DNA of 64,000 nucleotides from a bacterium (GTDB lineage: Bacteria; Armatimonadota; Fimbriimonadia; Fimbriimonadales; Fimbriimonadaceae), in assembly GCA_027483535.1 (NCBI GenBank), contig JAIXUN010000003.1, positions 124,001 through 188,000 of the forward strand, written 5' to 3'. Positions 1 through 64,000 of the stretch are shown here, piece after piece. The number at the start of each line of letters is the position of its first letter. Positions within the stretch are counted from its first letter, which is position 1. Below the pieces are notes generated by a model. It was not told where the DNA came from. It saw only the letters and a list, made by a program, of their open reading frames with translations, and searched no databases. A program made the translations under genes and the position numbers.

Positions 1-423
1 ATCTTCCGACAAGGAACCTACGTGCGGCTCGATCCGCCCCGATTTGTCTCGATGATGCGAACCGAGGGCGGCATGCAGTTCGGACCTGCGGACACGGCTC
101 CGGCGGTGGGCGGCAAAGGGGGAGACATCACCCTGCAAACCGTGATCGAAACCTCGGAAGAGGCTCGGCCGATGGCGGAGGTCACCCTGTACGATGGCTC
201 CTCGTTCAGTGTGGAGATGAAGGAGATCAAGCGGGCGGGGAATCGACGAACGTTCCAGGCTCGCATCAGCTTCGGCGCGAATCGGAAGGGGTTTGCGGTG
301 AAGCACCGCGTGACGATTTCTTACACTGGGGCGATGGGTCGATTCCAGTCGATGGACCGATTTACGGTGGATCAGGGCGGGGCGACGATGGATCGCCCCC
401 TGGGTGCTCGGGGACGTTCTTAA
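1..423 (+). CDS. 3' end of an unidentified protein (partial)
   Basis: The reading frame is open from the first base of the window, so the gene starts upstream and at least 140 residues are visible. A GTG at position 22 is in frame but the residues before it (IFRQGTYV) look like ordinary coding sequence. The visible part is rich in beta-strand-like alternating residues with a glycine-rich stretch (AVGGKGGD) and ends in a basic tail. I do not recognise a family. It is followed by about 110 bases without a gene before a pair of paralogous membrane proteins. Confidence 0.6.
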   Translation: MFRQGTYVRLDPPRFVSMMRTEGGMQFGPADTAPAVGGKGGDITLQTVIETSEEARPMAEVTLYDGSSFSVEMKEIKRAGNRRTFQARISFGANRKGFAVKHRVTISYTGAMGRFQSMDRFTVDQGGATMDRPLGARGRS

Positions 424-535
424 CACTTTGTTGTTGCAAATAGCCCCTTTGGATACTCATTTAGCCGTGTTACACTGGTCCTTGAAATCGGGGTGATCCA
501 CTCGGCTGGATTGTGCTTACCGAGTGGATAGTCGC

Positions 536-1300
536 TTGACCAAAACGGAATTCATTGAGCTGGTTGCAAGCACGCGGAGCAACCGGGCGCTTGCCGAACG
601 GCTTGAAGAACTCGGCGTTAACGAGAACCTTTCGCACTTTGTTCGGGCGAATACGGCGTTCAATGAAGGGAGAATCGAGCGGGTGTTTGCCGAGTGCGAC
701 ATTGATCTCCTGATTGCTGAATTGCGAGACGTTCCGGGGTGGTTTTGGAGTTCCTCGCGTCTGATCCGCCAATTGGAAAAAGCTCGTGAAGCTCTTGCTG
801 TTCTAGGCAACAGAAAAGCCACGGCGGAGGAAAAGAAGCAAGCCGAGGCAGCGATCGTAAAAGCGTGGTACCCGTGGTGGAGCCTGCGCACAAAGATCCT
901 CTTAGGGTTTTGGCGCGGCGTTCGTCGTGCACCGGAGCGCTTTTACGATCGCTCGGCGGACGCGTTTTCTGGGGCTGGGAAATGTAAGCCGGTGGATGAA
1001 TCCGCAAGTGCACCTCGCCCACAAACCCCCTTGGTTGCAATCTTCAAATATGGAAGAGCCGAGATGAACTTCTGGGGAATCCATTTCCTTATAGGTATCC
1101 CACTCGTAGAACTAAAGGGTTACTGTAAGCGTATATTCGCAACAGATGTCTTAATGTATAACATTACGACTTTCTCATTGTCAGTTTTGATCTTAGTGAT
1201 CCCCTTCGCGTTGCATTGGAAATTCCGTTCGAAGTTTAGAATAGATAATCCCTTGGACGCTCCTTTACTTCCCGAGCCGAACGCTGAAGGAACACCATGA
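536..1300 (+). CDS. Uncharacterised membrane-anchored protein, first of a tandem paralog pair
   Basis: About 254 residues. The N-terminal 60 residues align with the next gene (LTKTEFIELV versus MTRQEFIDFV, then LEELGVN versus FEDLGVN, then VFAECDI in both), so the two arose by tandem duplication. I set the start at TTG 536 because this matches the N-terminus of the paralog; an in-frame GTG lies four codons upstream at 524. The N-terminal half is soluble and helical. Two hydrophobic segments near residues 180-200 and 210-230 suggest a membrane anchor close to the C-terminus. The stop overlaps the next start (ATGA at 1297-1300), so the two are co-translated. Function unknown. Confidence 0.7.
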   Translation: MTKTEFIELVASTRSNRALAERLEELGVNENLSHFVRANTAFNEGRIERVFAECDIDLLIAELRDVPGWFWSSSRLIRQLEKAREALAVLGNRKATAEEKKQAEAAIVKAWYPWWSLRTKILLGFWRGVRRAPERFYDRSADAFSGAGKCKPVDESASAPRPQTPLVAIFKYGRAEMNFWGIHFLIGIPLVELKGYCKRIFATDVLMYNITTFSLSVLILVIPFALHWKFRSKFRIDNPLDAPLLPEPNAEGTP

Positions 1301-2046
1301 CCCGACAAGAATTCATCGACTTTGTCACGGGTTCTCCGAACACTTTGACGTTGGCGAAGTCTTTCGAAGACCTGGGAGTTAATCCATATCTCTCGAGATT
1401 TGTGCTTGCCAATGAAGTCTTTAACAAAGGAGGCTTGGCGCACGTGTTCGCCGAATGTGATATCGAAGCGCTGTTTGCAGAACTGAACGATTTACGTTCG
1501 ATCTACACTCCCGACCTCAACAGCGCCCTTCTGACTGCGAAAGCCTCTCTGCCTGCGCTGAATGACCCTCACGCCTCGCCTACCTTGAAAGAACTGAACG
1601 AGAAGGAACTTCGTCGGGCAGAAAAGCTGTGGAAGCTCAAGCGCGGTGGTGCTCTGGATTACGTTTGGGGAGCAATTCATCGCGATCCGGGCGGGTTCTA
1701 TGATCGAGCAAAAGACCTTCTGGAGTCGGTGGAAAAGCCCCAGGCATACTCGACCCCTGAGTTGGCGACAGGGAGGGAATCGGTGCTGTATTTATCGGCC
1801 GTTTCTTCGAAGGCAGCCCGGCGCTTGTGGGTTGTTTTGGTTCCGATCCATTTGGGCAATCTCTTCTTGGTAATAGGGGGACAGTTCGGAGTGCCACTAT
1901 GGGTTCGCGTACTCGTGTTCCTTATCTCATTTACAGCTTATGCAGTGTTTGCGTGGAAAATCTCTAGGGAAATGAATCTCCGTGCCGTGAATGCAGGTTT
2001 GAGTGCCTCTTTCGGGCGTCGGCTGTTTGGGTTTATCCCGTTGTAG
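1297..2046 (+). CDS. Uncharacterised membrane-anchored protein, second of a tandem paralog pair
   Basis: 249 residues, beginning at the ATG that overlaps the stop of the preceding gene by four bases. It shares the N-terminal block of its neighbour (TRQEFIDFV, DLGVN, HVFAECDIEALFAELNDL) and the motif pattern of an aromatic-rich segment followed by DPGGFYDRA (APERFYDRS in the paralog), which suggests the homology runs through most of the length. Two hydrophobic segments near the C-terminus (around residues 183-200 and 205-225) indicate membrane association. No known domain is recognised. The pair probably forms a two-gene operon. Confidence 0.75.
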   Translation: MTRQEFIDFVTGSPNTLTLAKSFEDLGVNPYLSRFVLANEVFNKGGLAHVFAECDIEALFAELNDLRSIYTPDLNSALLTAKASLPALNDPHASPTLKELNEKELRRAEKLWKLKRGGALDYVWGAIHRDPGGFYDRAKDLLESVEKPQAYSTPELATGRESVLYLSAVSSKAARRLWVVLVPIHLGNLFLVIGGQFGVPLWVRVLVFLISFTAYAVFAWKISREMNLRAVNAGLSASFGRRLFGFIPL

Positions 2047-2068
2047 GAACGAGTCTTGATTATTGTCG

Positions 2069-2095
2069 AAGGGACGCGGTGTGTTGGGTCCCTTT
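2069..2095 (+). terminator. Possible terminator after the paralog pair
   Basis: AAGGGAC at 2069-2075 pairs with GTCCCTT at 2088-2094. Only a short T-run follows, so this is a weak candidate. Confidence 0.35.
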
Positions 2096-2660
2096 AGAGG
2101 CGAAATCCTCGGAGTATCTGGCCGGTCCTCTGGCCCTTCTGTAAGAAAGAGACCGACGAAATTCCCCTCTATGGAGGGGTGGTCCCGAGAATCGGGAACG
2201 GGGTGGTCTCCGGGATTGTGGTTTTCGTGACGAATGAGCCCGGATCAGATATGTGAGCTATTCGCCTGAAGAACGCGGGATGGCGCTCGATTCTGCCGAC
2301 CACCCCGGCCCGTTGGGCCACCCCTCCCAGGAGGGGAATTTGGTTTTGACCTTCTTTCCGAAAAGCGGCGGAGCCGCGGCAATCATCGCAGCCCAGGGTT
2401 TCAACCCTGGGTTAGGGGTTCTGATTTAAGGCCAGAAGGGCGGAGCCCTGGCAATACGGATTTCCCTGTTGTCGAAAAGTGGTCCGGAGGACCGGCCAGA
2501 TACTCCCACGTCGATGGTGATTCTTCCCGGAGACCACCCCGCCCCTGCCGGGGCACCCCTCCCAGAAGGCGAATAAAGAAAAATGGCGCCCCCGACTGGA
2601 CTTCCCGATTTGTCCCGATTCTCGGGACTCATTTCCCTTCGGCGGGACTTCGTCTCGCGC
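2085..2660. repeat. Intergenic palindromic repeat cluster A
   Basis: No gene is visible. The stretch is built from the repeat families seen again at 13.5, 23.4, 27.5, 47.7, 50.2 and 54.7 kb. A composite element with inward-facing ends runs from ATTCCCCTCTATGGAGGGG at 2161 to GAGGGGAATT ending at 2340. It is followed by the family with a GCGGCGGAGCCGC hairpin, the CCCAGGGTTTCAACCCTGGG hairpin (about 2393-2412) and the GGGCGGAGCCCTGGCAATA unit (about 2439-2457), then a GGTCCGGAGGACC hairpin and half of another composite element. Short open frames across these repeats are not coding. Confidence 0.8.
2584..2602 (-). repeat. Duplicated 3' end of tRNA-Arg
   Basis: Nineteen bases (tggcgcccccgactggact) are identical to the CCA end, acceptor stem and T-arm start of the tRNA at 2718-2736. 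The copy lies 115 bp outside the tRNA 3' end, in the orientation expected of an attachment-site duplication. The material between is repeat-like, with no integrase. Confidence 0.75.
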
Positions 2661-2717
2661 CGCTCGACTCAGCTTCTCGTCCAGGTCGGTACAAAAACCG
2701 ACCATCAAAAACAAAAG

Positions 2718-2793
2718 TGGCGCCCCCGACTGGACTCGAACCAGCGACCATCCGCTTAGAAGGCGGGTGCTCTATCCGCTGAGCTACGAGGGC
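2718..2793 (-). tRNA. tRNA-Arg(TCT)
   Basis: On the minus strand the sequence folds as a complete cloverleaf: acceptor arm GCCCTCG/CGGGGGC (one G-T pair), D-arm GCTC...GAGC, anticodon arm CCCGC/GCGGA region with loop CTTCTAA giving anticodon TCT, and T-arm with TTCGAGT. The discriminator G and an encoded CCA (2718-2720) are present. Length is 76 bases. Confidence 0.95.
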
Positions 2794-2840
2794 GGACGCC
2801 TTACATTGTGGCAGACCCGATATCGGACAAGAAACCGGCT

Positions 2841-3671
2841 TCAGGCGGTTTCAATCGTCAGGATCCCAACCGTCGGCGGGCACAGAAACCGGCTAGGCGG
2901 CCCGGTCGTACCGATTCCACGGCTCACGTAAATCGGAGTCGAGGCATCCGGATAGAACCCATCGCGATACTGCTTGCCGTTGCGAGTGGTCATCGGCACG
3001 TACCCGCCCGGGAAGATGAACTGCCCACCGTGGCTATGACCCGAAATCATCAGCGCGCAACCCGCGGGGAGCTGATCCACCACGTCCGGTTCGTGCCAAA
3101 GGACGATTCGCGGGGTCTCATCCGCACCCTCAAAAGCTTTCTCCAAATCGGGCTCGCCCCTATTCGCGCTATCCACGCCGACCCAAGTGATGCCCTCGTG
3201 TCGATAGTTCTCGTTGCGGAGCATTTTGATGCTGAACTGATCCAGGATGATGCGAAGAATCTCCGGGTTTCCGTTCCAAAACTCGTGGTTTCCGGGGCTC
3301 GCCAAGACGTCGCCTTCCATCAACAGCAGCGGCTCGAAAACCTCTTCGAGCAACCAGGGGGATTCGGGCTTCCAGTAGCCCACCAAGTCGCCGGGAAGCA
3401 CCACGTAGTCGGGGCTTTCATCCAGCGCGGCGAGCACCGCTCGCTTAGCCAGCCGCGCCGAGTACTTATCCTTCACGTGAAGATCAGCCAAGACGGCGAT
3501 CTTGGTTCCGGCAAGACGCTCGGGCCAGTGCGGAAGACGAAGCGTCAGCCGCTCTATGACCAACCGATTGGACTCGACCAAGGCTCCGTACACGAGCATC
3601 CCGGCTCCCAGCACACCCGCACCTACGGCGCCTATTGTCAGAATGTCCTTGGTTCGCATAGTGGTCCTCAC
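2841..3671 (-). CDS. Membrane-anchored calcineurin-like metallophosphoesterase
   Basis: 276 residues. The metal-binding motifs of the calcineurin-like phosphoesterase fold are in order: ADLHV (about residue 62), GDLVG (about 94), GNHEFW (about 127) and SGHSHGGQ (about 210). The GHSHGGQ ending and the N-terminal hydrophobic helix (residues 10-30) match the YkuE/YaeI branch, whose members act at the cytoplasmic membrane; some cleave UDP-2,3-diacylglucosamine (an LpxH-like reaction), so a lipid A role is possible but not shown. Two ATGs (3671 and 3659) could start it. It is transcribed away from the chemotaxis block, behind a terminator-like hairpin at 3755-3790. Confidence 0.9.
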   Translation of the reverse strand: MRTTMRTKDILTIGAVGAGVLGAGMLVYGALVESNRLVIERLTLRLPHWPERLAGTKIAVLADLHVKDKYSARLAKRAVLAALDESPDYVVLPGDLVGYWKPESPWLLEEVFEPLLLMEGDVLASPGNHEFWNGNPEILRIILDQFSIKMLRNENYRHEGITWVGVDSANRGEPDLEKAFEGADETPRIVLWHEPDVVDQLPAGCALMISGHSHGGQFIFPGGYVPMTTRNGKQYRDGFYPDASTPIYVSRGIGTTGPPSRFLCPPTVGILTIETA

Positions 3672-4147
3672 AGATTACCGGGGCGGTATCCGATTCTTTT
3701 TTCCACGTTCCAGGCGAGTCCCTCGTTCAAAACAAGAATCGAAGGGCCTGAAACAAAAAAGAAGCGCCCGTGGCCATCGCATACGAGCGCTCCAAGAGGA
3801 GGTTGCGTTCTTGCGGAAACGCGTAAGTGGGCGAACTCTTCTCTCTTCGCCTCTGACTTTTCTACGACACTACTCATCATTGGTTGCTGATGTGTCTCAT
3901 TCCCGAGTCTGTTCACACTTTTCTGCCAACCAATCACCGTCCGGAAGGCGAACCATTCCTCGTCGTTTGGGCCATCCTCGCACCTTTGCCGGTCTTTAGG
4001 TTCAGGGGTCCAATTTGGCACCGGTTAGGCTTACCGGCATGTGAAGTTACCGGGAAGTTCGTGGAACAAGTCCTTCTGAGGCTTGAGCAGGGACCCCGTT
4101 CGGAGAGTGACTTCGAATCCGAGGGAAACGGCTCTCATAGACGTTTT
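3672..4147. other. Intergenic region without a convincing gene
   Basis: About 475 bases between a minus-strand phosphoesterase gene and cheC. A 117-codon minus-strand frame runs through it (3668-4021) but has low-complexity composition and a terminator-like hairpin inside, so I do not call it. On the minus strand ATTGGTTG and CAACCAAT (about 3879-3934) could pair, and the stretch ends in the hairpin at 3755-3790. A small RNA is possible but unproven. Confidence 0.4.
3755..3790 (-). terminator. Rho-independent terminator-like hairpin
   Basis: On the minus strand GCGCTCGT pairs with ACGGGCGC (one G-T pair) and is followed by TTCTTTTTT. It lies about 85 bases upstream of the phosphoesterase start, so it could end a small RNA or attenuate that gene. 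Confidence 0.5.
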
Positions 4148-4774
4148 ATGCGAGAGAGATACGCTGAACTGGGACCGATCGGTCAGAGCGTGATCAAGGA
4201 GATGGCGAACATCGGACTTGGTAACGCAACGACCTCGCTTGCCGAGATGACCGGGCACTGCTTCGAGATGTCCGTACCGGAGGCAACAACGCTTGCGATG
4301 GAAGATCTGCCCAACCTGGCAGGCGCTTCCGAAGACCCGTTTGTGGGCATTTACATGCCGATCTCCGGAGAAACCACCGGACACATGGGCTTCTTTCTGT
4401 CTTGGGATAGCGCCCAGGCACTTTGGAAAATGCTGCTGAACGCGGCACCAGAGACGCCGGACGACATTTCCGAAATGGACGCATCCGCACTGATCGAAGT
4501 GGGCAACATCATCAATGGTTCGTTCCTGCGAGCCATCTCCGAGTTCTCGGGTGTGAACATGATGGCTTCGCCCCCCGTGATGTCGGTCGACATGATGTCC
4601 GCGATGCTGGCAACCATGGCCATCGAGGCATCGCAAACGCACCACCTTGCCATCTCGATCCGAACGGAGATCTTTGACAAATCGAGCAGCTTCAGCGGCT
4701 TCTTTGTGATGCTCCCAACCATCGAAGGCGTCGACATGATTTTCCGAAACTTCGGCATTGCGGAGGCATCGTAA
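4148..4774 (+). CDS. cheC: CheC-type CheY-P phosphatase
   Basis: 208 residues from ATG 4148. The frame stays open upstream to an ATG at 3884, but the extra sequence is not CheC-like. Two copies of the CheC/CheX/FliY phosphatase signature are present: E-x2-N-x3-N in KEMANIGLGNATTSLAEM near residue 20, and EVGNIINGSFLRAISEF near residue 119. Two sites, rather than the one of CheX, is the CheC arrangement. In studied bacteria CheC dephosphorylates CheY-P and is stimulated by CheD. Here the stop overlaps the cheD start (TAATG), which fits that partnership. It heads an eight-gene co-directional block. Confidence 0.9.
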   Translation: MRERYAELGPIGQSVIKEMANIGLGNATTSLAEMTGHCFEMSVPEATTLAMEDLPNLAGASEDPFVGIYMPISGETTGHMGFFLSWDSAQALWKMLLNAAPETPDDISEMDASALIEVGNIINGSFLRAISEFSGVNMMASPPVMSVDMMSAMLATMAIEASQTHHLAISIRTEIFDKSSSFSGFFVMLPTIEGVDMIFRNFGIAEAS

Positions 4775-5298
4775 TGTCCTCCCCGGTCCTGGTGGGAATG
4801 GCGGATATCAAAGTGGCCAAGGGAACGGGCACGCTCACGTGCGTCGGTCTGGGAAGCTGCATCGGTATCTGCGCATTCGATTCTAGCCAGGGAATCGCCG
4901 GGCTGGCTCACATCATGTTGCCGGAAGCGTTCGATAAGAACCATGTCGACAAGCTCGGGAAGTTCGCTGATACAGGCGTACCGGAGTTGCTTCGACAAAT
5001 GGCGGAACTGGGTGCCAACACTCGCCGACTTCAGATCGCAATCGTCGGCGGAGCTCAAGTCTTCAAATTCGGCACTCCGGGAACCGCACCTAAGATGGAC
5101 ATCGGCGCTCGCAACATCGAAGCGGTGCAGAAAGCGCTGCGAGATGTGAATCTGCAAATTCAAGCGAAAGACGTCGGTGGCAACTTAGGCCGCACCGTGA
5201 CGCTCGACGTTGCTACGGGCACCGTGAAAGTTCGGACGGTAAGCAAAGCCGAAATCGTGCTCTGCAATTTCAAAGGAGCCATGCCGCTCGCCGCGTAA
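4774..5298 (+). CDS. cheD: CheD chemoreceptor glutamine deamidase
   Basis: 174 residues. The family motifs are intact: GLGSCIG with the nucleophile Cys29, AHIMLP with His46, FADTGVPELL and GGAQVF. CheD deamidates specific glutamines on chemoreceptors and binds CheC. The start codon shares a base with the cheC stop. Because CheB and CheR are encoded downstream, the block carries the CheD, CheB/CheR and CheC branches of adaptation together. Confidence 0.93.
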   Translation: MSSPVLVGMADIKVAKGTGTLTCVGLGSCIGICAFDSSQGIAGLAHIMLPEAFDKNHVDKLGKFADTGVPELLRQMAELGANTRRLQIAIVGGAQVFKFGTPGTAPKMDIGARNIEAVQKALRDVNLQIQAKDVGGNLGRTVTLDVATGTVKVRTVSKAEIVLCNFKGAMPLAA

Positions 5299-5357
5299 GC
5301 GGCCCAAGACCTAGAGATCCAAGAAGGACTCTGAACGCACACACAAGGGATTGAACC

Positions 5358-6218
5358 ATGCCACAACTGACTTTGGAACAGATCGTTTCTCGCACCGGAG
5401 ACCTTCCGGCGCTGCCAGAGGCGACTCTTTCCGTGATGCGGGAAACGGATAAGGCCGAGGCGACCGCACGCTCGGTGGCGCAGCACATTATTAAAGACCA
5501 AAGTCTCGCCGCGCGAGTCCTGCGTCTTGCTAACTCCGCTTTCTACGGGTTGCCCAGACAGGTGAACCAGATTGAAGAAGCGGTGGTGATTCTGGGAATG
5601 CGCACGGTGAAGAACCTTGCCATGATCGCCAGCAGCTACGCTTGGTTCGCCAAAGAGCTGAAGGGTTACGGCCTAGGTCCACAAGACATGTGGCGACACT
5701 CGCTTGCCACCGCGACCGCCGCTCAGGTGATCGCCGAGCACACCCGCAAGGCACCGGGCGATCTCGCCTTTTGCTGCGGACTGCTCCACGACCTCGGCAA
5801 GCTGGCTCTGCACGTCTGGCTCGACGGCAGCGTGGATAAGGTTATCCAGATCGCTATTCAAACGGGCAAACCGTTCGATGAGATCGAGCGCGCCGCTTTT
5901 GGATTCGATCACGCCGACGTGGGGGCTCACCTCGCCGCAGGCTGGAACCTTCCCGAGAGCTACAAGCTCAGCATGAACTACCACCACCGACCGGACGAGT
6001 GTCCGACTCCGGACCCCGTGGTCGACATGGTCCACCTTGGCGACTACCTTGCCATGAGCATGGGACTCGGCTTGGGAGCCGATGGAATGGTGTACGCCCT
6101 TTCGGAAGGAGCACTTGAGCGACTTGGACTCAACGAGTCCTCGCTGGAAGAGCTCGCCAGCAAGTTCCTTGATGCCTGGGAGAAATCCAGCAGCATGACG
6201 AAGGAGCTAGCAGCTTGA
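5358..6218 (+). CDS. HDOD domain signalling protein
   Basis: 286 residues, with an AAGGG ribosome site 8 bases before ATG 5358. The HDOD domain (an HD-related output domain without a settled enzymatic role) covers about residues 15-215: LPALPEATLSVM at the start, LARVLRLANSAFYG-like sequence at 50-65, AVVILGMRTVKNLA, CGLLHDLGKLAL near 140, and FGFDHADVGAHLA with MNYHHRPDE near 180-215. HDOD proteins are often found with chemotaxis and flagellar genes. The stop overlaps the TTG start of cheB (TTGA), so the gene is translationally embedded in the operon. Confidence 0.88.
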   Translation: MPQLTLEQIVSRTGDLPALPEATLSVMRETDKAEATARSVAQHIIKDQSLAARVLRLANSAFYGLPRQVNQIEEAVVILGMRTVKNLAMIASSYAWFAKELKGYGLGPQDMWRHSLATATAAQVIAEHTRKAPGDLAFCCGLLHDLGKLALHVWLDGSVDKVIQIAIQTGKPFDEIERAAFGFDHADVGAHLAAGWNLPESYKLSMNYHHRPDECPTPDPVVDMVHLGDYLAMSMGLGLGADGMVYALSEGALERLGLNESSLEELASKFLDAWEKSSSMTKELAA

Positions 6219-7246
6219 GGCGTATTCGCGTCCTGATCGTGGATGACTCGCCGCTGATCCGGCAGGTCATGAACGACATCTTTTCCAAGGTGCCGGACAT
6301 TGAAGTCGTGGGTCAAGCCACCAACGGCAAAGAAGGGGTCGCGCTTGCAAAATCGCTCCGCCCAGACGTGGTCACCATGGACGTGGAAATGCCGGAAATG
6401 ACGGGCATTGAAGCGCTTAGGGAACTCATGTCGACCTCTCCGGTGCGCGTGGTCATGGTCTCCACCAAAACCAAGGAAGGCGCTACGACGACGTTGGAAG
6501 CACTGGAACTTGGGGCGATCGACTTTGTTGCCAAGCCGAGCAACGCCGCACCTTCGACCTTGCACCGAGTGGCCGATGAGCTGATCGAAAAGATCCGCCA
6601 CGCCGCCGAGGCTCGACTACCGATTCGCCGCATCGCTCGCACCGCGACTCTGCCGACGCGAACCACCGATAAGGTGGTGGTGGTCGCCTCTTCAACAGGG
6701 GGCCCGAGAGCACTCACCACTTTGTTTCAGTCGTTGCCAAAGGGGCTGCGCGTGCCGATGCTGATCGTTCAGCACATGCCGGAAGGGTTCACCGCATCGC
6801 TCGCCCAGCGACTCGATGCCATTGGGACCATGCCCTGCAAAGAGGCCAAGCACGGCGACAAGGTTCAGCCCGGTCTGGCCTATGTGGCACCCGGCAACAA
6901 GCACATGCGCGTGGACAAGTACGGAAACATCGCCCTAGATGAAGGCGATCGTATCCACGGCGTTCGACCCGCGGCCGACCACCTCTTTCTGAGTGCGGTG
7001 GAAGCGTGGGGCAACAAGTGTGTTGGAATCGTTTTGACAGGGATGGGGAAAGACGGAGCAGCGGGCGCCCTCGCGATCAAGCGATCCGGGGGCACCGTCT
7101 TCGGCGAGAGCCAAGAATCTTGCACCGTGTACGGCATGCCAAAGGCTGCCAAAGAAATTGGAGGAGTCAACGCGGAGTTCCCAATCGATCAGATTGGGCA
7201 AGCAATGGTTGCCGCTCTAAAGGGAGATAGAACCAATGCCGCTTAG
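6215..7246 (+). CDS. cheB: CheB receptor methylesterase/deamidase
   Basis: 343 residues, TTG start at 6215 with AAGGAG nine bases upstream. The N-terminal receiver domain has the acidic pair D10-D11, phosphoacceptor D56 (VVTMDVEMP) and the conserved lysine in FVAKP. The C-terminal esterase domain starts near residue 150 and shows the catalytic triad motifs: Ser in ASSTGGPRAL, His in VQHMPEGFT, Asp in GMGKDGAAG. CheB removes receptor methyl groups when phosphorylated by CheA and opposes CheR, encoded next with an 11-base overlap. Confidence 0.96.
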   Translation: MRRIRVLIVDDSPLIRQVMNDIFSKVPDIEVVGQATNGKEGVALAKSLRPDVVTMDVEMPEMTGIEALRELMSTSPVRVVMVSTKTKEGATTTLEALELGAIDFVAKPSNAAPSTLHRVADELIEKIRHAAEARLPIRRIARTATLPTRTTDKVVVVASSTGGPRALTTLFQSLPKGLRVPMLIVQHMPEGFTASLAQRLDAIGTMPCKEAKHGDKVQPGLAYVAPGNKHMRVDKYGNIALDEGDRIHGVRPAADHLFLSAVEAWGNKCVGIVLTGMGKDGAAGALAIKRSGGTVFGESQESCTVYGMPKAAKEIGGVNAEFPIDQIGQAMVAALKGDRTNAA

Positions 7247-8066
7247 CACCGCTTTGCCGACCAAAGACAACTGGGCCGACTTCTACAAGAAGTTCCACCG
7301 ACTCTCGGGACTGGATCTCACGCTGTATAAGCAAGACCAACTTCAGCGCCGAATCGTGTCGATGATGGAATCGAAGTCGTGCACCAATCTGGAGGCGTTC
7401 TACGGGTTCGTATCCGCTTCTTCGACCAGCACCCAGTGGTTCCTGGATCGACTGGCGATCAACGTCTCGGAGTTGTTCCGAAACCCAGAGAAGTGGGGTG
7501 AGCTTGAGAAGATCATTCTTCCGAAGCTGCTGAAGAACTCCAACTCCTTGAAGATTTGGAGCGCGGGATGCAGCTACGGCGCGGAGGCTCACAGCCTTGC
7601 GTGCGTGCTCGACGCGAAGTTTCCCGGCAATCACAGCATCGTCGGAACGGATATCGATCAGGAGGCGCTCACTCAAGCCAAGCGCGGCGAGTTCAACGAC
7701 TCCGACATGAAGGCGGTGCCCAAGGAGTACCAGAAGTACTTCGTGCGAGAGGGTCAGCACTTCAAAGCGGTTGCTCCGCTCAAGAAGTATCTGCAGTTCA
7801 AAACGCAGAACCTTCTGGCCGACCGATTTGAGACGGGATTTGATCTCATTTGCTGCCGCAACGTGGTGATCTACTTCTCCGACGAGGCGAAGGACGCGCT
7901 TTACAAACGGTTCCATGCCGCACTCAAGCCCGGCGGAATCCTCTTCGTGGGCGGCACCGAAAGAATTTTCAACGCGAAGGAGATTGGACTCGAAACCGCA
8001 GTCCCCTTCTTCTACCAAAAACCGATCGAACAAGCAGGGTCAAGAGAATGGCGAAACGCATCTTAA
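7236..8066 (+). CDS. cheR: CheR chemoreceptor methyltransferase
   Basis: 276 residues, AGGGAGA ribosome site, overlapping the end of cheB. An N-terminal helical CheR_N region (1-75) ends in NVSELFRNPEKW. The SAM-binding Rossmann domain follows with IWSAGCSYGAEAHSLA (commonly SAGCSTGEEPYS, so the loop is slightly divergent), GTDIDQEAL, and CRNVVIYF near residue 207. The enzyme methylates receptor glutamates using S-adenosylmethionine; the by-product SAH is the ligand of the riboswitch upstream of ahcY at 57.2 kb. Confidence 0.95.
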   Translation: MPLSTALPTKDNWADFYKKFHRLSGLDLTLYKQDQLQRRIVSMMESKSCTNLEAFYGFVSASSTSTQWFLDRLAINVSELFRNPEKWGELEKIILPKLLKNSNSLKIWSAGCSYGAEAHSLACVLDAKFPGNHSIVGTDIDQEALTQAKRGEFNDSDMKAVPKEYQKYFVREGQHFKAVAPLKKYLQFKTQNLLADRFETGFDLICCRNVVIYFSDEAKDALYKRFHAALKPGGILFVGGTERIFNAKEIGLETAVPFFYQKPIEQAGSREWRNAS

Positions 8067-8413
8067 TCACCGATGACGCGATGTTTATGCGCGTCACGCT
8101 AAAGAACATCTTGTCCGGGGCGGGATTCGAGGTCGTGGGCGAAGCCACCAACGGAAGAGAGTCCGTTCGGCTTTACAACGAACTCAAGCCTGACCTTGTG
8201 ACCATGGATATCACCATGCCGGAAATGGACGGAATCCAAGCTCTCAAGGAAATCCGGAACGGGGATCCGAATGCCCGAGTGGTCATGTGCTCCGCCATGG
8301 GGCAGCAAAACATGATCGTCGAAGCGCTTAGCTCCGGGGCAAAAGAGTTCATCGTCAAGCCTTTCTCGCCGGAGAAAGTCACCGACACCGTTAACCGGGT
8401 GCTGGCCGCCTAA
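8048..8413 (+). CDS. cheY: CheY-like single-domain response regulator (copy 1)
   Basis: 121 residues from ATG 8048, overlapping the cheR stop by 19 bases. A stand-alone receiver domain with D9-D10, phosphoacceptor D54 (LVTMDITMP), S82 and K104 (FIVKPF). It is very similar to the next gene over its whole length, so the two are a tandem duplicate. As a CheY it would carry phosphate from CheA to the flagellar switch and be dephosphorylated by CheC or CheX encoded around it. The frame is open far upstream, but that part is a shadow of cheR. Confidence 0.92.
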   Translation: MAKRILITDDAMFMRVTLKNILSGAGFEVVGEATNGRESVRLYNELKPDLVTMDITMPEMDGIQALKEIRNGDPNARVVMCSAMGQQNMIVEALSSGAKEFIVKPFSPEKVTDTVNRVLAA

Positions 8414-8452
8414 GGTCTCCCCAATTGAAAACCAGACAACAAGGAAACAGCA

Positions 8453-8818
8453 ATGAGTAAAAGAATTCTTGTCGCCGACGACGCGCTCTTTATGCGAGCG
8501 ACGCTGAAGGCTATTCTCACCGGAAACGGTTTTGAAGTTGTGGGCGAAGCCACCAACGGTCAGGAGGCCGTGGAGCTGTATCAAAGCCTCAAGCCAGATG
8601 GCGTGACCATGGACATCACGATGCCTGTGATGGACGGGATCTCTGCCGTGGCCAAAATCAAGGAGATCGACCCCAACGCGCGCATCATGATGGTGAGCGC
8701 CATGGGCCAGAAGGACATGGTTTTGCAAGCGATTCAAGCCGGAGCCCGAGACTTTCTGATCAAGCCGTTCCAACCCGACAATGTCGTCGAAAAGGTTAAC
8801 AACTTGATCGCGGCATAA
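8453..8818 (+). CDS. cheY: CheY-like single-domain response regulator (copy 2)
   Basis: 121 residues, AAGGA ribosome site. Same length and key residues as copy 1 (D9-D10, D54, S82, K104). Residues that differ lie mostly after the phosphorylation site (MDGISAVAKIKEIDP versus MDGIQALKEIRNGDP), so the copies may have different targets or serve as signal and phosphate sink. The intergenic gap is 39 bases and the gene is followed closely by cheX. Confidence 0.92.
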   Translation: MSKRILVADDALFMRATLKAILTGNGFEVVGEATNGQEAVELYQSLKPDGVTMDITMPVMDGISAVAKIKEIDPNARIMMVSAMGQKDMVLQAIQAGARDFLIKPFQPDNVVEKVNNLIAA

Positions 8819-8834
8819 GGGAGAACGTACAACG

Positions 8835-9323
8835 ATGAAAGTCCAGTACGTAGCACCCTTTGCCGAAGCCGCGATTAACGTGTGCCAGATGGTGCTTGGG
8901 ACCACGCCAGAGCGCGGGCAACTTGCGGCCAGACCGCAGTTGTTCACCTCGGAGCAGGTCAACATCGTATGCGGCATTGTGGGCAACGTGGAAGGATTGG
9001 TTCTTTACGGCCTCTCCGGAAGCACCGCCTTGCGAATCGCCTCCGCGATGGTGGGTCAAAAGATGGTGATCTTTGATCAGCTTGCGGCGAGTGCCATTGC
9101 CGAGCTTGGGAACATGATTTCAGGAAACAGCGCTTCGCTCCTTGCTCAGCAGGGGATCAAGTGCGACATCACTCCTCCCACGCTCATTCGCGGCACCAAG
9201 GTGAAAATTTCGACCCTCGATATCCCGGCGCTGGTGGTCCCCCTTAAGTTGGGCGACCTTGGCAGCTTGGAAGTGAATATCAGCTTGCAAGAGCGCCAGC
9301 ACCATAACGGACTCGCTGCCTAA
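8835..9323 (+). CDS. cheX: CheX-like CheY-P phosphatase
   Basis: 162 residues, AGGGAGA ribosome site. One phosphatase signature, SAIAELGNMISGNSASLL (E-x2-N-x3-N) at about residues 85-102, which is the CheX pattern. The rest alternates strands and helices as in the CheC/CheX fold. It ends the chemotaxis block, which therefore encodes two different CheY-P phosphatases and two CheY proteins. CheA and receptor genes must be elsewhere. Confidence 0.85.
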   Translation: MKVQYVAPFAEAAINVCQMVLGTTPERGQLAARPQLFTSEQVNIVCGIVGNVEGLVLYGLSGSTALRIASAMVGQKMVIFDQLAASAIAELGNMISGNSASLLAQQGIKCDITPPTLIRGTKVKISTLDIPALVVPLKLGDLGSLEVNISLQERQHHNGLAA

Positions 9324-9360
9324 CCGCAGGCGAGGTCTTGAACCTGAATAGATCGATCGG

Positions 9361-9422
9361 ACCTACGGGCACGTTCGCGAAAAGGAGAAATCGCAACCCT
9401 TTTCAAGAGCGTGTCCGTAGGT
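9361..9422 (+). promoter_or_regulatory. Long-stem hairpin masking the ribosome site of the M48 protease gene
   Basis: ACCTACGGGCACG at 9361-9373 pairs with CGTGTCCGTAGGT at 9410-9422 over 13 positions, with one G-U pair. The 3' arm contains AGGTG, the best ribosome site for ATG 9429, and is followed by TTTTT. The loop holds a smaller GCG/CGC hairpin. The structure could act as a terminator after cheX or as a translational switch. Confidence 0.55.
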
Positions 9423-9428
9423 GTTTTT

Positions 9429-10295
9429 ATGCCAGATCGTGTTCGACTTGCGGGCCTCCCTGCTTCGGCGTTTGTCTCCGATGCAGACCTTTGGGCTCTG
9501 GAGAAACTGCAGAAGCTGCCTTTGGTGCCGCAGTTGGTCTCTAAATTCTATGAAGTCGGCATCGATCGTTGGCTGTACTGCTGGAACATGAGCTCTTCGG
9601 TTCGGTGCGGACCTAGGCAGTATCCGACCCTCTATCGCATTCTCCAGGAGTCTTGCGACGTGCTGGACATGCCGGAGCCGGAGCTTTACGTTTCTGGAAA
9701 CCCATTCCCCAACGCTTTTGCGGGTGGTGTGGAGCGACCGTACATTGCGCTGCGATCCTCGATGATCGACACCATGAGCGAGGAGCAACTCTACTTCATC
9801 ATGGGTCACGAGCTGGGCCACATCAAGGCAAAGCACGTTCTGTACTTCTCGGTGGGCTCCCTGCTTTTCCCGCTGCTGGAGCTCTTGGGCAAACGGACGA
9901 TGGGCGCGAGCGACGTAGCGACCTACGCCCTAGTGACCGCTTTCTACGAATGGTCTCGGCAAGCCGAATTCTCGGCGGATCGAGCAGGACTGCTGGTTTG
10001 CCAATCGCTAGATGTTGCCATCGACAGCCAGATCGCGCTGACCGCTGGTCCCAACCGGTTGCGCGACGAGATGAGCCGCGAGGCGTTCATGGAACAGGCC
10101 CGAGCCTATCAAGACGCGGATTCGCTGGACAAGTTGGGCAAGATGGTTTTGTTCTTAACGATGGGTCGGCACATGAGCCACCCGATGCCCGTTCATCGCA
10201 CCCAGCAACTCGAGCGATGGGTGTTCTCCGGCACGTACGACCGCATTCTGAACGGTCAGTACGAGCGGGTCAAAGCGGGCACGGCTGGGTCCTAA
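9429..10295 (+). CDS. M48 family zinc metalloprotease
   Basis: 288 residues from ATG 9429; an in-frame GTG at 9411 lies inside the hairpin arm and is less likely. The zinc motif HELGH sits in IMGHELGHIKAKHV near residue 125, and the third ligand is the glutamate of EFSADRAG about 60 residues later. Between them is a hydrophobic segment (VGSLLFPLLELL). FPNAFAGG is the typical M48 substrate-edge motif. M48 enzymes such as HtpX degrade damaged membrane proteins, but this one has no clear N-terminal membrane helices, so its site of action is open. It is downstream of cheX behind a hairpin that covers its ribosome site. Confidence 0.88.
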   Translation: MPDRVRLAGLPASAFVSDADLWALEKLQKLPLVPQLVSKFYEVGIDRWLYCWNMSSSVRCGPRQYPTLYRILQESCDVLDMPEPELYVSGNPFPNAFAGGVERPYIALRSSMIDTMSEEQLYFIMGHELGHIKAKHVLYFSVGSLLFPLLELLGKRTMGASDVATYALVTAFYEWSRQAEFSADRAGLLVCQSLDVAIDSQIALTAGPNRLRDEMSREAFMEQARAYQDADSLDKLGKMVLFLTMGRHMSHPMPVHRTQQLERWVFSGTYDRILNGQYERVKAGTAGS

Positions 10296-10315
10296 CCGTT
10301 ATGCCTGGGCCCGAT

Positions 10316-11371
10316 CTACTCGATCGGGTCCATTTCGGCGATCGCGTCCGCCACTTCTTTGGTGTACCGCTTGCCGAGTTCTGCGCTGTAACCCATCCAC
10401 ATGGCTTGCAGGGTGCCTTCTACATTGACGAGCATGAGGGTGGGCGTAGAGGCGACTTCTTTCTCGAGATTCTTGCCCTGAGCAAGGGTCCATCTTTTGA
10501 GGGAGGGCGCCACCGTCCAACCCTCGGGTTCGGTTTCGAAAAGCACGTAAAGCGGTAGTCGCAAGCCGCTCTTGCCGAGCCACTCCAGCATTCCCTTAGA
10601 AGGGGCTGAATCTCCATCAAGCACGGCCAGCAAGAACGGTTTGCCTTTCACAGGCGTCTTCCCGTCCTCGTTCAGCACTTTGTCCATGGGGAACGGTTGA
10701 CCCTCTTGCATCGGGATCGCTTCTGGCATATCCGCAAACGGCGTGTACCCATCAGGAATGCCGATATAGAAGTCTTTGGGATCGCCCTTTTCGGAAATCT
10801 TTTCAGACTTGACGACCCATTTCGTCTCGCTGCCCTCGCCCCCATAAGTGGCTTCCGCGATCTTCCCATCTTTGCCGTAAAAGAAGCGCAGGGTTTTGGT
10901 TCCGACCGGAGTCTCCTCGGTGATCTCTTTGCACTTGCGACCATCCGGTGCGGTCTTATCCTTCATTCGTCCTTCGATGTTCGCAAGGGAACTCGGAGAG
11001 ATAAATCCGGGAGGGATAGCCATGCCCCATTCAATTTCCAGGGGACCATCCGCAATGCCAAACCCTTCGACAACCGCCTCGACGTACTTCTTGTCCTCGT
11101 CTCGAATCTCGATGAGCCGCCCCGGAACAATGGCGAATCGAGCCCCCGGCACATCGATTCGAGCGCGGCGTCCGTACTCCAGCAGAACCGTCACGTCCAT
11201 GGGCTCTTCTTGGCCTGCCATGGTGGTGGCGAATACCCATTTCACGTTTTTGCCCACTTGATCAACCGGACCCAGTACAGGATCGGAAACAGGTCCGCCT
11301 GCTTTTGGGTTGCACCCGGCAAGCATGAAGGCAACCACGGTAAGGGACAAAACAGAGGCCATACGGTTCAT
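10316..11371 (-). CDS. Lipoprotein with a thioredoxin-like C-terminal region
   Basis: 351 residues. The signal peptide ends in a lipobox (FMLAGC, Cys20), so the mature protein is lipid-anchored outside the cytoplasmic membrane. Residues 40-210 resemble the LolA/LolB-like strand-rich fold (outer-membrane lipoprotein handling), which I infer only from pattern. Residues 240-345 look thioredoxin-like (GKPFLLAVLD..., then STPTLMLVNVEG) but the redox CxxC is absent. Convergent with the M48 protease gene. Confidence 0.7.
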   Translation of the reverse strand: MNRMASVLSLTVVAFMLAGCNPKAGGPVSDPVLGPVDQVGKNVKWVFATTMAGQEEPMDVTVLLEYGRRARIDVPGARFAIVPGRLIEIRDEDKKYVEAVVEGFGIADGPLEIEWGMAIPPGFISPSSLANIEGRMKDKTAPDGRKCKEITEETPVGTKTLRFFYGKDGKIAEATYGGEGSETKWVVKSEKISEKGDPKDFYIGIPDGYTPFADMPEAIPMQEGQPFPMDKVLNEDGKTPVKGKPFLLAVLDGDSAPSKGMLEWLGKSGLRLPLYVLFETEPEGWTVAPSLKRWTLAQGKNLEKEVASTPTLMLVNVEGTLQAMWMGYSAELGKRYTKEVADAIAEMDPIE

Positions 11372-11508
11372 TCGGAAGATTACGGTCGGTTAGGCAGGGT
11401 GAGACGAGGGTGGAAAAGGGTGATTATCCTGGTAGGTCATACGGGCATTGCCGCAGTTCTATAGCGGAATGTTAACCCCATAAGGGCGTTGTTGAACGCT
11501 CGAGGGCA

Positions 11509-12033
11509 ATGATGGAGAGCAAATTCGTGGTTTTTCGGCTCGGAAACGAGCGGTACGGTCTTCCGATCGATCAGGTCGAGAGGATCGTGCCCGCCGTGCA
11601 GCCGACCAAACTTCCCCGCGCCCCGAAGGCGCTACTTGGCGTATTCGAGATTCGAGGTTCCACCATTCCGGTGATGGATGCTCGGATTCGGTTCAACCTT
11701 CCAGAGGCTTCGGACTGTCGCAATTTCGTCATCGTGTTTACTCCGCAAGGTAGATGCGCACTGAGAGTGGACGACGTGGTCGGCATTATCGAACTGACCG
11801 AGAAAGATGTGGATCACCATCCGTCTCTTTCCGGTTCGGAAGAAGATCCGTTTGTCGCGGGGATCGGAAAACAGAACGATCAGCTCACTGTCTTGCTCGA
11901 TCCTCAACATCTGGTTCCAAACAACCTGCTGAGTGCGAAGGCTTTGCAAGCGCAAGAGTCCTCGAATTCGGTCAGCAAGCGAGGGAGCGGCTCCAAGAAA
12001 ACGGCCGACGCTCCTGAACTTGCCGTCGCCTAA
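11509..12033 (+). CDS. cheW: CheW-like adaptor protein
   Basis: 174 residues. The CheW domain fills residues 4-140: FVVFRLGNERYGLPIDQVERI at the start, GVFEIRGSTIPVMDARIRF in the middle, and a DQLTVLLD core strand near residue 128. CheW couples CheA to chemoreceptors. The C-terminal 35 residues are a Ser/Lys/Ala-rich tail. It is separated from the chemotaxis block by the protease and lipoprotein genes. The start is ATG 11509; an immediately following ATG is an alternative. Confidence 0.9.
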   Translation: MMESKFVVFRLGNERYGLPIDQVERIVPAVQPTKLPRAPKALLGVFEIRGSTIPVMDARIRFNLPEASDCRNFVIVFTPQGRCALRVDDVVGIIELTEKDVDHHPSLSGSEEDPFVAGIGKQNDQLTVLLDPQHLVPNNLLSAKALQAQESSNSVSKRGSGSKKTADAPELAVA

Positions 12034-12043
12034 AGTTCATCTG

Positions 12044-12673
12044 CTAGCGCAGGTGAACGGTTCGCTCCGAAAGCGTCGCAAATGCGGCGCTTTCGACGTT
12101 TTTGGGGTCTTGGGTTGCGTCTAGCAAGATGATTCGCCCCGGTTCTTCCGCGGCCAGATCGAGGAAGCCCTGCCGCACCTTTTGGTGGAATTCCAGAGGT
12201 GCGCGGTCGAGCCGGTCTTGCCCGCCTTCTCTATTGGAGAGCCTCGCCAAACCGACTTCTGCGGGGAGATCGAGCAGGAAGGTGAGATCGGGCTTGAGGC
12301 CTCCTGTGGCGAAGGTGTTCGCCTGACGCACAAAGGTTGGATCGAGCCCTCTTGCGATGGCCTGATAGACGTAGGTGGAATCGGCATGACGGTCGCAAAG
12401 CACGACCTTGCCTTCTGCTAACGCCGGCTTGATGAGGGTCTCGACGTGCTGCGCCCGGTCGGCGAGGAAGAGGAACAATTCGGCGGGATGGGCGATCTCG
12501 CCCCCTTCTAGCAGCAGGGATCGGACCGTTTTGCCGAACTCGCCGGCGCCGGGCTCTCGGGTGACGACGGGGGTCATCCCCGCTTCCCGCACTCGGGCTT
12601 CGAGGGCGCGAATGAGCGTGGTTTTCCCCGCCCCTTCTGGGCCTTCAAAGGTGACGAAGAGTCCGTACGCCAT
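12044..12673 (-). CDS. tmk: Thymidylate kinase
   Basis: 209 residues, normal for the family. P-loop FEGPEGAGKTT at 9-19, TREPG near residue 38, CDRHADSTYVYQ (DRH in place of the common DRY) near 95, and a lid region with EGGQDRLDR near 147. The enzyme phosphorylates dTMP to dTDP. It is convergent with cheW. Confidence 0.95.
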   Translation of the reverse strand: MAYGLFVTFEGPEGAGKTTLIRALEARVREAGMTPVVTREPGAGEFGKTVRSLLLEGGEIAHPAELFLFLADRAQHVETLIKPALAEGKVVLCDRHADSTYVYQAIARGLDPTFVRQANTFATGGLKPDLTFLLDLPAEVGLARLSNREGGQDRLDRAPLEFHQKVRQGFLDLAAEEPGRIILLDATQDPKNVESAAFATLSERTVHLR

Positions 12674-12762
12674 CGCGGTCGAAGATTACTCGTTTGTTAA
12701 ACCGAGGCACTGATTGTGATCCCCGTCATTGTACGGGGAGCTTCAACGTGCGACAATGCGGC

Positions 12763-13476
12763 ATGTCGGCAGATCAAACACCTTCCTTTTCGCTCGTCGA
12801 TTTCATTAAAGACACCGGAGAGCGCGATAACCCCGGCGATGTTTTTGAACTGGAATCGCCCAAGATGCTCGAGGTCTCGGTAAAGGGTCGCGTTTGGACC
12901 AAGCTCGGCGCGATGGTCGCCTACCGAGGCGCGGTCGAGTTCAAGCGCGAGGGCATGCTCGAGGGCGGTATCGGAAAAGCCCTGCTGAAAGCGGTGAGCG
13001 GCGAAATGACTCCGCTGACCAAGGTGGAGGGCAACGGTCGAATCTACATCGCCGACTCTGGCAAAGAGATTTCGGTGCTTCGACTAGAAGGCGACGCGAT
13101 CAACGTGAGCGGCAACGACCTTCTCGCGTTTGAGGACTCGATCAAGTACGACGTGACGATGCTGAAGCGCGTGGCGGGCATGATGGCGGGCGGTCTGTTC
13201 TCGGTGCGACTGCAGGGGCAGGGCTTGGTTGCGATCACCACCCACGGTCGACCTCTGACGCTAAAAGTGACCCCGAACGATCCGGTTTACACCGACCCGA
13301 ACGCAACGGTCGCATGGTCGGCGAACCTTCAGCCGGAGCTGAAGAGCACGATCAACTTCAAGACGCTCATGGGTCGAGGCGGCGGAGAGACGTTCCAAAT
13401 GTGCTTCCGAGGCGAGGGCTTTGTGGTGGTTCAGCCGTATGAAGAAGTCCCGGTGATGACGGGTCAGGCCGGCTAG
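12763..13476 (+). CDS. AIM24 family protein
   Basis: 237 residues from ATG 12763. The TIM-barrel-unlike, strand-rich AIM24 fold is recognisable by VSVKGRVWTKLGAMVAYRG near residue 40, LEGGIGKALLKAVSGE, IYIADSGKEISVLRLEGDAINV and FSVRLQGQGLVAITTHG near 145. Bacterial members are uncharacterised beyond structure. A CCCCGT/ACGGGG hairpin (12721-12739) lies just upstream. Downstream is repeat cluster B. Confidence 0.85.
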   Translation: MSADQTPSFSLVDFIKDTGERDNPGDVFELESPKMLEVSVKGRVWTKLGAMVAYRGAVEFKREGMLEGGIGKALLKAVSGEMTPLTKVEGNGRIYIADSGKEISVLRLEGDAINVSGNDLLAFEDSIKYDVTMLKRVAGMMAGGLFSVRLQGQGLVAITTHGRPLTLKVTPNDPVYTDPNATVAWSANLQPELKSTINFKTLMGRGGGETFQMCFRGEGFVVVQPYEEVPVMTGQAG

Positions 13477-13499
13477 TCGTCTGGCGCTCTTGAAGAGGT

Positions 13500-14262
13500 G
13501 TTCACCCTCGCCCCTCGACGGGCGAGGGTCCGATATTCCCCTCTATGGAGGGGTGGCGCAGAGCGACGGGGTGGTCGGCACGTTCAAACGCCAATCATTT
13601 TCCGATGGGAATAAGGGCGTCAAATCTACGCAGAGAACCTTCTCCGGAGACCACCCCGCCCTGCGGGCACCCCTCCCAAGAGGGGAATTTGTCTGGACCA
13701 TTCGTTAGAAGTCGTCGATCAACGGAACCCTCGCCCGTCTGGGGGAGAGGGTCTGACAAAAGGTATTTCCATTTATACGACCTGCCACCCAGACCTAGCG
13801 GTCTGGGCTAACAGTCTTGCCGGTCCTCCGGACCTTACGGAAGGAAAGGGCACACCAAATTCCCCTCTATGGAGGGGTGGCGCGGAGCGACGGGGTGGTC
13901 GGCAGGTTCAAACGCCATTCATTTTCCGATGGGAATAAGGGCGTCAAATCTACGCAGAGAACCTTCTCCGGAGACCACCCCGCCCCGTTGGGGCACCCCT
14001 CCATAGAGGGGAATTTGGTCTGGACCATTCGTGAGAAGTCGTCTATCAACGGAACCCTCGCCCCTCTGGGGGAGAGGGTGGCCGAAGGCCGGGTGAGGGG
14101 TCCAATATTCCCCTCCATAAAGGGGAATTAGGTTGTCAGCCCCTCGATAGCCAAAACGAAAAGGGGCGGAGCCCCGGCAAGCATCGCAGCCCAGGGTTTC
14201 AACCCTGGGTTTCGAGGCCCGTTTAAAGCCTGAAGGGCGGAGCCCTGGCAAGAGGTCTCCCT
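13500..14262. repeat. Intergenic palindromic repeat cluster B, with a ~200 bp direct duplication
   Basis: No gene is visible. Two near-identical copies of one composite element occur at 13535-13735 and 13859-14062. Each begins ATTCCCCTCTATGGAGGGG, has the same core (for example cgtcaaatctacgcagagaa), and closes with the inverted end GAGGGGAATT. Between the copies is a unit with CCCAGACCTAGCGGTCTGGG and GCCGGTCCTCCGGACC. The cluster ends with the GCGGAGCC and CCCAGGGTTTCAACCCTGGG families at about 14162-14250. Confidence 0.85.
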
Positions 14263-14322
14263 AATCATCCGATTTTCAAAACGAACGCCTGAACCGTCCT
14301 ACAAACCCTACAAAACCGACCT

Positions 14323-15204
14323 CTACTTCTTCGGGAAGAACAACCGCAACACGGTGTCCATTCGCGACGCCCACGCGCGCTCGTTGTGCTCCGCGTAGCC
14401 ATCCAGATAGAACCAAAGATTCTTGCCTTCCTTCCATCCCGCCGAGGCGTACGCATCGACCAGATCCCGCGCATCCTTGACGCCCTGAGCCCCCTCGCGA
14501 GTGCCCATATCCACCCAAACGAGCGGGCGATCCTTGTTGGGGCGATTATCCTCTGCCGGGACCATCTTCAGCAGCACCCGGTTATCCACCCACACCGAGG
14601 GCGACATGATCGCAAGCTTGCCGAACAAATCCGGCCGCTTCATGCCCATGAAGCAGGTGATCACCCCGCCAAAAGAAGAGCCCATGAGCGCGGTGTTGCG
14701 CGGACCCGTGAGCGTGCGATAGGTCTTGTTCACCCAAGGCATCACTTCATCGGTCACAAACTGAGTGTAGAGCGGAGCCTTGCCGCCGTACGCGTTGGCG
14801 CCAGGACCAACCTTGGTTGGCAGAAACTCATCTCCCCGAGCCGCTCCGCCGTTATCGATGGCGACAATGATGATCGGCTCGATCAGCCCTGCTTTGATCA
14901 GCGATTCGGCCGCCTCATCGGCTCGCCACTCCTCGTTGGGAATGTAGCTGGTCATGCCATCGAAGCAGTTCTGACCGTCGTGCATGTACAGCACCGGGAA
15001 CTTCCGATTCGGCTCTGCTTTGTACTGTGGAGGCAGATACACCCGGACGCTTCGCTTGTTGCCAAGCACCTTCGACTCGAAGTTTTCGTGGATGGTGACG
15101 TCGCCCGTGATCGAAGACCGTCGAGCGGGTCCTTGGCCTTGGGCGATGACCATCGAGGAGAGGAGTCCGAGCGCGCAAACAGCAGACAGCAGTGTCGGCT
15201 TCAT
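14323..15204 (-). CDS. Secreted esterase of the enterochelin-esterase-like alpha/beta hydrolase family
   Basis: 293 residues from ATG 15204, chosen because it opens a clear signal peptide (LLSAVCALGLLSSMVIAQ); the frame is open 56 codons further upstream. VLYMHDGQNCFDG near residue 80 and the nucleophile elbow GSSFGG near 175 are typical of the D-family esterases (COG2382/COG2819). Acid and base residues are likely the Asp of VDMGTREG and the His of AEHNERAW. The natural ester is unknown. Exported. It lies just outside the left end of the virion cassette and is probably a host gene. Confidence 0.85.
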   Translation of the reverse strand: MKPTLLSAVCALGLLSSMVIAQGQGPARRSSITGDVTIHENFESKVLGNKRSVRVYLPPQYKAEPNRKFPVLYMHDGQNCFDGMTSYIPNEEWRADEAAESLIKAGLIEPIIIVAIDNGGAARGDEFLPTKVGPGANAYGGKAPLYTQFVTDEVMPWVNKTYRTLTGPRNTALMGSSFGGVITCFMGMKRPDLFGKLAIMSPSVWVDNRVLLKMVPAEDNRPNKDRPLVWVDMGTREGAQGVKDARDLVDAYASAGWKEGKNLWFYLDGYAEHNERAWASRMDTVLRLFFPKK

Positions 15205-15269
15205 GGAGTGAAGATTACCGAGGACGACGAGCCTACTAGGAACGGATGGGACCTTTGGAGAGGCCCGCC

Positions 15270-16943
15270 TCACGCCACCCGCGACCGATACACCATCCAG
15301 TCGGCGAGCTGCTCCCGAGCGTACGCCGCCATCCTCCGATGCCCAAACGCGTTCGGATGCAGACCGTCCCAAGAGCAGTTCCCCGCGATCTCGTAAGCCG
15401 TCCCCGACCCCACCGCCACCGATAGCGCCGCGTCCAGATTCAGTTCCGTAGCGGTGTTAGACACCACTCGCCGAATCTCCCCGCCGACCACCACCGCCGA
15501 TTCGAACCATTCGTTCACCCGCCAATTCTTAGAGGAATCGGTGATGCGGGTGGTGGTTCCGCTCGTAGCTGTGCCCGTTACAGGAGAGGGCGTGACGCGC
15601 CAGGTAGTCGTCGAAGCTCCCAAGTTGCCGACGGCAGAAGGGGCCCGGAAGTCGAGAATCCGGTCGATGAGACCCTCCGACAGCGCGGCATCGATCGCGT
15701 CCCAGCACTTCGTGATGTTCGGGTTGGCGACGGTCTGCAAGCCCGGGTCCAGCCGAGCCGCCGCAGACGGCATTCCCGCAAGCGGAGTCTTGGTCCAGAC
15801 AATCTTAAGCGACTTGTTTTGGGCTCTTGCTGCGTTCACAAAGCGGCGCATAAGAGTGAGAAACTCCGCCGAATCCGCCATGCTGCTGGCGTCGTTCACA
15901 TGGTGACCCACCACCAGCACATCCGCGAATCGAAGCGTCCAAACATGACCGTCGCGAAGATCGGCGGCGGTCTCCGACCCCTGATAGGTCTGCCCCGCCT
16001 TCCAGGTGCCGAACAGAGACGAGGCACCGTTGGCCTGGTTGAGAATGGGGAAACAGGTGTCTAGCCGCTCCGCCCAGCGCATCGGCCAGCCCGATTCATC
16101 GCGCACAAACGGACCCTCTGGCCCGCCCGATCCAACCGGGTTCAAATACGAAACGTTGTCCACCAGGTCGTTCCCGTTGTGCTCGATGGACGTGCCGATG
16201 ATCGCCACCGGCGAGGTCGGCTCCAGGGGAATCCCCACCAGCACCGCCGGGACCGGGTAGGGCAAGTTACAACCCGTCAAACCCGTGATTCGCCCCGAGC
16301 CGGTCGGGACAACCTGAGTCACCGCTGCGTTCCAATCTGCCGGATCTAGCCAAAACGAGTTCTCGTAATAGCGAAAGTTGATCGCGCCGTCTTGCACCGG
16401 AATCTGCAGGTTCTGACCATCCACCGATCGCAAAGCCGCCCGAATCCACGGCTGGAACTCGCGGTCGGTGACCTCAAAGTACGGCAGACCGTGATCGGCG
16501 GCGTAGATGAGGTCGGACATCACCATCTGGTCGGGCTGAATCGTTTTCAAGGACTCCCCTCCCCAGGTGATTGGAATCACGGTCGAGCCCGTGTTGGGGC
16601 TGTTCCAACTCTTCGGCGTGAGCGTTCCGTTCGCAAGTTCCAGGGCGCACTGAACCTGAAACGCCTTGAGATCCCACCAGCTTTCGGGGCGAGAGGTGAC
16701 CGACGTATTGCGTCTCCAATTGAGGAAAAGCACGCCCAGCGCCTTCCACTTGCCCGCCGCCAATTTCAGCCGACCTCGGATGAACGTCTGCGGCTTGGCT
16801 CCGAACACGGTGATACCCGTGTTGGTCGAGTTACCCGACATGGGGGTTCGACTCTGGCCCGCGAGCACCACCCGCTCGCCGTTGATGAAGATTCCCCCCG
16901 CCGGGGTGGTTCGGGCGGAGGGGGTCATGCTGTAAGTTGCCAT
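15270..16943 (-). CDS. Phage tail protein with a GDSL/SGNH hydrolase domain
   Basis: 557 residues. An N-terminal beta-rich region is followed by an SGNH-type hydrolase from about residue 245: IIGTSIEHNGND (block I, Ser nucleophile), VLVVGHHVND (block III) and DGLHPNAFGHR (block V, Asp-His) near residue 530. Between them is a strand-rich insertion. Hydrolase domains of this class on tail spikes remove acyl groups from surface polysaccharide. As the last gene of the minus-strand cassette, after internal virion-like genes, it occupies the tail-fibre position. Confidence 0.75.
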   Translation of the reverse strand: MATYSMTPSARTTPAGGIFINGERVVLAGQSRTPMSGNSTNTGITVFGAKPQTFIRGRLKLAAGKWKALGVLFLNWRRNTSVTSRPESWWDLKAFQVQCALELANGTLTPKSWNSPNTGSTVIPITWGGESLKTIQPDQMVMSDLIYAADHGLPYFEVTDREFQPWIRAALRSVDGQNLQIPVQDGAINFRYYENSFWLDPADWNAAVTQVVPTGSGRITGLTGCNLPYPVPAVLVGIPLEPTSPVAIIGTSIEHNGNDLVDNVSYLNPVGSGGPEGPFVRDESGWPMRWAERLDTCFPILNQANGASSLFGTWKAGQTYQGSETAADLRDGHVWTLRFADVLVVGHHVNDASSMADSAEFLTLMRRFVNAARAQNKSLKIVWTKTPLAGMPSAAARLDPGLQTVANPNITKCWDAIDAALSEGLIDRILDFRAPSAVGNLGASTTTWRVTPSPVTGTATSGTTTRITDSSKNWRVNEWFESAVVVGGEIRRVVSNTATELNLDAALSVAVGSGTAYEIAGNCSWDGLHPNAFGHRRMAAYAREQLADWMVYRSRVA

Positions 16944-16947
16944 TGCG

Positions 16948-17280
16948 TTAGTAGGCGAGGAAGGTGACCCAACCTACGAAGTCGGGAGAGGTGAGGGTGC
17001 GAGACTCTCGCAGTTGTTCGGGTCTCAGCGTCAGCAGCACGGGAGCGGCGGTTGGGGTGTACAAATGCCCCGATCCGGTGACCGAATCGCCCGTGGGGTC
17101 TTGGGCATCGTGGCGGAGTTTCACCCAGCCACGCAGCACGGAAATCATCACCGCGCTCACTGCGAGAGGCACATCGGGGAGGGTGTTTCCAAAGGCAAGC
17201 CCGGCCGTGGTTCGAACGGGCATGGAAGTCGACGAGAGGACCTTGAACGATCCTTGAACTAGTGTGGTTCTATCAAACAT
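16948..17280 (-). CDS. Small virion-cassette protein of unknown function
   Basis: 110 residues, strand-rich, no recognised domain. It sits between the internal-virion-like gene and the GDSL tail gene with 4-18 base gaps, which places it in the cassette. The leader has no Shine-Dalgarno sequence but a CCCCTTTTCTCAAAACCT stretch before ATG, like other genes here. Confidence 0.6.
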   Translation of the reverse strand: MFDRTTLVQGSFKVLSSTSMPVRTTAGLAFGNTLPDVPLAVSAVMISVLRGWVKLRHDAQDPTGDSVTGSGHLYTPTAAPVLLTLRPEQLRESRTLTSPDFVGWVTFLAY

Positions 17281-17298
17281 AGGTTTTGAGAAAAGGGG

Positions 17299-18483
17299 TT
17301 ATCGGCGGCTTGGCGAGAGCTGCGCCTGGTCGATAGGGAATGGGGGGATCGGTCCGAAAAGGGGCCTTGCGGAAGCGCTCCTTTTCAGCCGGGCAAGGTA
17401 CCGTTCCAACTCCTCGATCTCCGCCAAACGGGCGTTCACTTTCAGCGACCCCTGCGCCGACATAGAGTCATCTTCAAGTCTCATTCGGGTTGTTTCGGCA
17501 CGCTTTCGGGTGATTGTTTCTTCCATTCGTCGAATCGCCGATGGCAGTCCGGAAGGGTCTTTTGAACCTGAGCGACTGCTTCGATCCTGTTTTTCGGCCT
17601 CGATGCGGATCCGTTCCGATTGACCGGGGTTCGGGAGCGGCAGCAGGTCTTCGGTGACGTCGAACGCCCGGAACAAGCCCTCGCGATACTCCTTCAATCG
17701 CTCCAAATCTCGGGTGTCGATTTGACCATCGAAGAGCGATTCTTCCACCCGCTCTCGCCAAAGAGTGAAGGCGCGGAAGTTGCTCTTGAACTGCCTTGCT
17801 CGATACCCCGCCTCGGCGGCGTCTTCATCTAGCCCGGCGGCTCGACCAAAGGTGATCGCCTCTTCCAAAGACCCAGCGGAATCGAAGTTTCGAAAGGCGT
17901 CTTGCACCGATTCGGACCGCGCTTGGCTTTGCTGTTTCGCCTCTTGCATTCGTAACCGACGGTCTTCAAAGTAGGCGTCCAAAACGCGGTCGGCCTCCCT
18001 ATCCGCGCTGCGCATTTGCTCAATGGCGGTGAGGCCGTCGATGCGTGCCCGCTGAAGGTCTTGCCCGTACAAGAAGCGATCGACTTCCAGGAATCGACCG
18101 GCGTTGAAGTCGTCCAGCCGAGCCTGGGCTTCCGCCGCCTGATAAGGGGCGGTGGCTACGTTGGCGGCGAATCGCCGCCCACCTGCAAGGGCTCCCAGAG
18201 CGCCTACCGCCAACGCTGCTTCGGAGGGTCGCCCCACTTGCCGCTCTGGAACAGAAAACGGTCTTTCCGTATAGGTTTCCGCCGAAATCCTAGACGATTC
18301 AAACGCTGGATCATAAACCTCGGAACTCTCCACCACCTCCGGTTGAAGTCGCCCCAAGACGGTTTCTAGCCACTCGCCCGACCTCCGCGAGGCCTCCAAC
18401 TTCTTCTCGAGCCATGCCTCCGAAAAGGCGGTTCGAGCCGTCCCCGTGGGACCCAAGAGGTCTCTAAGAGAGCGATTCATCAA
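17299..18483 (-). CDS. Helical internal-virion-like protein
   Basis: 394 residues, strongly helical and charged, with a small hydrophobic Ala/Gly segment (VGALGALAGG near residue 92) and long coiled-coil-like stretches (DRLRMQEAKQQSQARS region; KVNARLAEIEELERYLARL near 355). Overlaps the previous gene by ATGA. In short-tailed phages, helical ejection proteins are encoded at this place, after the nozzle. That role is inferred from order and composition only. Confidence 0.55.
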   Translation of the reverse strand: MMNRSLRDLLGPTGTARTAFSEAWLEKKLEASRRSGEWLETVLGRLQPEVVESSEVYDPAFESSRISAETYTERPFSVPERQVGRPSEAALAVGALGALAGGRRFAANVATAPYQAAEAQARLDDFNAGRFLEVDRFLYGQDLQRARIDGLTAIEQMRSADREADRVLDAYFEDRRLRMQEAKQQSQARSESVQDAFRNFDSAGSLEEAITFGRAAGLDEDAAEAGYRARQFKSNFRAFTLWRERVEESLFDGQIDTRDLERLKEYREGLFRAFDVTEDLLPLPNPGQSERIRIEAEKQDRSSRSGSKDPSGLPSAIRRMEETITRKRAETTRMRLEDDSMSAQGSLKVNARLAEIEELERYLARLKRSASARPLFGPIPPFPIDQAQLSPSRR

Positions 18484-19097
18484 AAGCCCCCCAACATTGG
18501 GTCCCCATCTCTCAGGTTAAGAGGTTGGGTGCGCTTCGGTCGTCGGAAAATCCGCTCCAAGTCACCGGCTCCACCCGAGTAAAGGAAGGCGCTCACCAGT
18601 CCGCTCGGGTCCACTTGAGTGCCCCATCCAGATCGAAAACGGTTCTCGCCGAGCCAGTAGGCGGAGTCCATGTTGCGAGGAGAGGTTGCGGCGAGATCGG
18701 CGCTTTGTTCCCGCCGAGCCTGGGCTCGAACGTCTTCTTCCATAAGGGCCTGACGCAGTCGAGCGGTCTCACTGAGCCGTCTATCCGCCCGCGAATGGGC
18801 GGCGTCCCCGGGTCGATACCCCGCCACCCGCATGGCCCCGGAAGCGTTGGACCGAGCTAAGCGGTCCGCCTCTCCAACACTCTCTCGAAGCGTTTCCAAC
18901 CGAGCGGAAGGGTCATAAACTCCCGCCGCAAGTCGAGAATCGTAGAGCCCCTGACGACGCGCGAGGTCTTCCTCCTGACGACGCATTTGAGCGTCTTGCA
19001 TTCGCCGAGCCTCCCGCATTTCGCGTTCGGCCATGGCGTTCTGACGAGAGGCGCCGAGCAACCCGGCGCCAAGATTCAATAGGTTCAACAAACTCAT
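18480..19097 (-). CDS. Short ejection-protein-like virion component
   Basis: 205 residues from ATG 19097; the frame is open to 19298, but that part overlaps the nozzle gene. A glycine-rich hydrophobic N-terminus (LLNLLNLGAGLLGA) is followed by a charged helix with repeated Arg/Glu/Met and Gln (AEREMREARRMQDAQMRR). This size and pattern resemble T7 gp14-type internal proteins. The stop overlaps the next start (ATGA). Function inferred from position. Confidence 0.55.
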   Translation of the reverse strand: MSLLNLLNLGAGLLGASRQNAMAEREMREARRMQDAQMRRQEEDLARRQGLYDSRLAAGVYDPSARLETLRESVGEADRLARSNASGAMRVAGYRPGDAAHSRADRRLSETARLRQALMEEDVRAQARREQSADLAATSPRNMDSAYWLGENRFRSGWGTQVDPSGLVSAFLYSGGAGDLERIFRRPKRTQPLNLRDGDPMLGGF

Positions 19098-19110
19098 GTT
19101 TTGAAAGGGG

Positions 19111-22100
19111 CTAAGCGCCCCGACTCGACAGCGGAATCCACTCCGCCGCCAAGGAATCCACAAAGGTGGAGAGGTCAGAAGACGGGAATCGAACTTCCAG
19201 CCGGAACGATCGGTCTCGCAGTTCGGGTGGGAAGAGGAAGCTCGCACTTGAAGATGCGGCAAGGTTGAGCGGCGATCCCCACTTGCCATTCGCGCCACTC
19301 AGCACCGTCCCCAGGTTCTCGCCCGTCACCGTGGTCCGCGCCAAGCGCTGAGGGTTACCGGGGATGGGGACAGATCGCCAAGAGGCGTAAGGCGGAAGGT
19401 TGCCCCCGTCGCGATGCCGACCCTCGATCGGTCGATCCGCTTCGGAGTCCCATTCCAGTTCATCGACCGATCCGTTGACGCGAATCGCCCACATGCGGCG
19501 ATCCGGTCCAAAAGCAATCGCCGACCAGCGCGGTTCGCCGTTCGGCTCGGTGAGGGTTCTTTGCCAACGAACCTGCAACGCCGCCCAATCTAGGTTCAAA
19601 TCGGTTGGCGCGAGCGGCACAAGTTCCGCCCCAAACTCCGCTCGAAGCGCCGCCACCGATCCGGAGGAGGAGGCAAGATCCACCCGGCCTTTCGCTTCGA
19701 ACGGTGCCACACCCTCACCGTCGACAAGGTCGACCCAGATTGAGAACGTGCGCGACAGGCGAACGAACTCTTCCAGATCAAGGCTCGGGCGCTGAAAGGC
19801 TCCCGACTCCGTTTCACCCTGAAGGGTGAGCGTAGCCGTGCCCGCGAACAGGGCCGGACCTCCGCCCACATACTGACCGTAACCCTTCAACTCGGCGGAA
19901 ATGGAGACCTTCACCCGGGCTGGGGCTTCGCCCGGACCCACGTAGCGAACGCGGACTTCCGGTTCAAAATCTCGCTCCAACGTAAGGCCGCCGAGTTCGA
20001 CCAACGGAGTCGATGGCGAGACCGTGACCTCCCATCGGGACGGATCCCAGAGATCGGGGTCGGTGAGCTTGGACCTTACGCCGAGCCCCCAACCCACCCT
20101 TCCCAGCCGAAGGTCGTCTGCAGAGACGGTGCCGGGGAGGTCTATTTCCAACCCGATCACGCTCTGCCCGGTGGGTAGCTCTCTGGGAACCGGATACGAA
20201 TCAGCCACCGCCCACTCCTCGCCGTCGAAACGCCAAACGTCGGCCCTGTCGATCTCGATGGGGGTCTCGCCGGAAACGTTCGTGTGCAGCACCATCCGCA
20301 CCCGGTCGATGGTCGCATCGGGCGGAATCTGGGTCCAACCCGCCACTCCAAGACCGCGCAGTTCCTCGCCCACGTCCCCCGCTGCAACGTTGGCAAGGGT
20401 CGCTGCATTTTCATCGGTCAACGCGGCAAAAGAAGGGTCGGACCACGGGGTGGTGGAACCTTCTCGTCCCAGCGAAGAGATCGCTCCCGTCGCCCCCAGG
20501 GCGGGGGTCCACACCTGCTGGATCGTCTCCGATTCGTCTTGAGAAAGGGCGTATTCGTACGCTTCCCAGGTCGGAATTCCGGAATCGTCCAGCGCGGGCT
20601 TTTCGGGGTCGACAGGTCGAAACACCATGGCTCGACGCCCGAGCACCAACCACAAGGAGCCCGTGGCGTGATCGCAATCCAACTGCAAATCGGCCTTTTG
20701 CAGGGTCGGGAATTCGGGGCGTTGCGCCTCGTAAAGAAACTCCCGGACGGTGCCGCGAATCGCGGCTGAAAGTTCGAGCGGCCTTACCTGCGCGTCGCGG
20801 TCGAAACCCGCCTCCGCCGCGACAAACCAAACGTTGAAGTCGGCATCCACAAACGCGCACCCGTAACCCCCGCGCGGAGGTCGATACCGGACAAACGCAC
20901 GGGGACCGAGAACTCCGTTCGAACCGGGAATCTGGCGCAGAGGAGTCATGGCGGAAGGACGCTCTCCGGCTTGCGAGTAAACGGCGCGCTTCCCGAGCAC
21001 GATCAAACTCGGACCCGCAGCCACCGCCCCCACGGGCTCGTCGCCAAAGTCTTCGGCAAGGCTGTAGTCGCCGGGTTGACCCTCGTCTTCCGGGCTGTAG
21101 GCGGCCTCTTCAGAGAACAACTCCTCGGCAACCCCCACGCGGGAATGCCGAACGTTGCCCTTTCCGCCCTGAAAGAGCCAAACCACCCACCCTTTGTAAG
21201 CCGCTCCGCCCACCAGACCCTGGGTTTGAAAAGGCGGAACCGGCTGAGGCGAGTCCTCTGCCAGATCGGTGACAGCGGGGAGGCTGGCCAACGTGTGGGC
21301 TTCCACGGTGTCGATCCATTCGGTCGGCTCATCAGTAAGGTGCGGCACTCGCCCGAGTTCTCGCCACACTTCGGCCGCAGGGTCGAAGCGCAGATACTGA
21401 ACTTCGGTGAAGCCGCCCGCTTCGGCAGGCGGGGTGGTGAGTCGCAACCGGGCACCTGAGGAGGGACCAAACACGGCGAAGGGAGCGCCATTCACCACTT
21501 CAGAAATGGCCTCACGCTGCTTCAGCACCGATCGATCACCCACACCCGGTCCCAGGTATCTCACTCCATAGCGGATGGGCGCGGGATCCTCTGCATCGAA
21601 GTCCCACAGACGGTCGGTCGGCGAATCCGCAACAAGGTGAGTGCCTCCCAGCCAGATGGGGCGAATCTCGAAGGCGGTCCCGTCTCGGAATCGGGTGACT
21701 CGACCCGTGAGCCGGAATCGCAGACCTTCAAGGGCATTTCGACCCGTGACGCCCCGTAGCCTAACCACCCAAACCATTCGAGTTGCAGCGAGAGGATCGT
21801 TGAACCTTTCCACCGCCTCCACAGCTTGCCACACGCCCCCGATCCGGACTTCAAACGCGGCCCCTGTTCTAGAAAAGGTCTCGAAAACGGCTCCGCCCAC
21901 CACCTCGATCGCGAAATGGTCGTACCGATCTGCATTGAGAGGTTCGGCGAAAACCATCGTCACCTGAGTCCGGTGCGCCTTACCGTTGTCGTTGTCTCGC
22001 CCCAGAACCAACACCGATCCGTCCACCTCGGTCGTTCCGATATCGAGAATGCCGTCGGTGCTGGTTACGGTGACGGAGTCGGGCGAGGTCCCGAGCAATC

Positions 22101-22611
22101 GCCACCCTCGGCGGTCCATCGCTTGGGGGTCGATGGTGAGGTCGGGATCGCTGGGCGGCGGGGTGTACGCCTGGTCTTGTAAAGGAATGAGAGGCTCGGT
22201 GGTGCCGATGGATCGCCGCCAAAGGGACCGTTCTGCCCCCGGGGCGATGAGGTAGCCAACACCCCCAAAAGCGAACCCGTGAAAGGAGGAATCGGGGAGT
22301 TCCCCGACGGCGGAAAGAGCGGTTCGGGTGCGACCATCGGCGGAGTGTCGATACGCCTGGACCGCTCCTTCAAGCTTCTGAAAGGATAGATATTCCTCCT
22401 GAAACTTATACAAATCATCGTATCCGGAGAGATAGAGGAAGCCCCTGTTCTCGCCCGAGCCACCGGGAGCGGCGAACAGGTTTCGGTAGCCGTTTCGAAA
22501 ACGCAATCGACCATCGGCCACCGTCATGTTGCGCATGGATTCCGCGTGAGCGGGTTGCTCCGATCGGGGTGCCAGACCACCAAAGCGGTCGAGCCGAAAT
22601 TTGCGAATCAT
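19111..22611 (-). CDS. Large tail nozzle-like virion protein
   Basis: 1166 residues, almost entirely strand-rich. It opens with a motif pattern seen in podovirus nozzle (tail tubular B) proteins: GGLAPRSEQPAHAESMRN, then GRLRFRNGYRNLF. It follows the adaptor gene by 2 bases, as nozzle follows adaptor in T7-like phages. T7 gp12 is about 800 residues, so this one is longer, probably through extra beta domains in the C-terminal half (two segments with LTLEGE-like repeats near 920-1000). Assigned by position and N-terminal pattern. Confidence 0.65.
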   Translation of the reverse strand: MIRKFRLDRFGGLAPRSEQPAHAESMRNMTVADGRLRFRNGYRNLFAAPGGSGENRGFLYLSGYDDLYKFQEEYLSFQKLEGAVQAYRHSADGRTRTALSAVGELPDSSFHGFAFGGVGYLIAPGAERSLWRRSIGTTEPLIPLQDQAYTPPPSDPDLTIDPQAMDRRGWRLLGTSPDSVTVTSTDGILDIGTTEVDGSVLVLGRDNDNGKAHRTQVTMVFAEPLNADRYDHFAIEVVGGAVFETFSRTGAAFEVRIGGVWQAVEAVERFNDPLAATRMVWVVRLRGVTGRNALEGLRFRLTGRVTRFRDGTAFEIRPIWLGGTHLVADSPTDRLWDFDAEDPAPIRYGVRYLGPGVGDRSVLKQREAISEVVNGAPFAVFGPSSGARLRLTTPPAEAGGFTEVQYLRFDPAAEVWRELGRVPHLTDEPTEWIDTVEAHTLASLPAVTDLAEDSPQPVPPFQTQGLVGGAAYKGWVVWLFQGGKGNVRHSRVGVAEELFSEEAAYSPEDEGQPGDYSLAEDFGDEPVGAVAAGPSLIVLGKRAVYSQAGERPSAMTPLRQIPGSNGVLGPRAFVRYRPPRGGYGCAFVDADFNVWFVAAEAGFDRDAQVRPLELSAAIRGTVREFLYEAQRPEFPTLQKADLQLDCDHATGSLWLVLGRRAMVFRPVDPEKPALDDSGIPTWEAYEYALSQDESETIQQVWTPALGATGAISSLGREGSTTPWSDPSFAALTDENAATLANVAAGDVGEELRGLGVAGWTQIPPDATIDRVRMVLHTNVSGETPIEIDRADVWRFDGEEWAVADSYPVPRELPTGQSVIGLEIDLPGTVSADDLRLGRVGWGLGVRSKLTDPDLWDPSRWEVTVSPSTPLVELGGLTLERDFEPEVRVRYVGPGEAPARVKVSISAELKGYGQYVGGGPALFAGTATLTLQGETESGAFQRPSLDLEEFVRLSRTFSIWVDLVDGEGVAPFEAKGRVDLASSSGSVAALRAEFGAELVPLAPTDLNLDWAALQVRWQRTLTEPNGEPRWSAIAFGPDRRMWAIRVNGSVDELEWDSEADRPIEGRHRDGGNLPPYASWRSVPIPGNPQRLARTTVTGENLGTVLSGANGKWGSPLNLAASSSASFLFPPELRDRSFRLEVRFPSSDLSTFVDSLAAEWIPLSSRGA

Positions 22612-22613
22612 TC

Positions 22614-23297
22614 CTAAACCGCCAGCGCGCTTTTGCCCAGCGCGGGCTTCAGAAATACCACGCGTTCCGCTTCTTGCGCGTCTCTCACCCTTGCGGCGGC
22701 GCCGAGCGCTTCTGCGCGCATGCGGTCGAGCCGAACCCGCTGACTGGGTTCGGTGGCTTGCGGCTCGGCGGCGATCACCACGGCGAGGGTGGCAATGTGC
22801 GGTTGAAGCTCGGTGGGAAAATCGAGCTCTTGGGTCGGTTCCTCTAGGCTCAGGATCGGCGGGAGATACGCGCCAGAAACCTCGATCGGTCCGTTCAGTA
22901 CCGCGCTACCGCTTGGGGCGGGCACCAAAACCAACCCTTCCGCGGAGGTGACGTGGAACGACTTCGGCGAGCCGGGTTCGGCTCTTCGCCACCCGGGAAA
23001 TCGTCGGTCGAGCTCCCACGGCGCGGCTCGGCGGAGCTCTTCACCGTCGTATCGTACGGCGTCGATGCGGAGGTATCGGCAGTCGAAGGTGGGCCCGGTG
23101 AGGGGGTAAGCGGCCTTGCCGACGGTGAGGTGGCATCGACCGTTGTCGGTCCACAGTTTGGCTCGTCGGGCGAGTTCGTTTTGAGCCTCGTTGAGGAAGT
23201 CGACGATGGCGTCGTCTTCTAGCGGGAACGGGCCGATGGGGTCGAGGTCGTACGCGGTGAGCGCACGGAATCTTTCGATGAGTTTGGTTAGGTTCAT
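22614..23297 (-). CDS. Head-to-tail adaptor-like protein
   Basis: 227 residues. The N-terminal LIERFRALTAYD...DDAIVDFLNEAQNELARR is the helical start typical of phage adaptor proteins of the gp11/gp4 kind, which sit between portal and tail. A strand-rich middle and a long C-terminal helix follow. The gene precedes the nozzle-like gene by 2 bases. Its ATG comes directly after a strong hairpin and T-run (23300-23333), and the only plausible ribosome site (GGAAGGGG) is in the 3' arm of that hairpin. Confidence 0.65.
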   Translation of the reverse strand: MNLTKLIERFRALTAYDLDPIGPFPLEDDAIVDFLNEAQNELARRAKLWTDNGRCHLTVGKAAYPLTGPTFDCRYLRIDAVRYDGEELRRAAPWELDRRFPGWRRAEPGSPKSFHVTSAEGLVLVPAPSGSAVLNGPIEVSGAYLPPILSLEEPTQELDFPTELQPHIATLAVVIAAEPQATEPSQRVRLDRMRAEALGAAARVRDAQEAERVVFLKPALGKSALAV

Positions 23298-23299
23298 AA

Positions 23300-23333
23300 G
23301 AAAAAAGCCCCTTCCGGGTGTCCGGAAGGGGCT
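23300..23333 (-). terminator. Terminator-like hairpin abutting the adaptor start codon
   Basis: AGCCCCTTCCGG (23306-23317) pairs perfectly with CCGGAAGGGGCT (23322-23333) over 12 bp; on the minus strand six Ts follow, then CTT and the adaptor ATG. It fits a terminator for transcripts entering from the repeat region, or a control point for the tail genes. Confidence 0.75.
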
Positions 23334-23394
23334 GGGTTGTCGTTGGTTTTGGGGTTGTTTATTGGGCTCGTCTAGGCTAGTTTTTCGGTGAGCA

Positions 23395-24345
23395 GGGCGA
23401 TCTCATTCCCCTCCCGGGAGGGGTGGCCTGAAAGGCCGGGGTGGTCTCCGGAAAACCCTCGCCCCTCTGGGGGAGAGGGTGCCCCGGCAGGGGCGGGTGA
23501 GGGGTCTCCCCGTTCCGTCTTAGCGCCCACCGACAATTGTTGGCAAAGGGCTCCTCGACCTCTCGTGTGGTTCTTCGTTGACCTGAAAAGCACCTTTCCC
23601 GGACCCCTCACCCGGCCTTCGGCCACCCTCTCCCCCAGAGGGGCGAGGGTCCGACAGAAGACGTTTCAAATTCCCTCCGAGAAGGTCCGCAGGACCGGCG
23701 AGACTGTTAGCCCAGACCGATAGGTCTGGGTAGGTCGATTCCAAAAGATCAAAGGTCCGGAGGACCGACCAGAAGCTCCCGAAAAAGCTAATGTCGTTAT
23801 GAGACCCTCTTGCCAGGGCTCCGCCCTTCTGGCCCTTAATGGACTTTCAAACCCAGAGTTGAAACCCTGGGCTGCGATGCTTGTCGCGGCTCCGCCGCTT
23901 TGCCTTGTTTGTGGCGGGAACCCAGATTCATTCCCCTCTATGGAGGGGTGGCCTGAAAGGCCGGGGTGGTCTCCGGATTCACAACACCTCATGGGAACCA
24001 ATCTCTCTTGGGGATCTTCTTGCGGTGCTTATAGATGTGAAGGCGTTCAAAAACGCCGACCACCCCGTCGCTTCGCGCCACCCCTCCATAGAGGGGAATT
24101 TGTTTGGTCGGCTCTCTCAAAGGTCCGGCAGGACCGACCCGAAGCTCCGAAACGTCTTTCGAGAACTTTCCGGAAACCACCCCGTTCCCGATGAATCGGG
24201 ACCACCCCTCCCAGGAGGGGAATTTATCTGGTCGGATCCTCATCAAACGGGCGGTGCATGGTCATGCCGCGACCCTCGTTGCCGACACATCCGGAGCGGG
24301 CGAGGGTCTCAAAACCCGATCCCGGAACATTAAGAAAACTTAACA
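23395..24345. repeat. Intergenic palindromic repeat cluster C (inside the virion cassette)
   Basis: No gene is visible. The families of clusters A and B recur: CCCTCGCCCCTCTGGGGGAGAGGGTG with its GGGTGAGGGG partner (about 23455-23500, reversed at 23605-23650), GGTCCGCAGGACC with CCCAGACCGATAGGTCTGGG (about 23685-23735), reversed GCCAGGGCTCCGCCC and CCCAG...CTGGG units (23810-23875), and a full composite element at 23930-24100. Confidence 0.8.
23930..24100. repeat. Composite inverted-end repeat element, 171 bp
   Basis: ATTCCCCTCTATGGAGGGGTGGCC...GGGGTGGTC at the left and GACCACCCCG...CCACCCCTCCATAGAGGGGAATT at the right are inverted copies of about 43 bases. The ~85-base core is unrelated to the cores of the elements at 13535, 48004 and 50881. 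Confidence 0.75.
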
Positions 24346-24417
24346 ATGTAGCAACCGAACCTGTAACGCGTACCGGGTGAGTACGTCTTACTGAAGTCCA
24401 CGGATGGGGGAGAAAAC

Positions 24418-25491
24418 ATGTCAACACTCGCTTTCGCGCTACTCACAATCGCCGCCGTTTCCCAAGACAAAGCTCAGAAGGTCGACCCCTTCAAGCAGCC
24501 ACAATTCGAAATCCTCAGGGACAATCCGTCGAACGAGGTACTAGTCACCATCGATCAGTTCGACCCCAAAGCGTGGCGAACAGGGCTGAAGAAGCAATCT
24601 CCGATCTCCATCAAGTCGATCACGTCGGCGAAGATCTTTGAAAACGCCGACGCGGTTTGGCTGGAGGACGAGTCCACCGTAACCGTGATCGTCGAAGCCG
24701 CTTTTCTGCGCCGACAGCCCATCTTTCACGATCTTCTCCTCGGCGAAGAGATTCAATCCCTGTTCGCAAAAGACGCCTCGCCCGTGTTCAAGTTTGGTCT
24801 GCAAAGCAAAGATCGCATCTCGATGCTGATTAAGAACAGCCTCCTTGCCCGAGAGCCGGAGATGAACTTTGCGGTGGACCTCAACACCCCCGGCAAGGTT
24901 TGGATTTCACCAAAACTGCAAGGTTCGCTCACGATCGGAACGAAAGAACTGAAGGTGAACTGCGATGGGGCGGCGGGGCAACCCAGTGCGCCGGAGGCCT
25001 TCCAGTCCAAATACGTAGACGAGGTAGGACGCAAGCGCCTCATGGAAGATCTCCACAAGCCCGTCGTCGTCAGTTCGCCCACGTTCGGCAGCACTCTCAA
25101 CCTGATCAAGTTGGCGGGTCGAACCGCGGTCAGAGTGGAACAGCGCCTGTGGTCATTGGCGGGCTACGATTCGGACGAATCGCTCCGGCTCACTCGAAGA
25201 CCCGCCTCCCCAACTCCGATTCCGTTCCAAAAACTAGACCGCTGGAAGCAATCGAGCCTGCGCGCTTTTGTCCAAGCCAAGTTCAAGGATTTTGGGTTCA
25301 CCACCGCCCAAGACGGGCTTGCCGCATTGGAAGAGGGCAAGTTCAAAGAGTCCTTTGGGGGCTTCGCCCTGAGATTCCAAACCGATGCGGATCAGTCGTA
25401 TTTGAGATCGCCCATCCAGATCGCGTTCCAGCCTCCCGTTTCCAGTTCTGATGCGGCCTTGTCTGGTCCAGCCTTGGGAGCCAAGCAATGA
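24418..25491 (+). CDS. Secreted protein of unknown function, first of a paralog pair
   Basis: 357 residues. A short signal-like N-terminus (LAFALLTIAAVSQ) and a GGGGGAG ribosome site just before the ATG are clear. It is related to the next gene: both have a VLVTIDQFDPKAWR / VLITWKPKDAIAWR segment near the N-terminus and a PFQKLDRWKQSSL / PFSSLPEWKQKAL segment near the C-terminus. No catalytic motif is recognised. It lies on the + strand within the interruption of the minus-strand virion cassette, and overlaps its paralog by ATGA. Confidence 0.75.
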   Translation: MSTLAFALLTIAAVSQDKAQKVDPFKQPQFEILRDNPSNEVLVTIDQFDPKAWRTGLKKQSPISIKSITSAKIFENADAVWLEDESTVTVIVEAAFLRRQPIFHDLLLGEEIQSLFAKDASPVFKFGLQSKDRISMLIKNSLLAREPEMNFAVDLNTPGKVWISPKLQGSLTIGTKELKVNCDGAAGQPSAPEAFQSKYVDEVGRKRLMEDLHKPVVVSSPTFGSTLNLIKLAGRTAVRVEQRLWSLAGYDSDESLRLTRRPASPTPIPFQKLDRWKQSSLRAFVQAKFKDFGFTTAQDGLAALEEGKFKESFGGFALRFQTDADQSYLRSPIQIAFQPPVSSSDAALSGPALGAKQ

Positions 25492-26456
25492 GCGCCCTCG
25501 CCTTGACGTGCCTTTTGGGCGCCTCCGTTGGCCTCGGGCAGACTTCCATGACAGAGGTCTATCCCGAGGTACTCATCACTTGGAAACCGAAGGACGCCAT
25601 TGCGTGGCGCAAGAAACTTCCGCCCGTTAAGCCGGTCGATATTGTGAGTCTGCCCAAGGCCTCCGATTTGGAGGAGTTGCCCGCGCTGAGGATTCGGTTT
25701 CCAAAGGAAAAGGTCGACGTGCTGATCGATCGCGCCTGTTTCGCTTCGGAGGGTCTTTTCCTCGAGTTGCTGTTTCGGGAGTCGGTCGTTGAGTTCTTCA
25801 AATCGAACGGGTTCCAGTCTGCTGTCATCGACGGGCAAACCGGGTCGAAGCTGTTTAAGCGAACTTACAAGTTGATGACCTCGGGAATCTCCGCGGGTGC
25901 TTACCAAGAAGAGGGTCATCCTTCCGGAGAGTTTATGCTCTGCCCATCGATTACCGGGTTCCTGGTAGTCAATGGTGAAGAGAAAAGAGTTGACGCTCAC
26001 CTGCCGTTCCCGAACGACATGGGACGTTTTCAACTCAACCCTTCGTTCGACTTGGCTCCGGACTCCATTCCAAAAAGGGAATTCCAAGTGACTAATCTGA
26101 TCGCGAGTTCTCGGTCCGTTCAAGCGCTCGGCTTAGCGGGCGAGGCATGGCGATTGCTACACAAACGGTTGGCTGACTTGTCAGAGTCACCCCACTTGTA
26201 TGGTGGACCGCGCCCGGAAAAGCAAAAGCCGGTGCCCTTTTCTTCGCTCCCAGAATGGAAGCAAAAGGCCCTTCTGAATTACCGACCTCTGCTGTCTGTT
26301 GATGAGAGAGTTGATCAAGAGGAGGTTCGGAAGATCATTCGGAACAGCCTTTTCCGACAGAGCTTTGTGGGGGTCGAGGTCATGATGACCTCTCCTTCTC
26401 CGAACGGCAGTCTGGGTGGCGGATCGCGGATCGTGCTGCTCAGCCGTAGGGGTTGA
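25488..26456 (+). CDS. Secreted protein of unknown function, second of a paralog pair
   Basis: 322 residues, signal peptide LALTCLLGASVGLGQ. Translationally coupled to the preceding paralog. Shared segments include the AWR(K/T) start region and the WKQ motif. A C-terminal glycine/serine run (SPSPNGSLGGGS) precedes a short hydrophobic end. Function unknown. The pair could be cargo carried within the cassette or host genes placed there by rearrangement. Confidence 0.75.
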   Translation: MSALALTCLLGASVGLGQTSMTEVYPEVLITWKPKDAIAWRKKLPPVKPVDIVSLPKASDLEELPALRIRFPKEKVDVLIDRACFASEGLFLELLFRESVVEFFKSNGFQSAVIDGQTGSKLFKRTYKLMTSGISAGAYQEEGHPSGEFMLCPSITGFLVVNGEEKRVDAHLPFPNDMGRFQLNPSFDLAPDSIPKREFQVTNLIASSRSVQALGLAGEAWRLLHKRLADLSESPHLYGGPRPEKQKPVPFSSLPEWKQKALLNYRPLLSVDERVDQEEVRKIIRNSLFRQSFVGVEVMMTSPSPNGSLGGGSRIVLLSRRG

Positions 26457-26494
26457 TCCTTTGCAGGTTCTCGGTTAAGCGAAGTGGGCTGTTG

Positions 26495-26645
26495 CGGGGC
26501 CGCAGCGATGATGGTCGCGGCTCCGCCGCTCGGTCTTGTTTGTGGCAGGAATCCCGACTCATTCCCCTTCCGGGAGGGGAATGTCGCTGGTCTGCTCCCT
26601 ATAAAAGGTCCAGAGGACCGGGAAAACTATTAGCCCATGTGGGAC
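26495..26645. repeat. Truncated repeat cluster D
   Basis: Fragments in reverse orientation: CGGCTCCGCCGC (about 26518-26530), CCCCTTCCGGGAGGGGAAT (about 26563-26581) and GGTCCAGAGGACC followed by TTAGCCCA. The last unit runs into the 3' end of the acyltransferase gene and provides its stop codon. Confidence 0.7.
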
Positions 26646-27244
26646 GACTGCTCCGTGTGAGAAAGATCTTTTCCATATATAAGCCAGGTTAACCATTCAG
26701 ACCTCTTGCATCGGCCCACAAGCTGGTAGCCAAACTTTTCCTGCACTCTTGCGGCGTCAGGTTTAGATTCCATCACCGCGCCTAAGACCACTCGTATGCC
26801 CTCTTTTTGTAGCCATCGCTCGCCGAAGGCATACATCTCTCTAAAGACTCCACTTCTTCGAAACTCTTTCTTTACGACACCTCGCTCGACCAGTGCTGCA
26901 CAGAACAACACCTGGTCAACAGGTAGCCCTAATGCTTCCGATAGCTCCTCATAGGGGTAGGCATCATCCCCAATGAAAGGACCCTCACGTCTCAAACTAA
27001 ATCTAAGTGTCGCGACGCAAGTGTCTGTCTCATCCAGTGCAATGAGTACATTAGCCGATGGTCCGTCTCGATCATCAGAGAAGGTCCCTCGTTCATGGTC
27101 GGCATATCGCTCATCACCCTCCTCAAGAGTGAAGACGGTATATCGAAGCTGCTGGGCAGCCAAAAGCTCGTCTGGAGTGTCGCAGAACCCAAACCTGAAC
27201 CGCCGTTCTCCGATAGTCCCTTGTTCTATCACTTTCACTGTCAT
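26630..27244 (-). CDS. GNAT-fold acyltransferase resembling FeeM/LuxI-type N-acyl synthases
   Basis: 204 residues. The N-terminal half carries the pattern R-Y-x-V-F-x-x-E (QLRYTVFTLEEGDERYADHE) followed by an acidic stretch and a strand (ANVLIALDETDTCVATLRF), as in N-acyl amino acid synthases and autoinducer synthases. The C-terminal half has VERGVVKKEFRRSGVFREM, the GNAT acetyl/acyl-CoA or acyl-ACP binding region. The product is not predictable. A structured leader with a T-run lies upstream (27299-27355). The last residues (SSHMG) and the stop come from an intergenic repeat, so the original C-terminus may have been altered. Confidence 0.65.
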   Translation of the reverse strand: MTVKVIEQGTIGERRFRFGFCDTPDELLAAQQLRYTVFTLEEGDERYADHERGTFSDDRDGPSANVLIALDETDTCVATLRFSLRREGPFIGDDAYPYEELSEALGLPVDQVLFCAALVERGVVKKEFRRSGVFREMYAFGERWLQKEGIRVVLGAVMESKPDAARVQEKFGYQLVGRCKRSEWLTWLIYGKDLSHTEQSSHMG

Positions 27245-27298
27245 GAGTTTACTTCTTTGGCTTTCAATACTAGGATCTAGGCGTAGGAGCTAGGAACA

Positions 27299-27355
27299 AA
27301 AGCCCTACTGGCAAACCTCCGCCCGTGATATCGGGGTGAAGTCTGAAAGCCAGTA
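27299..27355 (-). promoter_or_regulatory. Attenuator-like leader hairpin of the acyltransferase gene
   Basis: On the minus strand TACTGGC and GCCAGTA enclose an inner CCCCG/CGGG stem, followed by GGGCTTTTGTT, about 55 bases before the start at 27244. Three CCTAG-type repeats lie between hairpin and ATG (27269-27294). Confidence 0.4.
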
Positions 27356-27454
27356 TCTCTTTCAAGTACCCGAAGACCTTTTAGATGCTTCGGCGACAAT
27401 TTTTCTAATCTAACTTGCAACGGCTAGGCCGTTTTAACCGGACGACCGCAAAGT

Positions 27455-28310
27455 ACTATTCCCTGCCGCAAGAGGGGAATTTATCTGGTCGGATCCTCAT
27501 CAAACGGGTGGTGCATGGTCATTCCCGGACCCCTCACCCGGCCTTCGGCCACCCTCTCCCGAAGCCTGTCCCGAGAATCGGGAAGGGGCGAGGGCTCAGC
27601 TCCGCAAAACTTTCGGTGAAAAGAGGCGGCCTAATTTCCCTCCAGAGACGGGAATTTGTCTGGTCGGCTCTCTCGAGAAGGTCCGGCAGGACCGGCCAGA
27701 AGCTCCGAAAAAGCTATTGTCTTTATGAGACGCGATTGCCAGGGCTCCGCCCTTCTGGCCCTTAATGGACTTTCAAACCCAGGGTTGAAACCCTGGGCTG
27801 CGATGATGGTCGCGGCTCCGCCGCTTTCCGGAATTCGTAACTAGGTCTGACACCCAATTCCCCTCCCAGGAGGGGAATTTTTTGCGGATCGGCTTGCCCG
27901 ATCAACTGGAACTTATACGTTTAGCCAGACCCCTCACCCGGCCTTCGGCCACCCTCTCCCGAAGCCTGTCCCGAGAATCGGGAAGGGGCGAGGGTCCGAC
28001 AGAATACGTTTCAAATTCCCTCCGAGAAGGTCCGGAGGACCGGCAAGACTGTTAGCCCAGACCGATAGGTCTGGGTAGGTGGATTCCAAAAGATAAAAGG
28101 TCCGGCAGGACCGACCAGAGTCTCCGAAAGGTCTATCGAGAACTTTCCGGAAACCACCCCGTTCCCGATAAATCGGGACCACCCCTCCATAGAGGGGAAT
28201 TTATCGGGTCGGATCCTCATCAAAGGGGCGGTGCATGGTGGTTCCGGGACCCCTCACCCGGCTTTCGGCCACCCTCTCGCCCAAAGGGGCGAGGGCTTCA
28301 AAACACGAAA
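27455..28310. repeat. Intergenic palindromic repeat cluster E (inside the virion cassette)
   Basis: No gene is visible. Reverse-oriented units include GGACCCCTCACCCGGCCTTCGGCC (27525, 27930, 28245), CCTGTCCCGAGAATCGGGA (27563, 27965), GCCAGGGCTCCGCCC plus CCCAGGGTTGAAACCCTGGG (27737-27800), GGTCCGGAGGACC with CCCAGACCGATAGGTCTGGG (28028-28076), and a half composite element ending CCATAGAGGGGAATT near 28202. A ~100-base stretch at 28005-28110 is nearly identical to 23665-23765 in cluster C. Confidence 0.8.
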
Positions 28311-28317
28311 CGCCCCC

Positions 28318-29349
28318 TTACGCCAGGGCGATCCCCTTCAGCTTCATGTTCGACCCCGGCCGGTCGCAGAGGAACTGCGCGTATGCTCGCATCTTCATGA
28401 AGTACGCATTCTCCCGACTCGGGTCTTCCTCCACCCCGCTCGTGATCGGCTGCGTCTCGTCCAAATACAAAGTGAACGTGTCCGGGTCGAGCAGGTACCC
28501 CTCGCCCACGGGCAGATTCCCCTCCGGAATGTGCGCCATGCCGCTATAAAAGAAGTGCCGAGCGCCCAGCGAGGTCATCTTCTCGTCGTAGGTCACCTGC
28601 GTCAAAGACTCGATGTCGGTCTTGAGCTTGGCGAACACCTGCGGGTTCCAAACGCCCAGCCGAAGCACCCCGCCGCGAGACTCCGCCGACACCTGATATG
28701 CGCCCAGCTTCTGCCAGGTGAGCACCCCCACCGAGCCCTCTAGGTTCGAGCGGAAGAAGGCGTTGTCGTTGTCAGATCGATCGAGGCCGTAGCTGGCAAA
28801 CGCACCCTCGCCGTCGGCGGTGAGACCCGTTGAGACCATCGACCGGATGCCGCCGACCGCCGTTGAGCTGGGCAGAGCGTCGCTACAGATGTCCTGATTC
28901 AGCTTGTTGAGAAAGCCGTCGACGAAGGCCTGATAGTAGTCGTTGATGAGGTCCGAGGTCTCGGCTTCTCGACCCCGAATCTCCTCGATCTCGCTGCCCG
29001 CGATGTACTGCTTGCGCTGGTACGGAGCGGTGCGGAAATCGACCGCGCCGATGCCGTCGAAAGAGGCCGGAGTCGAAGCGACCAGCTCCGCCGACCCCCG
29101 AGCGAGCACGCTCGGCGAGATCGCTTTGCCGAGCAATCGCAGCTTGATGGATCGACCTCCGGTGCGCTTAACGCGGGCAAATTTGAGTCCGCCAAAGGTC
29201 GTTCCGTCCGGCATCGCCTCGCCCATGATCACGTTGAGCAGCGCGTAGCGGCCCCGGATCTGGTTGACCACCCGCCCCGATCGGTGAAGTTGGGAGGTGG
29301 CGCTGGCGATGAGAGTGTTGTTAAAAGTGGTTCCGTTCCAAATTGGCAT
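28318..29349 (-). CDS. Probable major capsid protein
   Basis: 343 residues. Start ATG 29349 with an A/C-rich leader lacking a Shine-Dalgarno. The position directly after portal and scaffold-like genes, the length, and the pattern of a mixed protein with a long helix (DLINDYYQAFVDGFLNKLNQDI near 135-155) and an EGNLPVGEGYLLDPDTFTLY segment near the end fit phage coat proteins. No family-specific motif is certain. Followed on its downstream side by host-type repeats instead of the adaptor gene. Confidence 0.7.
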   Translation of the reverse strand: MPIWNGTTFNNTLIASATSQLHRSGRVVNQIRGRYALLNVIMGEAMPDGTTFGGLKFARVKRTGGRSIKLRLLGKAISPSVLARGSAELVASTPASFDGIGAVDFRTAPYQRKQYIAGSEIEEIRGREAETSDLINDYYQAFVDGFLNKLNQDICSDALPSSTAVGGIRSMVSTGLTADGEGAFASYGLDRSDNDNAFFRSNLEGSVGVLTWQKLGAYQVSAESRGGVLRLGVWNPQVFAKLKTDIESLTQVTYDEKMTSLGARHFFYSGMAHIPEGNLPVGEGYLLDPDTFTLYLDETQPITSGVEEDPSRENAYFMKMRAYAQFLCDRPGSNMKLKGIALA

Positions 29350-29376
29350 GTTGTGTTTGGTTTATTTGGGGGGGCG

Positions 29377-30135
29377 TTAGGCTCTGTCTTGAGCCTTAGC
29401 AAAGAGAGAAAAGAAGTTGCCATCGGCGGGTTCGGTGAACTCGATTCCTTTGGCGGTGATGGCTCCCGTTGGGAGAGTCGGCGCGGATTTCCGAGCCTGT
29501 TGCTGAGTCGCCATCACGGCGCGATAGTCGGCGTAAGCGTCCGGGAAGGTCGATTTCAGCGCGGTGAGCGGGTCTCTATCCGGGAAGCGGCGAAACGCCT
29601 GCCACGCCATTTCCGGCGACACTTCCCAGCCGATTCCCTTGGCCGGAGCCACGAACGGCTCCAGAGCACTGGCTCTGAAATCGGCTTCCAGTTTGGAAAG
29701 CCGACGCTCGGCGAGCAGGTCGTGAATCTCGTCCAACCAACCGTCTGAAGGCTTCTCGTTAGAGACTCGCTGGGGCGAGGCTTGCTCAATGAGGTCGCGC
29801 ATTTCGGCGGCGGCTTGGGCGTGGGTGCTCGGGTCCAGCAGGCGAGTTCGCCAGTCGAGCATCGCTTCCATCACAGGCCGACTCGCGTCGAGCGTGCTTT
29901 TCACCCGGTCCAGCGCTTCTCGCCGAATCGCCGGGTCTTCCGCATCCAGGGCCGCTTCTAGGGGAGACCAAAGATCGTCGGAATCCTCTTCCTGTGGGAT
30001 CGTTACCGACTGAACCGGTTCGGGAGGTACCTCAAAGGTTGCCACCGAGCCCGCGATGTCTTCCACGGGGTTAGGGGCAGTAGTTGGGGGATCCTCTGGT
30101 GAGGATTCGTTAAAGTTTAGGGGATTTTCTTGCAT
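29377..30135 (-). CDS. Scaffold-like protein of the virion cassette
   Basis: 252 residues. An acidic, proline-rich disordered N-terminus (about residues 1-55) precedes a helical charged region (LDRVKSTLDASRPVMEAML, then MRDLIEQA) and a C-terminal tail. This composition and its place between portal and coat genes match capsid scaffolding proteins. No sequence motif proves it. Confidence 0.6.
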   Translation of the reverse strand: MQENPLNFNESSPEDPPTTAPNPVEDIAGSVATFEVPPEPVQSVTIPQEEDSDDLWSPLEAALDAEDPAIRREALDRVKSTLDASRPVMEAMLDWRTRLLDPSTHAQAAAEMRDLIEQASPQRVSNEKPSDGWLDEIHDLLAERRLSKLEADFRASALEPFVAPAKGIGWEVSPEMAWQAFRRFPDRDPLTALKSTFPDAYADYRAVMATQQQARKSAPTLPTGAITAKGIEFTEPADGNFFSLFAKAQDRA

Positions 30136-30141
30136 AGAAAT

Positions 30142-31725
30142 TCAAAGTTGGTTGTTAGGGGCCGGGGGTTGAATCCAGCCGTCGTCAGGGTCGAAACCCA
30201 GGGTGCGAAGCTTCTCGCGAAGGTAGCGATCGGGGGCGATCAGCCCCGCTTCGACCTCGGGTCGCAACCGATCCAGTTGCAAAAGGCGCTCGCCGCGCTT
30301 GCGGATTCCGTCTGCGTACAACACCGCTTCTTCCGAGATTTGAACCTCGGCTTGGTCGTCGAACAGGTTCGAAAGCCAGGTACGAGGGTCAGCCGGGTCG
30401 TTCAAGGTCATGTCGAGATTGCCGACATTCACCCTCACCGGGTCGTCGTCGAACCCCTTGGCAAGGTGCATCACCGTCTCGACGGTTCGGCGCATCCAGC
30501 GGGTGAGTTGTCGCAGCGGCCAGGTTCCGGTGGCGCCGGATTGCTGAGCGAGCATCTCGATCTCGGTGGCGGTTCGACGCTCCGGCATGAGATTCCCGCG
30601 AGCCATGTCGCTCACCCCAGATTCAGCATTGAGCTGCTGCTGAAGCATCTGCATCCGCTCGAAGAGCTGCGGGTGAACCGCCGCGCCGGGGACGTTGTAG
30701 TACGGCAATCTCCGATCCGACACGTCGGGTCGACGCATTCGCACGTAAGCCGGACGCTCGTTGGAGTTCAGCCGTACCAGGTCGGAATCGTCCACCAGAT
30801 CGGTGTCGATCACGGTGAAAGGGTGCTGTTTGATCGCGGTATCCAGAACACTCTCGATCTCGTTGATCGCCTCTTGAGTGGGGGCTTGCAACGCCACTCG
30901 ACCCAGCGGGGCTCGCAGCCCAGGCAACGAAAAGTGAACGTAAGCCGCCATGGGCAGCAGCCCAAACGGGTTGGCAGATTGCTGCAAAACCGGACCCTCG
31001 AAGTCGTCCAGCAGGACCGTATAGGTCGATTCCTTCCCAGCAATCCCGCGATCAAACACCTCGATGATGCGAACCACTTTCATGGCGCGTTCGCCCGCAC
31101 CCACCAGGGTGCGAACGTGGTTCATTGCCGACTCGCCGTATTGCTGAGCGGCAAGATCCACCGGAAGCAAATGCGCAAACGCTACGAATCGACCCGCATG
31201 AGGGTCGGCCGCGTGGCGATCCCACACCGTTTGCAGGGGCGAAACGTGGCGAACATGCACCCGCCGAGTGCCCTGATCCGTACCGAGCAGACCCACCTGC
31301 AAGAACGAAATACCAAGGGCGTTCCCTTCCAGAAAGGCGCGGTCGATCTCGTCCGTCCACCCGCTGCTCTGAGCAGACGAAGCGGGGGAAAGGGTGCGTC
31401 CGCTCGCCCTTGCCGACCAATATCCGCGCATCGCCTCCCCCACCATCGGGTCCACGCCCGAAAAGCTCGGCTCGATTTCCGCATAGCGAACCCGGGCAAG
31501 TTCCACCAGTTGGTTTTGCAGAATGCGGCGAGACTTTCCGAGGGTGAGATGGGTGGGGCGAATGTCTTCAAAGAAGGGTAATCCCGATCCCGTGTACGCC
31601 CCTCCCGATTGCGACTCGGCGCCCATCATGGTGCGAAGCTGATCGTAAAGTCGGGCGTATTCGGTGGGATCGCAAGATTCGGCGAGAACGGTTCGAAGAT
31701 CGTCCGGATGAGTCAGCAGACTCAA
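30142..31725 (-). CDS. Portal protein
   Basis: 527 residues when started at TTG 31725. This start overlaps the stop of the zinc-ribbon gene (TTGA) and has GGAGG five bases upstream. Longer readings to 31836 would lie over that gene. The sequence shows portal-like features: a helical N-terminus (EYARLYDQLRTMMG), an alternating central region (FVAFAHLLPVDLAAQQYGES), and a late helix with ARGNLMPERRTATEIEMLAQQ, a pattern widespread in podovirus (T7-like, bacteriophage head-tail) connectors. It forms the DNA gate of the capsid and the docking site of the terminase. Confidence 0.8.
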   Translation of the reverse strand: MSLLTHPDDLRTVLAESCDPTEYARLYDQLRTMMGAESQSGGAYTGSGLPFFEDIRPTHLTLGKSRRILQNQLVELARVRYAEIEPSFSGVDPMVGEAMRGYWSARASGRTLSPASSAQSSGWTDEIDRAFLEGNALGISFLQVGLLGTDQGTRRVHVRHVSPLQTVWDRHAADPHAGRFVAFAHLLPVDLAAQQYGESAMNHVRTLVGAGERAMKVVRIIEVFDRGIAGKESTYTVLLDDFEGPVLQQSANPFGLLPMAAYVHFSLPGLRAPLGRVALQAPTQEAINEIESVLDTAIKQHPFTVIDTDLVDDSDLVRLNSNERPAYVRMRRPDVSDRRLPYYNVPGAAVHPQLFERMQMLQQQLNAESGVSDMARGNLMPERRTATEIEMLAQQSGATGTWPLRQLTRWMRRTVETVMHLAKGFDDDPVRVNVGNLDMTLNDPADPRTWLSNLFDDQAEVQISEEAVLYADGIRKRGERLLQLDRLRPEVEAGLIAPDRYLREKLRTLGFDPDDGWIQPPAPNNQL

Positions 31726-32063
31726 AACAGCCTCCGTTCGTGCAGATAGTCGGGCTGAAGTTCGCGGGGTCCGCGCAGAGCCAACTCCTTGCGACCCTCG
31801 AGTACCTCTCGCTTCACTTCGGGCGATTCCAGCCACGCCTTGTGGCGCTTCGCCGATTCCAGCAGGCCGTCTCTTTCTAGCCGTTCCAACGAGGTAGAAG
31901 CACCTACTGCATCTAGGGCGAGTAGGCTGCCCTCAAACTCAGGCGCGACCGAAGTCGACCCGCACGAAGGACACTCCATCGAGTCGTGATCCGCCACCGG
32001 ACCGCCTCGAAAAGCCCGATACCGATGCTTGCAATCGCTACAAACGTGGGTTCTTAAGGGCAT
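31722..32063 (-). CDS. FmdB-type zinc-ribbon protein
   Basis: 113 residues. A zinc ribbon fills residues 1-42, with CSDC near 8-11 and CPSC near 31-34, as in FmdB-family regulators. A helical, charged C-terminus (LERLERDGLLESAKRHKAWL) follows. AGGTGAGG precedes the ATG. It lies between a coiled-coil gene and the portal gene, overlapping both by a few bases. Role in the cassette unknown. Confidence 0.7.
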   Translation of the reverse strand: MPLRTHVCSDCKHRYRAFRGGPVADHDSMECPSCGSTSVAPEFEGSLLALDAVGASTSLERLERDGLLESAKRHKAWLESPEVKREVLEGRKELALRGPRELQPDYLHERRLF

Positions 32064-32632
32064 GACCTCACCTGGAATCGAAAACGGTCGGTACAGGTGT
32101 AAACCGGACTCTTTTCTAAGGTTTGAAGCGATTCTGAAACCTCATCCAGAGCTGTCTGAACGGCTTGAATCTTCCGGTCGTAGTCGGCGATCCACGCCTC
32201 CAGACCTTCGGATTGCTCAATGAGCTGCCGGGCTTCTTCCACCGGGGCGGAATCTTGCGTCAGAAGGTCGGACCTTCTTTGCGCCGCCCGTGCCTGACGC
32301 TCGATCTCGTCGCGCATTTGTCGCAGAGAGTCGGCTTCGGATTGAAGGGCGAACACCCGGTTGCGAAGATTGTCCCGCTCGGCGCGATGGGCAAGGCTCT
32401 GATTCAGCCCGGTTTCGCGGACGATGGAGATCACGACCTGGCCCTCTTCGCCAAAGGTTCTGGTGGCGGAATAGGCGGTATCGCCCACCTGCAAACGGTC
32501 CACTGATCGGGTGAGGTGCTTGGCGCTGAGCGCATGGTTGAGGGCGAGGTAGGCCACGATGAGATCGGTCTCTTCCGGATTCCCGGGCAAGCCGATCGCC
32601 CAATCGCTGAGCCGAGGGCTGGCGGATTCCAC
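32054..32632 (-). CDS. Coiled-coil protein of the virion cassette
   Basis: 192 residues from GTG 32632, which directly follows the terminase stop (TGAGGTG). An ATG at 32725 is in frame but would overlap the terminase by about 90 bases. A compact N-terminal region (LALNHALSAKHLTRSVDRLQVGD) is followed by a long coiled coil (about residues 85-170). No known domain. Start position is the least certain part. Confidence 0.6.
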   Translation of the reverse strand: MESASPRLSDWAIGLPGNPEETDLIVAYLALNHALSAKHLTRSVDRLQVGDTAYSATRTFGEEGQVVISIVRETGLNQSLAHRAERDNLRNRVFALQSEADSLRQMRDEIERQARAAQRRSDLLTQDSAPVEEARQLIEQSEGLEAWIADYDRKIQAVQTALDEVSESLQTLEKSPVYTCTDRFRFQVRSCP

Positions 32633-32633
32633 C

Positions 32634-34109
32634 TCAGCGAAACTCGGCTGGTCGATAGGGGCTTTTGAAGGTTGGTTTTTCAATGGAATAGCGGTTTTCA
32701 CGGTCGTATCCCGCGTGGTAGGCAACGCTCATCGCGTCGATTTGATCGTCATGAGAGCCGCTTGCCGACGCGGAGCGGCCGGGCTCTAATCCGGTAAAGG
32801 CAAGGCATTCGGCAAGAAAGGCGGAGGTCCACGGCCTGCGAAGAAGGAACACCTTGCCCGCGCGGGCTCGGCTAGCCCAAGCAAGGGCTCGCTGACGTTT
32901 GTCGCCTTTGGGCTCGATCCCGCGAAACACGATGGATCGCAGTTCTCGGTCTCGCACGCATTCTTGAACCATCGCCAGTCCCACCGATTTGCTTTCGATG
33001 CACTGGTGTGTGCCGGGTCCATCGCCCAGGGCGGTGGTCTTGATCCAAGCGCGAAGGTCGGGCGATTCCAGCCGGGCTCGCCACACATCGGCCACGTAGA
33101 CGTTTCCGGCGGGGTCGAAGCCGAGCTTCACCGAAGCGGAATAGTCTGCCGATTCTCGAATGGAACTGGCAAGATCCCACCCGCGAACCCATTCCACCAG
33201 GTCGGGGACCTCGTCCACCACCTGAAAGTCGGATTCCCGAAAGAGGCGAGACTCCTCGGCAATGGGTCGACCCTGGAACTGACCCGCGAACATGATGGGG
33301 TCTAGGTCTTTGAGTCGATGCAGAAACTCGGCGCTGCGAATGGGCGAAAGGGGCTCTCCGGGTTGCCGACCCGTGGGGTCGTCTCCCTCTTGGTTGTCGT
33401 CCGCAAGGGCAGGAAACCTCAGGCATTCCCATTGGAAACCACCCCCCGCCCCTTCGCGCATCAATCTCCCCGCGAGGTCTTCCGGGTGATAGCGGTGGAA
33501 CATCACCACCACGTTGGTGCGATCGTTCAGGCGAGGCAGCGCGGTTTCGCTCCACCATCGCCAAACCGAACCATTCACGGCTTCGCTGCGCGCGTCATCC
33601 GCACTGGCGTAGGGGTCGTCGATGATCAAAAGATCGCAGCCCGTTCCGGTAAAGCCCGATTCCGAACCGACGGCTCGCAGACTCGGCTGACCGTCTCGCT
33701 TGGCGACCCTTTGAGAGAGGCTTCCACCCGCATCAGCATTCCAACTTTCCCACTTGAATCGGGGGAAGGCTTTGCGATGCAGTTCACTTTCCGAAGCGGC
33801 TCGCATGGCGAGAGCTAGGCCGAGGGCGTGGTTTTTGGCGTACGCCGCCAGCACCACTCGACCCTCTGGCTTGTGCCCCAGCCACCAGGCGGGAAACCGT
33901 TTGGAGACCAGAATGCTCTTGCCGAACCGCGGGGGGCCGTGAATGAGGATTCGCTGACCCGTTTCGTACTTCAGTCGCTGCAACCTATCGCAAACGATTC
34001 TTTGCCAAGCGTGAAGTTCGTGCCCGCAGGTGAGCGCCACGTAATGCGCGAACGAGGTTCGTGCCAGGGCTGCAGAAACGACTCCACTTGAAGGAAGAGT
34101 CGCGATCAA
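32634..34109 (-). CDS. terL: Terminase large subunit (ATPase and nuclease)
   Basis: 491 residues, TTG start overlapping the upstream stop. The ATPase half has Walker A HGPPRFGKSILVS near residue 57, and Walker B LLIIDDPYAS near 158 with acidic residues. The nuclease half has VRGWDLASS near 298, an ESKSVGLAMVQ segment and the late SHDDQIDAMSVAYHAG near 462, which is the RNase H-like terminase signature. It translocates DNA into the capsid and cuts it. It is the strongest evidence that the cassette packages DNA. Confidence 0.93.
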   Translation of the reverse strand: MIATLPSSGVVSAALARTSFAHYVALTCGHELHAWQRIVCDRLQRLKYETGQRILIHGPPRFGKSILVSKRFPAWWLGHKPEGRVVLAAYAKNHALGLALAMRAASESELHRKAFPRFKWESWNADAGGSLSQRVAKRDGQPSLRAVGSESGFTGTGCDLLIIDDPYASADDARSEAVNGSVWRWWSETALPRLNDRTNVVVMFHRYHPEDLAGRLMREGAGGGFQWECLRFPALADDNQEGDDPTGRQPGEPLSPIRSAEFLHRLKDLDPIMFAGQFQGRPIAEESRLFRESDFQVVDEVPDLVEWVRGWDLASSIRESADYSASVKLGFDPAGNVYVADVWRARLESPDLRAWIKTTALGDGPGTHQCIESKSVGLAMVQECVRDRELRSIVFRGIEPKGDKRQRALAWASRARAGKVFLLRRPWTSAFLAECLAFTGLEPGRSASASGSHDDQIDAMSVAYHAGYDRENRYSIEKPTFKSPYRPAEFR

Positions 34110-34561
34110 TCTTGCACATTGCGCATGAGCGCTTCCCAGGTTTTGTGCAGGGCCTCTAGGTCTTGCGGAGCCAGGAGCCTAGCCAGTTCTTCGGCGGCGG
34201 TTGGACCCTCGTCTTCGGCCACCTTCGGCTTGGGTTCGTAATACTCCAGCAGGGTGGTGACCGCCCTTACGTCTCCGGCAACCGCCTTTTGGTAGAGCGA
34301 TTCCAGCAGCGCGTGGATCTTTTCTCCCGCCGCAAAGACGGGTGAGGTCTCGCCGAGCAGGAACTTGCGAACCGCCGATTGCAGGCTCTCTTCCGGTTTA
34401 GTGGTGAGCGTCTTGACTACAGGCCGAACGACTTCATCTGCTCTCTCTGCCTTTGCCGAGCGCGTTGCACTTTTGCGCGTCGACGGTTGACGCACTTTCT
34501 TCGGTGGAGCCGAACCTTCGCCACTGGGTTCACCGGTCTCCTTGGGCTTCGCTCTTGGCAT
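34106..34561 (-). CDS. Small-terminase-like protein
   Basis: 151 residues. A basic, Ser/Lys/Pro-rich N-terminus (residues 1-45) precedes a helical C-terminal domain (FAAGEKIHALLESLYQKAVAGDVRAV, then LARLLAPQDLEALHKTWEAL). Size, basic tail and place directly before terL fit a small terminase, but the DNA-binding domain is not recognisable. Confidence 0.5.
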   Translation of the reverse strand: MPRAKPKETGEPSGEGSAPPKKVRQPSTRKSATRSAKAERADEVVRPVVKTLTTKPEESLQSAVRKFLLGETSPVFAAGEKIHALLESLYQKAVAGDVRAVTTLLEYYEPKPKVAEDEGPTAAEELARLLAPQDLEALHKTWEALMRNVQD

Positions 34562-34859
34562 GAGGAGTCTTGTTGCGGGTGGGCGGGGAGAGTCTTTGCT
34601 TCAGCCAGGCGGCGGCGATGTCGTAAACCGCTCCCACCGCAAAGCCCGCGATGGAGATCACCCCTGCCTGAACGTCATCGGGCACGTTCGCCTGGGAGGT
34701 CCCCAGAGCGGCGATGAGCCAACCCGCAACGGCGGTTCGGAGCGTGATTTTAGGGTCGAAATGAGGTGGCAACCCGGTTTTGCCCATCAGGCTTGCGGGC
34801 TTGGGGTTCACGAAAAGGTGCAGGGGAGGGGGCGTGGGTGGTTGAGTGTGATTGTTCAT
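34530..34859 (-). CDS. Holin-like small membrane protein
   Basis: 109 residues. A proline-rich N-terminus is followed by two hydrophobic segments (TAVAGWLIAALGTS near 45-58 and VISIAGFAVGAVYDIAAAW near 66-85) and a basic tail, the layout of a two-helix holin. Close to a lysin gene. Overlaps the next gene by about 30 bases. Assignment is from topology only. Confidence 0.5.
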   Translation of the reverse strand: MNNHTQPPTPPPLHLFVNPKPASLMGKTGLPPHFDPKITLRTAVAGWLIAALGTSQANVPDDVQAGVISIAGFAVGAVYDIAAAWLKQRLSPPTRNKTPHAKSEAQGDR

Positions 34860-35142
34860 GGTGTTGGTTGCGGTGCTGATTTCTTATCCAGCGCAGGTCG
34901 GTTTGAAGCTCGATGAGCAGCGCCGAATGGCGATCGAGGGTGAGGTCGATGGCGGTGACGGACTGTCGAAGCCGTTGCAGTTCGGCGGCGTCTCGAGCGT
35001 GGTTGGCGGTGGAAGCGGCAAAGGCTCCTAGCGCCGCCACCGTCCCCGAAAGGAGCGTGGCGACAATGGCCAATGCGGCTTGCCAAAGCAAAAGGGGGTG
35101 AGTCCGTCCGGACTCACCCCCTTGCAGAGCGGTTAGGATCAT
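34750..35142 (-). CDS. Small membrane protein with coiled coil, possible lysis component
   Basis: 130 residues. One membrane helix (LLLWQAALAIVATLLSGTV near 16-36) is followed by a helical coiled-coil-like part (RDAAELQRLRQSVTAIDLTL) and a disordered His/Pro-rich tail that overlaps the holin-like gene in another frame by 110 bases. An inner-membrane spanin-like or antiholin role is possible. The ATG is 7 bases after the lysin stop. A perfect hairpin lies inside its first codons. Confidence 0.45.
   Translation of the reverse strand: MILTALQGGESGRTHPLLLWQAALAIVATLLSGTVAALGAFAASTANHARDAAELQRLRQSVTAIDLTLDRHSALLIELQTDLRWIRNQHRNQHHEQSHSTTHAPSPAPFREPQARKPDGQNRVATSFRP
35090..35121 (-). terminator. 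Hairpin with T-run after the lysin gene
   Basis: GGGGGTGAGTCCG (35094-35106) pairs perfectly with CGGACTCACCCCC (35109-35121); on the minus strand it is followed by TTTT. It lies 29 bases after the lysin stop and inside the start of the next gene, so it may limit transcription into the structural genes. Confidence 0.65.
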
Positions 35143-35149
35143 TTGGGTT

Positions 35150-35641
35150 TTAGGTCGTGATCAACGAGTCGATGCCTTTGCGCACGTCTGGTCGAGTGAT
35201 CTCGCCCCCGCCTTTTTGAACGAGGGCGCGAAGCTGGGCGAGGGTGGCCTTCACCTTCACTTGGTAGTGCGGGGTATCGCGCAGGGTTTTCCAATCGCCG
35301 CCCCAGGTGAGTCGGTGATCTTTTGCCAGCGTGCTGAGACGGTCGTACCAGGGCGAGGCGGTGAGATACTTGCGACCCGAGAAGAGTCCGATATCCCACG
35401 CCAGCCCGAAGTTGTGATAACTGTGCCCGCCGCGGGCTTTGGTGACAATGAATCCGGGCTTGGTTCGACCCTGGGCGTACAGCGCGTTCTGCTCGGCGAA
35501 GGTGCGGGTGCCGGCGATGATCTGAATGTCGATGTTTGCGGGAAGCATGGCTTTGGCGGCGATCATGAATCGCCGAGCCGCCGCTTCCGCTCTTGGAAGG
35601 AGAGACTGAAGATGCCTCTCCGTGCGTGCGTCAAAAGACAT
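35150..35641 (-). CDS. Endolysin, M15-family peptidoglycan peptidase
   Basis: 163 residues. IIAGTRTFAEQNALYAQGR near residue 41 and SYHNFGLAWDIG near 73 supply the zinc ligands (His and Asp) of the M15/VanY fold, with a third ligand in WGGDWKTLRDTPHYQ near 113-128 (HYQ in place of the common HFE). Phage members cut the L-Ala-D-Glu or D-Ala-linked peptide of the cell wall. No signal peptide, so release would need the holin-like neighbours. It heads the minus-strand virion cassette. Confidence 0.9.
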   Translation of the reverse strand: MSFDARTERHLQSLLPRAEAAARRFMIAAKAMLPANIDIQIIAGTRTFAEQNALYAQGRTKPGFIVTKARGGHSYHNFGLAWDIGLFSGRKYLTASPWYDRLSTLAKDHRLTWGGDWKTLRDTPHYQVKVKATLAQLRALVQKGGGEITRPDVRKGIDSLITT

Positions 35642-35815
35642 AGGAGAGTGGGTTGGCTGGTAAGCCTGTTTGGGGGTGCGGGAGGCCGGATACCAAGAGG
35701 CCCTTCGTGAAAAGGGGTGGTGGGTGCTTAATCCTGCTCTTGGTCCGGCTTCTCGAACGTTGATTTCGCTCGCCGGGGGTCGGTTTGGTCATAGTTCGAC
35801 CACCGGTAAGCGACT

Positions 35816-35848
35816 CCAATATTATAGACATATGTCTACTATTATTGG
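35816..35848. promoter_or_regulatory. Long imperfect inverted repeat at the right edge of the cassette
   Basis: CCAATATTATAGACATA and TATGTCTACTATTATTGG form a near-perfect dyad around AGACATATGTCT. The AT-rich site is in the 290-base gap between the lysin gene and the divergent toxin-antitoxin operon. It may be an operator or recombination site. Confidence 0.4.
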
Positions 35849-35899
35849 CAACCCCCCTTTTTGGAAATTTCCCGGAATTCGACTTTCTGCTTTTAGAAC

Positions 35900-35918
35900 T
35901 ACCACACTTGGTGTGGTA
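35900..35918. promoter_or_regulatory. Palindromic operator of the toxin-antitoxin operon
   Basis: TACCACAC TTG GTGTGGTA is a perfect 8-base inverted repeat with a 3-base spacer, 14 bases before the toxin start. Antitoxins with HTH domains normally repress their own operon at such sites. Confidence 0.65.
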
Positions 35919-35932
35919 TCTTTATTTCGACG

Positions 35933-36325
35933 ATGGAGGGTCGAGTATTCGCTACGAAGGACTTCGACAAGTATCGACGCAAGGTAGGTTGGTCGGATTC
36001 ACTCTTGATTGCAACTGTCCGAGAAATCGAAAGCGGTCTCTTTGATGCGGATTTGGGTTCGGGCCTTTTTAAGCGCAGAGTTGCAAGACCCGGGGCCGGG
36101 CGTTCATCCGGCTATCGAGTGGTGGTTGCGTTGAAGATCAACGAGAGGGCCTTTCTTGTGGACGCCTTCTCAAAGAACGACAAATCAAATCACTCACCGT
36201 CCGAGATACGAGCGTTGAAGATTTTGGCGTCGTATTTCCTTGACCTTACGGAGGAAGAACTAGGCATTGCCTTGGAAGCGAAGGTTATCGTCGAACTGGA
36301 AGAGAGTGAGAACATCAATGAGTAA
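35933..36325 (+). CDS. RelE/HigB-like toxin of a type II toxin-antitoxin pair
   Basis: 130 residues. FATKDFDKYRRKVGWSD at the start, a basic centre (GLFKRRVARPGAGRSSGYRVVVAL near 44-68) and FLVDAFSKNDKSN near 73-86 match the HigB2 branch of RelE-like mRNA interferases. The toxin-first order and the 8-base overlap with an HTH antitoxin support HigBA organisation. Active toxins cleave mRNA on ribosomes. Adjacent to the virion cassette, it could stabilise that region. Confidence 0.85.
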   Translation: MEGRVFATKDFDKYRRKVGWSDSLLIATVREIESGLFDADLGSGLFKRRVARPGAGRSSGYRVVVALKINERAFLVDAFSKNDKSNHSPSEIRALKILASYFLDLTEEELGIALEAKVIVELEESENINE

Positions 36326-36731
36326 TCCTAAGAAAGGACAAAGGATCGTAAGAGAATTTCGTGGAGACACAGGTTTCTATGAGGCTGCCGCCAGCGAGGA
36401 TCACCCCTCTGAAGTAGGTTCGTTGAACGACGGCAATACCCTCCTCACCGTCCACCGCATCATCGCTGACATGCACGAAGCAGGCGTGGCGGACAAAGCA
36501 ACGATGCGGAAGTTCGATGAACTATGCCTGACTCCGGTGACGCCGTTTCAGGCGGCCGAGATTAGGGAACTAAGAGAGCAAGCGGGCGTGAGTCAGGCCG
36601 TTCTTGCTAAGGTCCTAAACGTCACGGTCAGTACGGTTGGGCAGTGGGAGCGGGGCGAAAAGAAGCCGTCTGGAGCTGCCCTAAAGCTTCTCTCTCTGTT
36701 GAGGGCGAAAGGCCTTTCCGCCGTTTTTTGA
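36318..36731 (+). CDS. HigA/YiaG-like antitoxin with HTH domain
   Basis: 137 residues from ATG 36318; the frame is open upstream but within the toxin gene. The C-terminal HTH (residues 82-130) has the sequence order REQAGVSQAVLAKVLNVT, STVGQWERGEKKPSGAAL, characteristic of HigA2-type antitoxins. The N-terminal region probably wraps the toxin. It should repress the operon at the palindrome 35900-35918. Confidence 0.88.
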   Translation: MSNPKKGQRIVREFRGDTGFYEAAASEDHPSEVGSLNDGNTLLTVHRIIADMHEAGVADKATMRKFDELCLTPVTPFQAAEIRELREQAGVSQAVLAKVLNVTVSTVGQWERGEKKPSGAALKLLSLLRAKGLSAVF

Positions 36732-36791
36732 AGCCTGTCGTAGAGTCCGGGTCCAGCCACCTGTCTGAAAGCAAACCACACAAATATTCCA

Positions 36792-37001
36792 ATGAACGAA
36801 CAGAACCTATCAGATATCAATCGACAGGATTCCGCCGGGCAGATCGGCGTTCATTCTTCACTCGCGATCGAGCGTGAGGCCTGGCATTACGAGAATCCCA
36901 ATGCGCTGGCATCGGTGCAGCGTGGATTGGAACAATCTGCAAATGGAGAGACCCGATCACTGGGGAGCTTTTCCCAATTCGCAGAGGACGACCTCGCCTA
37001 A
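36792..37001 (+). CDS. Orphan antitoxin-like small protein
   Basis: 69 residues. The segment ERE-AWHYENPNALASVQRGLEQS followed by ETRSLGSFSQFA and an acidic end resembles the common short antitoxin pattern with W-x3-NP-x-AL-x-SV-x-GL-x-Q. No toxin gene follows in the expected place. No strong ribosome site is seen. It may protect against a toxin encoded elsewhere. Confidence 0.6.
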   Translation: MNEQNLSDINRQDSAGQIGVHSSLAIEREAWHYENPNALASVQRGLEQSANGETRSLGSFSQFAEDDLA

Positions 37002-37025
37002 CGCAGGAAATCTCCATCCGCCTAA

Positions 37026-37220
37026 GTGGCCGAGTTGAGCCTTTTCTGCGACTCAATACAACACTTTCTTCCGTCACTCAAACCCGTGCAGTACGATATG
37101 AGTGGCCGTGGTCAGGTGAATCTTTCCGAAGTAGCCGACGTCCTGTTCGCTCAAGATTTCGAACTAATCGCCCGATCCATCCGGCTTCCGAATGGACACC
37201 CACCTGCGAGTGAGGAATGA
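37026..37220 (+). CDS. Small hypothetical protein
   Basis: 64 residues from GTG 37026. No domain is recognised. The only support is a stop that overlaps the next start by ATGA and a moderate amino-acid composition. It may be non-coding. Confidence 0.3.
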   Translation: MAELSLFCDSIQHFLPSLKPVQYDMSGRGQVNLSEVADVLFAQDFELIARSIRLPNGHPPASEE

Positions 37221-37588
37221 ACGCATCAAGAATGCCAAAGACAAAAAACCCAAGACGACGAGCGCGCATCATCGGCGCGGCGTTTTTGGGGATTCTCGCA
37301 AGCGCACTCTACGCATGGGCAGTGATGTCCAACCCGTTCCCCTTCTATGCGCACGACACCGGGTCGGTGATTCGTATCGACGGTGTTTCCTTGCTGAGAG
37401 GGAAAGGACGCATGTATCTGTACCCTTGGAAGTGGGCTTACGATATCGAGGTGGAAACGCCGACCGAGGTGGTTCGAACGCGACTGTACCCATGGGCGGA
37501 AAAATCGACGTCCGGCTCGATACACGTGGATGAGAAGGGCGTGGTTGTTATCGCCGACACAAGAGGCATCAGCTCTCGGCGGAAGTGA
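37217..37588 (+). CDS. Small membrane-anchored hypothetical protein
   Basis: 123 residues. A basic start (TKNPRRRARI) followed by one membrane helix (IGAAFLGILASALYAWAVM near 19-37) suggests N-in anchoring with a strand-rich outer domain (VIRIDGVSLLRGKGRMYLYP). No family recognised. A CCGCCA/TGGCGG hairpin follows at 37597-37611. Confidence 0.55.
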   Translation: MNASRMPKTKNPRRRARIIGAAFLGILASALYAWAVMSNPFPFYAHDTGSVIRIDGVSLLRGKGRMYLYPWKWAYDIEVETPTEVVRTRLYPWAEKSTSGSIHVDEKGVVVIADTRGISSRRK

Positions 37589-37700
37589 AGAACCCTCCGC
37601 CAGCGTGGCGGCGATTTAGAAACAAAGTTAGGTCTTACCGATCCCCTCAACACTGGAGCAACCTGCACCATCGCGTGATTTAACTTTTGGAGAGAGCCTT

Positions 37701-38327
37701 ATGACCAAACTAGAGCGCTTCAAGGTGGTTGGATGGGTTTTCCTCATCAACCTCGGGTTGCCGATCATCTTCTCAAGGGTCTCAAAACTCAGTCATCAAC
37801 CTGGCTTTTCCCCTTTGACAAAGAATGAATTGGCGCTCTTCGTCACGGGCCTCGTCGGGGCAATCCTGTACGGTCTTCTCATCTTTTGGCCACGAATCGA
37901 TCCAAGGTCGGACGCAATTGTTAACCCAGAAAACGTACCGCCAAAGCCACCACCCACGTTCTCGCTAGACGAGCAGGGCCGTCAGAATCCCGCTCCGTTG
38001 ATCGAAACGGATATAGCACCCGGGGTGTTAAGCAACATTCATCAAAGAGTGAAGCTGGTGTTTGCGAGCGTGATCCTGCAGTGCTTCTTAGCGATGATGT
38101 ACCAACTGCTCTTCGTCGCGATCTTCGATCCCAAACATCGGACCTTTACTGAAGAGCTGGATTACAATCATCAAGAGGCACATTCCCAGGCATTAGCCGC
38201 ACTAATTGTTTGTCCGGTAGGTATTGCGCTGTTTCTGGGTCTTGTTCTTCGCGAGCCAAAAGTCTCTCGGTTCTTGCTGGACTTCGTTCGGTGGGTGTTC
38301 TTCAGTCGTTGTTCCGAACGAAGGTAG
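37701..38327 (+). CDS. Hypothetical membrane protein with four hydrophobic segments
   Basis: 208 residues. GGAGAGAG lies just before the ATG. Hydrophobic segments are at about 10-25, 45-65, 117-140 and 165-185, with a proline-rich loop (PPKPPPTF) between the second and third. No known family. It precedes another membrane protein gene in the same direction. Confidence 0.65.
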   Translation: MTKLERFKVVGWVFLINLGLPIIFSRVSKLSHQPGFSPLTKNELALFVTGLVGAILYGLLIFWPRIDPRSDAIVNPENVPPKPPPTFSLDEQGRQNPAPLIETDIAPGVLSNIHQRVKLVFASVILQCFLAMMYQLLFVAIFDPKHRTFTEELDYNHQEAHSQALAALIVCPVGIALFLGLVLREPKVSRFLLDFVRWVFFSRCSERR

Positions 38328-38362
38328 GTTCCTGCCGTCCATGTGCATCACCTTAAATCCAA

Positions 38363-39010
38363 ATGAGCCACAAGCAAGAATCGACCTTTGAGAAGAACAT
38401 CTATTTCCTATCCGGAATGGATATCATCGAGCAGCTGAATCACCTATCACGAGGAGAGATTCAATTTACCGAGCAAGAGATCGATGCGATTGTTGAAAAG
38501 TATCAAACGACAAGACGTTGGATAGCTATCTATATACTGACCTGCTTCGCGATCCTTGTCTCCCTGATCGTAATCACTTACAATGACGAGAGTATTGATC
38601 GGTCCTGGGTTACCGGATTTCTCTTGACTTCGCTACTCCCGCTCAAGATTGTTTTTGCCAAACTTGAACATCTTGAAATCAACTGCGTTGCGGTGTGCGT
38701 GCATTGGAAGGTGGTGAAGCATTGGAAGATTGTTCTTAATCTTTTCTCAATGAGATACCAAAGAGTTAACGAAGTCTGGCGTTCACGGGGCACGTTGGAA
38801 AAAACCAAGGGAGAAGAAGTTGGCGTTTACGCTTTGGCGGATTATGTGGACGCGATGACCGCCGCCGGAGTACAAGGTCGAGGCTTGCTCCGAGGGATCA
38901 ACCATTCTAGATTTCTCTCTCTGTCTAAACACTACTTGCTGCCCATCGAGCACCCCGGCGCAGACCGACTACATGAGGCGCTGTTGCAGTGGCAAAAGGG
39001 TCTCAAATGA
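38363..39010 (+). CDS. Hypothetical membrane protein with two helices
   Basis: 215 residues. A cytoplasmic helical N-terminus is followed by two membrane helices (RWIAIYILTCFAILVSLIVIT near 51-71 and VTGFLLTSLLPLKIVFA near 82-98) and a C-terminal soluble part. The last 21 codons (EHPGADRLHEALLQWQKGLK and stop) are duplicated, degenerate, at 39327-39389, so the gene once had a tandem copy. Confidence 0.65.
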   Translation: MSHKQESTFEKNIYFLSGMDIIEQLNHLSRGEIQFTEQEIDAIVEKYQTTRRWIAIYILTCFAILVSLIVITYNDESIDRSWVTGFLLTSLLPLKIVFAKLEHLEINCVAVCVHWKVVKHWKIVLNLFSMRYQRVNEVWRSRGTLEKTKGEEVGVYALADYVDAMTAAGVQGRGLLRGINHSRFLSLSKHYLLPIEHPGADRLHEALLQWQKGLK

Positions 39011-39053
39011 ACCTGCAAACTCGAGGTCAACGACCCTACCCCTGATCCTGTGT

Positions 39054-39284
39054 ATGAAACCCTTATCTCAAGAATCCAGAAAAAGGCTCAGGACGTGCCT
39101 GCTCTACATTGCGTTGCCGTAGGCGTGCTTCGACCTCGTTCAAACCCTTTTTTATCTGAATATTTTCGTTCCCCTCAGATTCGACTCAGAGATGGTGTTA
39201 ATCATCTTTTTATTAATCGCCTATCCGTTAGGTTTGACGCTCTTGATTTGGATTGTTTGGGAATACATCGCAAGGCGAAAGTAG
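39054..39284 (+). pseudogene. Small two-helix membrane protein gene interrupted by an amber codon
   Basis: From ATG 39054 the frame encodes 22 residues (PLSQESRKRLRTCLLYIALP), then TAG at 39120-39122, then 53 further residues in the same frame ending at TAG 39284: FDLVQTLFYLNIFVPL and MVLIIFLLIAYPLGLTLL with a basic end WEYIARRK. Both halves are strongly hydrophobic with the right spacing for two membrane helices, so the amber codon most likely broke a real gene. A GTG-started frame overlapping at 39050 is a shadow. Confidence 0.5.
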
Positions 39285-39326
39285 AGCTGAACGAATATGC
39301 GGATCCATGCTGACGGCCAGAGGACA

Positions 39327-39389
39327 AAGCACCCCGGCACAGACCGATATCACGAGGGGCTGTTGCTCTGGAAACTGGCCCGCAAATGA
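39327..39389 (+). repeat. Remnant copy of the end of the membrane protein gene at 38363
   Basis: Sixty-three bases encode KHPGTDRYHEGLLLWKLARK and a stop, matching EHPGADRLHEALLQWQKGLK and stop at 38948-39010 codon for codon. The rest of the copy is gone, replaced by the interrupted membrane gene and spacer. Confidence 0.7.
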
Positions 39390-39405
39390 CCTTAGGGAAA
39401 CAAAA

Positions 39406-39939
39406 ATGACGATTGAGGAAGTGAAAGAGCAATTTGCCGATGTCATGGTTCTTCCAGAACAAGAGCTGGATCAATATAAGGCAGGTTTCGCCGATTACGA
39501 CCCACTTTGGGCAGATGAGCTCGATCCCATGCCTGCACTAGATGCCGACATCAGCATTGGGATTCTTCCGTTCTTCACAACGCCAACCGTTGCCGTTTGG
39601 ATGCTTGGGCGGTCTGCCGCAACGATGCTTAGAATCATGAACGGAGAGGAGGACTACCTTCTGCCGATGGAGCTATCCGACTTTTTCTTCCGCATTGAGG
39701 AGGAGGTGAAAACCACCATTCTGAGAGAGGTGTCTGCTTACAGCGAAGACGCCGAAATTCCCGGAGAGGGGCTGCGCTCACACTGGCAGCTTGTTAAAAA
39801 GGACCATCTCATCTGCTTCTCGCAGGTACTAGCACTTTTCGATGCTTCGGAGTTTCGGACACCTCAATCTAGAGCTCTCTATCGCATGGTGTTTAGTCTG
39901 TTTACAACAGACCCTTTTCCGACCTGGGACAGCGATTAG
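39406..39939 (+). CDS. Hypothetical protein
   Basis: 177 residues from ATG 39406, with AGGGA 9 bases upstream; the frame is open to 39253 but that part crosses the degenerate repeat. Mostly helical and acidic, with LDADISIGILPFFTTPTVAVW near residue 45 and RIEEEVKTTILREVSAYSED near 104. No known domain. It ends a run of small accessory genes before the anti-sigma gene. Confidence 0.65.
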   Translation: MTIEEVKEQFADVMVLPEQELDQYKAGFADYDPLWADELDPMPALDADISIGILPFFTTPTVAVWMLGRSAATMLRIMNGEEDYLLPMELSDFFFRIEEEVKTTILREVSAYSEDAEIPGEGLRSHWQLVKKDHLICFSQVLALFDASEFRTPQSRALYRMVFSLFTTDPFPTWDSD

Positions 39940-39974
39940 TCAAACACCTGGGCTCGATAACTTTTTAGGCCCGC

Positions 39975-40715
39975 TTAGTGTTTCTCGTGCCCGTGCGTGA
40001 CCGCACACAGTTTGGCCAAGATCATCTCCGCGATGCGTCGACGATCCGCCGCATTGCCACCCGTGAGATAGAACGACATTCCGCAGTGCGACCAGCCGAT
40101 GCCCTTGCCAGACTTCATCACCACGTCATGAACCTGCTCGCCAGGCAGATTGGCGTTGTCGATCGCCTCCGTGCCCTGCTTCATATAAAGCCGATACTCG
40201 GTGCCTTCCGACTCGTACGTGTACGCCGCCCAATCCGGACCGCATTCGCCCTTCACCAAGCAGCAAGAGGTTCCGCAGTCCAAGGCCGGAGCCGCGATGC
40301 CCGTCTCTTTCGCCACCCAAGAAGCGGCGGCGGCGGGAGTGAGTCCGGCGCGAACCGACACCACCGAGCCCTTCGCAAAGTTCATCGGATCGTAGTTGAA
40401 GCGCAGGTAGCCACCCACCATCAGCACCATCAACATAGGAACGAACGCCCACCGAATCCACGGCGATCGCGGCGAGACCACGGGTGCTTTCGACTTCGGA
40501 ATCAACGCTTCCAACCGCTCTCTAGGAACGGCAATGTCCAACCTAGAATCGAACAGCGCCGCTTTAAACGTGCGAAGGGCCGCCACTTCGGCTTGAAGCT
40601 CTTCGGAGGTCGCCAGCTCGCTCTCGAACGCGCGCAGTTCGGCGCCACTCAGGTCACCGTCCACATATCGCTGGATCAACTCGTCTCGACCGTTCATCTC
40701 CATCTCTGGATTCAT
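39975..40715 (-). CDS. Anti-sigma factor-like membrane protein
   Basis: 246 residues from ATG 40715. An N-terminal helical region (RDELIQRYVDGDLSGAELRAFE) is the usual sigma-binding layout, though the HxxxCxxC zinc motif of ZAS anti-sigma factors is missing. One membrane helix (WAFVPMLMVLMVGGYLRF near 93-110) and an outer domain with a cluster of cysteines (DCGTSCCLVKGECG near 157) follow. The start is 2 bases downstream of the sigma gene stop, so the pair is translated together. The cysteine cluster could sense redox or metal. Confidence 0.8.
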   Translation of the reverse strand: MNPEMEMNGRDELIQRYVDGDLSGAELRAFESELATSEELQAEVAALRTFKAALFDSRLDIAVPRERLEALIPKSKAPVVSPRSPWIRWAFVPMLMVLMVGGYLRFNYDPMNFAKGSVVSVRAGLTPAAAASWVAKETGIAAPALDCGTSCCLVKGECGPDWAAYTYESEGTEYRLYMKQGTEAIDNANLPGEQVHDVVMKSGKGIGWSHCGMSFYLTGGNAADRRRIAEMILAKLCAVTHGHEKH

Positions 40716-40717
40716 CT

Positions 40718-41281
40718 CTAGTGCGCACCTTCCGCAACAAAATCTGCGAGCAACTCTCTTAGTCTTGCTCTGGCTCGGAAAAGGCGGGATCGAACCGTTC
40801 CAAGCGGTATGTCGAGCGCTTCCGAAACTTCTTCGTAGCTCATCTGCTCCACGTCGCAAAGCAGCGAAACCATTCGAAACTCTTCCGGCAACTGCTCCAT
40901 GGCCTGAATGATCCGCTCGCTGTTCAGCCGATCCGCGATTCCGGTCCAAGACTTGTTCTGATCACCGACCTCCAGATCCAGCTCGGTTTCTTCCGGACGA
41001 GACCGTTGCTTGCGTCGCAGGCCCAAAAACTCGTTCTTTAGAATGCGAATGAGCCAACTGCGCGTGTGTTCGCCGTCGAACCGATTCCAGTTCTTGTAAC
41101 CCAGCAACAGGGTTTGACCGACGATGTCTTCGGCTTCTTCGGCGTTGCGAGTCATTCGGCGAGCCACTCGGTACAGCACATCCAAATGAGGACGCACCGC
41201 TTCTTCGAAGCTTCCGCGACCCCCGCTGTGAGTTTGAGATTTGGGGGCAAACATCTCTATGGCTCGGTTCAGTCCGTGCAT
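40718..41281 (-). CDS. ECF-family RNA polymerase sigma factor
   Basis: 187 residues. Region 2 lies at residues 27-90 (DVLYRVARRMTRNAEEAEDIVGQT, WLIRILKNEFL) and region 4 at 125-180 (QAMEQLPEEFRMVSLL, SYEEVSEALDIPLGTVRSRLFRARARL). It recruits RNA polymerase to a small regulon and is held by the downstream anti-sigma factor. The upstream DNA has a 16-base tandem repeat (41328-41369). Confidence 0.95.
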   Translation of the reverse strand: MHGLNRAIEMFAPKSQTHSGGRGSFEEAVRPHLDVLYRVARRMTRNAEEAEDIVGQTLLLGYKNWNRFDGEHTRSWLIRILKNEFLGLRRKQRSRPEETELDLEVGDQNKSWTGIADRLNSERIIQAMEQLPEEFRMVSLLCDVEQMSYEEVSEALDIPLGTVRSRLFRARARLRELLADFVAEGAH

Positions 41282-41327
41282 ACCCTATCCGCCGGGCGTT
41301 TCGTTCCGCACCCGTTTCCCTACGTCG

Positions 41328-41369
41328 AGGTTTTCCCTTGCTAAGGTTTCCCCTTGCTAAGGTTTTCCT
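41328..41369. repeat. Tandem 16-base repeat upstream of the sigma gene
   Basis: aggttttcccttgcta and aggtttccccttgcta are adjacent, followed by a partial third copy. It lies about 50-90 bases before the sigma start and could be a regulatory iteron. Confidence 0.6.
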
Positions 41370-41456
41370 GCGCAGAACAACGGCTGCGATGATTCCCAAT
41401 GCGCCCCACCCTAAGCGGGTTCCCGAAAATGGAACGTTTCGTGACAACATAAAGGG

Positions 41457-41780
41457 GTGACGCCGGACGAACACGGATTTCTACTAGGCATCCTGGTGGG
41501 AGAAGGCAGCTTTGGCGGAGACGGTAAGCAGCCGCAAGTCTCGGTGCGCATGCACGAGCGTCACGAGCAGTTGTTTAAGCGGCTGGAGTCGTTGATCGAG
41601 GGCTCCAAGCTGTACGGACCGTATCACCATTCCAACCGGGCCTACTATCAGTGGATGGTTCGCGGCGAACCGCTGAAAACCCTCATCCAAAACGGCTTTT
41701 TCGACCCCATCGAGCAATGGGATTCCTACGCCTGGGAGCGGTTCCAGACCATGTGCACCAAGTATCGGATAAAGAAATAA
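41457..41780 (+). CDS. Stand-alone LAGLIDADG-like endonuclease-fold protein
   Basis: 107 residues from GTG 41457. FLLGILVGEGSFGGDG near residue 8 corresponds to the LAGLIDADG helix with its acidic catalytic residue (GEGSF as in many free-standing members). It is followed by strand-rich segments (QVSVRMHERHEQLFKRL, YYQWMVRG) of one repeat. The protein is a single-motif form, which would work as a homodimer. No intron or intein was seen next to it. It ends in a strong terminator. Confidence 0.7.
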   Translation: MTPDEHGFLLGILVGEGSFGGDGKQPQVSVRMHERHEQLFKRLESLIEGSKLYGPYHHSNRAYYQWMVRGEPLKTLIQNGFFDPIEQWDSYAWERFQTMCTKYRIKK

Positions 41781-41803
41781 CCCCGCCGATACGGGCGGGG
41801 TTA
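41778..41803. terminator. Bidirectional terminator
   Basis: TAACCCCGCC pairs with GGGCGGGGTTA around GATAC. It lies between the convergent LAGLIDADG-like gene and the lipoprotein gene. Confidence 0.75.
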
Positions 41804-41827
41804 TCAAGAGACTTACCGAAAGAAGAT

Positions 41828-42010
41828 TTACTTCTTGTTTGGATTGTTGGGGTCGTTTTGAGCCGGAACCATCACAAAGGTCGGCTCCTTTCCTTCAACC
41901 TCACCATCCGCGTTGCGCCTTTGCGCATCGGCGATCGGAGCATCGCTGCCCTGACAGCCGACCAAACCAAGGGCGACGACCAGAATCAAAAAGGCAAAGA
42001 TTCTCTTCAT
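41828..42010 (-). CDS. Small lipoprotein
   Basis: 60 residues. Signal peptide [19 protein letters not shown] with a lipobox (Cys19), then a short polar mature part rich in Asn/Pro/Asp. Its ATG overlaps the stop of the pseudopilin gene (TGATG), so the two are translationally coupled. Mature function unknown. Confidence 0.75.
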   Translation of the reverse strand: MKRIFAFLILVVALGLVGCQGSDAPIADAQRRNADGEVEGKEPTFVMVPAQNDPNNPNKK

Positions 42011-42954
42011 CAGTTAGGAATCCTGTCCGGTCGGAACAACGGAATGTGGCACTGCGAGTCTTGGTAGATGCCTGCCTGGCTAGGAACACCGTTTTGCAGA
42101 TAGGTTCCACCCGGTGCAAACGGATCGTTTCGCGGGTCGCCCGTTCCGGAAACTCGAGACTTGGCGTGACCGTCTGCGTACACCCAGTTCTGAGTTCGTT
42201 GGTAGATCCACTGCGTTCCGTAAGAAACGTTGCCAAAGCTCGACTGGATACCGTTCGGATCAGCGATGCCTCGGTTGTCTCGACCCGCGTTGCAAGAACT
42301 GATGCTGCTCACAAACGGACCAGACGCGCTGAATCGGCAGTTTTGGTTGGCTTGTGGGCAGATGAGGAACGGGTTGGTGTAGCCACCGCCGCGCTCGGCC
42401 TTCTTGCCAAACATCGGCCACCAAAGCGGCGTGGTCGAAACCGACACAGGCTCGGTGTTGGACATGGAACTCATCAGACCGTTGAAGCTGTAGGTCATGT
42501 TGATGGGCTGAACCAAGAGGTTCGCAGGCGAAGTATTGAAGTCTCCACCGCCGATCTCTACCACCGGAGCGTCTGGAGCTTGGAAGATCTGGTTGTTCTT
42601 CACGTAAGGAAGAATCGAGTTGGGCGCCGCGTTAATCCCACCGCGAATTCGGCGGAAGCAACCGGCCGCTTCTGCCGCGTTGGCCTGGATGTTCCAGTTA
42701 GAAGGGAAGAAAATTCGCGAGTTATAGTTCCACTCACCGTCGCAGCTAATGCTGGCCTGGAGCATGAACACATCGTCGTTATCGGCGGCGTAAATCATAG
42801 ACGCCGTGCCCATTTGCTTCAAGTTAGAAAGGTCGGCTGTCTTCTTTGCCGCGGTTTTAGCTTGTGCAAAAACAGGGAAAAGAATGGCAGCTAGGATCGC
42901 GATAATGGCGATTACAACGAGTAGTTCAATAAGAGTAAATGCTTTTCTTAGCAT
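42010..42954 (-). CDS. Type IV pilin-like/DUF1559-type secreted pseudopilin
   Basis: 314 residues from ATG 42954. The class III signal sequence is unmistakable: [20 protein letters not shown], with cleavage expected after the short basic leader and Glu at mature position 5. The C-terminal part has the DUF1559-like pattern with YADGHAKSR near residue 260 (the H-x-G-type box) and [17 protein letters not shown] near 45. Such proteins are abundant in Planctomycetes, Armatimonadota and relatives. It is exported by a type II or IV pilus machinery encoded elsewhere. Confidence 0.88.
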
Positions 42955-43077
42955 GGAGCACCATAAGCCAAACGGAATCGCCACCATAGGTAGCGACCAA
43001 AAATCAGGTTAAGACGCTATTGTTAATTTTATGCAAATTGTTAAGGAGCCTTAACCTCTAGAATGCTCGAGTAACAC

Positions 43078-43107
43078 TTTTTCGGGACCGTCTTGAGCCC
43101 CGAAAAA
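43078..43107. terminator. Bidirectional terminator
   Basis: TTTTTCGGG pairs with CCCGAAAAA. It lies 19 bases past the stop of the alkaline phosphatase gene. A perfect GTTAAGG-AG-CCTTAAC palindrome (43040-43055) lies next to it, upstream of the pseudopilin gene. Confidence 0.75.
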
Positions 43108-43125
43108 TGTTTAGCTTTTTAGCAA

Positions 43126-44496
43126 TCATTTCGCCGCCGAAGCCACCAGTCGGTGAACGTCGGTGTTGTCCATGTACGTTCCTCGAACCGGATCGCGCTT
43201 GGTGGAAAGGGTCTTCAGCATCTCCGCACCCGGACCCTTGGCGTAAACAGGAATCAGCACGTTGGTATGCCCGCCGCTGTTGAAACGGAACTTCGGCAGC
43301 TTTCCTTTCCCGGCAGACTGAATGGGTTGGAAAGGAATCTTGTCCGACTCCGGTCCGTAAACGCACCCGGTCTCATGGTCAGATGTGATGACGATCAGGT
43401 TATTCTCGTACCCGCCATTTCGCTTCACCCATCCGTCAACCGCTTCAATGGCTCGGAAGAAATCTTGAGCCTCTTCCACCATCCGCGCGCCCCAGTTGTA
43501 GTGACCCGCGTGGTCCACCGCGCCCCCTTCCACCATCAAGAAAAAGCCTTTCTCATTCTTCGAGAGCACGTTGAGCGCCCCCAGCGCCATGGTGCCCAGA
43601 CTCGGAACCGTTTTGATGAACGGGTCGCCGTTGAGCGGAGCCACCTTGCGATCCTCTCCGTCGATCTTTCCGTCCTTGTTCCAATCTTTCGAATCACGCT
43701 CGATCTGCAAACCCGCATCCGCTCGAACGGTGCCGACGATTCGAGATCGACCCATCATGTCCAGCTTCCCCTTGGCCAGAGCCTCAAAGTCCTCTCTCGA
43801 CTCGATGATCCGAATGTCTTGCCAGGCCTTAGAGCCATCCATCAGATACTCACGCTCGCCGATCCAACTCGCGTCGCCCAGCTTTTCTCGCCGTCGACCG
43901 TGGCCGTCGTACCATGGGTGACAAGCGCCCATGATCACCGAAGCGCCCGATTTCTCCACCATTTCACGCGAAACCTCCACCCGATTGTCTCGGTTCAGGT
44001 TGTGAGCAATCATCGCCGCCGGGGTGGCGTCGCTCCATTCAACGGAGGTGACCACTCCTACAGATTTGCCCGCCGCTCGGTACAGGTCGTTGATGTTTTT
44101 CTGAGCCTCACCGAAGTCGCTTGTGCACAGCGAATGCTTGTAGGTTTTGTTTCCGGTGGAATACGCGCTGGCACTGGCACCCGAATCGGTAGGGGTGGAT
44201 TGGAGCCACTTGTAATTGTCTTTCTCGTTCCACGCCTTGGCAGGGTCGTAAACAATTTCCGGATCCTGCTCGCCCGTTTTCTTGGGCTCCTTCGTCATTT
44301 GAAGGCAGTAAGAACTCACGCTGGAATTCATCCAACCCGGACCCTGAAAGACCTCTTTGCCTAGCCGGTCGTTGGCCATGGAAGCGGCCAGATACTGGTT
44401 GTATCCGCCACCGTCCATCACAAAGAAGATCACGTTTTTGGGCGCGGGTGCGCTCAATAGACCCAAGGCGATTCCGGCGGCTAAAAACACGTACAA
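43126..44496 (-). CDS. Alkaline phosphatase
   Basis: 456 residues with an N-terminal hydrophobic signal-like segment. Metal and nucleophile motifs are in order: FFVMDGGG near residue 24 (Asp), PTDSGASASAYSTGNKT near 102 (Ser nucleophile; DSGAS in place of the common DSAAS), WSDATPAA near 154, MVEGGAVDHAGH near 325, and ITSDHETG near 366 with GGHTNV near 405. The enzyme hydrolyses phosphomonoesters outside the cytoplasm. The KDWNKDGKIDGED segment near 275 looks like a calcium-binding (dockerin-like) loop, unusual for the family. Confidence 0.93.
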   Translation of the reverse strand: MYVFLAAGIALGLLSAPAPKNVIFFVMDGGGYNQYLAASMANDRLGKEVFQGPGWMNSSVSSYCLQMTKEPKKTGEQDPEIVYDPAKAWNEKDNYKWLQSTPTDSGASASAYSTGNKTYKHSLCTSDFGEAQKNINDLYRAAGKSVGVVTSVEWSDATPAAMIAHNLNRDNRVEVSREMVEKSGASVIMGACHPWYDGHGRRREKLGDASWIGEREYLMDGSKAWQDIRIIESREDFEALAKGKLDMMGRSRIVGTVRADAGLQIERDSKDWNKDGKIDGEDRKVAPLNGDPFIKTVPSLGTMALGALNVLSKNEKGFFLMVEGGAVDHAGHYNWGARMVEEAQDFFRAIEAVDGWVKRNGGYENNLIVITSDHETGCVYGPESDKIPFQPIQSAGKGKLPKFRFNSGGHTNVLIPVYAKGPGAEMLKTLSTKRDPVRGTYMDNTDVHRLVASAAK

Positions 44497-44570
44497 ATGC
44501 TACAAGACGACAAAAGGGGTGCGAGCACCGCCCTGCTCACTCTTAATAAGACCTTTACATGACCGCAGGC

Positions 44571-45566
44571 TTATTTGATCTTCACTTGCTTCGGTAGAGT
44601 CTTGAAATCCACCTCAGAAAGGTCGGACGACTTAAACATATAGGTCGCGGTCCAAAGCGTTCGCTTTTCGCCTCCCTTCTCCGGAGTGTTCACGCGCACC
44701 ACGGTCGGCAACCCAAAAGCATCGTCCGAGATGATTTCGACCTTCTGCTTGGTAGGCGAGGTGAGCAGGACCCTTCTAAGCTTTTGCTTGCCCTCGGCAA
44801 AACTGTTTGTCTCCACCTTCCAACCCTCTTTCTGAGCTTGAGCAATCGCCTTGGAAAAGACGGGCGTTCCGTGAATCACTCCCGCCGCCACGTATTGCGA
44901 CATCCGGTCGCCGAACCGAGCCAGGTCTACTTCGGGAGCCTTCGGCTTGGATTTCAGTGCGCCAAACTTGTCCACGGTAAGAACCGCCGCGCCGCTCGCA
45001 TCCACGGTGGTCTTCGGCAGCGGAGCGGTTGGGTCAGATTCGTCCACCACCGAGTACGCGACGTAGTATCGCTTCGGACCCTGAACCAGCATCACGTCCT
45101 TCGTGAGCCCTCGACCGAACTTGGGATAGTCGATCTCCATCGAGGATTCCACCAGAGCACGCTTCAAGCCCTTGATCTTGGTATCGAACTGAGCGAACAG
45201 CGGCTTCGCATCAAACGCGCTTGCTTTCCACTTTCCGCTCCCAGATTTTTGGATCACGGTTCGCTTGGGATCCGGCTTAGGGGTGCTCTTGATGACGTCT
45301 TTAGGGTCTTTACCGCCGAACGGGTCGTTCGGGTCGGGCTTTTTGCCCTGACCCTCACCGGATGGTTCGCTTCCCGAATTGGAACCTGGATCGGTGGGGG
45401 CGTTCCCGTCCTGGGTCCCTTGCGAGGGCACATTCTCTCCAGACGCGGATGCCTCTTTCTTGCCACCGTCGCAACCCAGCAGACTTGCGCCTAGAACAAG
45501 AGCCGCAAGGAAGGCCCACGAGAAGGCCGGGGCGGAGGCGTGTTGATTGCAAGAAAGGTGATCCAT
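44571..45566 (-). CDS. Lipoprotein with disordered linker
   Basis: 331 residues. Signal peptide and lipobox (LGASLLGC, Cys32), then a Ser/Gly/Pro/Asp-rich linker (about residues 40-95), then a strand-rich domain from residue 100 to the end (ESSMEIDYPKFGRG, YYVAYSVVDE, EIISDDAFGLPTVVRV). The domain resembles the LolA-like strand pattern, as in the lipoprotein at 10316, but without certainty. A shorter start within the signal region is possible. Confidence 0.75.
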   Translation of the reverse strand: MDHLSCNQHASAPAFSWAFLAALVLGASLLGCDGGKKEASASGENVPSQGTQDGNAPTDPGSNSGSEPSGEGQGKKPDPNDPFGGKDPKDVIKSTPKPDPKRTVIQKSGSGKWKASAFDAKPLFAQFDTKIKGLKRALVESSMEIDYPKFGRGLTKDVMLVQGPKRYYVAYSVVDESDPTAPLPKTTVDASGAAVLTVDKFGALKSKPKAPEVDLARFGDRMSQYVAAGVIHGTPVFSKAIAQAQKEGWKVETNSFAEGKQKLRRVLLTSPTKQKVEIISDDAFGLPTVVRVNTPEKGGEKRTLWTATYMFKSSDLSEVDFKTLPKQVKIK

Positions 45567-45634
45567 GGGAACGCTTTAACATTATCGCCGAACCGACCCG
45601 AATGGTTCCCCCGCATTGGTTGCCTTCAGTTGGA

Positions 45635-47671
45635 TCAGCCCCAGACCGCAGGCTTGAACTCTTTGGGGATCGGGAAGGTGTTCGGCACCGACTTCGGCAA
45701 TTTGTCGGGACGCTTTTCCGGCCCCAATCGTTCGAACATCTCAAACTCGATCGCCTTCAGCGCCTTGGAGTTTCGCGGTCGGAAGTCGCCGATCTTGGGG
45801 TTTCGAAACTCGGGGTCGGCAAGGATGGTCCCTTCGTCTTGACCCTTGCTGCGCCACTCCTCCCAAGAAAACGGCCCAAGCTTAAACGGAGCTCCACCCG
45901 GCTGCCAGTACAGATTCTTCTTGAACTGAACGTTGTCGCCCGTTTTTCCCTGATACTCCAGCCCAAACAACTGCCCCGATTTGAACTCGACGATGTTGTT
46001 GGAGAAGGTGAACGAGAGGTGATCTTCCCCGCGCGACCGGCGCACCTGCGTCTCTAATCCGTAAGCAAAAACGTTGTTCCGCACGGTGTTGTTCTTGCCG
46101 TAATGAACGTGAAAACCCTCGCTGCGAGTGTTCCAAACCACGTTCTTTTCGATGAGCATTTCCGAGGAACCCTCGTCGGGATAGATGCCCCATCCGCCGT
46201 ACGAATACCCCTGCACGTCGTTGATTCGGTTGCCCCGAATAACTGTCCCCGGCGAGGGGCTGAGCGTGTAAATGCCGCCCATGTCGCTCATCACCCGGTG
46301 ACCCAAGCGCGACATCGTGTTGTTCTCGATCACGTTGTCTCGCGATCCGCTAGGCCCGTATCCCCAACTCCAACCCACCGATATTCCGGTGTAGTAGCCG
46401 TCTTCAATCCAGTTGCCCCGGATCACATTGTTCGGGTTCTGCCCCACCCAAATGCCCACCGCCGCCGGGTGCAATCGGCCGAGGCCGATCATGGCGTTGT
46501 CGGCGATCACGCAATTGCCCGACCGTCGATCGTCTTCAAACCGCTCCATCTCTCCCAGATAGATGCCACCGCCGCCAAGATCGCTCATGACGCAGTTGCT
46601 CACCGTGGAATTCTCGACGCCCTGCGTTAAGCGAATGGCGTGCCCGCCCGTTTGTCGGAAGGTGCAGTCATCGACCGTGATCTCTTTCGACCGCTCGATC
46701 TGAAGCGCACCCGTAAGGTCGGCCTCGGCTTGATACATAAACCGCTGGGGGCCTCGCACCGCGAACTTGGTGCCCTCGAAGGTGAGCCCCTTCACCGTTA
46801 CCTGCGAGGTCCTTGCTTTACCGGGGTCGGAGGTGATGACGAGGAGCTTTTCCAGAACCGGAATCTCCACCTTGGCTCGGTTGTTTTCGCTACGCAGCCC
46901 CACGTAAGTGAGTCGACCCTCTTTGCGATCCGCATAGAACTCGCCCTCGGTTTGAGCCTCTCGCACGTTTTCCAGGAAGTACCGATACCCCTCGCGGTAC
47001 CTGGCCCACATGTCGTTGATGCCGGTTGGTTGCTTGAATCGCACCTGCCGCCGATCCATGTCCAGCTCCTTGATCTGGGCTCGAACGATGGACCATTCCA
47101 GCCAGTTGTAGACCTCGATGGCGTCGAGGTCGTACCAATCTTTACGAAAAGAACCGGGTTGAAACATGTACCCGTCCGATCCCTTTCCGGAGTTTTCGGG
47201 CAGCGGGTCGAGCCGCTTATCGATGTGGAAGTAGTCGTTTTTGGGCAGTCGGGGTCTTAGCCGGCGCTCGCCGTCGACAAAGATCTCGGTGAAGTTGATT
47301 GCTTCCGGGGAGGGGTTGATCTCGGCGCTGAACACCCGCTTGCTGTCCCAGGTGCCTTTCACCTCTTGGAGTCCGGTGAGAATGGCGCCCTCTTTGCCTT
47401 CTAGGATCAGGTCTAGGTTGGCGCCTTTGATTTCTATGGGCTCCGTGAGTCGGTAAACGCCGGGGAGGAACACGACTTTATGAGTTCCGCCCATGCCAAG
47501 AACGGCCTGAATGGCTCGCTGAGGGGATCGCATCGCCTTGCCGGGCGAGGTCCCGTTGAGTAGATCGTTGCCGTCTGGCGAGACGTAGAGCGTGCTCACC
47601 TTTTTGGCTTGCGCGGGCGCACTCCCGCCCAGGGAGATGAGGGCGAGTAGGCCGAGCGCCGTTGCGGGCAT
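45635..47671 (-). CDS. Secreted right-handed parallel beta-helix protein
   Basis: 678 residues with a signal peptide (ALGLLALISLGGSAPAQA). The N-terminus has LYVSPDGNDLLNGTSPGKAM, the usual entry of polysaccharide-acting beta-helix proteins. From about residue 330 there are beta-helix turns with stacked Asn, for example SNCVMSDLGGGGIYLGEM, GTVIRGNRINDVQG and KNVVWNTRSEGFHVHYGKN. Such proteins often depolymerise polysaccharides (lyase or hydrolase), but catalytic residues are not identified. Confidence 0.8.
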   Translation of the reverse strand: MPATALGLLALISLGGSAPAQAKKVSTLYVSPDGNDLLNGTSPGKAMRSPQRAIQAVLGMGGTHKVVFLPGVYRLTEPIEIKGANLDLILEGKEGAILTGLQEVKGTWDSKRVFSAEINPSPEAINFTEIFVDGERRLRPRLPKNDYFHIDKRLDPLPENSGKGSDGYMFQPGSFRKDWYDLDAIEVYNWLEWSIVRAQIKELDMDRRQVRFKQPTGINDMWARYREGYRYFLENVREAQTEGEFYADRKEGRLTYVGLRSENNRAKVEIPVLEKLLVITSDPGKARTSQVTVKGLTFEGTKFAVRGPQRFMYQAEADLTGALQIERSKEITVDDCTFRQTGGHAIRLTQGVENSTVSNCVMSDLGGGGIYLGEMERFEDDRRSGNCVIADNAMIGLGRLHPAAVGIWVGQNPNNVIRGNWIEDGYYTGISVGWSWGYGPSGSRDNVIENNTMSRLGHRVMSDMGGIYTLSPSPGTVIRGNRINDVQGYSYGGWGIYPDEGSSEMLIEKNVVWNTRSEGFHVHYGKNNTVRNNVFAYGLETQVRRSRGEDHLSFTFSNNIVEFKSGQLFGLEYQGKTGDNVQFKKNLYWQPGGAPFKLGPFSWEEWRSKGQDEGTILADPEFRNPKIGDFRPRNSKALKAIEFEMFERLGPEKRPDKLPKSVPNTFPIPKEFKPAVWG

Positions 47672-47734
47672 CCCTACATTCTAGTCGGACGGGGGTCGGT
47701 TGGACAGTGAGGAGAGATTGTCGGGGTGGGGTGA

Positions 47735-48235
47735 GGGGTCCGGGAAAGCGGCGGAGCCGCGACCATCATCGCAGCCCAGGGTTTCAACCCTGGGTCAGGG
47801 GCTCTCGTTTAACGCCGAAAGGGCGGAGCCCTGGCAATACAGTTTTCCCCCTTGTTGGTAAGTTGTCGGGAGTATCTGGTCGGTCCTTCCCGATTCTCGG
47901 GACAGGCCTGCCCTTTCGGGATTTGGCAACCCAACCCAGACCTATCGGTCTGGGCTAACAGTCTTGCCGGTCCTCCGGACCTCGCGGAAATGGAGGGCAC
48001 CACATTCCCCTCCTGGGAGGGGTGCCCCAACGGGGCGGGGTGGTTCCGGATTCCAATGCCTGATGACGACCGAATTGGTCCCCGAACTCATTGGCAGCTT
48101 TGGAGGTAATCGCGAGGAAGTCGAAAATGCCGACCACCCCTTCGCTCCGCGCCACCCCTCCCAAGAGGGGAATTTGGTTTGGACCTTCTTTCCGAAACCA
48201 GCGGGGCCGCGACCCTCATCGTAGCCCCGAGCTAG
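47735..48235. repeat. Intergenic palindromic repeat cluster F
   Basis: No gene is visible. Units: GCGGCGGAGCCGCGACC with CCCAGGGTTTCAACCCTGGG (47749-47795), GGGCGGAGCCCTGGCAATA (47821-47839), a CCCGATTCTCGGG hairpin (47889), CCCAGACCTATCGGTCTGGG with GCCGGTCCTCCGGACC (47936-47982), and a composite element at 48004-48174. Confidence 0.8.
48004..48174. repeat. Composite inverted-end repeat element, 171 bp
   Basis: ATTCCCCTCCTGGGAGGGGTG...CGGGGTGGT at the left and ACCACCCC...CCACCCCTCCCAAGAGGGGAATT at the right enclose a core unlike those of the other composite elements. Its inner hairpin is CCCCAACGGGG. Confidence 0.75.
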
Positions 48236-48243
48236 CACTCCCC

Positions 48244-49104
48244 CTAAATCGAATCCACCCAGCGCAGAACGACGTCCACAAACGCGTCCGGCTGCTCTTC
48301 CGCCACCAAATGACCACAATTCTGAATCACGGCCTTCTCCACATTCGTCGCGACCAACTCCAATTGGTCGCCGACCCCAGGGTGGCCGTACTGTCCGTTC
48401 ACACCCAGCACCGGCACCGAAATCGGCGTCTGGGTGGCTTCTCGAATCTGGATGCCAGACTGGAGCACCTCTCGATACCAGCCGAACGAACCCTCGAGTC
48501 CGCCCGGTTTGCGCAGCGCTCGAACGTATTCCTCCTTTGCCGCTTGCTCCACCGAGCCGGGATCGGCGGTCATAGCGGTGACGAAGTAGTCGAACAGTTC
48601 AGCCTCTTTGCCCTGCCACATAAACGCGGCCAGATTCGGCTGCGAGTTCAGCCCAAACCACCAGTACACGAACGGATTCTCTTCTGAAAACGCAGTGAAT
48701 CGGTCTAAGTTGTAGCCCGGCAGGGGCTCATCGACATAGCCCATAAAGTCAGTGCGATCAGGATGAGTCGCCGCGAAGAGCAGCGCCGGGATCGCACCCA
48801 TGTCGTGCCCGATGATGGCAACCTTCTGAAGGCCGAGCGCATCGCACAGACCCAACAGGTCGTCCACCAACGTGAGCCCATCGTAACCGGATGCGGGCTT
48901 GTCCGACTCTCCGTAACCGCGCATATCCGGCACGATCACCGTAAACCGTTCGGAAAGCTTCTCCACAACCTTGCGCCAAGAGATAGACATGCCCATCCAG
49001 CCGTGAATGAGCAATAAGCCGGGTCCAGATCCAGAGATTCGAACGTGCAATCGAATCCCGTTTGTTGGAATCTTTACCGATTGTCCAATGGGATAAACGC
49101 TCAT
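48244..49104 (-). CDS. Alpha/beta hydrolase, epoxide hydrolase/dehalogenase-like
   Basis: 286 residues. Oxyanion-side motif LLIHGWMGMS near residue 32, nucleophile elbow IIGHDMGAIPAL near 98 (Asp nucleophile, as in epoxide hydrolases and haloalkane dehalogenases) and the catalytic His in NCGHLVAEEQP near 263. The cap domain is helical and Trp/Phe-rich (FVYWWFGLNSQPN). No signal peptide, so cytoplasmic. Substrate unknown. Divergent from a LysR-type regulator that may control it. Confidence 0.88.
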   Translation of the reverse strand: MSVYPIGQSVKIPTNGIRLHVRISGSGPGLLLIHGWMGMSISWRKVVEKLSERFTVIVPDMRGYGESDKPASGYDGLTLVDDLLGLCDALGLQKVAIIGHDMGAIPALLFAATHPDRTDFMGYVDEPLPGYNLDRFTAFSEENPFVYWWFGLNSQPNLAAFMWQGKEAELFDYFVTAMTADPGSVEQAAKEEYVRALRKPGGLEGSFGWYREVLQSGIQIREATQTPISVPVLGVNGQYGHPGVGDQLELVATNVEKAVIQNCGHLVAEEQPDAFVDVVLRWVDSI

Positions 49105-49215
49105 CGGGGGCCCGCCTCTAGTCGCGAACTAGCGGAAGGAATGGAAACGTAACGGAACGATTCGGGCGTATGAAGCGGGGGAGTAATGTTAAGAGAAGAC
49201 ATAGGGCTTGATCCA

Positions 49216-49249
49216 GATTCAACGGTTGGTTCTTATCTGCGGTTGAATC
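49216..49249. promoter_or_regulatory. Dyad in the hydrolase/LysR intergenic region
   Basis: GATTCAAC (49216-49223) and GTTGAATC (49242-49249) form a perfect 8-base inverted repeat 18 bases apart, 57-90 bases before the regulator start. LysR-type regulators often bind such a site between themselves and a divergent target. Confidence 0.5.
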
Positions 49250-49305
49250 CCCCCTTCTACGCCTACTCTGTTCGACTCCATTTATTCGTTGTTTGAATAG
49301 CCGCT

Positions 49306-50208
49306 ATGCACGACGTCAGCTCTTTTAGCCTGCGACACATTCAGGCCATTCTTGCCGTGGAAGAGTCGGGATCCATCTCTAAGGGCGCGACGATCATTTC
49401 GCTCTCTCAGCCCCAAACTTCTCGCTTGATCGCCGAGGCGGAGCGGCTGGTTCAAGCCAAATTGTTCGAACGCACCAGCACCGGAATTCAGCCCACCGGC
49501 GTGGGAAAAGCCGCCATCGGTCAACTGCGAACACTCGGGTATTCGATCGAAAAAACCCTGGAGCGAGTGGCTGAAACGCGGTCCACCTATCTGCCCGAAA
49601 TCCGGGTGGGATACACCTCGATCAGCTACGGTCACGGGCTGGCCATTCTCGGGCGATACTTTCGAGATCGCAAAGACGACACCCTGCTGCTTCCGATTCA
49701 AATGAAAGGATTGCAGGTGATGACCGCTTTAGAACGGGGCGAAATTGACCTTGCGATCATGCACCCGCCCGAACGTGGGGGAACGCTGGCGAGTGTCGCT
49801 TTCAAGGACGACGTGATGGATCTTGTGGTCCCGAAAGGGTTTACCGATACCGACCGAGCCCTTTCTGAACTTCCCCTGGTGGTTCCGCCCGTAAACGTTT
49901 GGCCGTCGCTGTACTCGCGGTTCATCAGCCAACTCAACGAGCGAAACATCACCCCCAATTTTCTCGAGCGATCGGTGGATGGGTTCACCGCTCTGACCAT
50001 TGTGAACGGCGGAAAAGTCGCCACCATTTTGCCGCAAACCATGCGTCGACTCGCGCCGGAACGGGTCGATTTTCTGCCCCTGTTTCCGGATCATCCGCTC
50101 ACTTTGCCCTCGGCAATCGTGTGCGCTAAGCCCGCTCCGGCTGGGCTGAACGGGTTCTTAACGGATTTTGACGATTGGTATCGGTCGACGTCGTCGGTCG
50201 GGTCTTGA
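49306..50208 (+). CDS. LysR-type transcriptional regulator
   Basis: 300 residues. N-terminal winged HTH at 8-66 (LRHIQAILAVEESGSISKGA, LSQPQTSRLIAEAERLV, LFERTSTGIQPTGVG), then the periplasmic-binding-protein-like sensor from residue 95 (IRVGYTSISYGHGLAILGRY, ALERGEIDLAIMHPPE). The inducer is not predictable. It likely regulates the divergent hydrolase gene through the dyad at 49216-49249. Confidence 0.92.
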   Translation: MHDVSSFSLRHIQAILAVEESGSISKGATIISLSQPQTSRLIAEAERLVQAKLFERTSTGIQPTGVGKAAIGQLRTLGYSIEKTLERVAETRSTYLPEIRVGYTSISYGHGLAILGRYFRDRKDDTLLLPIQMKGLQVMTALERGEIDLAIMHPPERGGTLASVAFKDDVMDLVVPKGFTDTDRALSELPLVVPPVNVWPSLYSRFISQLNERNITPNFLERSVDGFTALTIVNGGKVATILPQTMRRLAPERVDFLPLFPDHPLTLPSAIVCAKPAPAGLNGFLTDFDDWYRSTSSVGS

Positions 50209-50214
50209 AGGTTG

Positions 50215-51310
50215 TGGGCTCGGACCCCGGCGTTGCTTGCTGGAGAAGGTGAGGAGTTCCAAAATCCCTTCCCAGGAGGGGCATGAGGTTCGGACCTTCT
50301 TTCCAAAAGCGGCGGAGCCGCGACCATCATCGCAGCCCAGGGTTTCAACCCTGGGTTTAGGAATCCGTCAAAAGCCTGAAGGGCGGAGCCCTGGCAATAG
50401 AATTCCACCATGGGGGCAAAAGTTCCCGGAGCTTCTGGTCGGTCCTCCGGACCTTGGGTTTTTGGGCATCCCCACCCAGACCTGTCGGTCTGGGCTAACA
50501 GTCTTGCCGGTCCTCCGGACCTTCTCGAAGAGAAGTTGAAACATCCTACGTCAGACCCTCGCCCCTCTGGGGGAGAGGGTGCCCCGACAGGGGCGGGTGA
50601 GGGGTCCCAAAATTCCCCTCTATGGAGGGGTGCCCCGACAGGGGCGGGGTGGTTCCGGGTTCCAAGAACCCTCGCCCCTCTGTGTTCGTGGACAGGACCT
50701 TCTTTCCGAAAGCGGCGGAGCCGCGACCATCATCGCAGCCCAGGGTTTTAATCCTGGGTCAGGGACTCTCGTTTAACGCCGGAAGGGCGGAGCTCTGGCA
50801 ATACGGTTTTCCCTCTTGTTGGTAAGTTGTCCGGAGTATCTGGTCGGTCCTCCGGACCTTCTTAAGGGTGCCCCGCTGAAATTCCCCTCCTGGGAGGGGT
50901 GCCCCGGCAGGGGCGGGGTGGTCGGCAGAGCCGGACGCCTTTCAGCCCCTTTTCGCGCCCAACAAAACCTTCCCGAACCCGAACGGGTGGGGGTGGATTA
51001 TCCGGAGACCACCCCGTCGCTTCGCGCCACCCCTCCCGGGAGGGGAATGAAACCTGGACCTTTCAAGGCAAGTTATCAATCAACGATCCCTCGCCCCTCC
51101 GGAGGAGAGGGTGCCCCGGTAGGGGCGGGTGAGGGGTCCGGAAAAGCGGCGGAGCCGCGACCATCATCGTAGCCCAGGGTTTTAACCCTGGGCTGCGATG
51201 ATCCCGTTTAAGATCAGAACGGCGGAGCCGTGGCAATAGAAGATCTACGACTTAAAGCCACCCCTCACCCCCTGGCCCCCTCTCTCCTCCAAAACCGGAT
51301 GGGCGAGGAC
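50215..51310. repeat. Intergenic palindromic repeat cluster G, the longest
   Basis: No gene is visible. All families occur, several twice: GCGGCGGAGCCGCGACC plus CCCAGGGTTT...CCTGGG (50312, 50715, 51148), the ...GGCGGAGCC...TGGCAATA unit (50382, 50787 and the variant ACGGCGGAGCCGTGGCAATA at 51220), CCCAGACCTGTCGGTCTGGG plus GCCGGTCCTCCGGACC (50476-50522), CCCTCGCCCCTCTGGGGGAGAGGGTG units (50557, 51089) and a composite element (50881-51049). Confidence 0.8.
50881..51049. repeat. Composite inverted-end repeat element, 169 bp
   Basis: Left end ATTCCCCTCCTGGGAGGGG with inner hairpin CCCCGGCAGGGG, right end ACCACCCCG...CCACCCCTCCCGGGAGGGGAAT. The core is unlike those of the other elements. Confidence 0.75.
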
Positions 51311-51328
51311 ATTGGAACGAGCTACCCC

Positions 51329-52099
51329 TCAGTCGCACTCTTGCCGCATCGACACCACCTGGCAACGTCGACAAAGATACGCCACCGACTGCACATAGTC
51401 GTTATCCACAATCGCCTCTCCAACGACCGTGCGATCTGCCACCGTTGCCAAAAACTCCATGCGATTCCCACAACACGGGCAAAGCGTCTCGGACCAGTCG
51501 AAGAGAAACGGCACCCCACCCACCTGATGCCGAGGAGTGGAAATCTTCATGTGCCGATGGATATCAAATCGCTCGTCGACCCCTAGCCCATCTTCGAATT
51601 CCTTCCCCAGGTAGAAGTGCGCTCGGAGGTCGATATCGAGTTCGGAATCAAGCGGCTCCAGGTTCACCCGCGCCTCCGCGAACCAGCGAGGGTAGTTCTC
51701 GTACGGGAAATCGGTTTCGGGTTCTCCACGCTGAGCGTGGAGAATCTCGAGTTCATTCGCCGCATTCACCCGGTAAGTGAAAGTGTCTTGCCCGAGCGGA
51801 CATTCCCAGCAAAGAAGGAGTTCCAAACGAGGTGCCGACCAGCCGAGACTCACAAGCTCCGGCGCTGAGGCATCTAAGGACAAGAATCGCTGAAGAGGCT
51901 TTTGGCAGTTAGGACAGTCGGCGTTCTTCCAACTCGGCTTTCCGCCCATCTGGTGGGCAGACGACCCCGCGTTATCGAGAGCAATGCCGTACGCCGTTTC
52001 AAGGGCTCTCGGGAAGTAATCAGGGGTCACTCGCTGGGCAATCGCCGCCCGTGATTTCGGCAATTTTGCAAGTTGAATCAGCGAGCGAACGAAGCCCAT
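51329..52099 (-). CDS. Zinc-ribbon protein of unknown function
   Basis: 256 residues from ATG 52099; the frame is open to 52285 but this would overlap the divergent transporter gene. Two cysteine pairs form ribbons: CPNC and CWEC (about residues 62 and 97) and CPCC and CRRC near 215-250. In between is a strand-rich region. No known function. It is divergent from the ABC fusion gene, with 55 bases between. Confidence 0.6.
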   Translation of the reverse strand: MGFVRSLIQLAKLPKSRAAIAQRVTPDYFPRALETAYGIALDNAGSSAHQMGGKPSWKNADCPNCQKPLQRFLSLDASAPELVSLGWSAPRLELLLCWECPLGQDTFTYRVNAANELEILHAQRGEPETDFPYENYPRWFAEARVNLEPLDSELDIDLRAHFYLGKEFEDGLGVDERFDIHRHMKISTPRHQVGGVPFLFDWSETLCPCCGNRMEFLATVADRTVVGEAIVDNDYVQSVAYLCRRCQVVSMRQECD

Positions 52100-52154
52100 C
52101 GATGGTTCTCTGACCAAGGTTACAAGACCCGCCCTCGAATCGGTTAAGATACCG

Positions 52155-54698
52155 ATGTCGGCAACGAATTTTGCGGGGTCGGGATTGCTTGTGATCGAGT
52201 TCAATAACGTTCTATCCGCGGGTCGATCTGCGATCCGACTCTTGGGGGTCGATTCGACCCTTCGATCTGCCGTGATCGCGAGCACCCTCGCCCTGGCAAC
52301 TGCAGGACTGGCGCAAACGGGCCCATCTCAGGGGAGCGGCGGCGAGATCACCATTCGCATGATGCCCGGCGCGGGCTACGGCATTCCGCCCAAAGAAGCC
52401 ACCAGCACCACCGCGCTCATTCGCCGAGCCACCTTCGAAGCCTTCCACGCCAAAAACCCGGGCATTCGAGTGGTTAACGCGGGTGGACTCACGCTGGCAG
52501 GCGATCTCGCCGACAGCATGTTCCTGATGTCCATGGCCGGGGACACCTCGCCCGACATTTTTTACGTCAACTTTCGGCAGTACTTCACCTTCTTGGAGCA
52601 GGGCTTCGCAAGGCCGCTCGATGACCTGGTGGCGAAGGATCCAGAGGTGTTCAACCGCACCAACCCGGTGGTGAAGAAGGTGGTCACCGGGTACGACGGC
52701 AAGGTTTACGCGATCCCGTTTTTCCAAGTCGCGATGGCGCTTTACTATCGCAAAGACTTCTTTTCTAAAGCGGGACTAGACCCCAACAAGCCGCCTCGAG
52801 ACTGGAAGGAGTTTTACGAGTACTCGCAGAAGCTCACCGACGCCAAATCGGGTCGATTCGGGTTCGCGTTTTCCACCCCGCCTGCGTATCTGTGGGCGAA
52901 CTTCCTCTACGCCGCGGGTGGCGAGGTGGTGAAGCCCGGCGACACTCCGCAAGGACCCTGGAAGTCGGTCATCAACTCGCCGGAAGCGGCCAAAGCGGTC
53001 GAGTTCTATCGAAAGCTGGTCACCGAAACGTGGAAGGGTCCGGACGGGAAATCGATCGGTCCGGCCGCCTTCAACAGCAAGAACCTGAACGACGACATTC
53101 GAACGGGCAAGATCGCCATGTGGCTGAACTACACCAACGATGTGGTGCTTCAGCAAAGCGACCTTCCGCCGAGCCAGATCGGCATGGCACGCGTTCCGGC
53201 AGGTCCCGGTGGATACGCCAACGAGATCAACGCGGGCATGTGGGCCATCTCGTCTCGAGTCACCGATCCCAAAAAGCTGGAAGCCTGCTGGAAGTTCATC
53301 AAGTTCTTCTCCGGCGACGAGGCGGCGCGGATCAATACCGAGAAGTGCATCGAGCTAGGGCTTGGCAACCTGGTGAACCCGGTTTGGCTGAAGAAATTTG
53401 GTCATACCGACTACTTGGCGCAGGTGGATCCCGACTACGTAAAAGCCAACGAGGAGCTGTTCAAATCGGGTCACCCGGAACCGTACGGCAAGAACTGTCA
53501 GCAGGTGTACACCGTCATGGACAACGCGCTGGACAAGGCGCGATTGGAGCCCAACACCGACGTTCGAGAGATTCTTGCCGAGACCGAGCGGGAGATGAAT
53601 AACAAGCTGCTCGGCTACACTCCACCGGAGATTTTGGCTCGTCAACGCGCGTGGGCGGCGGGAATCTTTGGGTGCATAGGCCTTGCCCTCATTCCGCTCA
53701 GCGTGTGGGGTTTCAAGAAGGCTCGCGCGGCGGCGGCGAACACTATCGACCGCGTCCCATCGGGAGTCGATCGACGCAGCATGTGGCGATTTTTGGCGGT
53801 TTGCCTTGGTCCGGCGATGCTCACCATCGCCCTTTGGCACTACTATCCGCTGCTGCGCGGGTTGGTGATTGCGTTCCAGGAGTACAGCATCATGCGCGGG
53901 ACTCGGTGGGTTGGTTTCGACAACTTCATCGGCGTTTTCACGCAGCCCGTGTTCTACAAGTCGCTTTGGAACAGCTTTGTTTACGTGGGTCTCAGCCTGC
54001 TCATCGGGTTCTTTGTGCCGATCTTCTTGGCATTGGCGCTCAACGAGATCCCGCGTTTCAAGACCTTTTTCCGAACCGTTTTCTACCTACCCGCCATGAC
54101 CAGTTCGATAGTGGTGGCGTTTGTTTGGCGGCAGTTTTACGACAAGAGCCCTCAGGGTCTGTTGAATTCATTGGTGGGTCCTTTTGTGGAATCGGTAGTG
54201 AATCCGGTGCTGGGCGCACTGGGTCAACAGCCTTGGCCCACGGCTTACGACTGGCTGGGTGATCCGACTTTGGCGATGTTCGCGGTGGTTCTCCCCGGAG
54301 TCTGGGCGGGCGCGGGTCCGGGTTCGATTCTGTACCTGGCGGCGCTCAAGAACATCTCCGAGGATCGGTACGAGGCGGCGGATTTGGACGGCGCGAACTG
54401 GGTGAAGAAGATTCGGTACATCACCCTGCCGGGCCTGAAGCCGTTGATCTTGATCAACCTGCTGGGAGTGTTCATCGCCGGGTTTAAGGCGATGGAGAAC
54501 ATCTTCGTCCTCACGCAGGGTGGCCCGCTGAACTCGACGCGGACGATCGGGTTGGAGGTTTGGCAGAACGCGTTTATGTTCCTGAAGTTCGGCTACGCGA
54601 CGGCGGCGGCGTGGGTGATGGGGTCGATTTTGATCGGGTTTACGTTGATCCAGATTCGGTCGTTGCTGGCGATGCGGTTCTCGACGGCTCGGGCGTAG
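52155..54698 (+). CDS. Fusion of ABC sugar-type substrate-binding protein and membrane permease
   Basis: 847 residues. A hydrophobic export segment (VIASTLALATAGLAQ near 38-53) precedes an extracellular solute-binding domain of family 1 (about 60-490) with FYEYSQKLTDA, GKIAMWLNYTND and WKFIKFFSGDEAARIN. A membrane helix near 497-517 (IFGCIGLALIPLSVWGF) brings the chain to the cytoplasm, and a MalF/UgpA-type permease follows (about 540-847) with the EAA loop EAADLDGANWVKKIRYITLPG near 738-758. The binding protein is thus tethered to its pore. No second permease or ATPase gene is next to it, so the partner must be encoded elsewhere. The exact start is uncertain (alternatives GTG 52191, TTG 52242). 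Confidence 0.85.
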   Translation: MSATNFAGSGLLVIEFNNVLSAGRSAIRLLGVDSTLRSAVIASTLALATAGLAQTGPSQGSGGEITIRMMPGAGYGIPPKEATSTTALIRRATFEAFHAKNPGIRVVNAGGLTLAGDLADSMFLMSMAGDTSPDIFYVNFRQYFTFLEQGFARPLDDLVAKDPEVFNRTNPVVKKVVTGYDGKVYAIPFFQVAMALYYRKDFFSKAGLDPNKPPRDWKEFYEYSQKLTDAKSGRFGFAFSTPPAYLWANFLYAAGGEVVKPGDTPQGPWKSVINSPEAAKAVEFYRKLVTETWKGPDGKSIGPAAFNSKNLNDDIRTGKIAMWLNYTNDVVLQQSDLPPSQIGMARVPAGPGGYANEINAGMWAISSRVTDPKKLEACWKFIKFFSGDEAARINTEKCIELGLGNLVNPVWLKKFGHTDYLAQVDPDYVKANEELFKSGHPEPYGKNCQQVYTVMDNALDKARLEPNTDVREILAETEREMNNKLLGYTPPEILARQRAWAAGIFGCIGLALIPLSVWGFKKARAAAANTIDRVPSGVDRRSMWRFLAVCLGPAMLTIALWHYYPLLRGLVIAFQEYSIMRGTRWVGFDNFIGVFTQPVFYKSLWNSFVYVGLSLLIGFFVPIFLALALNEIPRFKTFFRTVFYLPAMTSSIVVAFVWRQFYDKSPQGLLNSLVGPFVESVVNPVLGALGQQPWPTAYDWLGDPTLAMFAVVLPGVWAGAGPGSILYLAALKNISEDRYEAADLDGANWVKKIRYITLPGLKPLILINLLGVFIAGFKAMENIFVLTQGGPLNSTRTIGLEVWQNAFMFLKFGYATAAAWVMGSILIGFTLIQIRSLLAMRFSTARA

Positions 54699-54699
54699 G

Positions 54700-55590
54700 G
54701 TCGAAAATTCCCCCCTAGGTTTGATCGGAGAGGGGAATTATGTCGGGGTCTGCCCTTGAAAGTTTTTCAATCGCGAGAACCCTCGCCCCTCTGGGGGAGA
54801 GGGTGCCCCGTAAGGGGCGGGTGAGGGGTCCGGAAAAGCGGCGGAGCCGTGACCATCATCGCAGCCCAGGGTTTCAACCCTGGGTCAGGGGTTCTCGTTT
54901 AACGCCCGAAGGGCGGAGCCCTGGCAAGAGGATCTCAAATAAGAGGCATCTCGGATTCGGAGTATCTGGTCGGTCCTTCCCGATTCTCGGGACAGGCCTC
55001 CCCTTTTACCAAAATGGGTCCTCTACCCAGACCTATCGGTCTGGGCTAACAGTCTTGCCGGTCCTCCGGACCTCGACGGGAAGATATTGAACCGCTTCAA
55101 GAAACCCTCGCCCCTCCGGGGGAGAGGGTGGTCCGAAGGACCGGGTGAGGGGTCCCAAATTCCCCTCTATGGAGGGGTGCCCGCGGGGCGGGGTGGTTTC
55201 TGTTCAATCTCAAGGTTCATGGGGTTTTCGGATCCCGGACCCCATTTCCGGAGATGACTTCGTTCTTGTTCTCCGGAGACCACCCCGTTCCCGATTCTCG
55301 GGACCACCCCTCCCAGTGCCTGCCCCGATTTATCGGGGAGGGGAATATGGTTTGGACCTTCTTTCGAAAAAGCGGCGGAGCCGCGACCATCATCGCAGCC
55401 TAGGGTTTCAACCCTGGGATTAGGATCACCTCTAAAACCAAAAGGGCGGAGCCCTGGCAATACGGTTCTCCCCCTTGTCGACAACGTGAACGGAGTATCT
55501 TGCCGGTCCTCCGGACCTTACGGGAACCCGGAACCACCTCATTCCCGATTCTCGGGACCACCCTTCCCGATTCATCGGGAACGGGATACA
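54700..55590. repeat. Intergenic palindromic repeat cluster H
   Basis: No gene is visible. Units: ACCCTCGCCCCTCTGGGGGAGAGGGTG with inner CCCCGTAAGGGG (54779-54829), GCGGCGGAGCCGTGACC plus CCCAGGGTTTCAACCCTGGG (54838-54885), GGGCGGAGCCCTGGCAA (54911), CCCAGACCTATCGGTCTGGG plus GCCGGTCCTCCGGACC (55024-55070), a GTCCGAAGGAC variant (55131), a composite element (55159-55346) and another CCCAGGG... unit partly degenerate at 55399. Confidence 0.8.
55159..55346. repeat. Composite inverted-end repeat element, 188 bp
   Basis: Left end ATTCCCCTCTATGGAGGGGTG with inner CCCGCGGGG; right end ACCACCCCG with CCCGATTCTCGGG, then CCACCCCTCCC, an inserted CCCCGATTTATCGGGG hairpin and GAGGGGAAT. The inserted hairpin breaks the right end, showing that small hairpins can be gained within an element. 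Confidence 0.7.
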
Positions 55591-55593
55591 ACG

Positions 55594-55630
55594 AAAAAAC
55601 CCTCCCCGACCCAAGAGCCGGGGAGGGTTC
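55594..55630 (-). terminator. Rho-independent terminator of ahcY
   Basis: On the minus strand AACCCTCCCCGGC pairs with GTCGGGGAGGGTT around CTCTTGG and is followed by TTTTTT. It lies 18 bases past the ahcY stop. Confidence 0.85.
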
Positions 55631-55648
55631 CGTAAACCAGAAGACCGC

Positions 55649-57064
55649 TTAGTAGCGATACCGCTCGGTCTTGAACGGACCTTGCCGATCCACGCCGATG
55701 TAAGACGCCTGATCGGACGACAACTCGGTCAGCTGAACGTCCAGCTTGCGAAGCTGCAGCCGAGCCACCTTCTCGTCCAGAATCTTCGGCAGCACGTAAA
55801 CGCCCGGGGCGTACTCGCCAACCTTCGACCACAGTTCGATCTGCGCCATCACCTGGTTCGCAAAGCTCGAGCTCATCACGAACGACGGGTGACCCGTTGC
55901 GCAGCCAAGGTTCACCAAGCGACCCTTTGCCAGCATGATGATCCGCTTGCCGTTCGGGAAGATCACGTGATCCACCTGCGGCTTGATCTCCTCCCACTGA
56001 TAGTCGCTCAGCGAGGCAACGTCGATCTCGTTATCGAAGTGGCCGATGTTGCAGACGATCGCCTGATCCTTCATCTTCGCCATGTGCTCGTGGGTGATCA
56101 CGTGATAGTTGCCCGTAGCAGTAACAAAGATGTCGGCCTTATCGGCGGCGTAATCCATGGTGACGACCTTATAGCCTTCCATAGCCGCTTGCAGCGCACA
56201 GATCGGGTCGATCTCGGTGACCCAAACTTGGGCGCTCAGAGCTCGAAGCGCTTGGGCGCTGCCCTTACCAACGTCTCCGTAACCGCAAACCACTGCGACC
56301 TTGCCCGCGATCATCACGTCGGTGGCGCGCTTGATGCCGTCCACCAAAGACTCTCGGCAGCCGTAAAGGTTGTCGAACTTGCTCTTGGTGACCGAATCGT
56401 TCACGTTGAACGCGGGGAAGGGAAGCTTGCCCTCGGCTTGCAGCTTGTAAAGTCGCATCACGCCCGTGGTGGTCTCTTCCGAAACACCCTTGATGTTCGC
56501 CTTGATGCGGCTATAGAAGCCCGAATCTTCTTGCAGCTTGCGCTTGATGGAAGCGAACAGGAAGGTCTCTTCCTCGCTGGTGGGGTTCTCCAAGAACGAG
56601 GCATCCTTCTCCGCGTCGGACCCGATAAGAACCAGCAGGGTGGCGTCTCCGCCGTCGTCCAGAATCATGTTCGGCGTTCCGCCATCTTGCCACTCTAGGA
56701 TTCGGTGGGTGAAGTCCCAGTACTCGGCAAGCGATTCGCCCTTGAACGCGAAAACGGGAATTCCGGCTTCGGCAATGGCGGCGGCAGCGTGGTCTTGGGT
56801 GCTAAAGATGTTGCAGCTTGCCCATCGAACTTCGGCGCCGAGTTCTACCAGCGTCTCGATGAGAACTGCGGTTTGAATGGTCATGTGGAGCGATCCGGCG
56901 ATCTTCGCGCCCTTTAGGGGCTTTGCTGCGGCGTACTCCTCTCGAATGGCCATCAGACCGGGCATTTCGGTCTCAGCGATCCTGATCTCCTTTCGACCCC
57001 AGGGCGCAAGCCCGAGATCGGCGACATGAAAGTCGGTGCGTAACGGATTGTTGACGGTGTTCAT
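55649..57064 (-). CDS. ahcY: Adenosylhomocysteinase (S-adenosylhomocysteine hydrolase)
   Basis: 471 residues, normal for the long bacterial form. [22 protein letters not shown] near residue 57, [15 protein letters not shown] near 83, the NAD-binding loop [17 protein letters not shown] near 261, and the C-terminal [10 protein letters not shown] tail are diagnostic. The enzyme splits SAH, the by-product of SAM methylation, into adenosine and homocysteine. Its long leader holds an SAH riboswitch and a terminator, so expression should rise when SAH builds up, for example from methyltransferases such as CheR. Confidence 0.98.
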
Positions 57065-57111
57065 TTGTTTTCTCGCTTGTAAGGCCCGCGGGGGTGCGAT
57101 TTCACAAATGA

Positions 57112-57143
57112 AAAAGCGCCCGTGAACCCAAGTTCACGAGCGC
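57112..57143 (-). terminator. Terminator in the ahcY leader, overlapping the riboswitch
   Basis: On the minus strand GCGCTCGTGAAC pairs with GTTCACGGGCGC around TTGG and is followed by TTTTT. The first six bases of its 5' arm (57138-57143) are also the 3' strand of the riboswitch pseudoknot, so the two structures exclude each other. Confidence 0.9.
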
Positions 57144-57250
57144 AGTTGTTGCCGATCTCTCGGTTGGCCGAGCCTGGTCCTCTCCTCGAACCAACCTTCT
57201 TGCTCTGGACAAGAACGATGTTTCGGAAGGGATCGCAGCGCCCCTCGACC
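57138..57250 (-). promoter_or_regulatory. S-adenosylhomocysteine (SAH) riboswitch
   Basis: Upstream of ahcY on the minus strand, the known aptamer elements occur in order: P1 GGTCGAG/CTCGGCC (57244-57250 with 57166-57172), conserved GGGGCGCTGCGA, a variable P2 arm, conserved CAGGCTCGG, P4 CCGA-GAGA-TCGG (57152-57163), and the pseudoknot GGGCGC with GCGCTC (57138-57143). Binding of SAH would hold GCGCTC in the pseudoknot, stop the overlapping terminator from forming and let ahcY be read. Confidence 0.92.
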
Positions 57251-57342
57251 TTTTCCTATTCTACGATATTCGGTTTTGAACGGTTCTCGCCTCAGACGCC
57301 CTCGTTGAGAAAGTCTCGAAAAATGCAGTGCCGAAACTCACG

Positions 57343-58608
57343 TCAGGCTTCCACTAAAGCCCGACCCTCTTGCTTCGCCATACCGACACTGTTGCGCCAA
57401 ACAGAAACCATCAAGCCGAGAAGCACCAAGAGCATGCCCGACCGGAGAACGGCAACCGCGATGTCGGCCACGGTCTGAGACTGGGTGAGAAACGGAGGAC
57501 TTCGGCGCAAGAGGACCGACGAAAGCACCGCATAGCCAAGAAGCAGAATCCAGGACAACGCTTCTTTGACCTTCGATGCTGGAAAAGCCACCAGGAGCAC
57601 GCCAACGCAAGCGGTTACCCAGATGGCGTAATTGACTTGCCCAAGCTTTCCAAATGCGACAAAGATCACGGTTGAGGCAATGGTGAGCCAAACCATCTTC
57701 TCGGCGGCGCTTCGGTCTTTAGCTCGATGAGCGTTCCAATACAAGACGCCAAAGAGCACCAGAACGACGAGCGTCGAGACCTTGGTGAAGACTTGCGCAA
57801 CGGAGCCCGTCATCGTATTGGTCGAATACTTCCACTCCACAAGCCCTTGCGAGACTCCTGCCTTTTGCAGACAAAGATCGATGGCTCCCCACAGCGAGTA
57901 CATGTCGATCGTGCGGGATCCGTGATACTTTAAAGCTTCAAGAAATCCAGACCAACCCGCAACAACAAAGGCCAAGCAAAAAAGCGATAGCGCTGCGAAG
58001 GTAAACAAGAGCTTCTTTCTATCGGGCTTCTGCAAATACACAAAGAACGCGGGGACAGCAAAGACGGGAACCACCTTTACAAAGGCCGAAGCAAGAAGAA
58101 GCGCCGAGCCTCGAAAAGCCTTTCCTTCCAAAAGACACGCCGATCCGACCAAGATGGCGCAAAAGACGGTGGCGTCAAACGTCATTGCGGTGATGGTTCC
58201 CATCAGGTTCAGTGCGAGAACGCACAACAAGGTTCGCCACCACGTTCCCCGGGTTTGAATCTCAAAGTTGGCGAAATAGCCCACCGAACACGCCAGAAAC
58301 AGGAATGTGAACGTGCTCTTCAGCAGGATGAATTGCTCTAGGGTCTCCGCCTTGGAAAAGAATCCAAACCCAAAGATGAAAAATACAGCCAGCGGGGGAT
58401 ACTCGAACGAAAACCCCGACCAAGGGAGCTTGCCTTTCACAAAAGGTAAATAGTATAGGTCGTAGTAATAACTAAGAAGAGTATGCGAGAGCGCAATGCC
58501 AGAAGCTGCAAAACGCACGTAGATGGTTAGGACGAGAATCGCCAGAATCGATCGAGCGACCCATGGGTCTCGCATCAGTGTAGAGGGGGATCGAGAAGTA
58601 TCCTGCAT
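57343..58608 (-). CDS. Multi-pass membrane glycosyltransferase of the GT87 type
   Basis: 421 residues with about nine to eleven hydrophobic segments. Early features DLYYLPFVKGKLPWSG and FSFEYPPLAVFF (around 50-75) match the GT87/DUF2029 family, polyprenyl-phosphate-mannose-dependent transferases. An Asp early in an outer loop is usually catalytic (here the DLYY Asp is a candidate). It is next to a GT4-type glycosyltransferase gene in the same direction, which suggests a surface glycan step. Sugar and acceptor are not predictable. Confidence 0.75.
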   Translation of the reverse strand: MQDTSRSPSTLMRDPWVARSILAILVLTIYVRFAASGIALSHTLLSYYYDLYYLPFVKGKLPWSGFSFEYPPLAVFFIFGFGFFSKAETLEQFILLKSTFTFLFLACSVGYFANFEIQTRGTWWRTLLCVLALNLMGTITAMTFDATVFCAILVGSACLLEGKAFRGSALLLASAFVKVVPVFAVPAFFVYLQKPDRKKLLFTFAALSLFCLAFVVAGWSGFLEALKYHGSRTIDMYSLWGAIDLCLQKAGVSQGLVEWKYSTNTMTGSVAQVFTKVSTLVVLVLFGVLYWNAHRAKDRSAAEKMVWLTIASTVIFVAFGKLGQVNYAIWVTACVGVLLVAFPASKVKEALSWILLLGYAVLSSVLLRRSPPFLTQSQTVADIAVAVLRSGMLLVLLGLMVSVWRNSVGMAKQEGRALVEA

Positions 58609-58751
58609 GTCCGCTTTCCGGTGTAAGAGAAAATAAAGATCTCTCGAAAGCCTCTTTGCTACTCGAAGTCTAAATCCAATTCTACAATGGGTAAGTACTT
58701 ATTCGAAGAACATCCAAGACAAACTTTCATCGGTTGACACCAGGTTGTCAC

Positions 58752-60011
58752 CTATAACAACATGGCCAGTTGATCTTTGTTAGCCTTACCGTGTGTTCTT
58801 AAAACATCGGAGTATAGCTGAACCAGCGATTCAAGGTGGCTTTGCATGGTGTGAGCCGATTTCCAGTAGTTGGTGTAACCGGTTTCACTAAACTGTTTCA
58901 CCCGCTCCGAATCTTCAAACTCCTGCAGGGCGCAAACAATCTGATCTCTTTGCCCAGGGGGATGAATCAGCCCCGCGCCGAGGTTGTCGACAATCTCGGC
59001 GGCGGCGCAGACATTGCTCACGATGGCGGGTACTCCCAGCGCCACACCTTCCATAACCGTCATCCCAAAGGTTTCATGCCAAAGCGAAGGCAACATCACG
59101 GCGCGGGCCTGCTTGAGGAAGTCGACCACCTTTGAGGCGGGTTGCCAACCCGTGATCTCGGCATTCGGGTTCGCTTTCTGAACTTCGTCCTTAAGAACTC
59201 CGTCCCCAACAAAACGGATCGGCAGGTTCAGCTCCTTTGCGGCGATGGCAAGCTGCACGGGATCCTTTTCGGGAGAGAGCCTGCCAACGAAGGTGAAAAC
59301 CTCGTTGTCCTCGGCTCGAACTCGCTCACCCTTTTCAATTTCTATGGGAGGCGGAATGACCACGATCTCGACCTTCGAATCAATGCTGCGCTGCAGCAAG
59401 GTTCGGCTCAGGTTGCTCACCGTCACAATCCGATCGAAGCAAGCTGGGATCTTCGCCCGATGAGTTTGGATAGCAAACTTCGCAACGTTAAACTGCTTGC
59501 GAACCATGTTGGTGCCCTGACAGTTGCTACAAATGCAAGCCGCGCTCATTGGCTTGAGCGTGCAAACGCGCCGCTCGGCCGCATAGTAAAGACCCACGTG
59601 CGGGCACACCACCGAGTAGTCGTGGGCGGTGTACACCATTGGAAATCCCATGTCGCTGGCGGCTTTCACCACCGAACCCGTGTGAGCGTCTTTGAAGGAA
59701 TGAACGTGGACGATCGTGTTCTTGGGGTCTTTGGACTGCAGGATCGCCTGAATCTCCGACGCGCCTTTGTGATTCCAAAGTCCAGCAAAAATGGCCGCCT
59801 TCCCAGACATTTCCAAGTAAGGATCCACACCCACAACGTGGACCTGGAGTTTAGGATTCCCTAAAAGCGACTCGTCAATGGGCCCGGCGGAGGCGAAGAT
59901 GGTGACGCTTTCAACCTCGGCGAGCTCGGCAAGCTCACGAGCGGTTTGAAGCGCAACACGCCCACTCCCCCCGCTGATATGGGCAAAATCGGTGACTATA
60001 ACTAAGTTCAT
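58752..60011 (-). CDS. GT4-family glycosyltransferase
   Basis: 419 residues from ATG 60011; an upstream in-frame ATG at 60047 gives 12 more. GT-B fold: N-terminal IVTDFAHISGGSGRVALQTA near 4-23, a cysteine-rich segment (AACICSNCQG near 155) unusual for the family and possibly metal binding, then the donor domain with FVGRLSPEKDPVQLAIAAKEL near 243, RFVGDGVLKDEV, and LPSLWHETFGMTVMEGVALGVP near 310-335 (the E-x7-E motif). Probably makes an exported polysaccharide with the GT87-type neighbour. Confidence 0.88.
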   Translation of the reverse strand: MNLVIVTDFAHISGGSGRVALQTARELAELAEVESVTIFASAGPIDESLLGNPKLQVHVVGVDPYLEMSGKAAIFAGLWNHKGASEIQAILQSKDPKNTIVHVHSFKDAHTGSVVKAASDMGFPMVYTAHDYSVVCPHVGLYYAAERRVCTLKPMSAACICSNCQGTNMVRKQFNVAKFAIQTHRAKIPACFDRIVTVSNLSRTLLQRSIDSKVEIVVIPPPIEIEKGERVRAEDNEVFTFVGRLSPEKDPVQLAIAAKELNLPIRFVGDGVLKDEVQKANPNAEITGWQPASKVVDFLKQARAVMLPSLWHETFGMTVMEGVALGVPAIVSNVCAAAEIVDNLGAGLIHPPGQRDQIVCALQEFEDSERVKQFSETGYTNYWKSAHTMQSHLESLVQLYSDVLRTHGKANKDQLAMLL

Positions 60012-60399
60012 TAGGCAACGCGGGAGAGCAAAGTCTTCGAGCGTCATTGCCTGCAGACGAGGTTACATATTCAAAGGAGCACTGGAACTAAAGAGTCAGT
60101 GACCAAATCAAACAACTGATTCGACCTTTGCCAGCTCGCTTGCTCCGGATAGCTCGACTGTTGAACGCACCCTCCCAGAATCGTTCTTCAATCAAGCCCT
60201 TTATTACTTCTTTTATATCTTGCTTTCTGCCGTTTGGGTGCAGTTGTTAATCGAAAACGCGCAATTGCCATTCGTCCTAGGTGAAACCAAGTAAAAACAC
60301 CGAAGGACCAACCTTAGTTGATCATGTTCAACCGAATCTAGGGGTTACGTCAGGCGGCTTGTATGGAACGCTTGGTCCAGTATTGGTAAAGTTCAAACC
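60012..60399. other. Divergent intergenic region with an open remnant
   Basis: About 390 bases between divergent genes. No full gene is seen. A + strand frame from 60103 to 60294 is open and includes a membrane-helix-like segment (FFNQALYYFFYILLSAVW) but has no normal start codon before the helix, so it may be a gene remnant. Promoters of both flanking genes must lie here; I could not place them. Confidence 0.35.
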
Positions 60400-61263
60400 A
60401 TGCGCGTCTTCATCTCGGTGGATATGGAAGGGATTACGGGTCTCGTCTCGTGGTCCCAATGCTCCCGACCCAACGGCAAGTTCTACGACTACGGCTACGC
60501 CCGGCAGATGATGACGCACGACATCAACGCCGCCATCCGAGGAGCCCGTCGAGCCGGGGCGACCGAGATCGTGGTCAAAGACTCGCACGGCAACAGCAAA
60601 AACCTGCTCATTGCCGACCTCGAGCCCGGAGTCGAACTCATCTCCGGCGAGGGTCGACCCGGGGACGGAATGATGTGGGGAATCGGGGAAACCAACAACG
60701 GCAAACCGTTCGATGCCGCCATGCTGGTGGGTTATCACGCCAAAGCGGGCACGCTGAGGGGCATCATGGAGCACACCATCACGGGCGGGGTTCACCGGAT
60801 GTTCCTGGAATCCGGCGAGACAAAAACCGAGATCGGAGAGATCGGCGTGGCGATGCTCACCGCCGGCGCATACGGAATCCCGATCGTCATGGTCAGTAGC
60901 GACGATCTAGCCTGCGCCGAAGCCAAAGCGCACGTACCTACCATTGTCACCGCCGAAACCAAAACGGGTTTGGCGCGATACATGGGCAAGCTCAAGCACC
61001 CATCGGTGACGGGTCCCCTCATTGAAGAGGCGGCGTATCAGGCTCTGCAAAGCAAACACCCTCTCTTTCACGTGGAACTCCCGGCGCGAGTCTCCATCGA
61101 ATTCAACCGGGCTGAAATGGCGGAGATGTGCATGTGGCTGCAAGGAGCCGAGCGGCAAGACGCCTACACGGTGGCCGCAACCTTCCAAGACTTCCATGCG
61201 CTACACAAGTTCTGCTGGGCATGCTGGATGCTCTCGTTCAAGGGAATCGATACGCAAGACTAA
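60400..61263 (+). CDS. M55-family D-aminopeptidase (DppA-like)
   Basis: 287 residues. FISVDMEGITGLV near 4-16 supplies Asp8 and Glu10 of the zinc site; VKDSHGNSKN near 59, GYHAKAGTLRGIMEHT near 109-125 and the conserved ISGEGRPGDGMMWG near 82 complete the family pattern. DppA from Bacillus removes D-Ala from D-amino-acid peptides. A role in recycling wall peptides is likely. Cytoplasmic by lack of signal. Confidence 0.93.
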   Translation: MRVFISVDMEGITGLVSWSQCSRPNGKFYDYGYARQMMTHDINAAIRGARRAGATEIVVKDSHGNSKNLLIADLEPGVELISGEGRPGDGMMWGIGETNNGKPFDAAMLVGYHAKAGTLRGIMEHTITGGVHRMFLESGETKTEIGEIGVAMLTAGAYGIPIVMVSSDDLACAEAKAHVPTIVTAETKTGLARYMGKLKHPSVTGPLIEEAAYQALQSKHPLFHVELPARVSIEFNRAEMAEMCMWLQGAERQDAYTVAATFQDFHALHKFCWACWMLSFKGIDTQD

Positions 61264-61395
61264 GGCTCTTTCAAACTTAGAATCACGAGTTTTTGTCTGA
61301 AAAAGTCAAAGTTCAACGTTTTAGCAGAACGCAGAATCGGCTGGCGCGTTATGCTGGTAGGGGACTCGCGTCAACGGGTCCGACTAGGAGATTTT

Positions 61396-61785
61396 ATGGA
61401 CCGTTCTATGGTTGCTCGATTTGTCGCCGGTGCAGCACTTTTGGGTGTTTGCGCGTCGATGCTCTCTATCCCATCGCAAGCCGTTGCCGTTCGACAAGAC
61501 CCACCGGCAGAAGAGCCGCTGAAGTATGAGAAGGATGCATGGCCCTTCGTTAAGAAGTACTGCATCGGTTGCCACAACAAAGACAACGCAGGCGGAGGAC
61601 TCAAATTTGCCGACGATCTTAAGGAAGCCGACGCGCTGAAGATGAAGAAAGAGTTCACTCAGTCCATGCGAAAGGTTCAGCGAAAGCAAATGCCGCCCGC
61701 AAAGGCCGCTCAACCGGGCGATAAAGAGAAAGCTCGATTCCTGGATTGGGTGAAGAAGACCTTCCCCAAGAAAGACGAAGCCTAA
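61396..61785 (+). CDS. Secreted planctomycete-type cytochrome c
   Basis: 129 residues from ATG 61396, with AGGAG 7 bases upstream. A signal peptide (FVAGAALLGVCASMLSIPSQAVA) is followed by one haem site, KYCIGCHNKDNAGGGLKF near 55-72. The late MPPAKAAQPG supplies the methionine ligand. This short domain is usual in planctomycete and related proteins as PSCyt1, here standing alone. It could carry electrons in the periplasm. Confidence 0.9.
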   Translation: MDRSMVARFVAGAALLGVCASMLSIPSQAVAVRQDPPAEEPLKYEKDAWPFVKKYCIGCHNKDNAGGGLKFADDLKEADALKMKKEFTQSMRKVQRKQMPPAKAAQPGDKEKARFLDWVKKTFPKKDEA

Positions 61786-61804
61786 GTTTTCTAGCTCCAT
61801 CAAG

Positions 61805-61848
61805 GAAAAAAAGGGGTCGTTCCAATTAAGGAACGACCCCTTTCTTTT
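61805..61848. terminator. Bidirectional terminator
   Basis: AAGGGGTCGTTCC pairs with GGAACGACCCCTT around AATTAA, with As before and Ts after. It separates the cytochrome c gene from the convergent flgK. Confidence 0.92.
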
Positions 61849-61871
61849 CAACCCATCAACGCTTCGAGAAC

Positions 61872-63248
61872 CTATCGTCGAAGCATGTTGATCACGTCCT
61901 GAAGAACTTCGTCCATGATGGTGAGCGTCTTTGCCGCCGCCTGATACGATCGTTGGAACTTCAGCATGTTGGTGAGCTCCTCGTCAATGGAAACCCCAGA
62001 GACGTCTGCCACCTGTTTTTCCACCTGTTGAATCACGGCTCGCTGAGTGTCTACGTTGGACTGAGCAACTTGCACGCTTCTTCCCACGTCGCTCAGGATG
62101 TCGCCGTAGAACGCCCGGAAGCTCTTGTTTCCAAGCCCTCCAAACTGGCGATCTCGCATCTGCGAAAGGCCAAGGGCAATCGAGCCATCGCCCGGCGCGC
62201 CCATACCCGTGACAATCGCTTCGTAGTCTCCGCTGATCGTCGCATCGATGTCGAAGTCCACCGCTCCGGATTGAGGGGTCGAGTCGTTGAAGAATCGGAC
62301 TCCAGTGTTTCCAGCCGCGTTGGTACCCGCCATGTGAATCGCGTTCACCTCGGTGCGAAGGGTGTTCGCAAAGGTATCCAACCGAGCTTTCATATCGCTG
62401 ATGAAGTTCAGCGAATCAAACACTCCGCGAAGTTCGCCCGCGTCCACCGTGTACGTGCCATTCGCGTCTGAAAGCGAATTGGTGGCGGCGTTATAGCCGC
62501 TCGCAATGTCCCGAGCGCCCACTGAGTCGATCAGTGTGAACTGGTTCACGTACACCGAGACCGAACCATCCGGTTGCTCCTGCGCACGGATGTCGATCAT
62601 CTTCGACAGTTCAGAGACCGCCGCGTCGCGCTTGTCTCGAACGTCGTTCGGATAACCTCCGGCAGCCAGCGATTGTCGAACTTCGGTGTTCAAAGTCGCA
62701 ATCTCGTTGGCGAGGTTTTGAACCTTGGTGATCGCCTCCGACGCCCTCGACATCTGCTGGTTTTCCAGTCCCTGCAAAGAGGCGTAAATGTTGCGAACAT
62801 TGCGTGTCAATTGCAGACCCGCTGTTTGCACATTCACCTTATTAGAGGGATCGGTTGGGTTCGAAGAGAGTGCAGACCACGAATTGTAGAATGCGTCGAG
62901 CGAACTCACCACACCCTGGCCGCTTGCATCGAGGAAAAGGCTCTCCACCCGGCGTGAGCCGTTGCCCATTGCCGAATGTCGACCCAATTCCGAGAAAGCG
63001 TCTCGCAGACGGGAGTCTAAGAACTGGTCGCGAATGCGGGTGATCCCCGCCATGTTCACGCCCGTTCCCAACGAGTGGGTGTCGCCTAAAACGTACTGAA
63101 TCGGATCCGAAGTCGAGAGATCAACCGTTTGTCGTGAGTAACCCGGCGTGTTGACATTGGCAACGTTATGACCGATCGTATCCAGCGATCGCTGAAACGC
63201 TCGGAGGGCTCGCGAGGCGGTTTCGATACCGTGGAATGGACTTGGCAT
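61872..63248 (-). CDS. flgK: Flagellar hook-associated protein 1
   Basis: 458 residues, at the short end for FlgK. The N-terminal rod-like region GIETASRALRAFQRSLDTIGHNVANVNTPGYSRQ and the C-terminal LTNMLKFQRSYQAAAKTLTIMDEVLQDVINMLRR are the paired helices of axial flagellar proteins. The central region is short. FlgK joins hook to filament. It is the third gene in flgJ-flgN-flgK, all on the minus strand. Confidence 0.95.
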   Translation of the reverse strand: MPSPFHGIETASRALRAFQRSLDTIGHNVANVNTPGYSRQTVDLSTSDPIQYVLGDTHSLGTGVNMAGITRIRDQFLDSRLRDAFSELGRHSAMGNGSRRVESLFLDASGQGVVSSLDAFYNSWSALSSNPTDPSNKVNVQTAGLQLTRNVRNIYASLQGLENQQMSRASEAITKVQNLANEIATLNTEVRQSLAAGGYPNDVRDKRDAAVSELSKMIDIRAQEQPDGSVSVYVNQFTLIDSVGARDIASGYNAATNSLSDANGTYTVDAGELRGVFDSLNFISDMKARLDTFANTLRTEVNAIHMAGTNAAGNTGVRFFNDSTPQSGAVDFDIDATISGDYEAIVTGMGAPGDGSIALGLSQMRDRQFGGLGNKSFRAFYGDILSDVGRSVQVAQSNVDTQRAVIQQVEKQVADVSGVSIDEELTNMLKFQRSYQAAAKTLTIMDEVLQDVINMLRR

Positions 63249-63260
63249 TTCTCATTCTCC

Positions 63261-63737
63261 TTAGGCAGCGGCGTCCACCAGCACGGCGGCTCGGGCGACT
63301 CGGGGCTTGTACGGTCCGCGCTTACGAGGAACAGATGCTTTGGCAATCAGCGTGAGCGAACCGTTGATGTAGGTCATCTCCGATTCAAACAGCTTCTTGT
63401 TCTTCTTCACCACGTCGCTCACGTTCTGAGCCGATGCGGTGACCTTGTTTGCGATCTGTTGCACCTGTTGGGCCTCGTTCTTATCGAGAACGGCCACAAG
63501 ACCTCGAATGTTGGGTTCGGCACCCAACGCTTCGGCCAGCCTTCGTGCAGAGTCAAGCGCTTGTTCGTCGATGGTTCGCATCTCCGCCATAAGCTCTTCG
63601 AACGAGGGTTGCAGCTTCTCTACGCGAGCAACGTCGCGTAGGGTGACTGCCACCGTTTGCTCATGGAGAACCCGTAGGAGCTTGTCCGACGTGCTCAGCC
63701 ATTGTTGCCAGTGGTTGATCAGTTCTTTCGATTTCAT
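63261..63737 (-). CDS. flgN: FlgN-like flagellar export chaperone
   Basis: 158 residues, helical throughout (about 15-130), with HWQQWLSTSDKLLRVLHEQTVAV at the start and a basic C-terminal tail (RKRGPYKPR). FlgN chaperones FlgK and FlgL before export. Position directly before flgK and overlap with the rod gene (ATGA) support it; sequence conservation of the family is low. Confidence 0.8.
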   Translation of the reverse strand: MKSKELINHWQQWLSTSDKLLRVLHEQTVAVTLRDVARVEKLQPSFEELMAEMRTIDEQALDSARRLAEALGAEPNIRGLVAVLDKNEAQQVQQIANKVTASAQNVSDVVKKNKKLFESEMTYINGSLTLIAKASVPRKRGPYKPRVARAAVLVDAAA

Positions 63738-64000
63738 AGTTCAGTGACCTTCCCCAGAGTCGTTTCTGAAGGGCCTTGGTTTTCGGTTGATGGGTTGGTT
63801 GATGAAGAAGTCTCTTGCGCCTTTCGGTAAGCCTCCAGCGCATGCTTTTGTCGATTGGTCTCTCGAAGCTGCGCCATCGCCGCCTGGGAGGTCTTTTCGA
63901 ACAAGGTGTTGCTGATTCCGAGCGCGCCACGTTGCGCCATAGAATCGGCGATGCTCTGCTCGAACATGTCGCGATAGATCTCGCCGCCCGGCACCTTGCC
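63734..64000 (-). CDS. flgJ: Flagellar rod-binding protein, FlgJ N-terminal domain (partial)
   Basis: The frame is open to the right edge; about 88 residues are visible. GGEIYRDMFEQSIADSMAQRGALGI near the start is the FlgJ rod-cap motif. A GTG at 63994 is in frame but FlgJ proteins have a further N-terminal helix, so the true start is outside the window. The C-terminus ends soon after this domain, so it lacks the muramidase half, as in many bacteria. Confidence 0.85.
   Translation of the reverse strand, partial: GKVPGGEIYRDMFEQSIADSMAQRGALGISNTLFEKTSQAAMAQLRETNRQKHALEAYRKAQETSSSTNPSTENQGPSETTLGKVTEL

Follow-up and report, generated by a model that had tools for sequence, protein, structure and literature searches.

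S-adenosylhomocysteine (SAH) is a toxic by-product of methylation that is removed by the hydrolase AhcY, and riboswitches of the SAH class (Rfam RF01057), whose members bind SAH and discriminate strongly against SAM, sit upstream of SAH-recycling genes such as ahcY and metF. The title of Wang et al. (2008), cited in PMC2864571, presents this class as activated by SAH. Its published range, as far as we found, comprises the beta- and gamma-proteobacteria and the Mycobacteriaceae, and the presence in the latter has been taken as a sign of horizontal transfer (PMC3766115); a Mycobacteriaceae copy included in our comparison, L057, scores 60.7 bits. Two further systems are related by ligand or by target. 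The SAM/SAH riboswitch (RF01727) is on record only in front of metK in Rhodobacterales, and in Proteobacteria ahcY can be regulated by the protein SahR (PMC4239095).

We analyzed a stretch of 64,000 nucleotides (the window) from a bacterium of the phylum Armatimonadota, very probably of the family Fimbriimonadaceae, in which a preliminary description had proposed an SAH riboswitch with a mutually exclusive terminator in front of ahcY. The element resembles the RF01057 class (Wang et al., 2008, cited in PMC2864571) in its P1 and P2 helices, its core CCAGGCUCGG, its pseudoknot, its position upstream of ahcY and its expected activation by SAH. It differs from known members in its host phylum and in a P2 of 55 nt, and from most sampled members in other phyla in an intrinsic terminator that shares a strand with the pseudoknot. 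Like the SahR regulon, it would place ahcY under SAH-responsive control, with an RNA in place of a DNA-binding protein. The best explanation, which we hold with high confidence, is that it is an RF01057 riboswitch that turns ahcY ON at the level of transcription, and that it has travelled together with a transferred ahcY of proteobacterial type. That the RNA binds SAH, that SAH turns the gene on and that the unit moved from Proteobacteria into Armatimonadota are points that we infer from sequence.

The aptamer and the gene it precedes

The complete RF01057 model (positions 1–78) aligns to window positions 57252–57131 on the minus strand with a score of 38.7 bits, against a gathering cut-off of 37, and an E value of 0.0012 in the search of the window. 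The preliminary description had named this covariance search as its own refutation test, and the element passes it. A genome-wide search returned this as the single RF01057 match in the source genome, and an Rfam covariance search of the window gave no match to RF01727 or to the SAM riboswitch families, whose ligands belong to the same cycle. Judged alone, the score of the window copy is marginal, probably in large part because P2 is very long; the assignment as an SAH riboswitch is secure because of the comparative evidence from relatives described below.

All of the parts named at the outset, including P1, the core and the pseudoknot, are found on the minus strand (Table 1). Both the P1 and P2 helices are present in the RF01057 alignment. 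P1 forms six of seven pairs (57251–57245 with 57171–57165), the outermost position being A.A, and the pseudoknot, which joins the junction following P1 to the 3′ tail, forms all six, one of them G.U. The core CCAGGCUCGG is intact, and AAC precedes the pseudoknot strand. Its single deviation is a U for the usual G before GCGCUC, likewise seen in 7 of the 58 copies of our family set (the window's family plus one copy from another family, G054) and in 8 of 63 copies elsewhere. The impression that P2 is unusually long was borne out: at 55 nt it exceeds every other P2 in the 58 family copies (median 13 nt, the next longest 38 nt), and a single copy among 63 outside Armatimonadota is longer (66 nt). 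Linker length ranges from 7 to 50 nt across family copies.

The long P2, the U for G and the A.A end of P1, in a copy at the lowest-scoring end of its family, could also be read as marks of a degenerate aptamer or one of altered specificity, recognizing for example SAM or another nucleoside. We consider this quite improbable, as the conserved core and pseudoknot are intact, the same U recurs in the copies counted above, P2 length is highly variable in the SAH class and the regulated gene encodes SAH hydrolase.

The gene lies 67 nt downstream of the aptamer, and its identification as ahcY stands, with a TIGR00936 score well above cut-off. It adjoins the switch in all 67 relatives in which the gene can be read. 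The nearest named relatives of its product are those of Armatimonadetes bacterium Uphvl-Ar1 and a MAG of Fimbriimonas sp. (82%). Two other features of the window were recorded. An 847-aa open reading frame at 52155–54698 on the plus strand resembles, by eye, a fusion of a sugar-binding protein with an ABC permease domain, and an Acido-Lenti-1 RNA (RF01687, 37.8 bits), an RNA of unknown function, lies at 2364–2411 on the minus strand, which also carries a tRNA gene ∼310 nt upstream of it.

Table 1. Features of the ahcY leader and gene, in window coordinates
Feature	Position	Strand	Basis or remark
SAH riboswitch aptamer	57131..57252	(-)	RF01057 match, 122 nt
P1 5′ strand AGGUCGA	57245..57251	(-)	covariation in 58 family copies
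P1 3′ strand UCGGCCA	57165..57171	(-)	directly 3′ of conserved CCAGGC
Pseudoknot 5′ strand GGGCGC	57238..57243	(-)	6/6 pairs with 57143–57138
Pseudoknot 3′ strand GCGCUC	57138..57143	(-)	also nt 1–6 of terminator 5′ arm
P2 hairpin region, 55 nt	57178..57232	(-)	unusually long
Optional linker hairpin CCGA-GAGA-UCGG, GNRA-capped	57152..57163	(-)	sequence
Terminator hairpin, 12 bp (8 G-C), loop UUGG	57116..57143	(-)	−20.4 kcal/mol; conserved and covarying in relatives
Terminator U tract UUUUU	57111..57115	(-)	sequence
Candidate −10 element TAGAAT	57258..57263	(-)	sequence; 5 nt before aptamer
ahcY, adenosylhomocysteinase, 471 aa	55649..57064	(-)	TIGR00936 612.6 bits, cut-off 497.6

The shared strand and its terminator

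The arms of the terminator hairpin (57143–57132 and 57127–57116) form 12 pairs, and the pseudoknot 3′ strand makes up the first six nucleotides of the 5′ arm, just as had been claimed. Taken alone, the 122-nt aptamer has an unremarkable minimum free energy (z −1.23); with the terminator included, the value is unusual (z −4.23). Folded without the terminator 3′ arm, the RNA has a predicted centroid that includes the pseudoknot helix; with this arm, the terminator appears in both the minimum-energy and the centroid structures. The predicted folding of the window RNA thus agrees with mutual exclusion of pseudoknot and terminator.

At low SAH, the GCGCUC strand would be drawn into the 12-bp terminator, which together with its U tract would stop transcription before ahcY. 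Accumulating SAH would bind the aptamer and stabilize the GGGCGC-GCGCUC pseudoknot, keeping the 5′ arm out of the terminator and allowing polymerase to read through into ahcY, such that SAH hydrolase would be made and SAH cleared. As far as can be judged from sequence, the anatomy of the shared strand agrees with ligand-driven ON control of this kind.

A gene encoded on the same strand, at 57343–58608, lies upstream of the hairpin, which by its score would pass for an ordinary terminator. The hairpin might with its U tract end that upstream gene, or be a bystander outside the switch, but we regard this as very improbable: in relatives with other neighbors the hairpin begins exactly at the pseudoknot strand, far above the rate in shuffled sequences, and the interval from the upstream gene to the aptamer usually contains its own −10-like site. 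In 63 of the 69 copies in Armatimonadota, a best-match search run without a shuffle control placed a TATAAT-like hexamer 3–8 nt upstream of the aptamer. A promoter scan upstream of the window aptamer found no good −35 element or full promoter match. We place the probable start of transcription shortly upstream of the aptamer.

Conservation of the aptamer and its platform

Of 291 Armatimonadota genomes, 69 carry the aptamer, with 64 copies above the cut-off and a best score of 62 bits; its recurrence at the same place in these 69 genomes rules out a chance match. The carriers comprise 57 genomes of the window's family, 11 of a second family (f10) and the single genome of another family, G054, an incomplete MAG whose copy is possibly contamination. 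Weak matches (18–23 bits) in carriers of the other AhcY types were set aside as noise, as control genomes also match at the loose threshold. Armatimonadota lie outside the published SAH riboswitch range that we found, and the suggestion that a copy in another phylum would extend this range has held.

Across the 58 family copies, P1 positions are 87% paired, versus 71% with partners swapped, and double changes occur at six of seven pairs; for P2 the corresponding values are 72%, 56% and six of six. The pseudoknot is paired at 345 of 348 positions. Its strand is nearly invariant, which makes covariation within these copies uninformative, and double changes are found in copies from other phyla (GAGCGU/ACGCUC and GGGCGC/GCGCCC).

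We assessed the platform with a strict test, in which the 12 nt from the pseudoknot 3′ strand must pair at no fewer than 9 positions with the 12-mer directly before a U tract. This was passed by 53 of 58 copies in the window's family set, where the mutually exclusive terminator of the preliminary description is thus conserved, and by 11 of 11 in the second family (64 of 69 in Armatimonadota); shuffled downstream sequences pass at 1–3%. Outside the phylum, 4 of 63 copies pass; these 63, mostly from Proteobacteria, were sampled by AhcY similarity, so that platform fractions describe that sample only. The difference between Armatimonadota and elsewhere gives a Fisher p of 2e-26, which overstates independence as the copies are related. 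The inner pairs of the terminator covary (0.96 with their own partners, 0.73 with swapped partners and 0.78 at maximum). One strand is the partner of both the pseudoknot 5′ strand and the terminator 3′ strand; a tuned competition between these two was considered and rejected, the A/G choice being uncorrelated (Fisher p 0.36).

Terminator-type SAH leaders are also found in some Burkholderiales (for example L055, L098 and L099), where the pseudoknot 3′ strand likewise enters a hairpin with a U tract. They are a minority there, whereas the form is nearly uniform in Armatimonadota. More generally, the competing hairpin in copies from other phyla has a U tract, by a looser test, in 9 of 64 cases and extends to the start-codon region in 30 of 64. 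This latter arrangement raises the prospect that the aptamer is real and control is mainly translational, or mixed, with the hairpin hiding or exposing a ribosome-binding site. A few copies within the window's family, for example L028 and L029 (in G031 and G006), point the same way: they have no terminator, their start codon lies 26–31 nt past the pseudoknot strand, and they are possibly translational versions. The terminator platform is therefore not universal in the window's family. For the window itself, however, translational control seems unlikely, as 51 nt lie between the hairpin and the ATG and the hairpin runs into five U's, the form carried by nearly all Armatimonadota copies. In a betaproteobacterial MAG (VGID01000010.1), copy L090 consists of tandem SAH aptamers upstream of ahcY, at 2276–2345 and 2374–2453 (63.8 and 53.1 bits).

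AhcY types and the origin of the unit

Three kinds of AhcY occur in Armatimonadota: one that is at least 75% identical to that of the window and of proteobacterial type (67 genomes), another long kind at 61–69% identity (27 genomes) and a short kind at ∼43%. The switch is present in 67 of 67 genomes with the first kind. Neither the 27 genomes with the other long kind nor the 21 genomes of the window's family with a short AhcY have it, and in that family no genome carries the first and short kinds together. In the remaining two switch-bearing genomes, ahcY is cut by a contig end.

In the AhcY tree, which came from a quick search, the window's family forms one group with modest support (SH-aLRT 90; 84 in a smaller set). 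The second family also forms one group (SH-aLRT 100), which is nested with Comamonadaceae and Sphaerotilaceae (96); it groups with the terminator-type Burkholderiales, and the window's family does not. The AU test rejects trees in which the two riboswitch-bearing families are joined in one clade (p 0.0067), and likewise trees that unite all long Armatimonadota AhcY (p 0.0048). Because the two families lie apart in the tree, Armatimonadota probably acquired switch and gene jointly, and twice, from Proteobacteria; the simplest account of these sequences is at least two transfers of an ahcY-riboswitch unit, at least one of them into the window's family and a separate one into the second.

Alternatively, switch and gene could have been inherited vertically from an ancestor in Armatimonadota and lost in most lineages. 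Two families do carry the switch, and three genera of the window's family (g1, g44 and g47) contain two AhcY types, which shows that loss or exchange takes place: among congeneric species, a long ahcY with the switch alternates with a short one without it, in different chromosomal neighborhoods. Given the rejected clades and the nesting of the second family with Comamonadaceae and Sphaerotilaceae, we find vertical inheritance distinctly unlikely. An in-place swap of short for long ahcY was also rejected, as neighbors differ even within a genus and no common insertion site was seen. A fuller account of the joint transfers, in which at least two of them displaced the short AhcY and the platform of the window's family turned from translational to transcriptional with aptamer and pseudoknot unchanged, is one that we offer tentatively and would not favor at even odds.

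The class, the gene and the ON logic are already known, and some of these copies may already carry an automatic Rfam annotation that drew no comment. We found no report of an SAH riboswitch in Armatimonadota in the literature searched; as far as could be searched, its presence there, its strict link to one transferred AhcY type and its near-uniform terminator platform are new. These results add a little-studied phylum to the range of a riboswitch class whose known members are mainly from beta- and gamma-proteobacteria, and would provide a clear natural example of an RNA sensor crossing phyla along with the gene it controls. The terminator platform, set against proteobacterial relatives that mostly lack one, makes the rebuilding of a platform after transfer testable.
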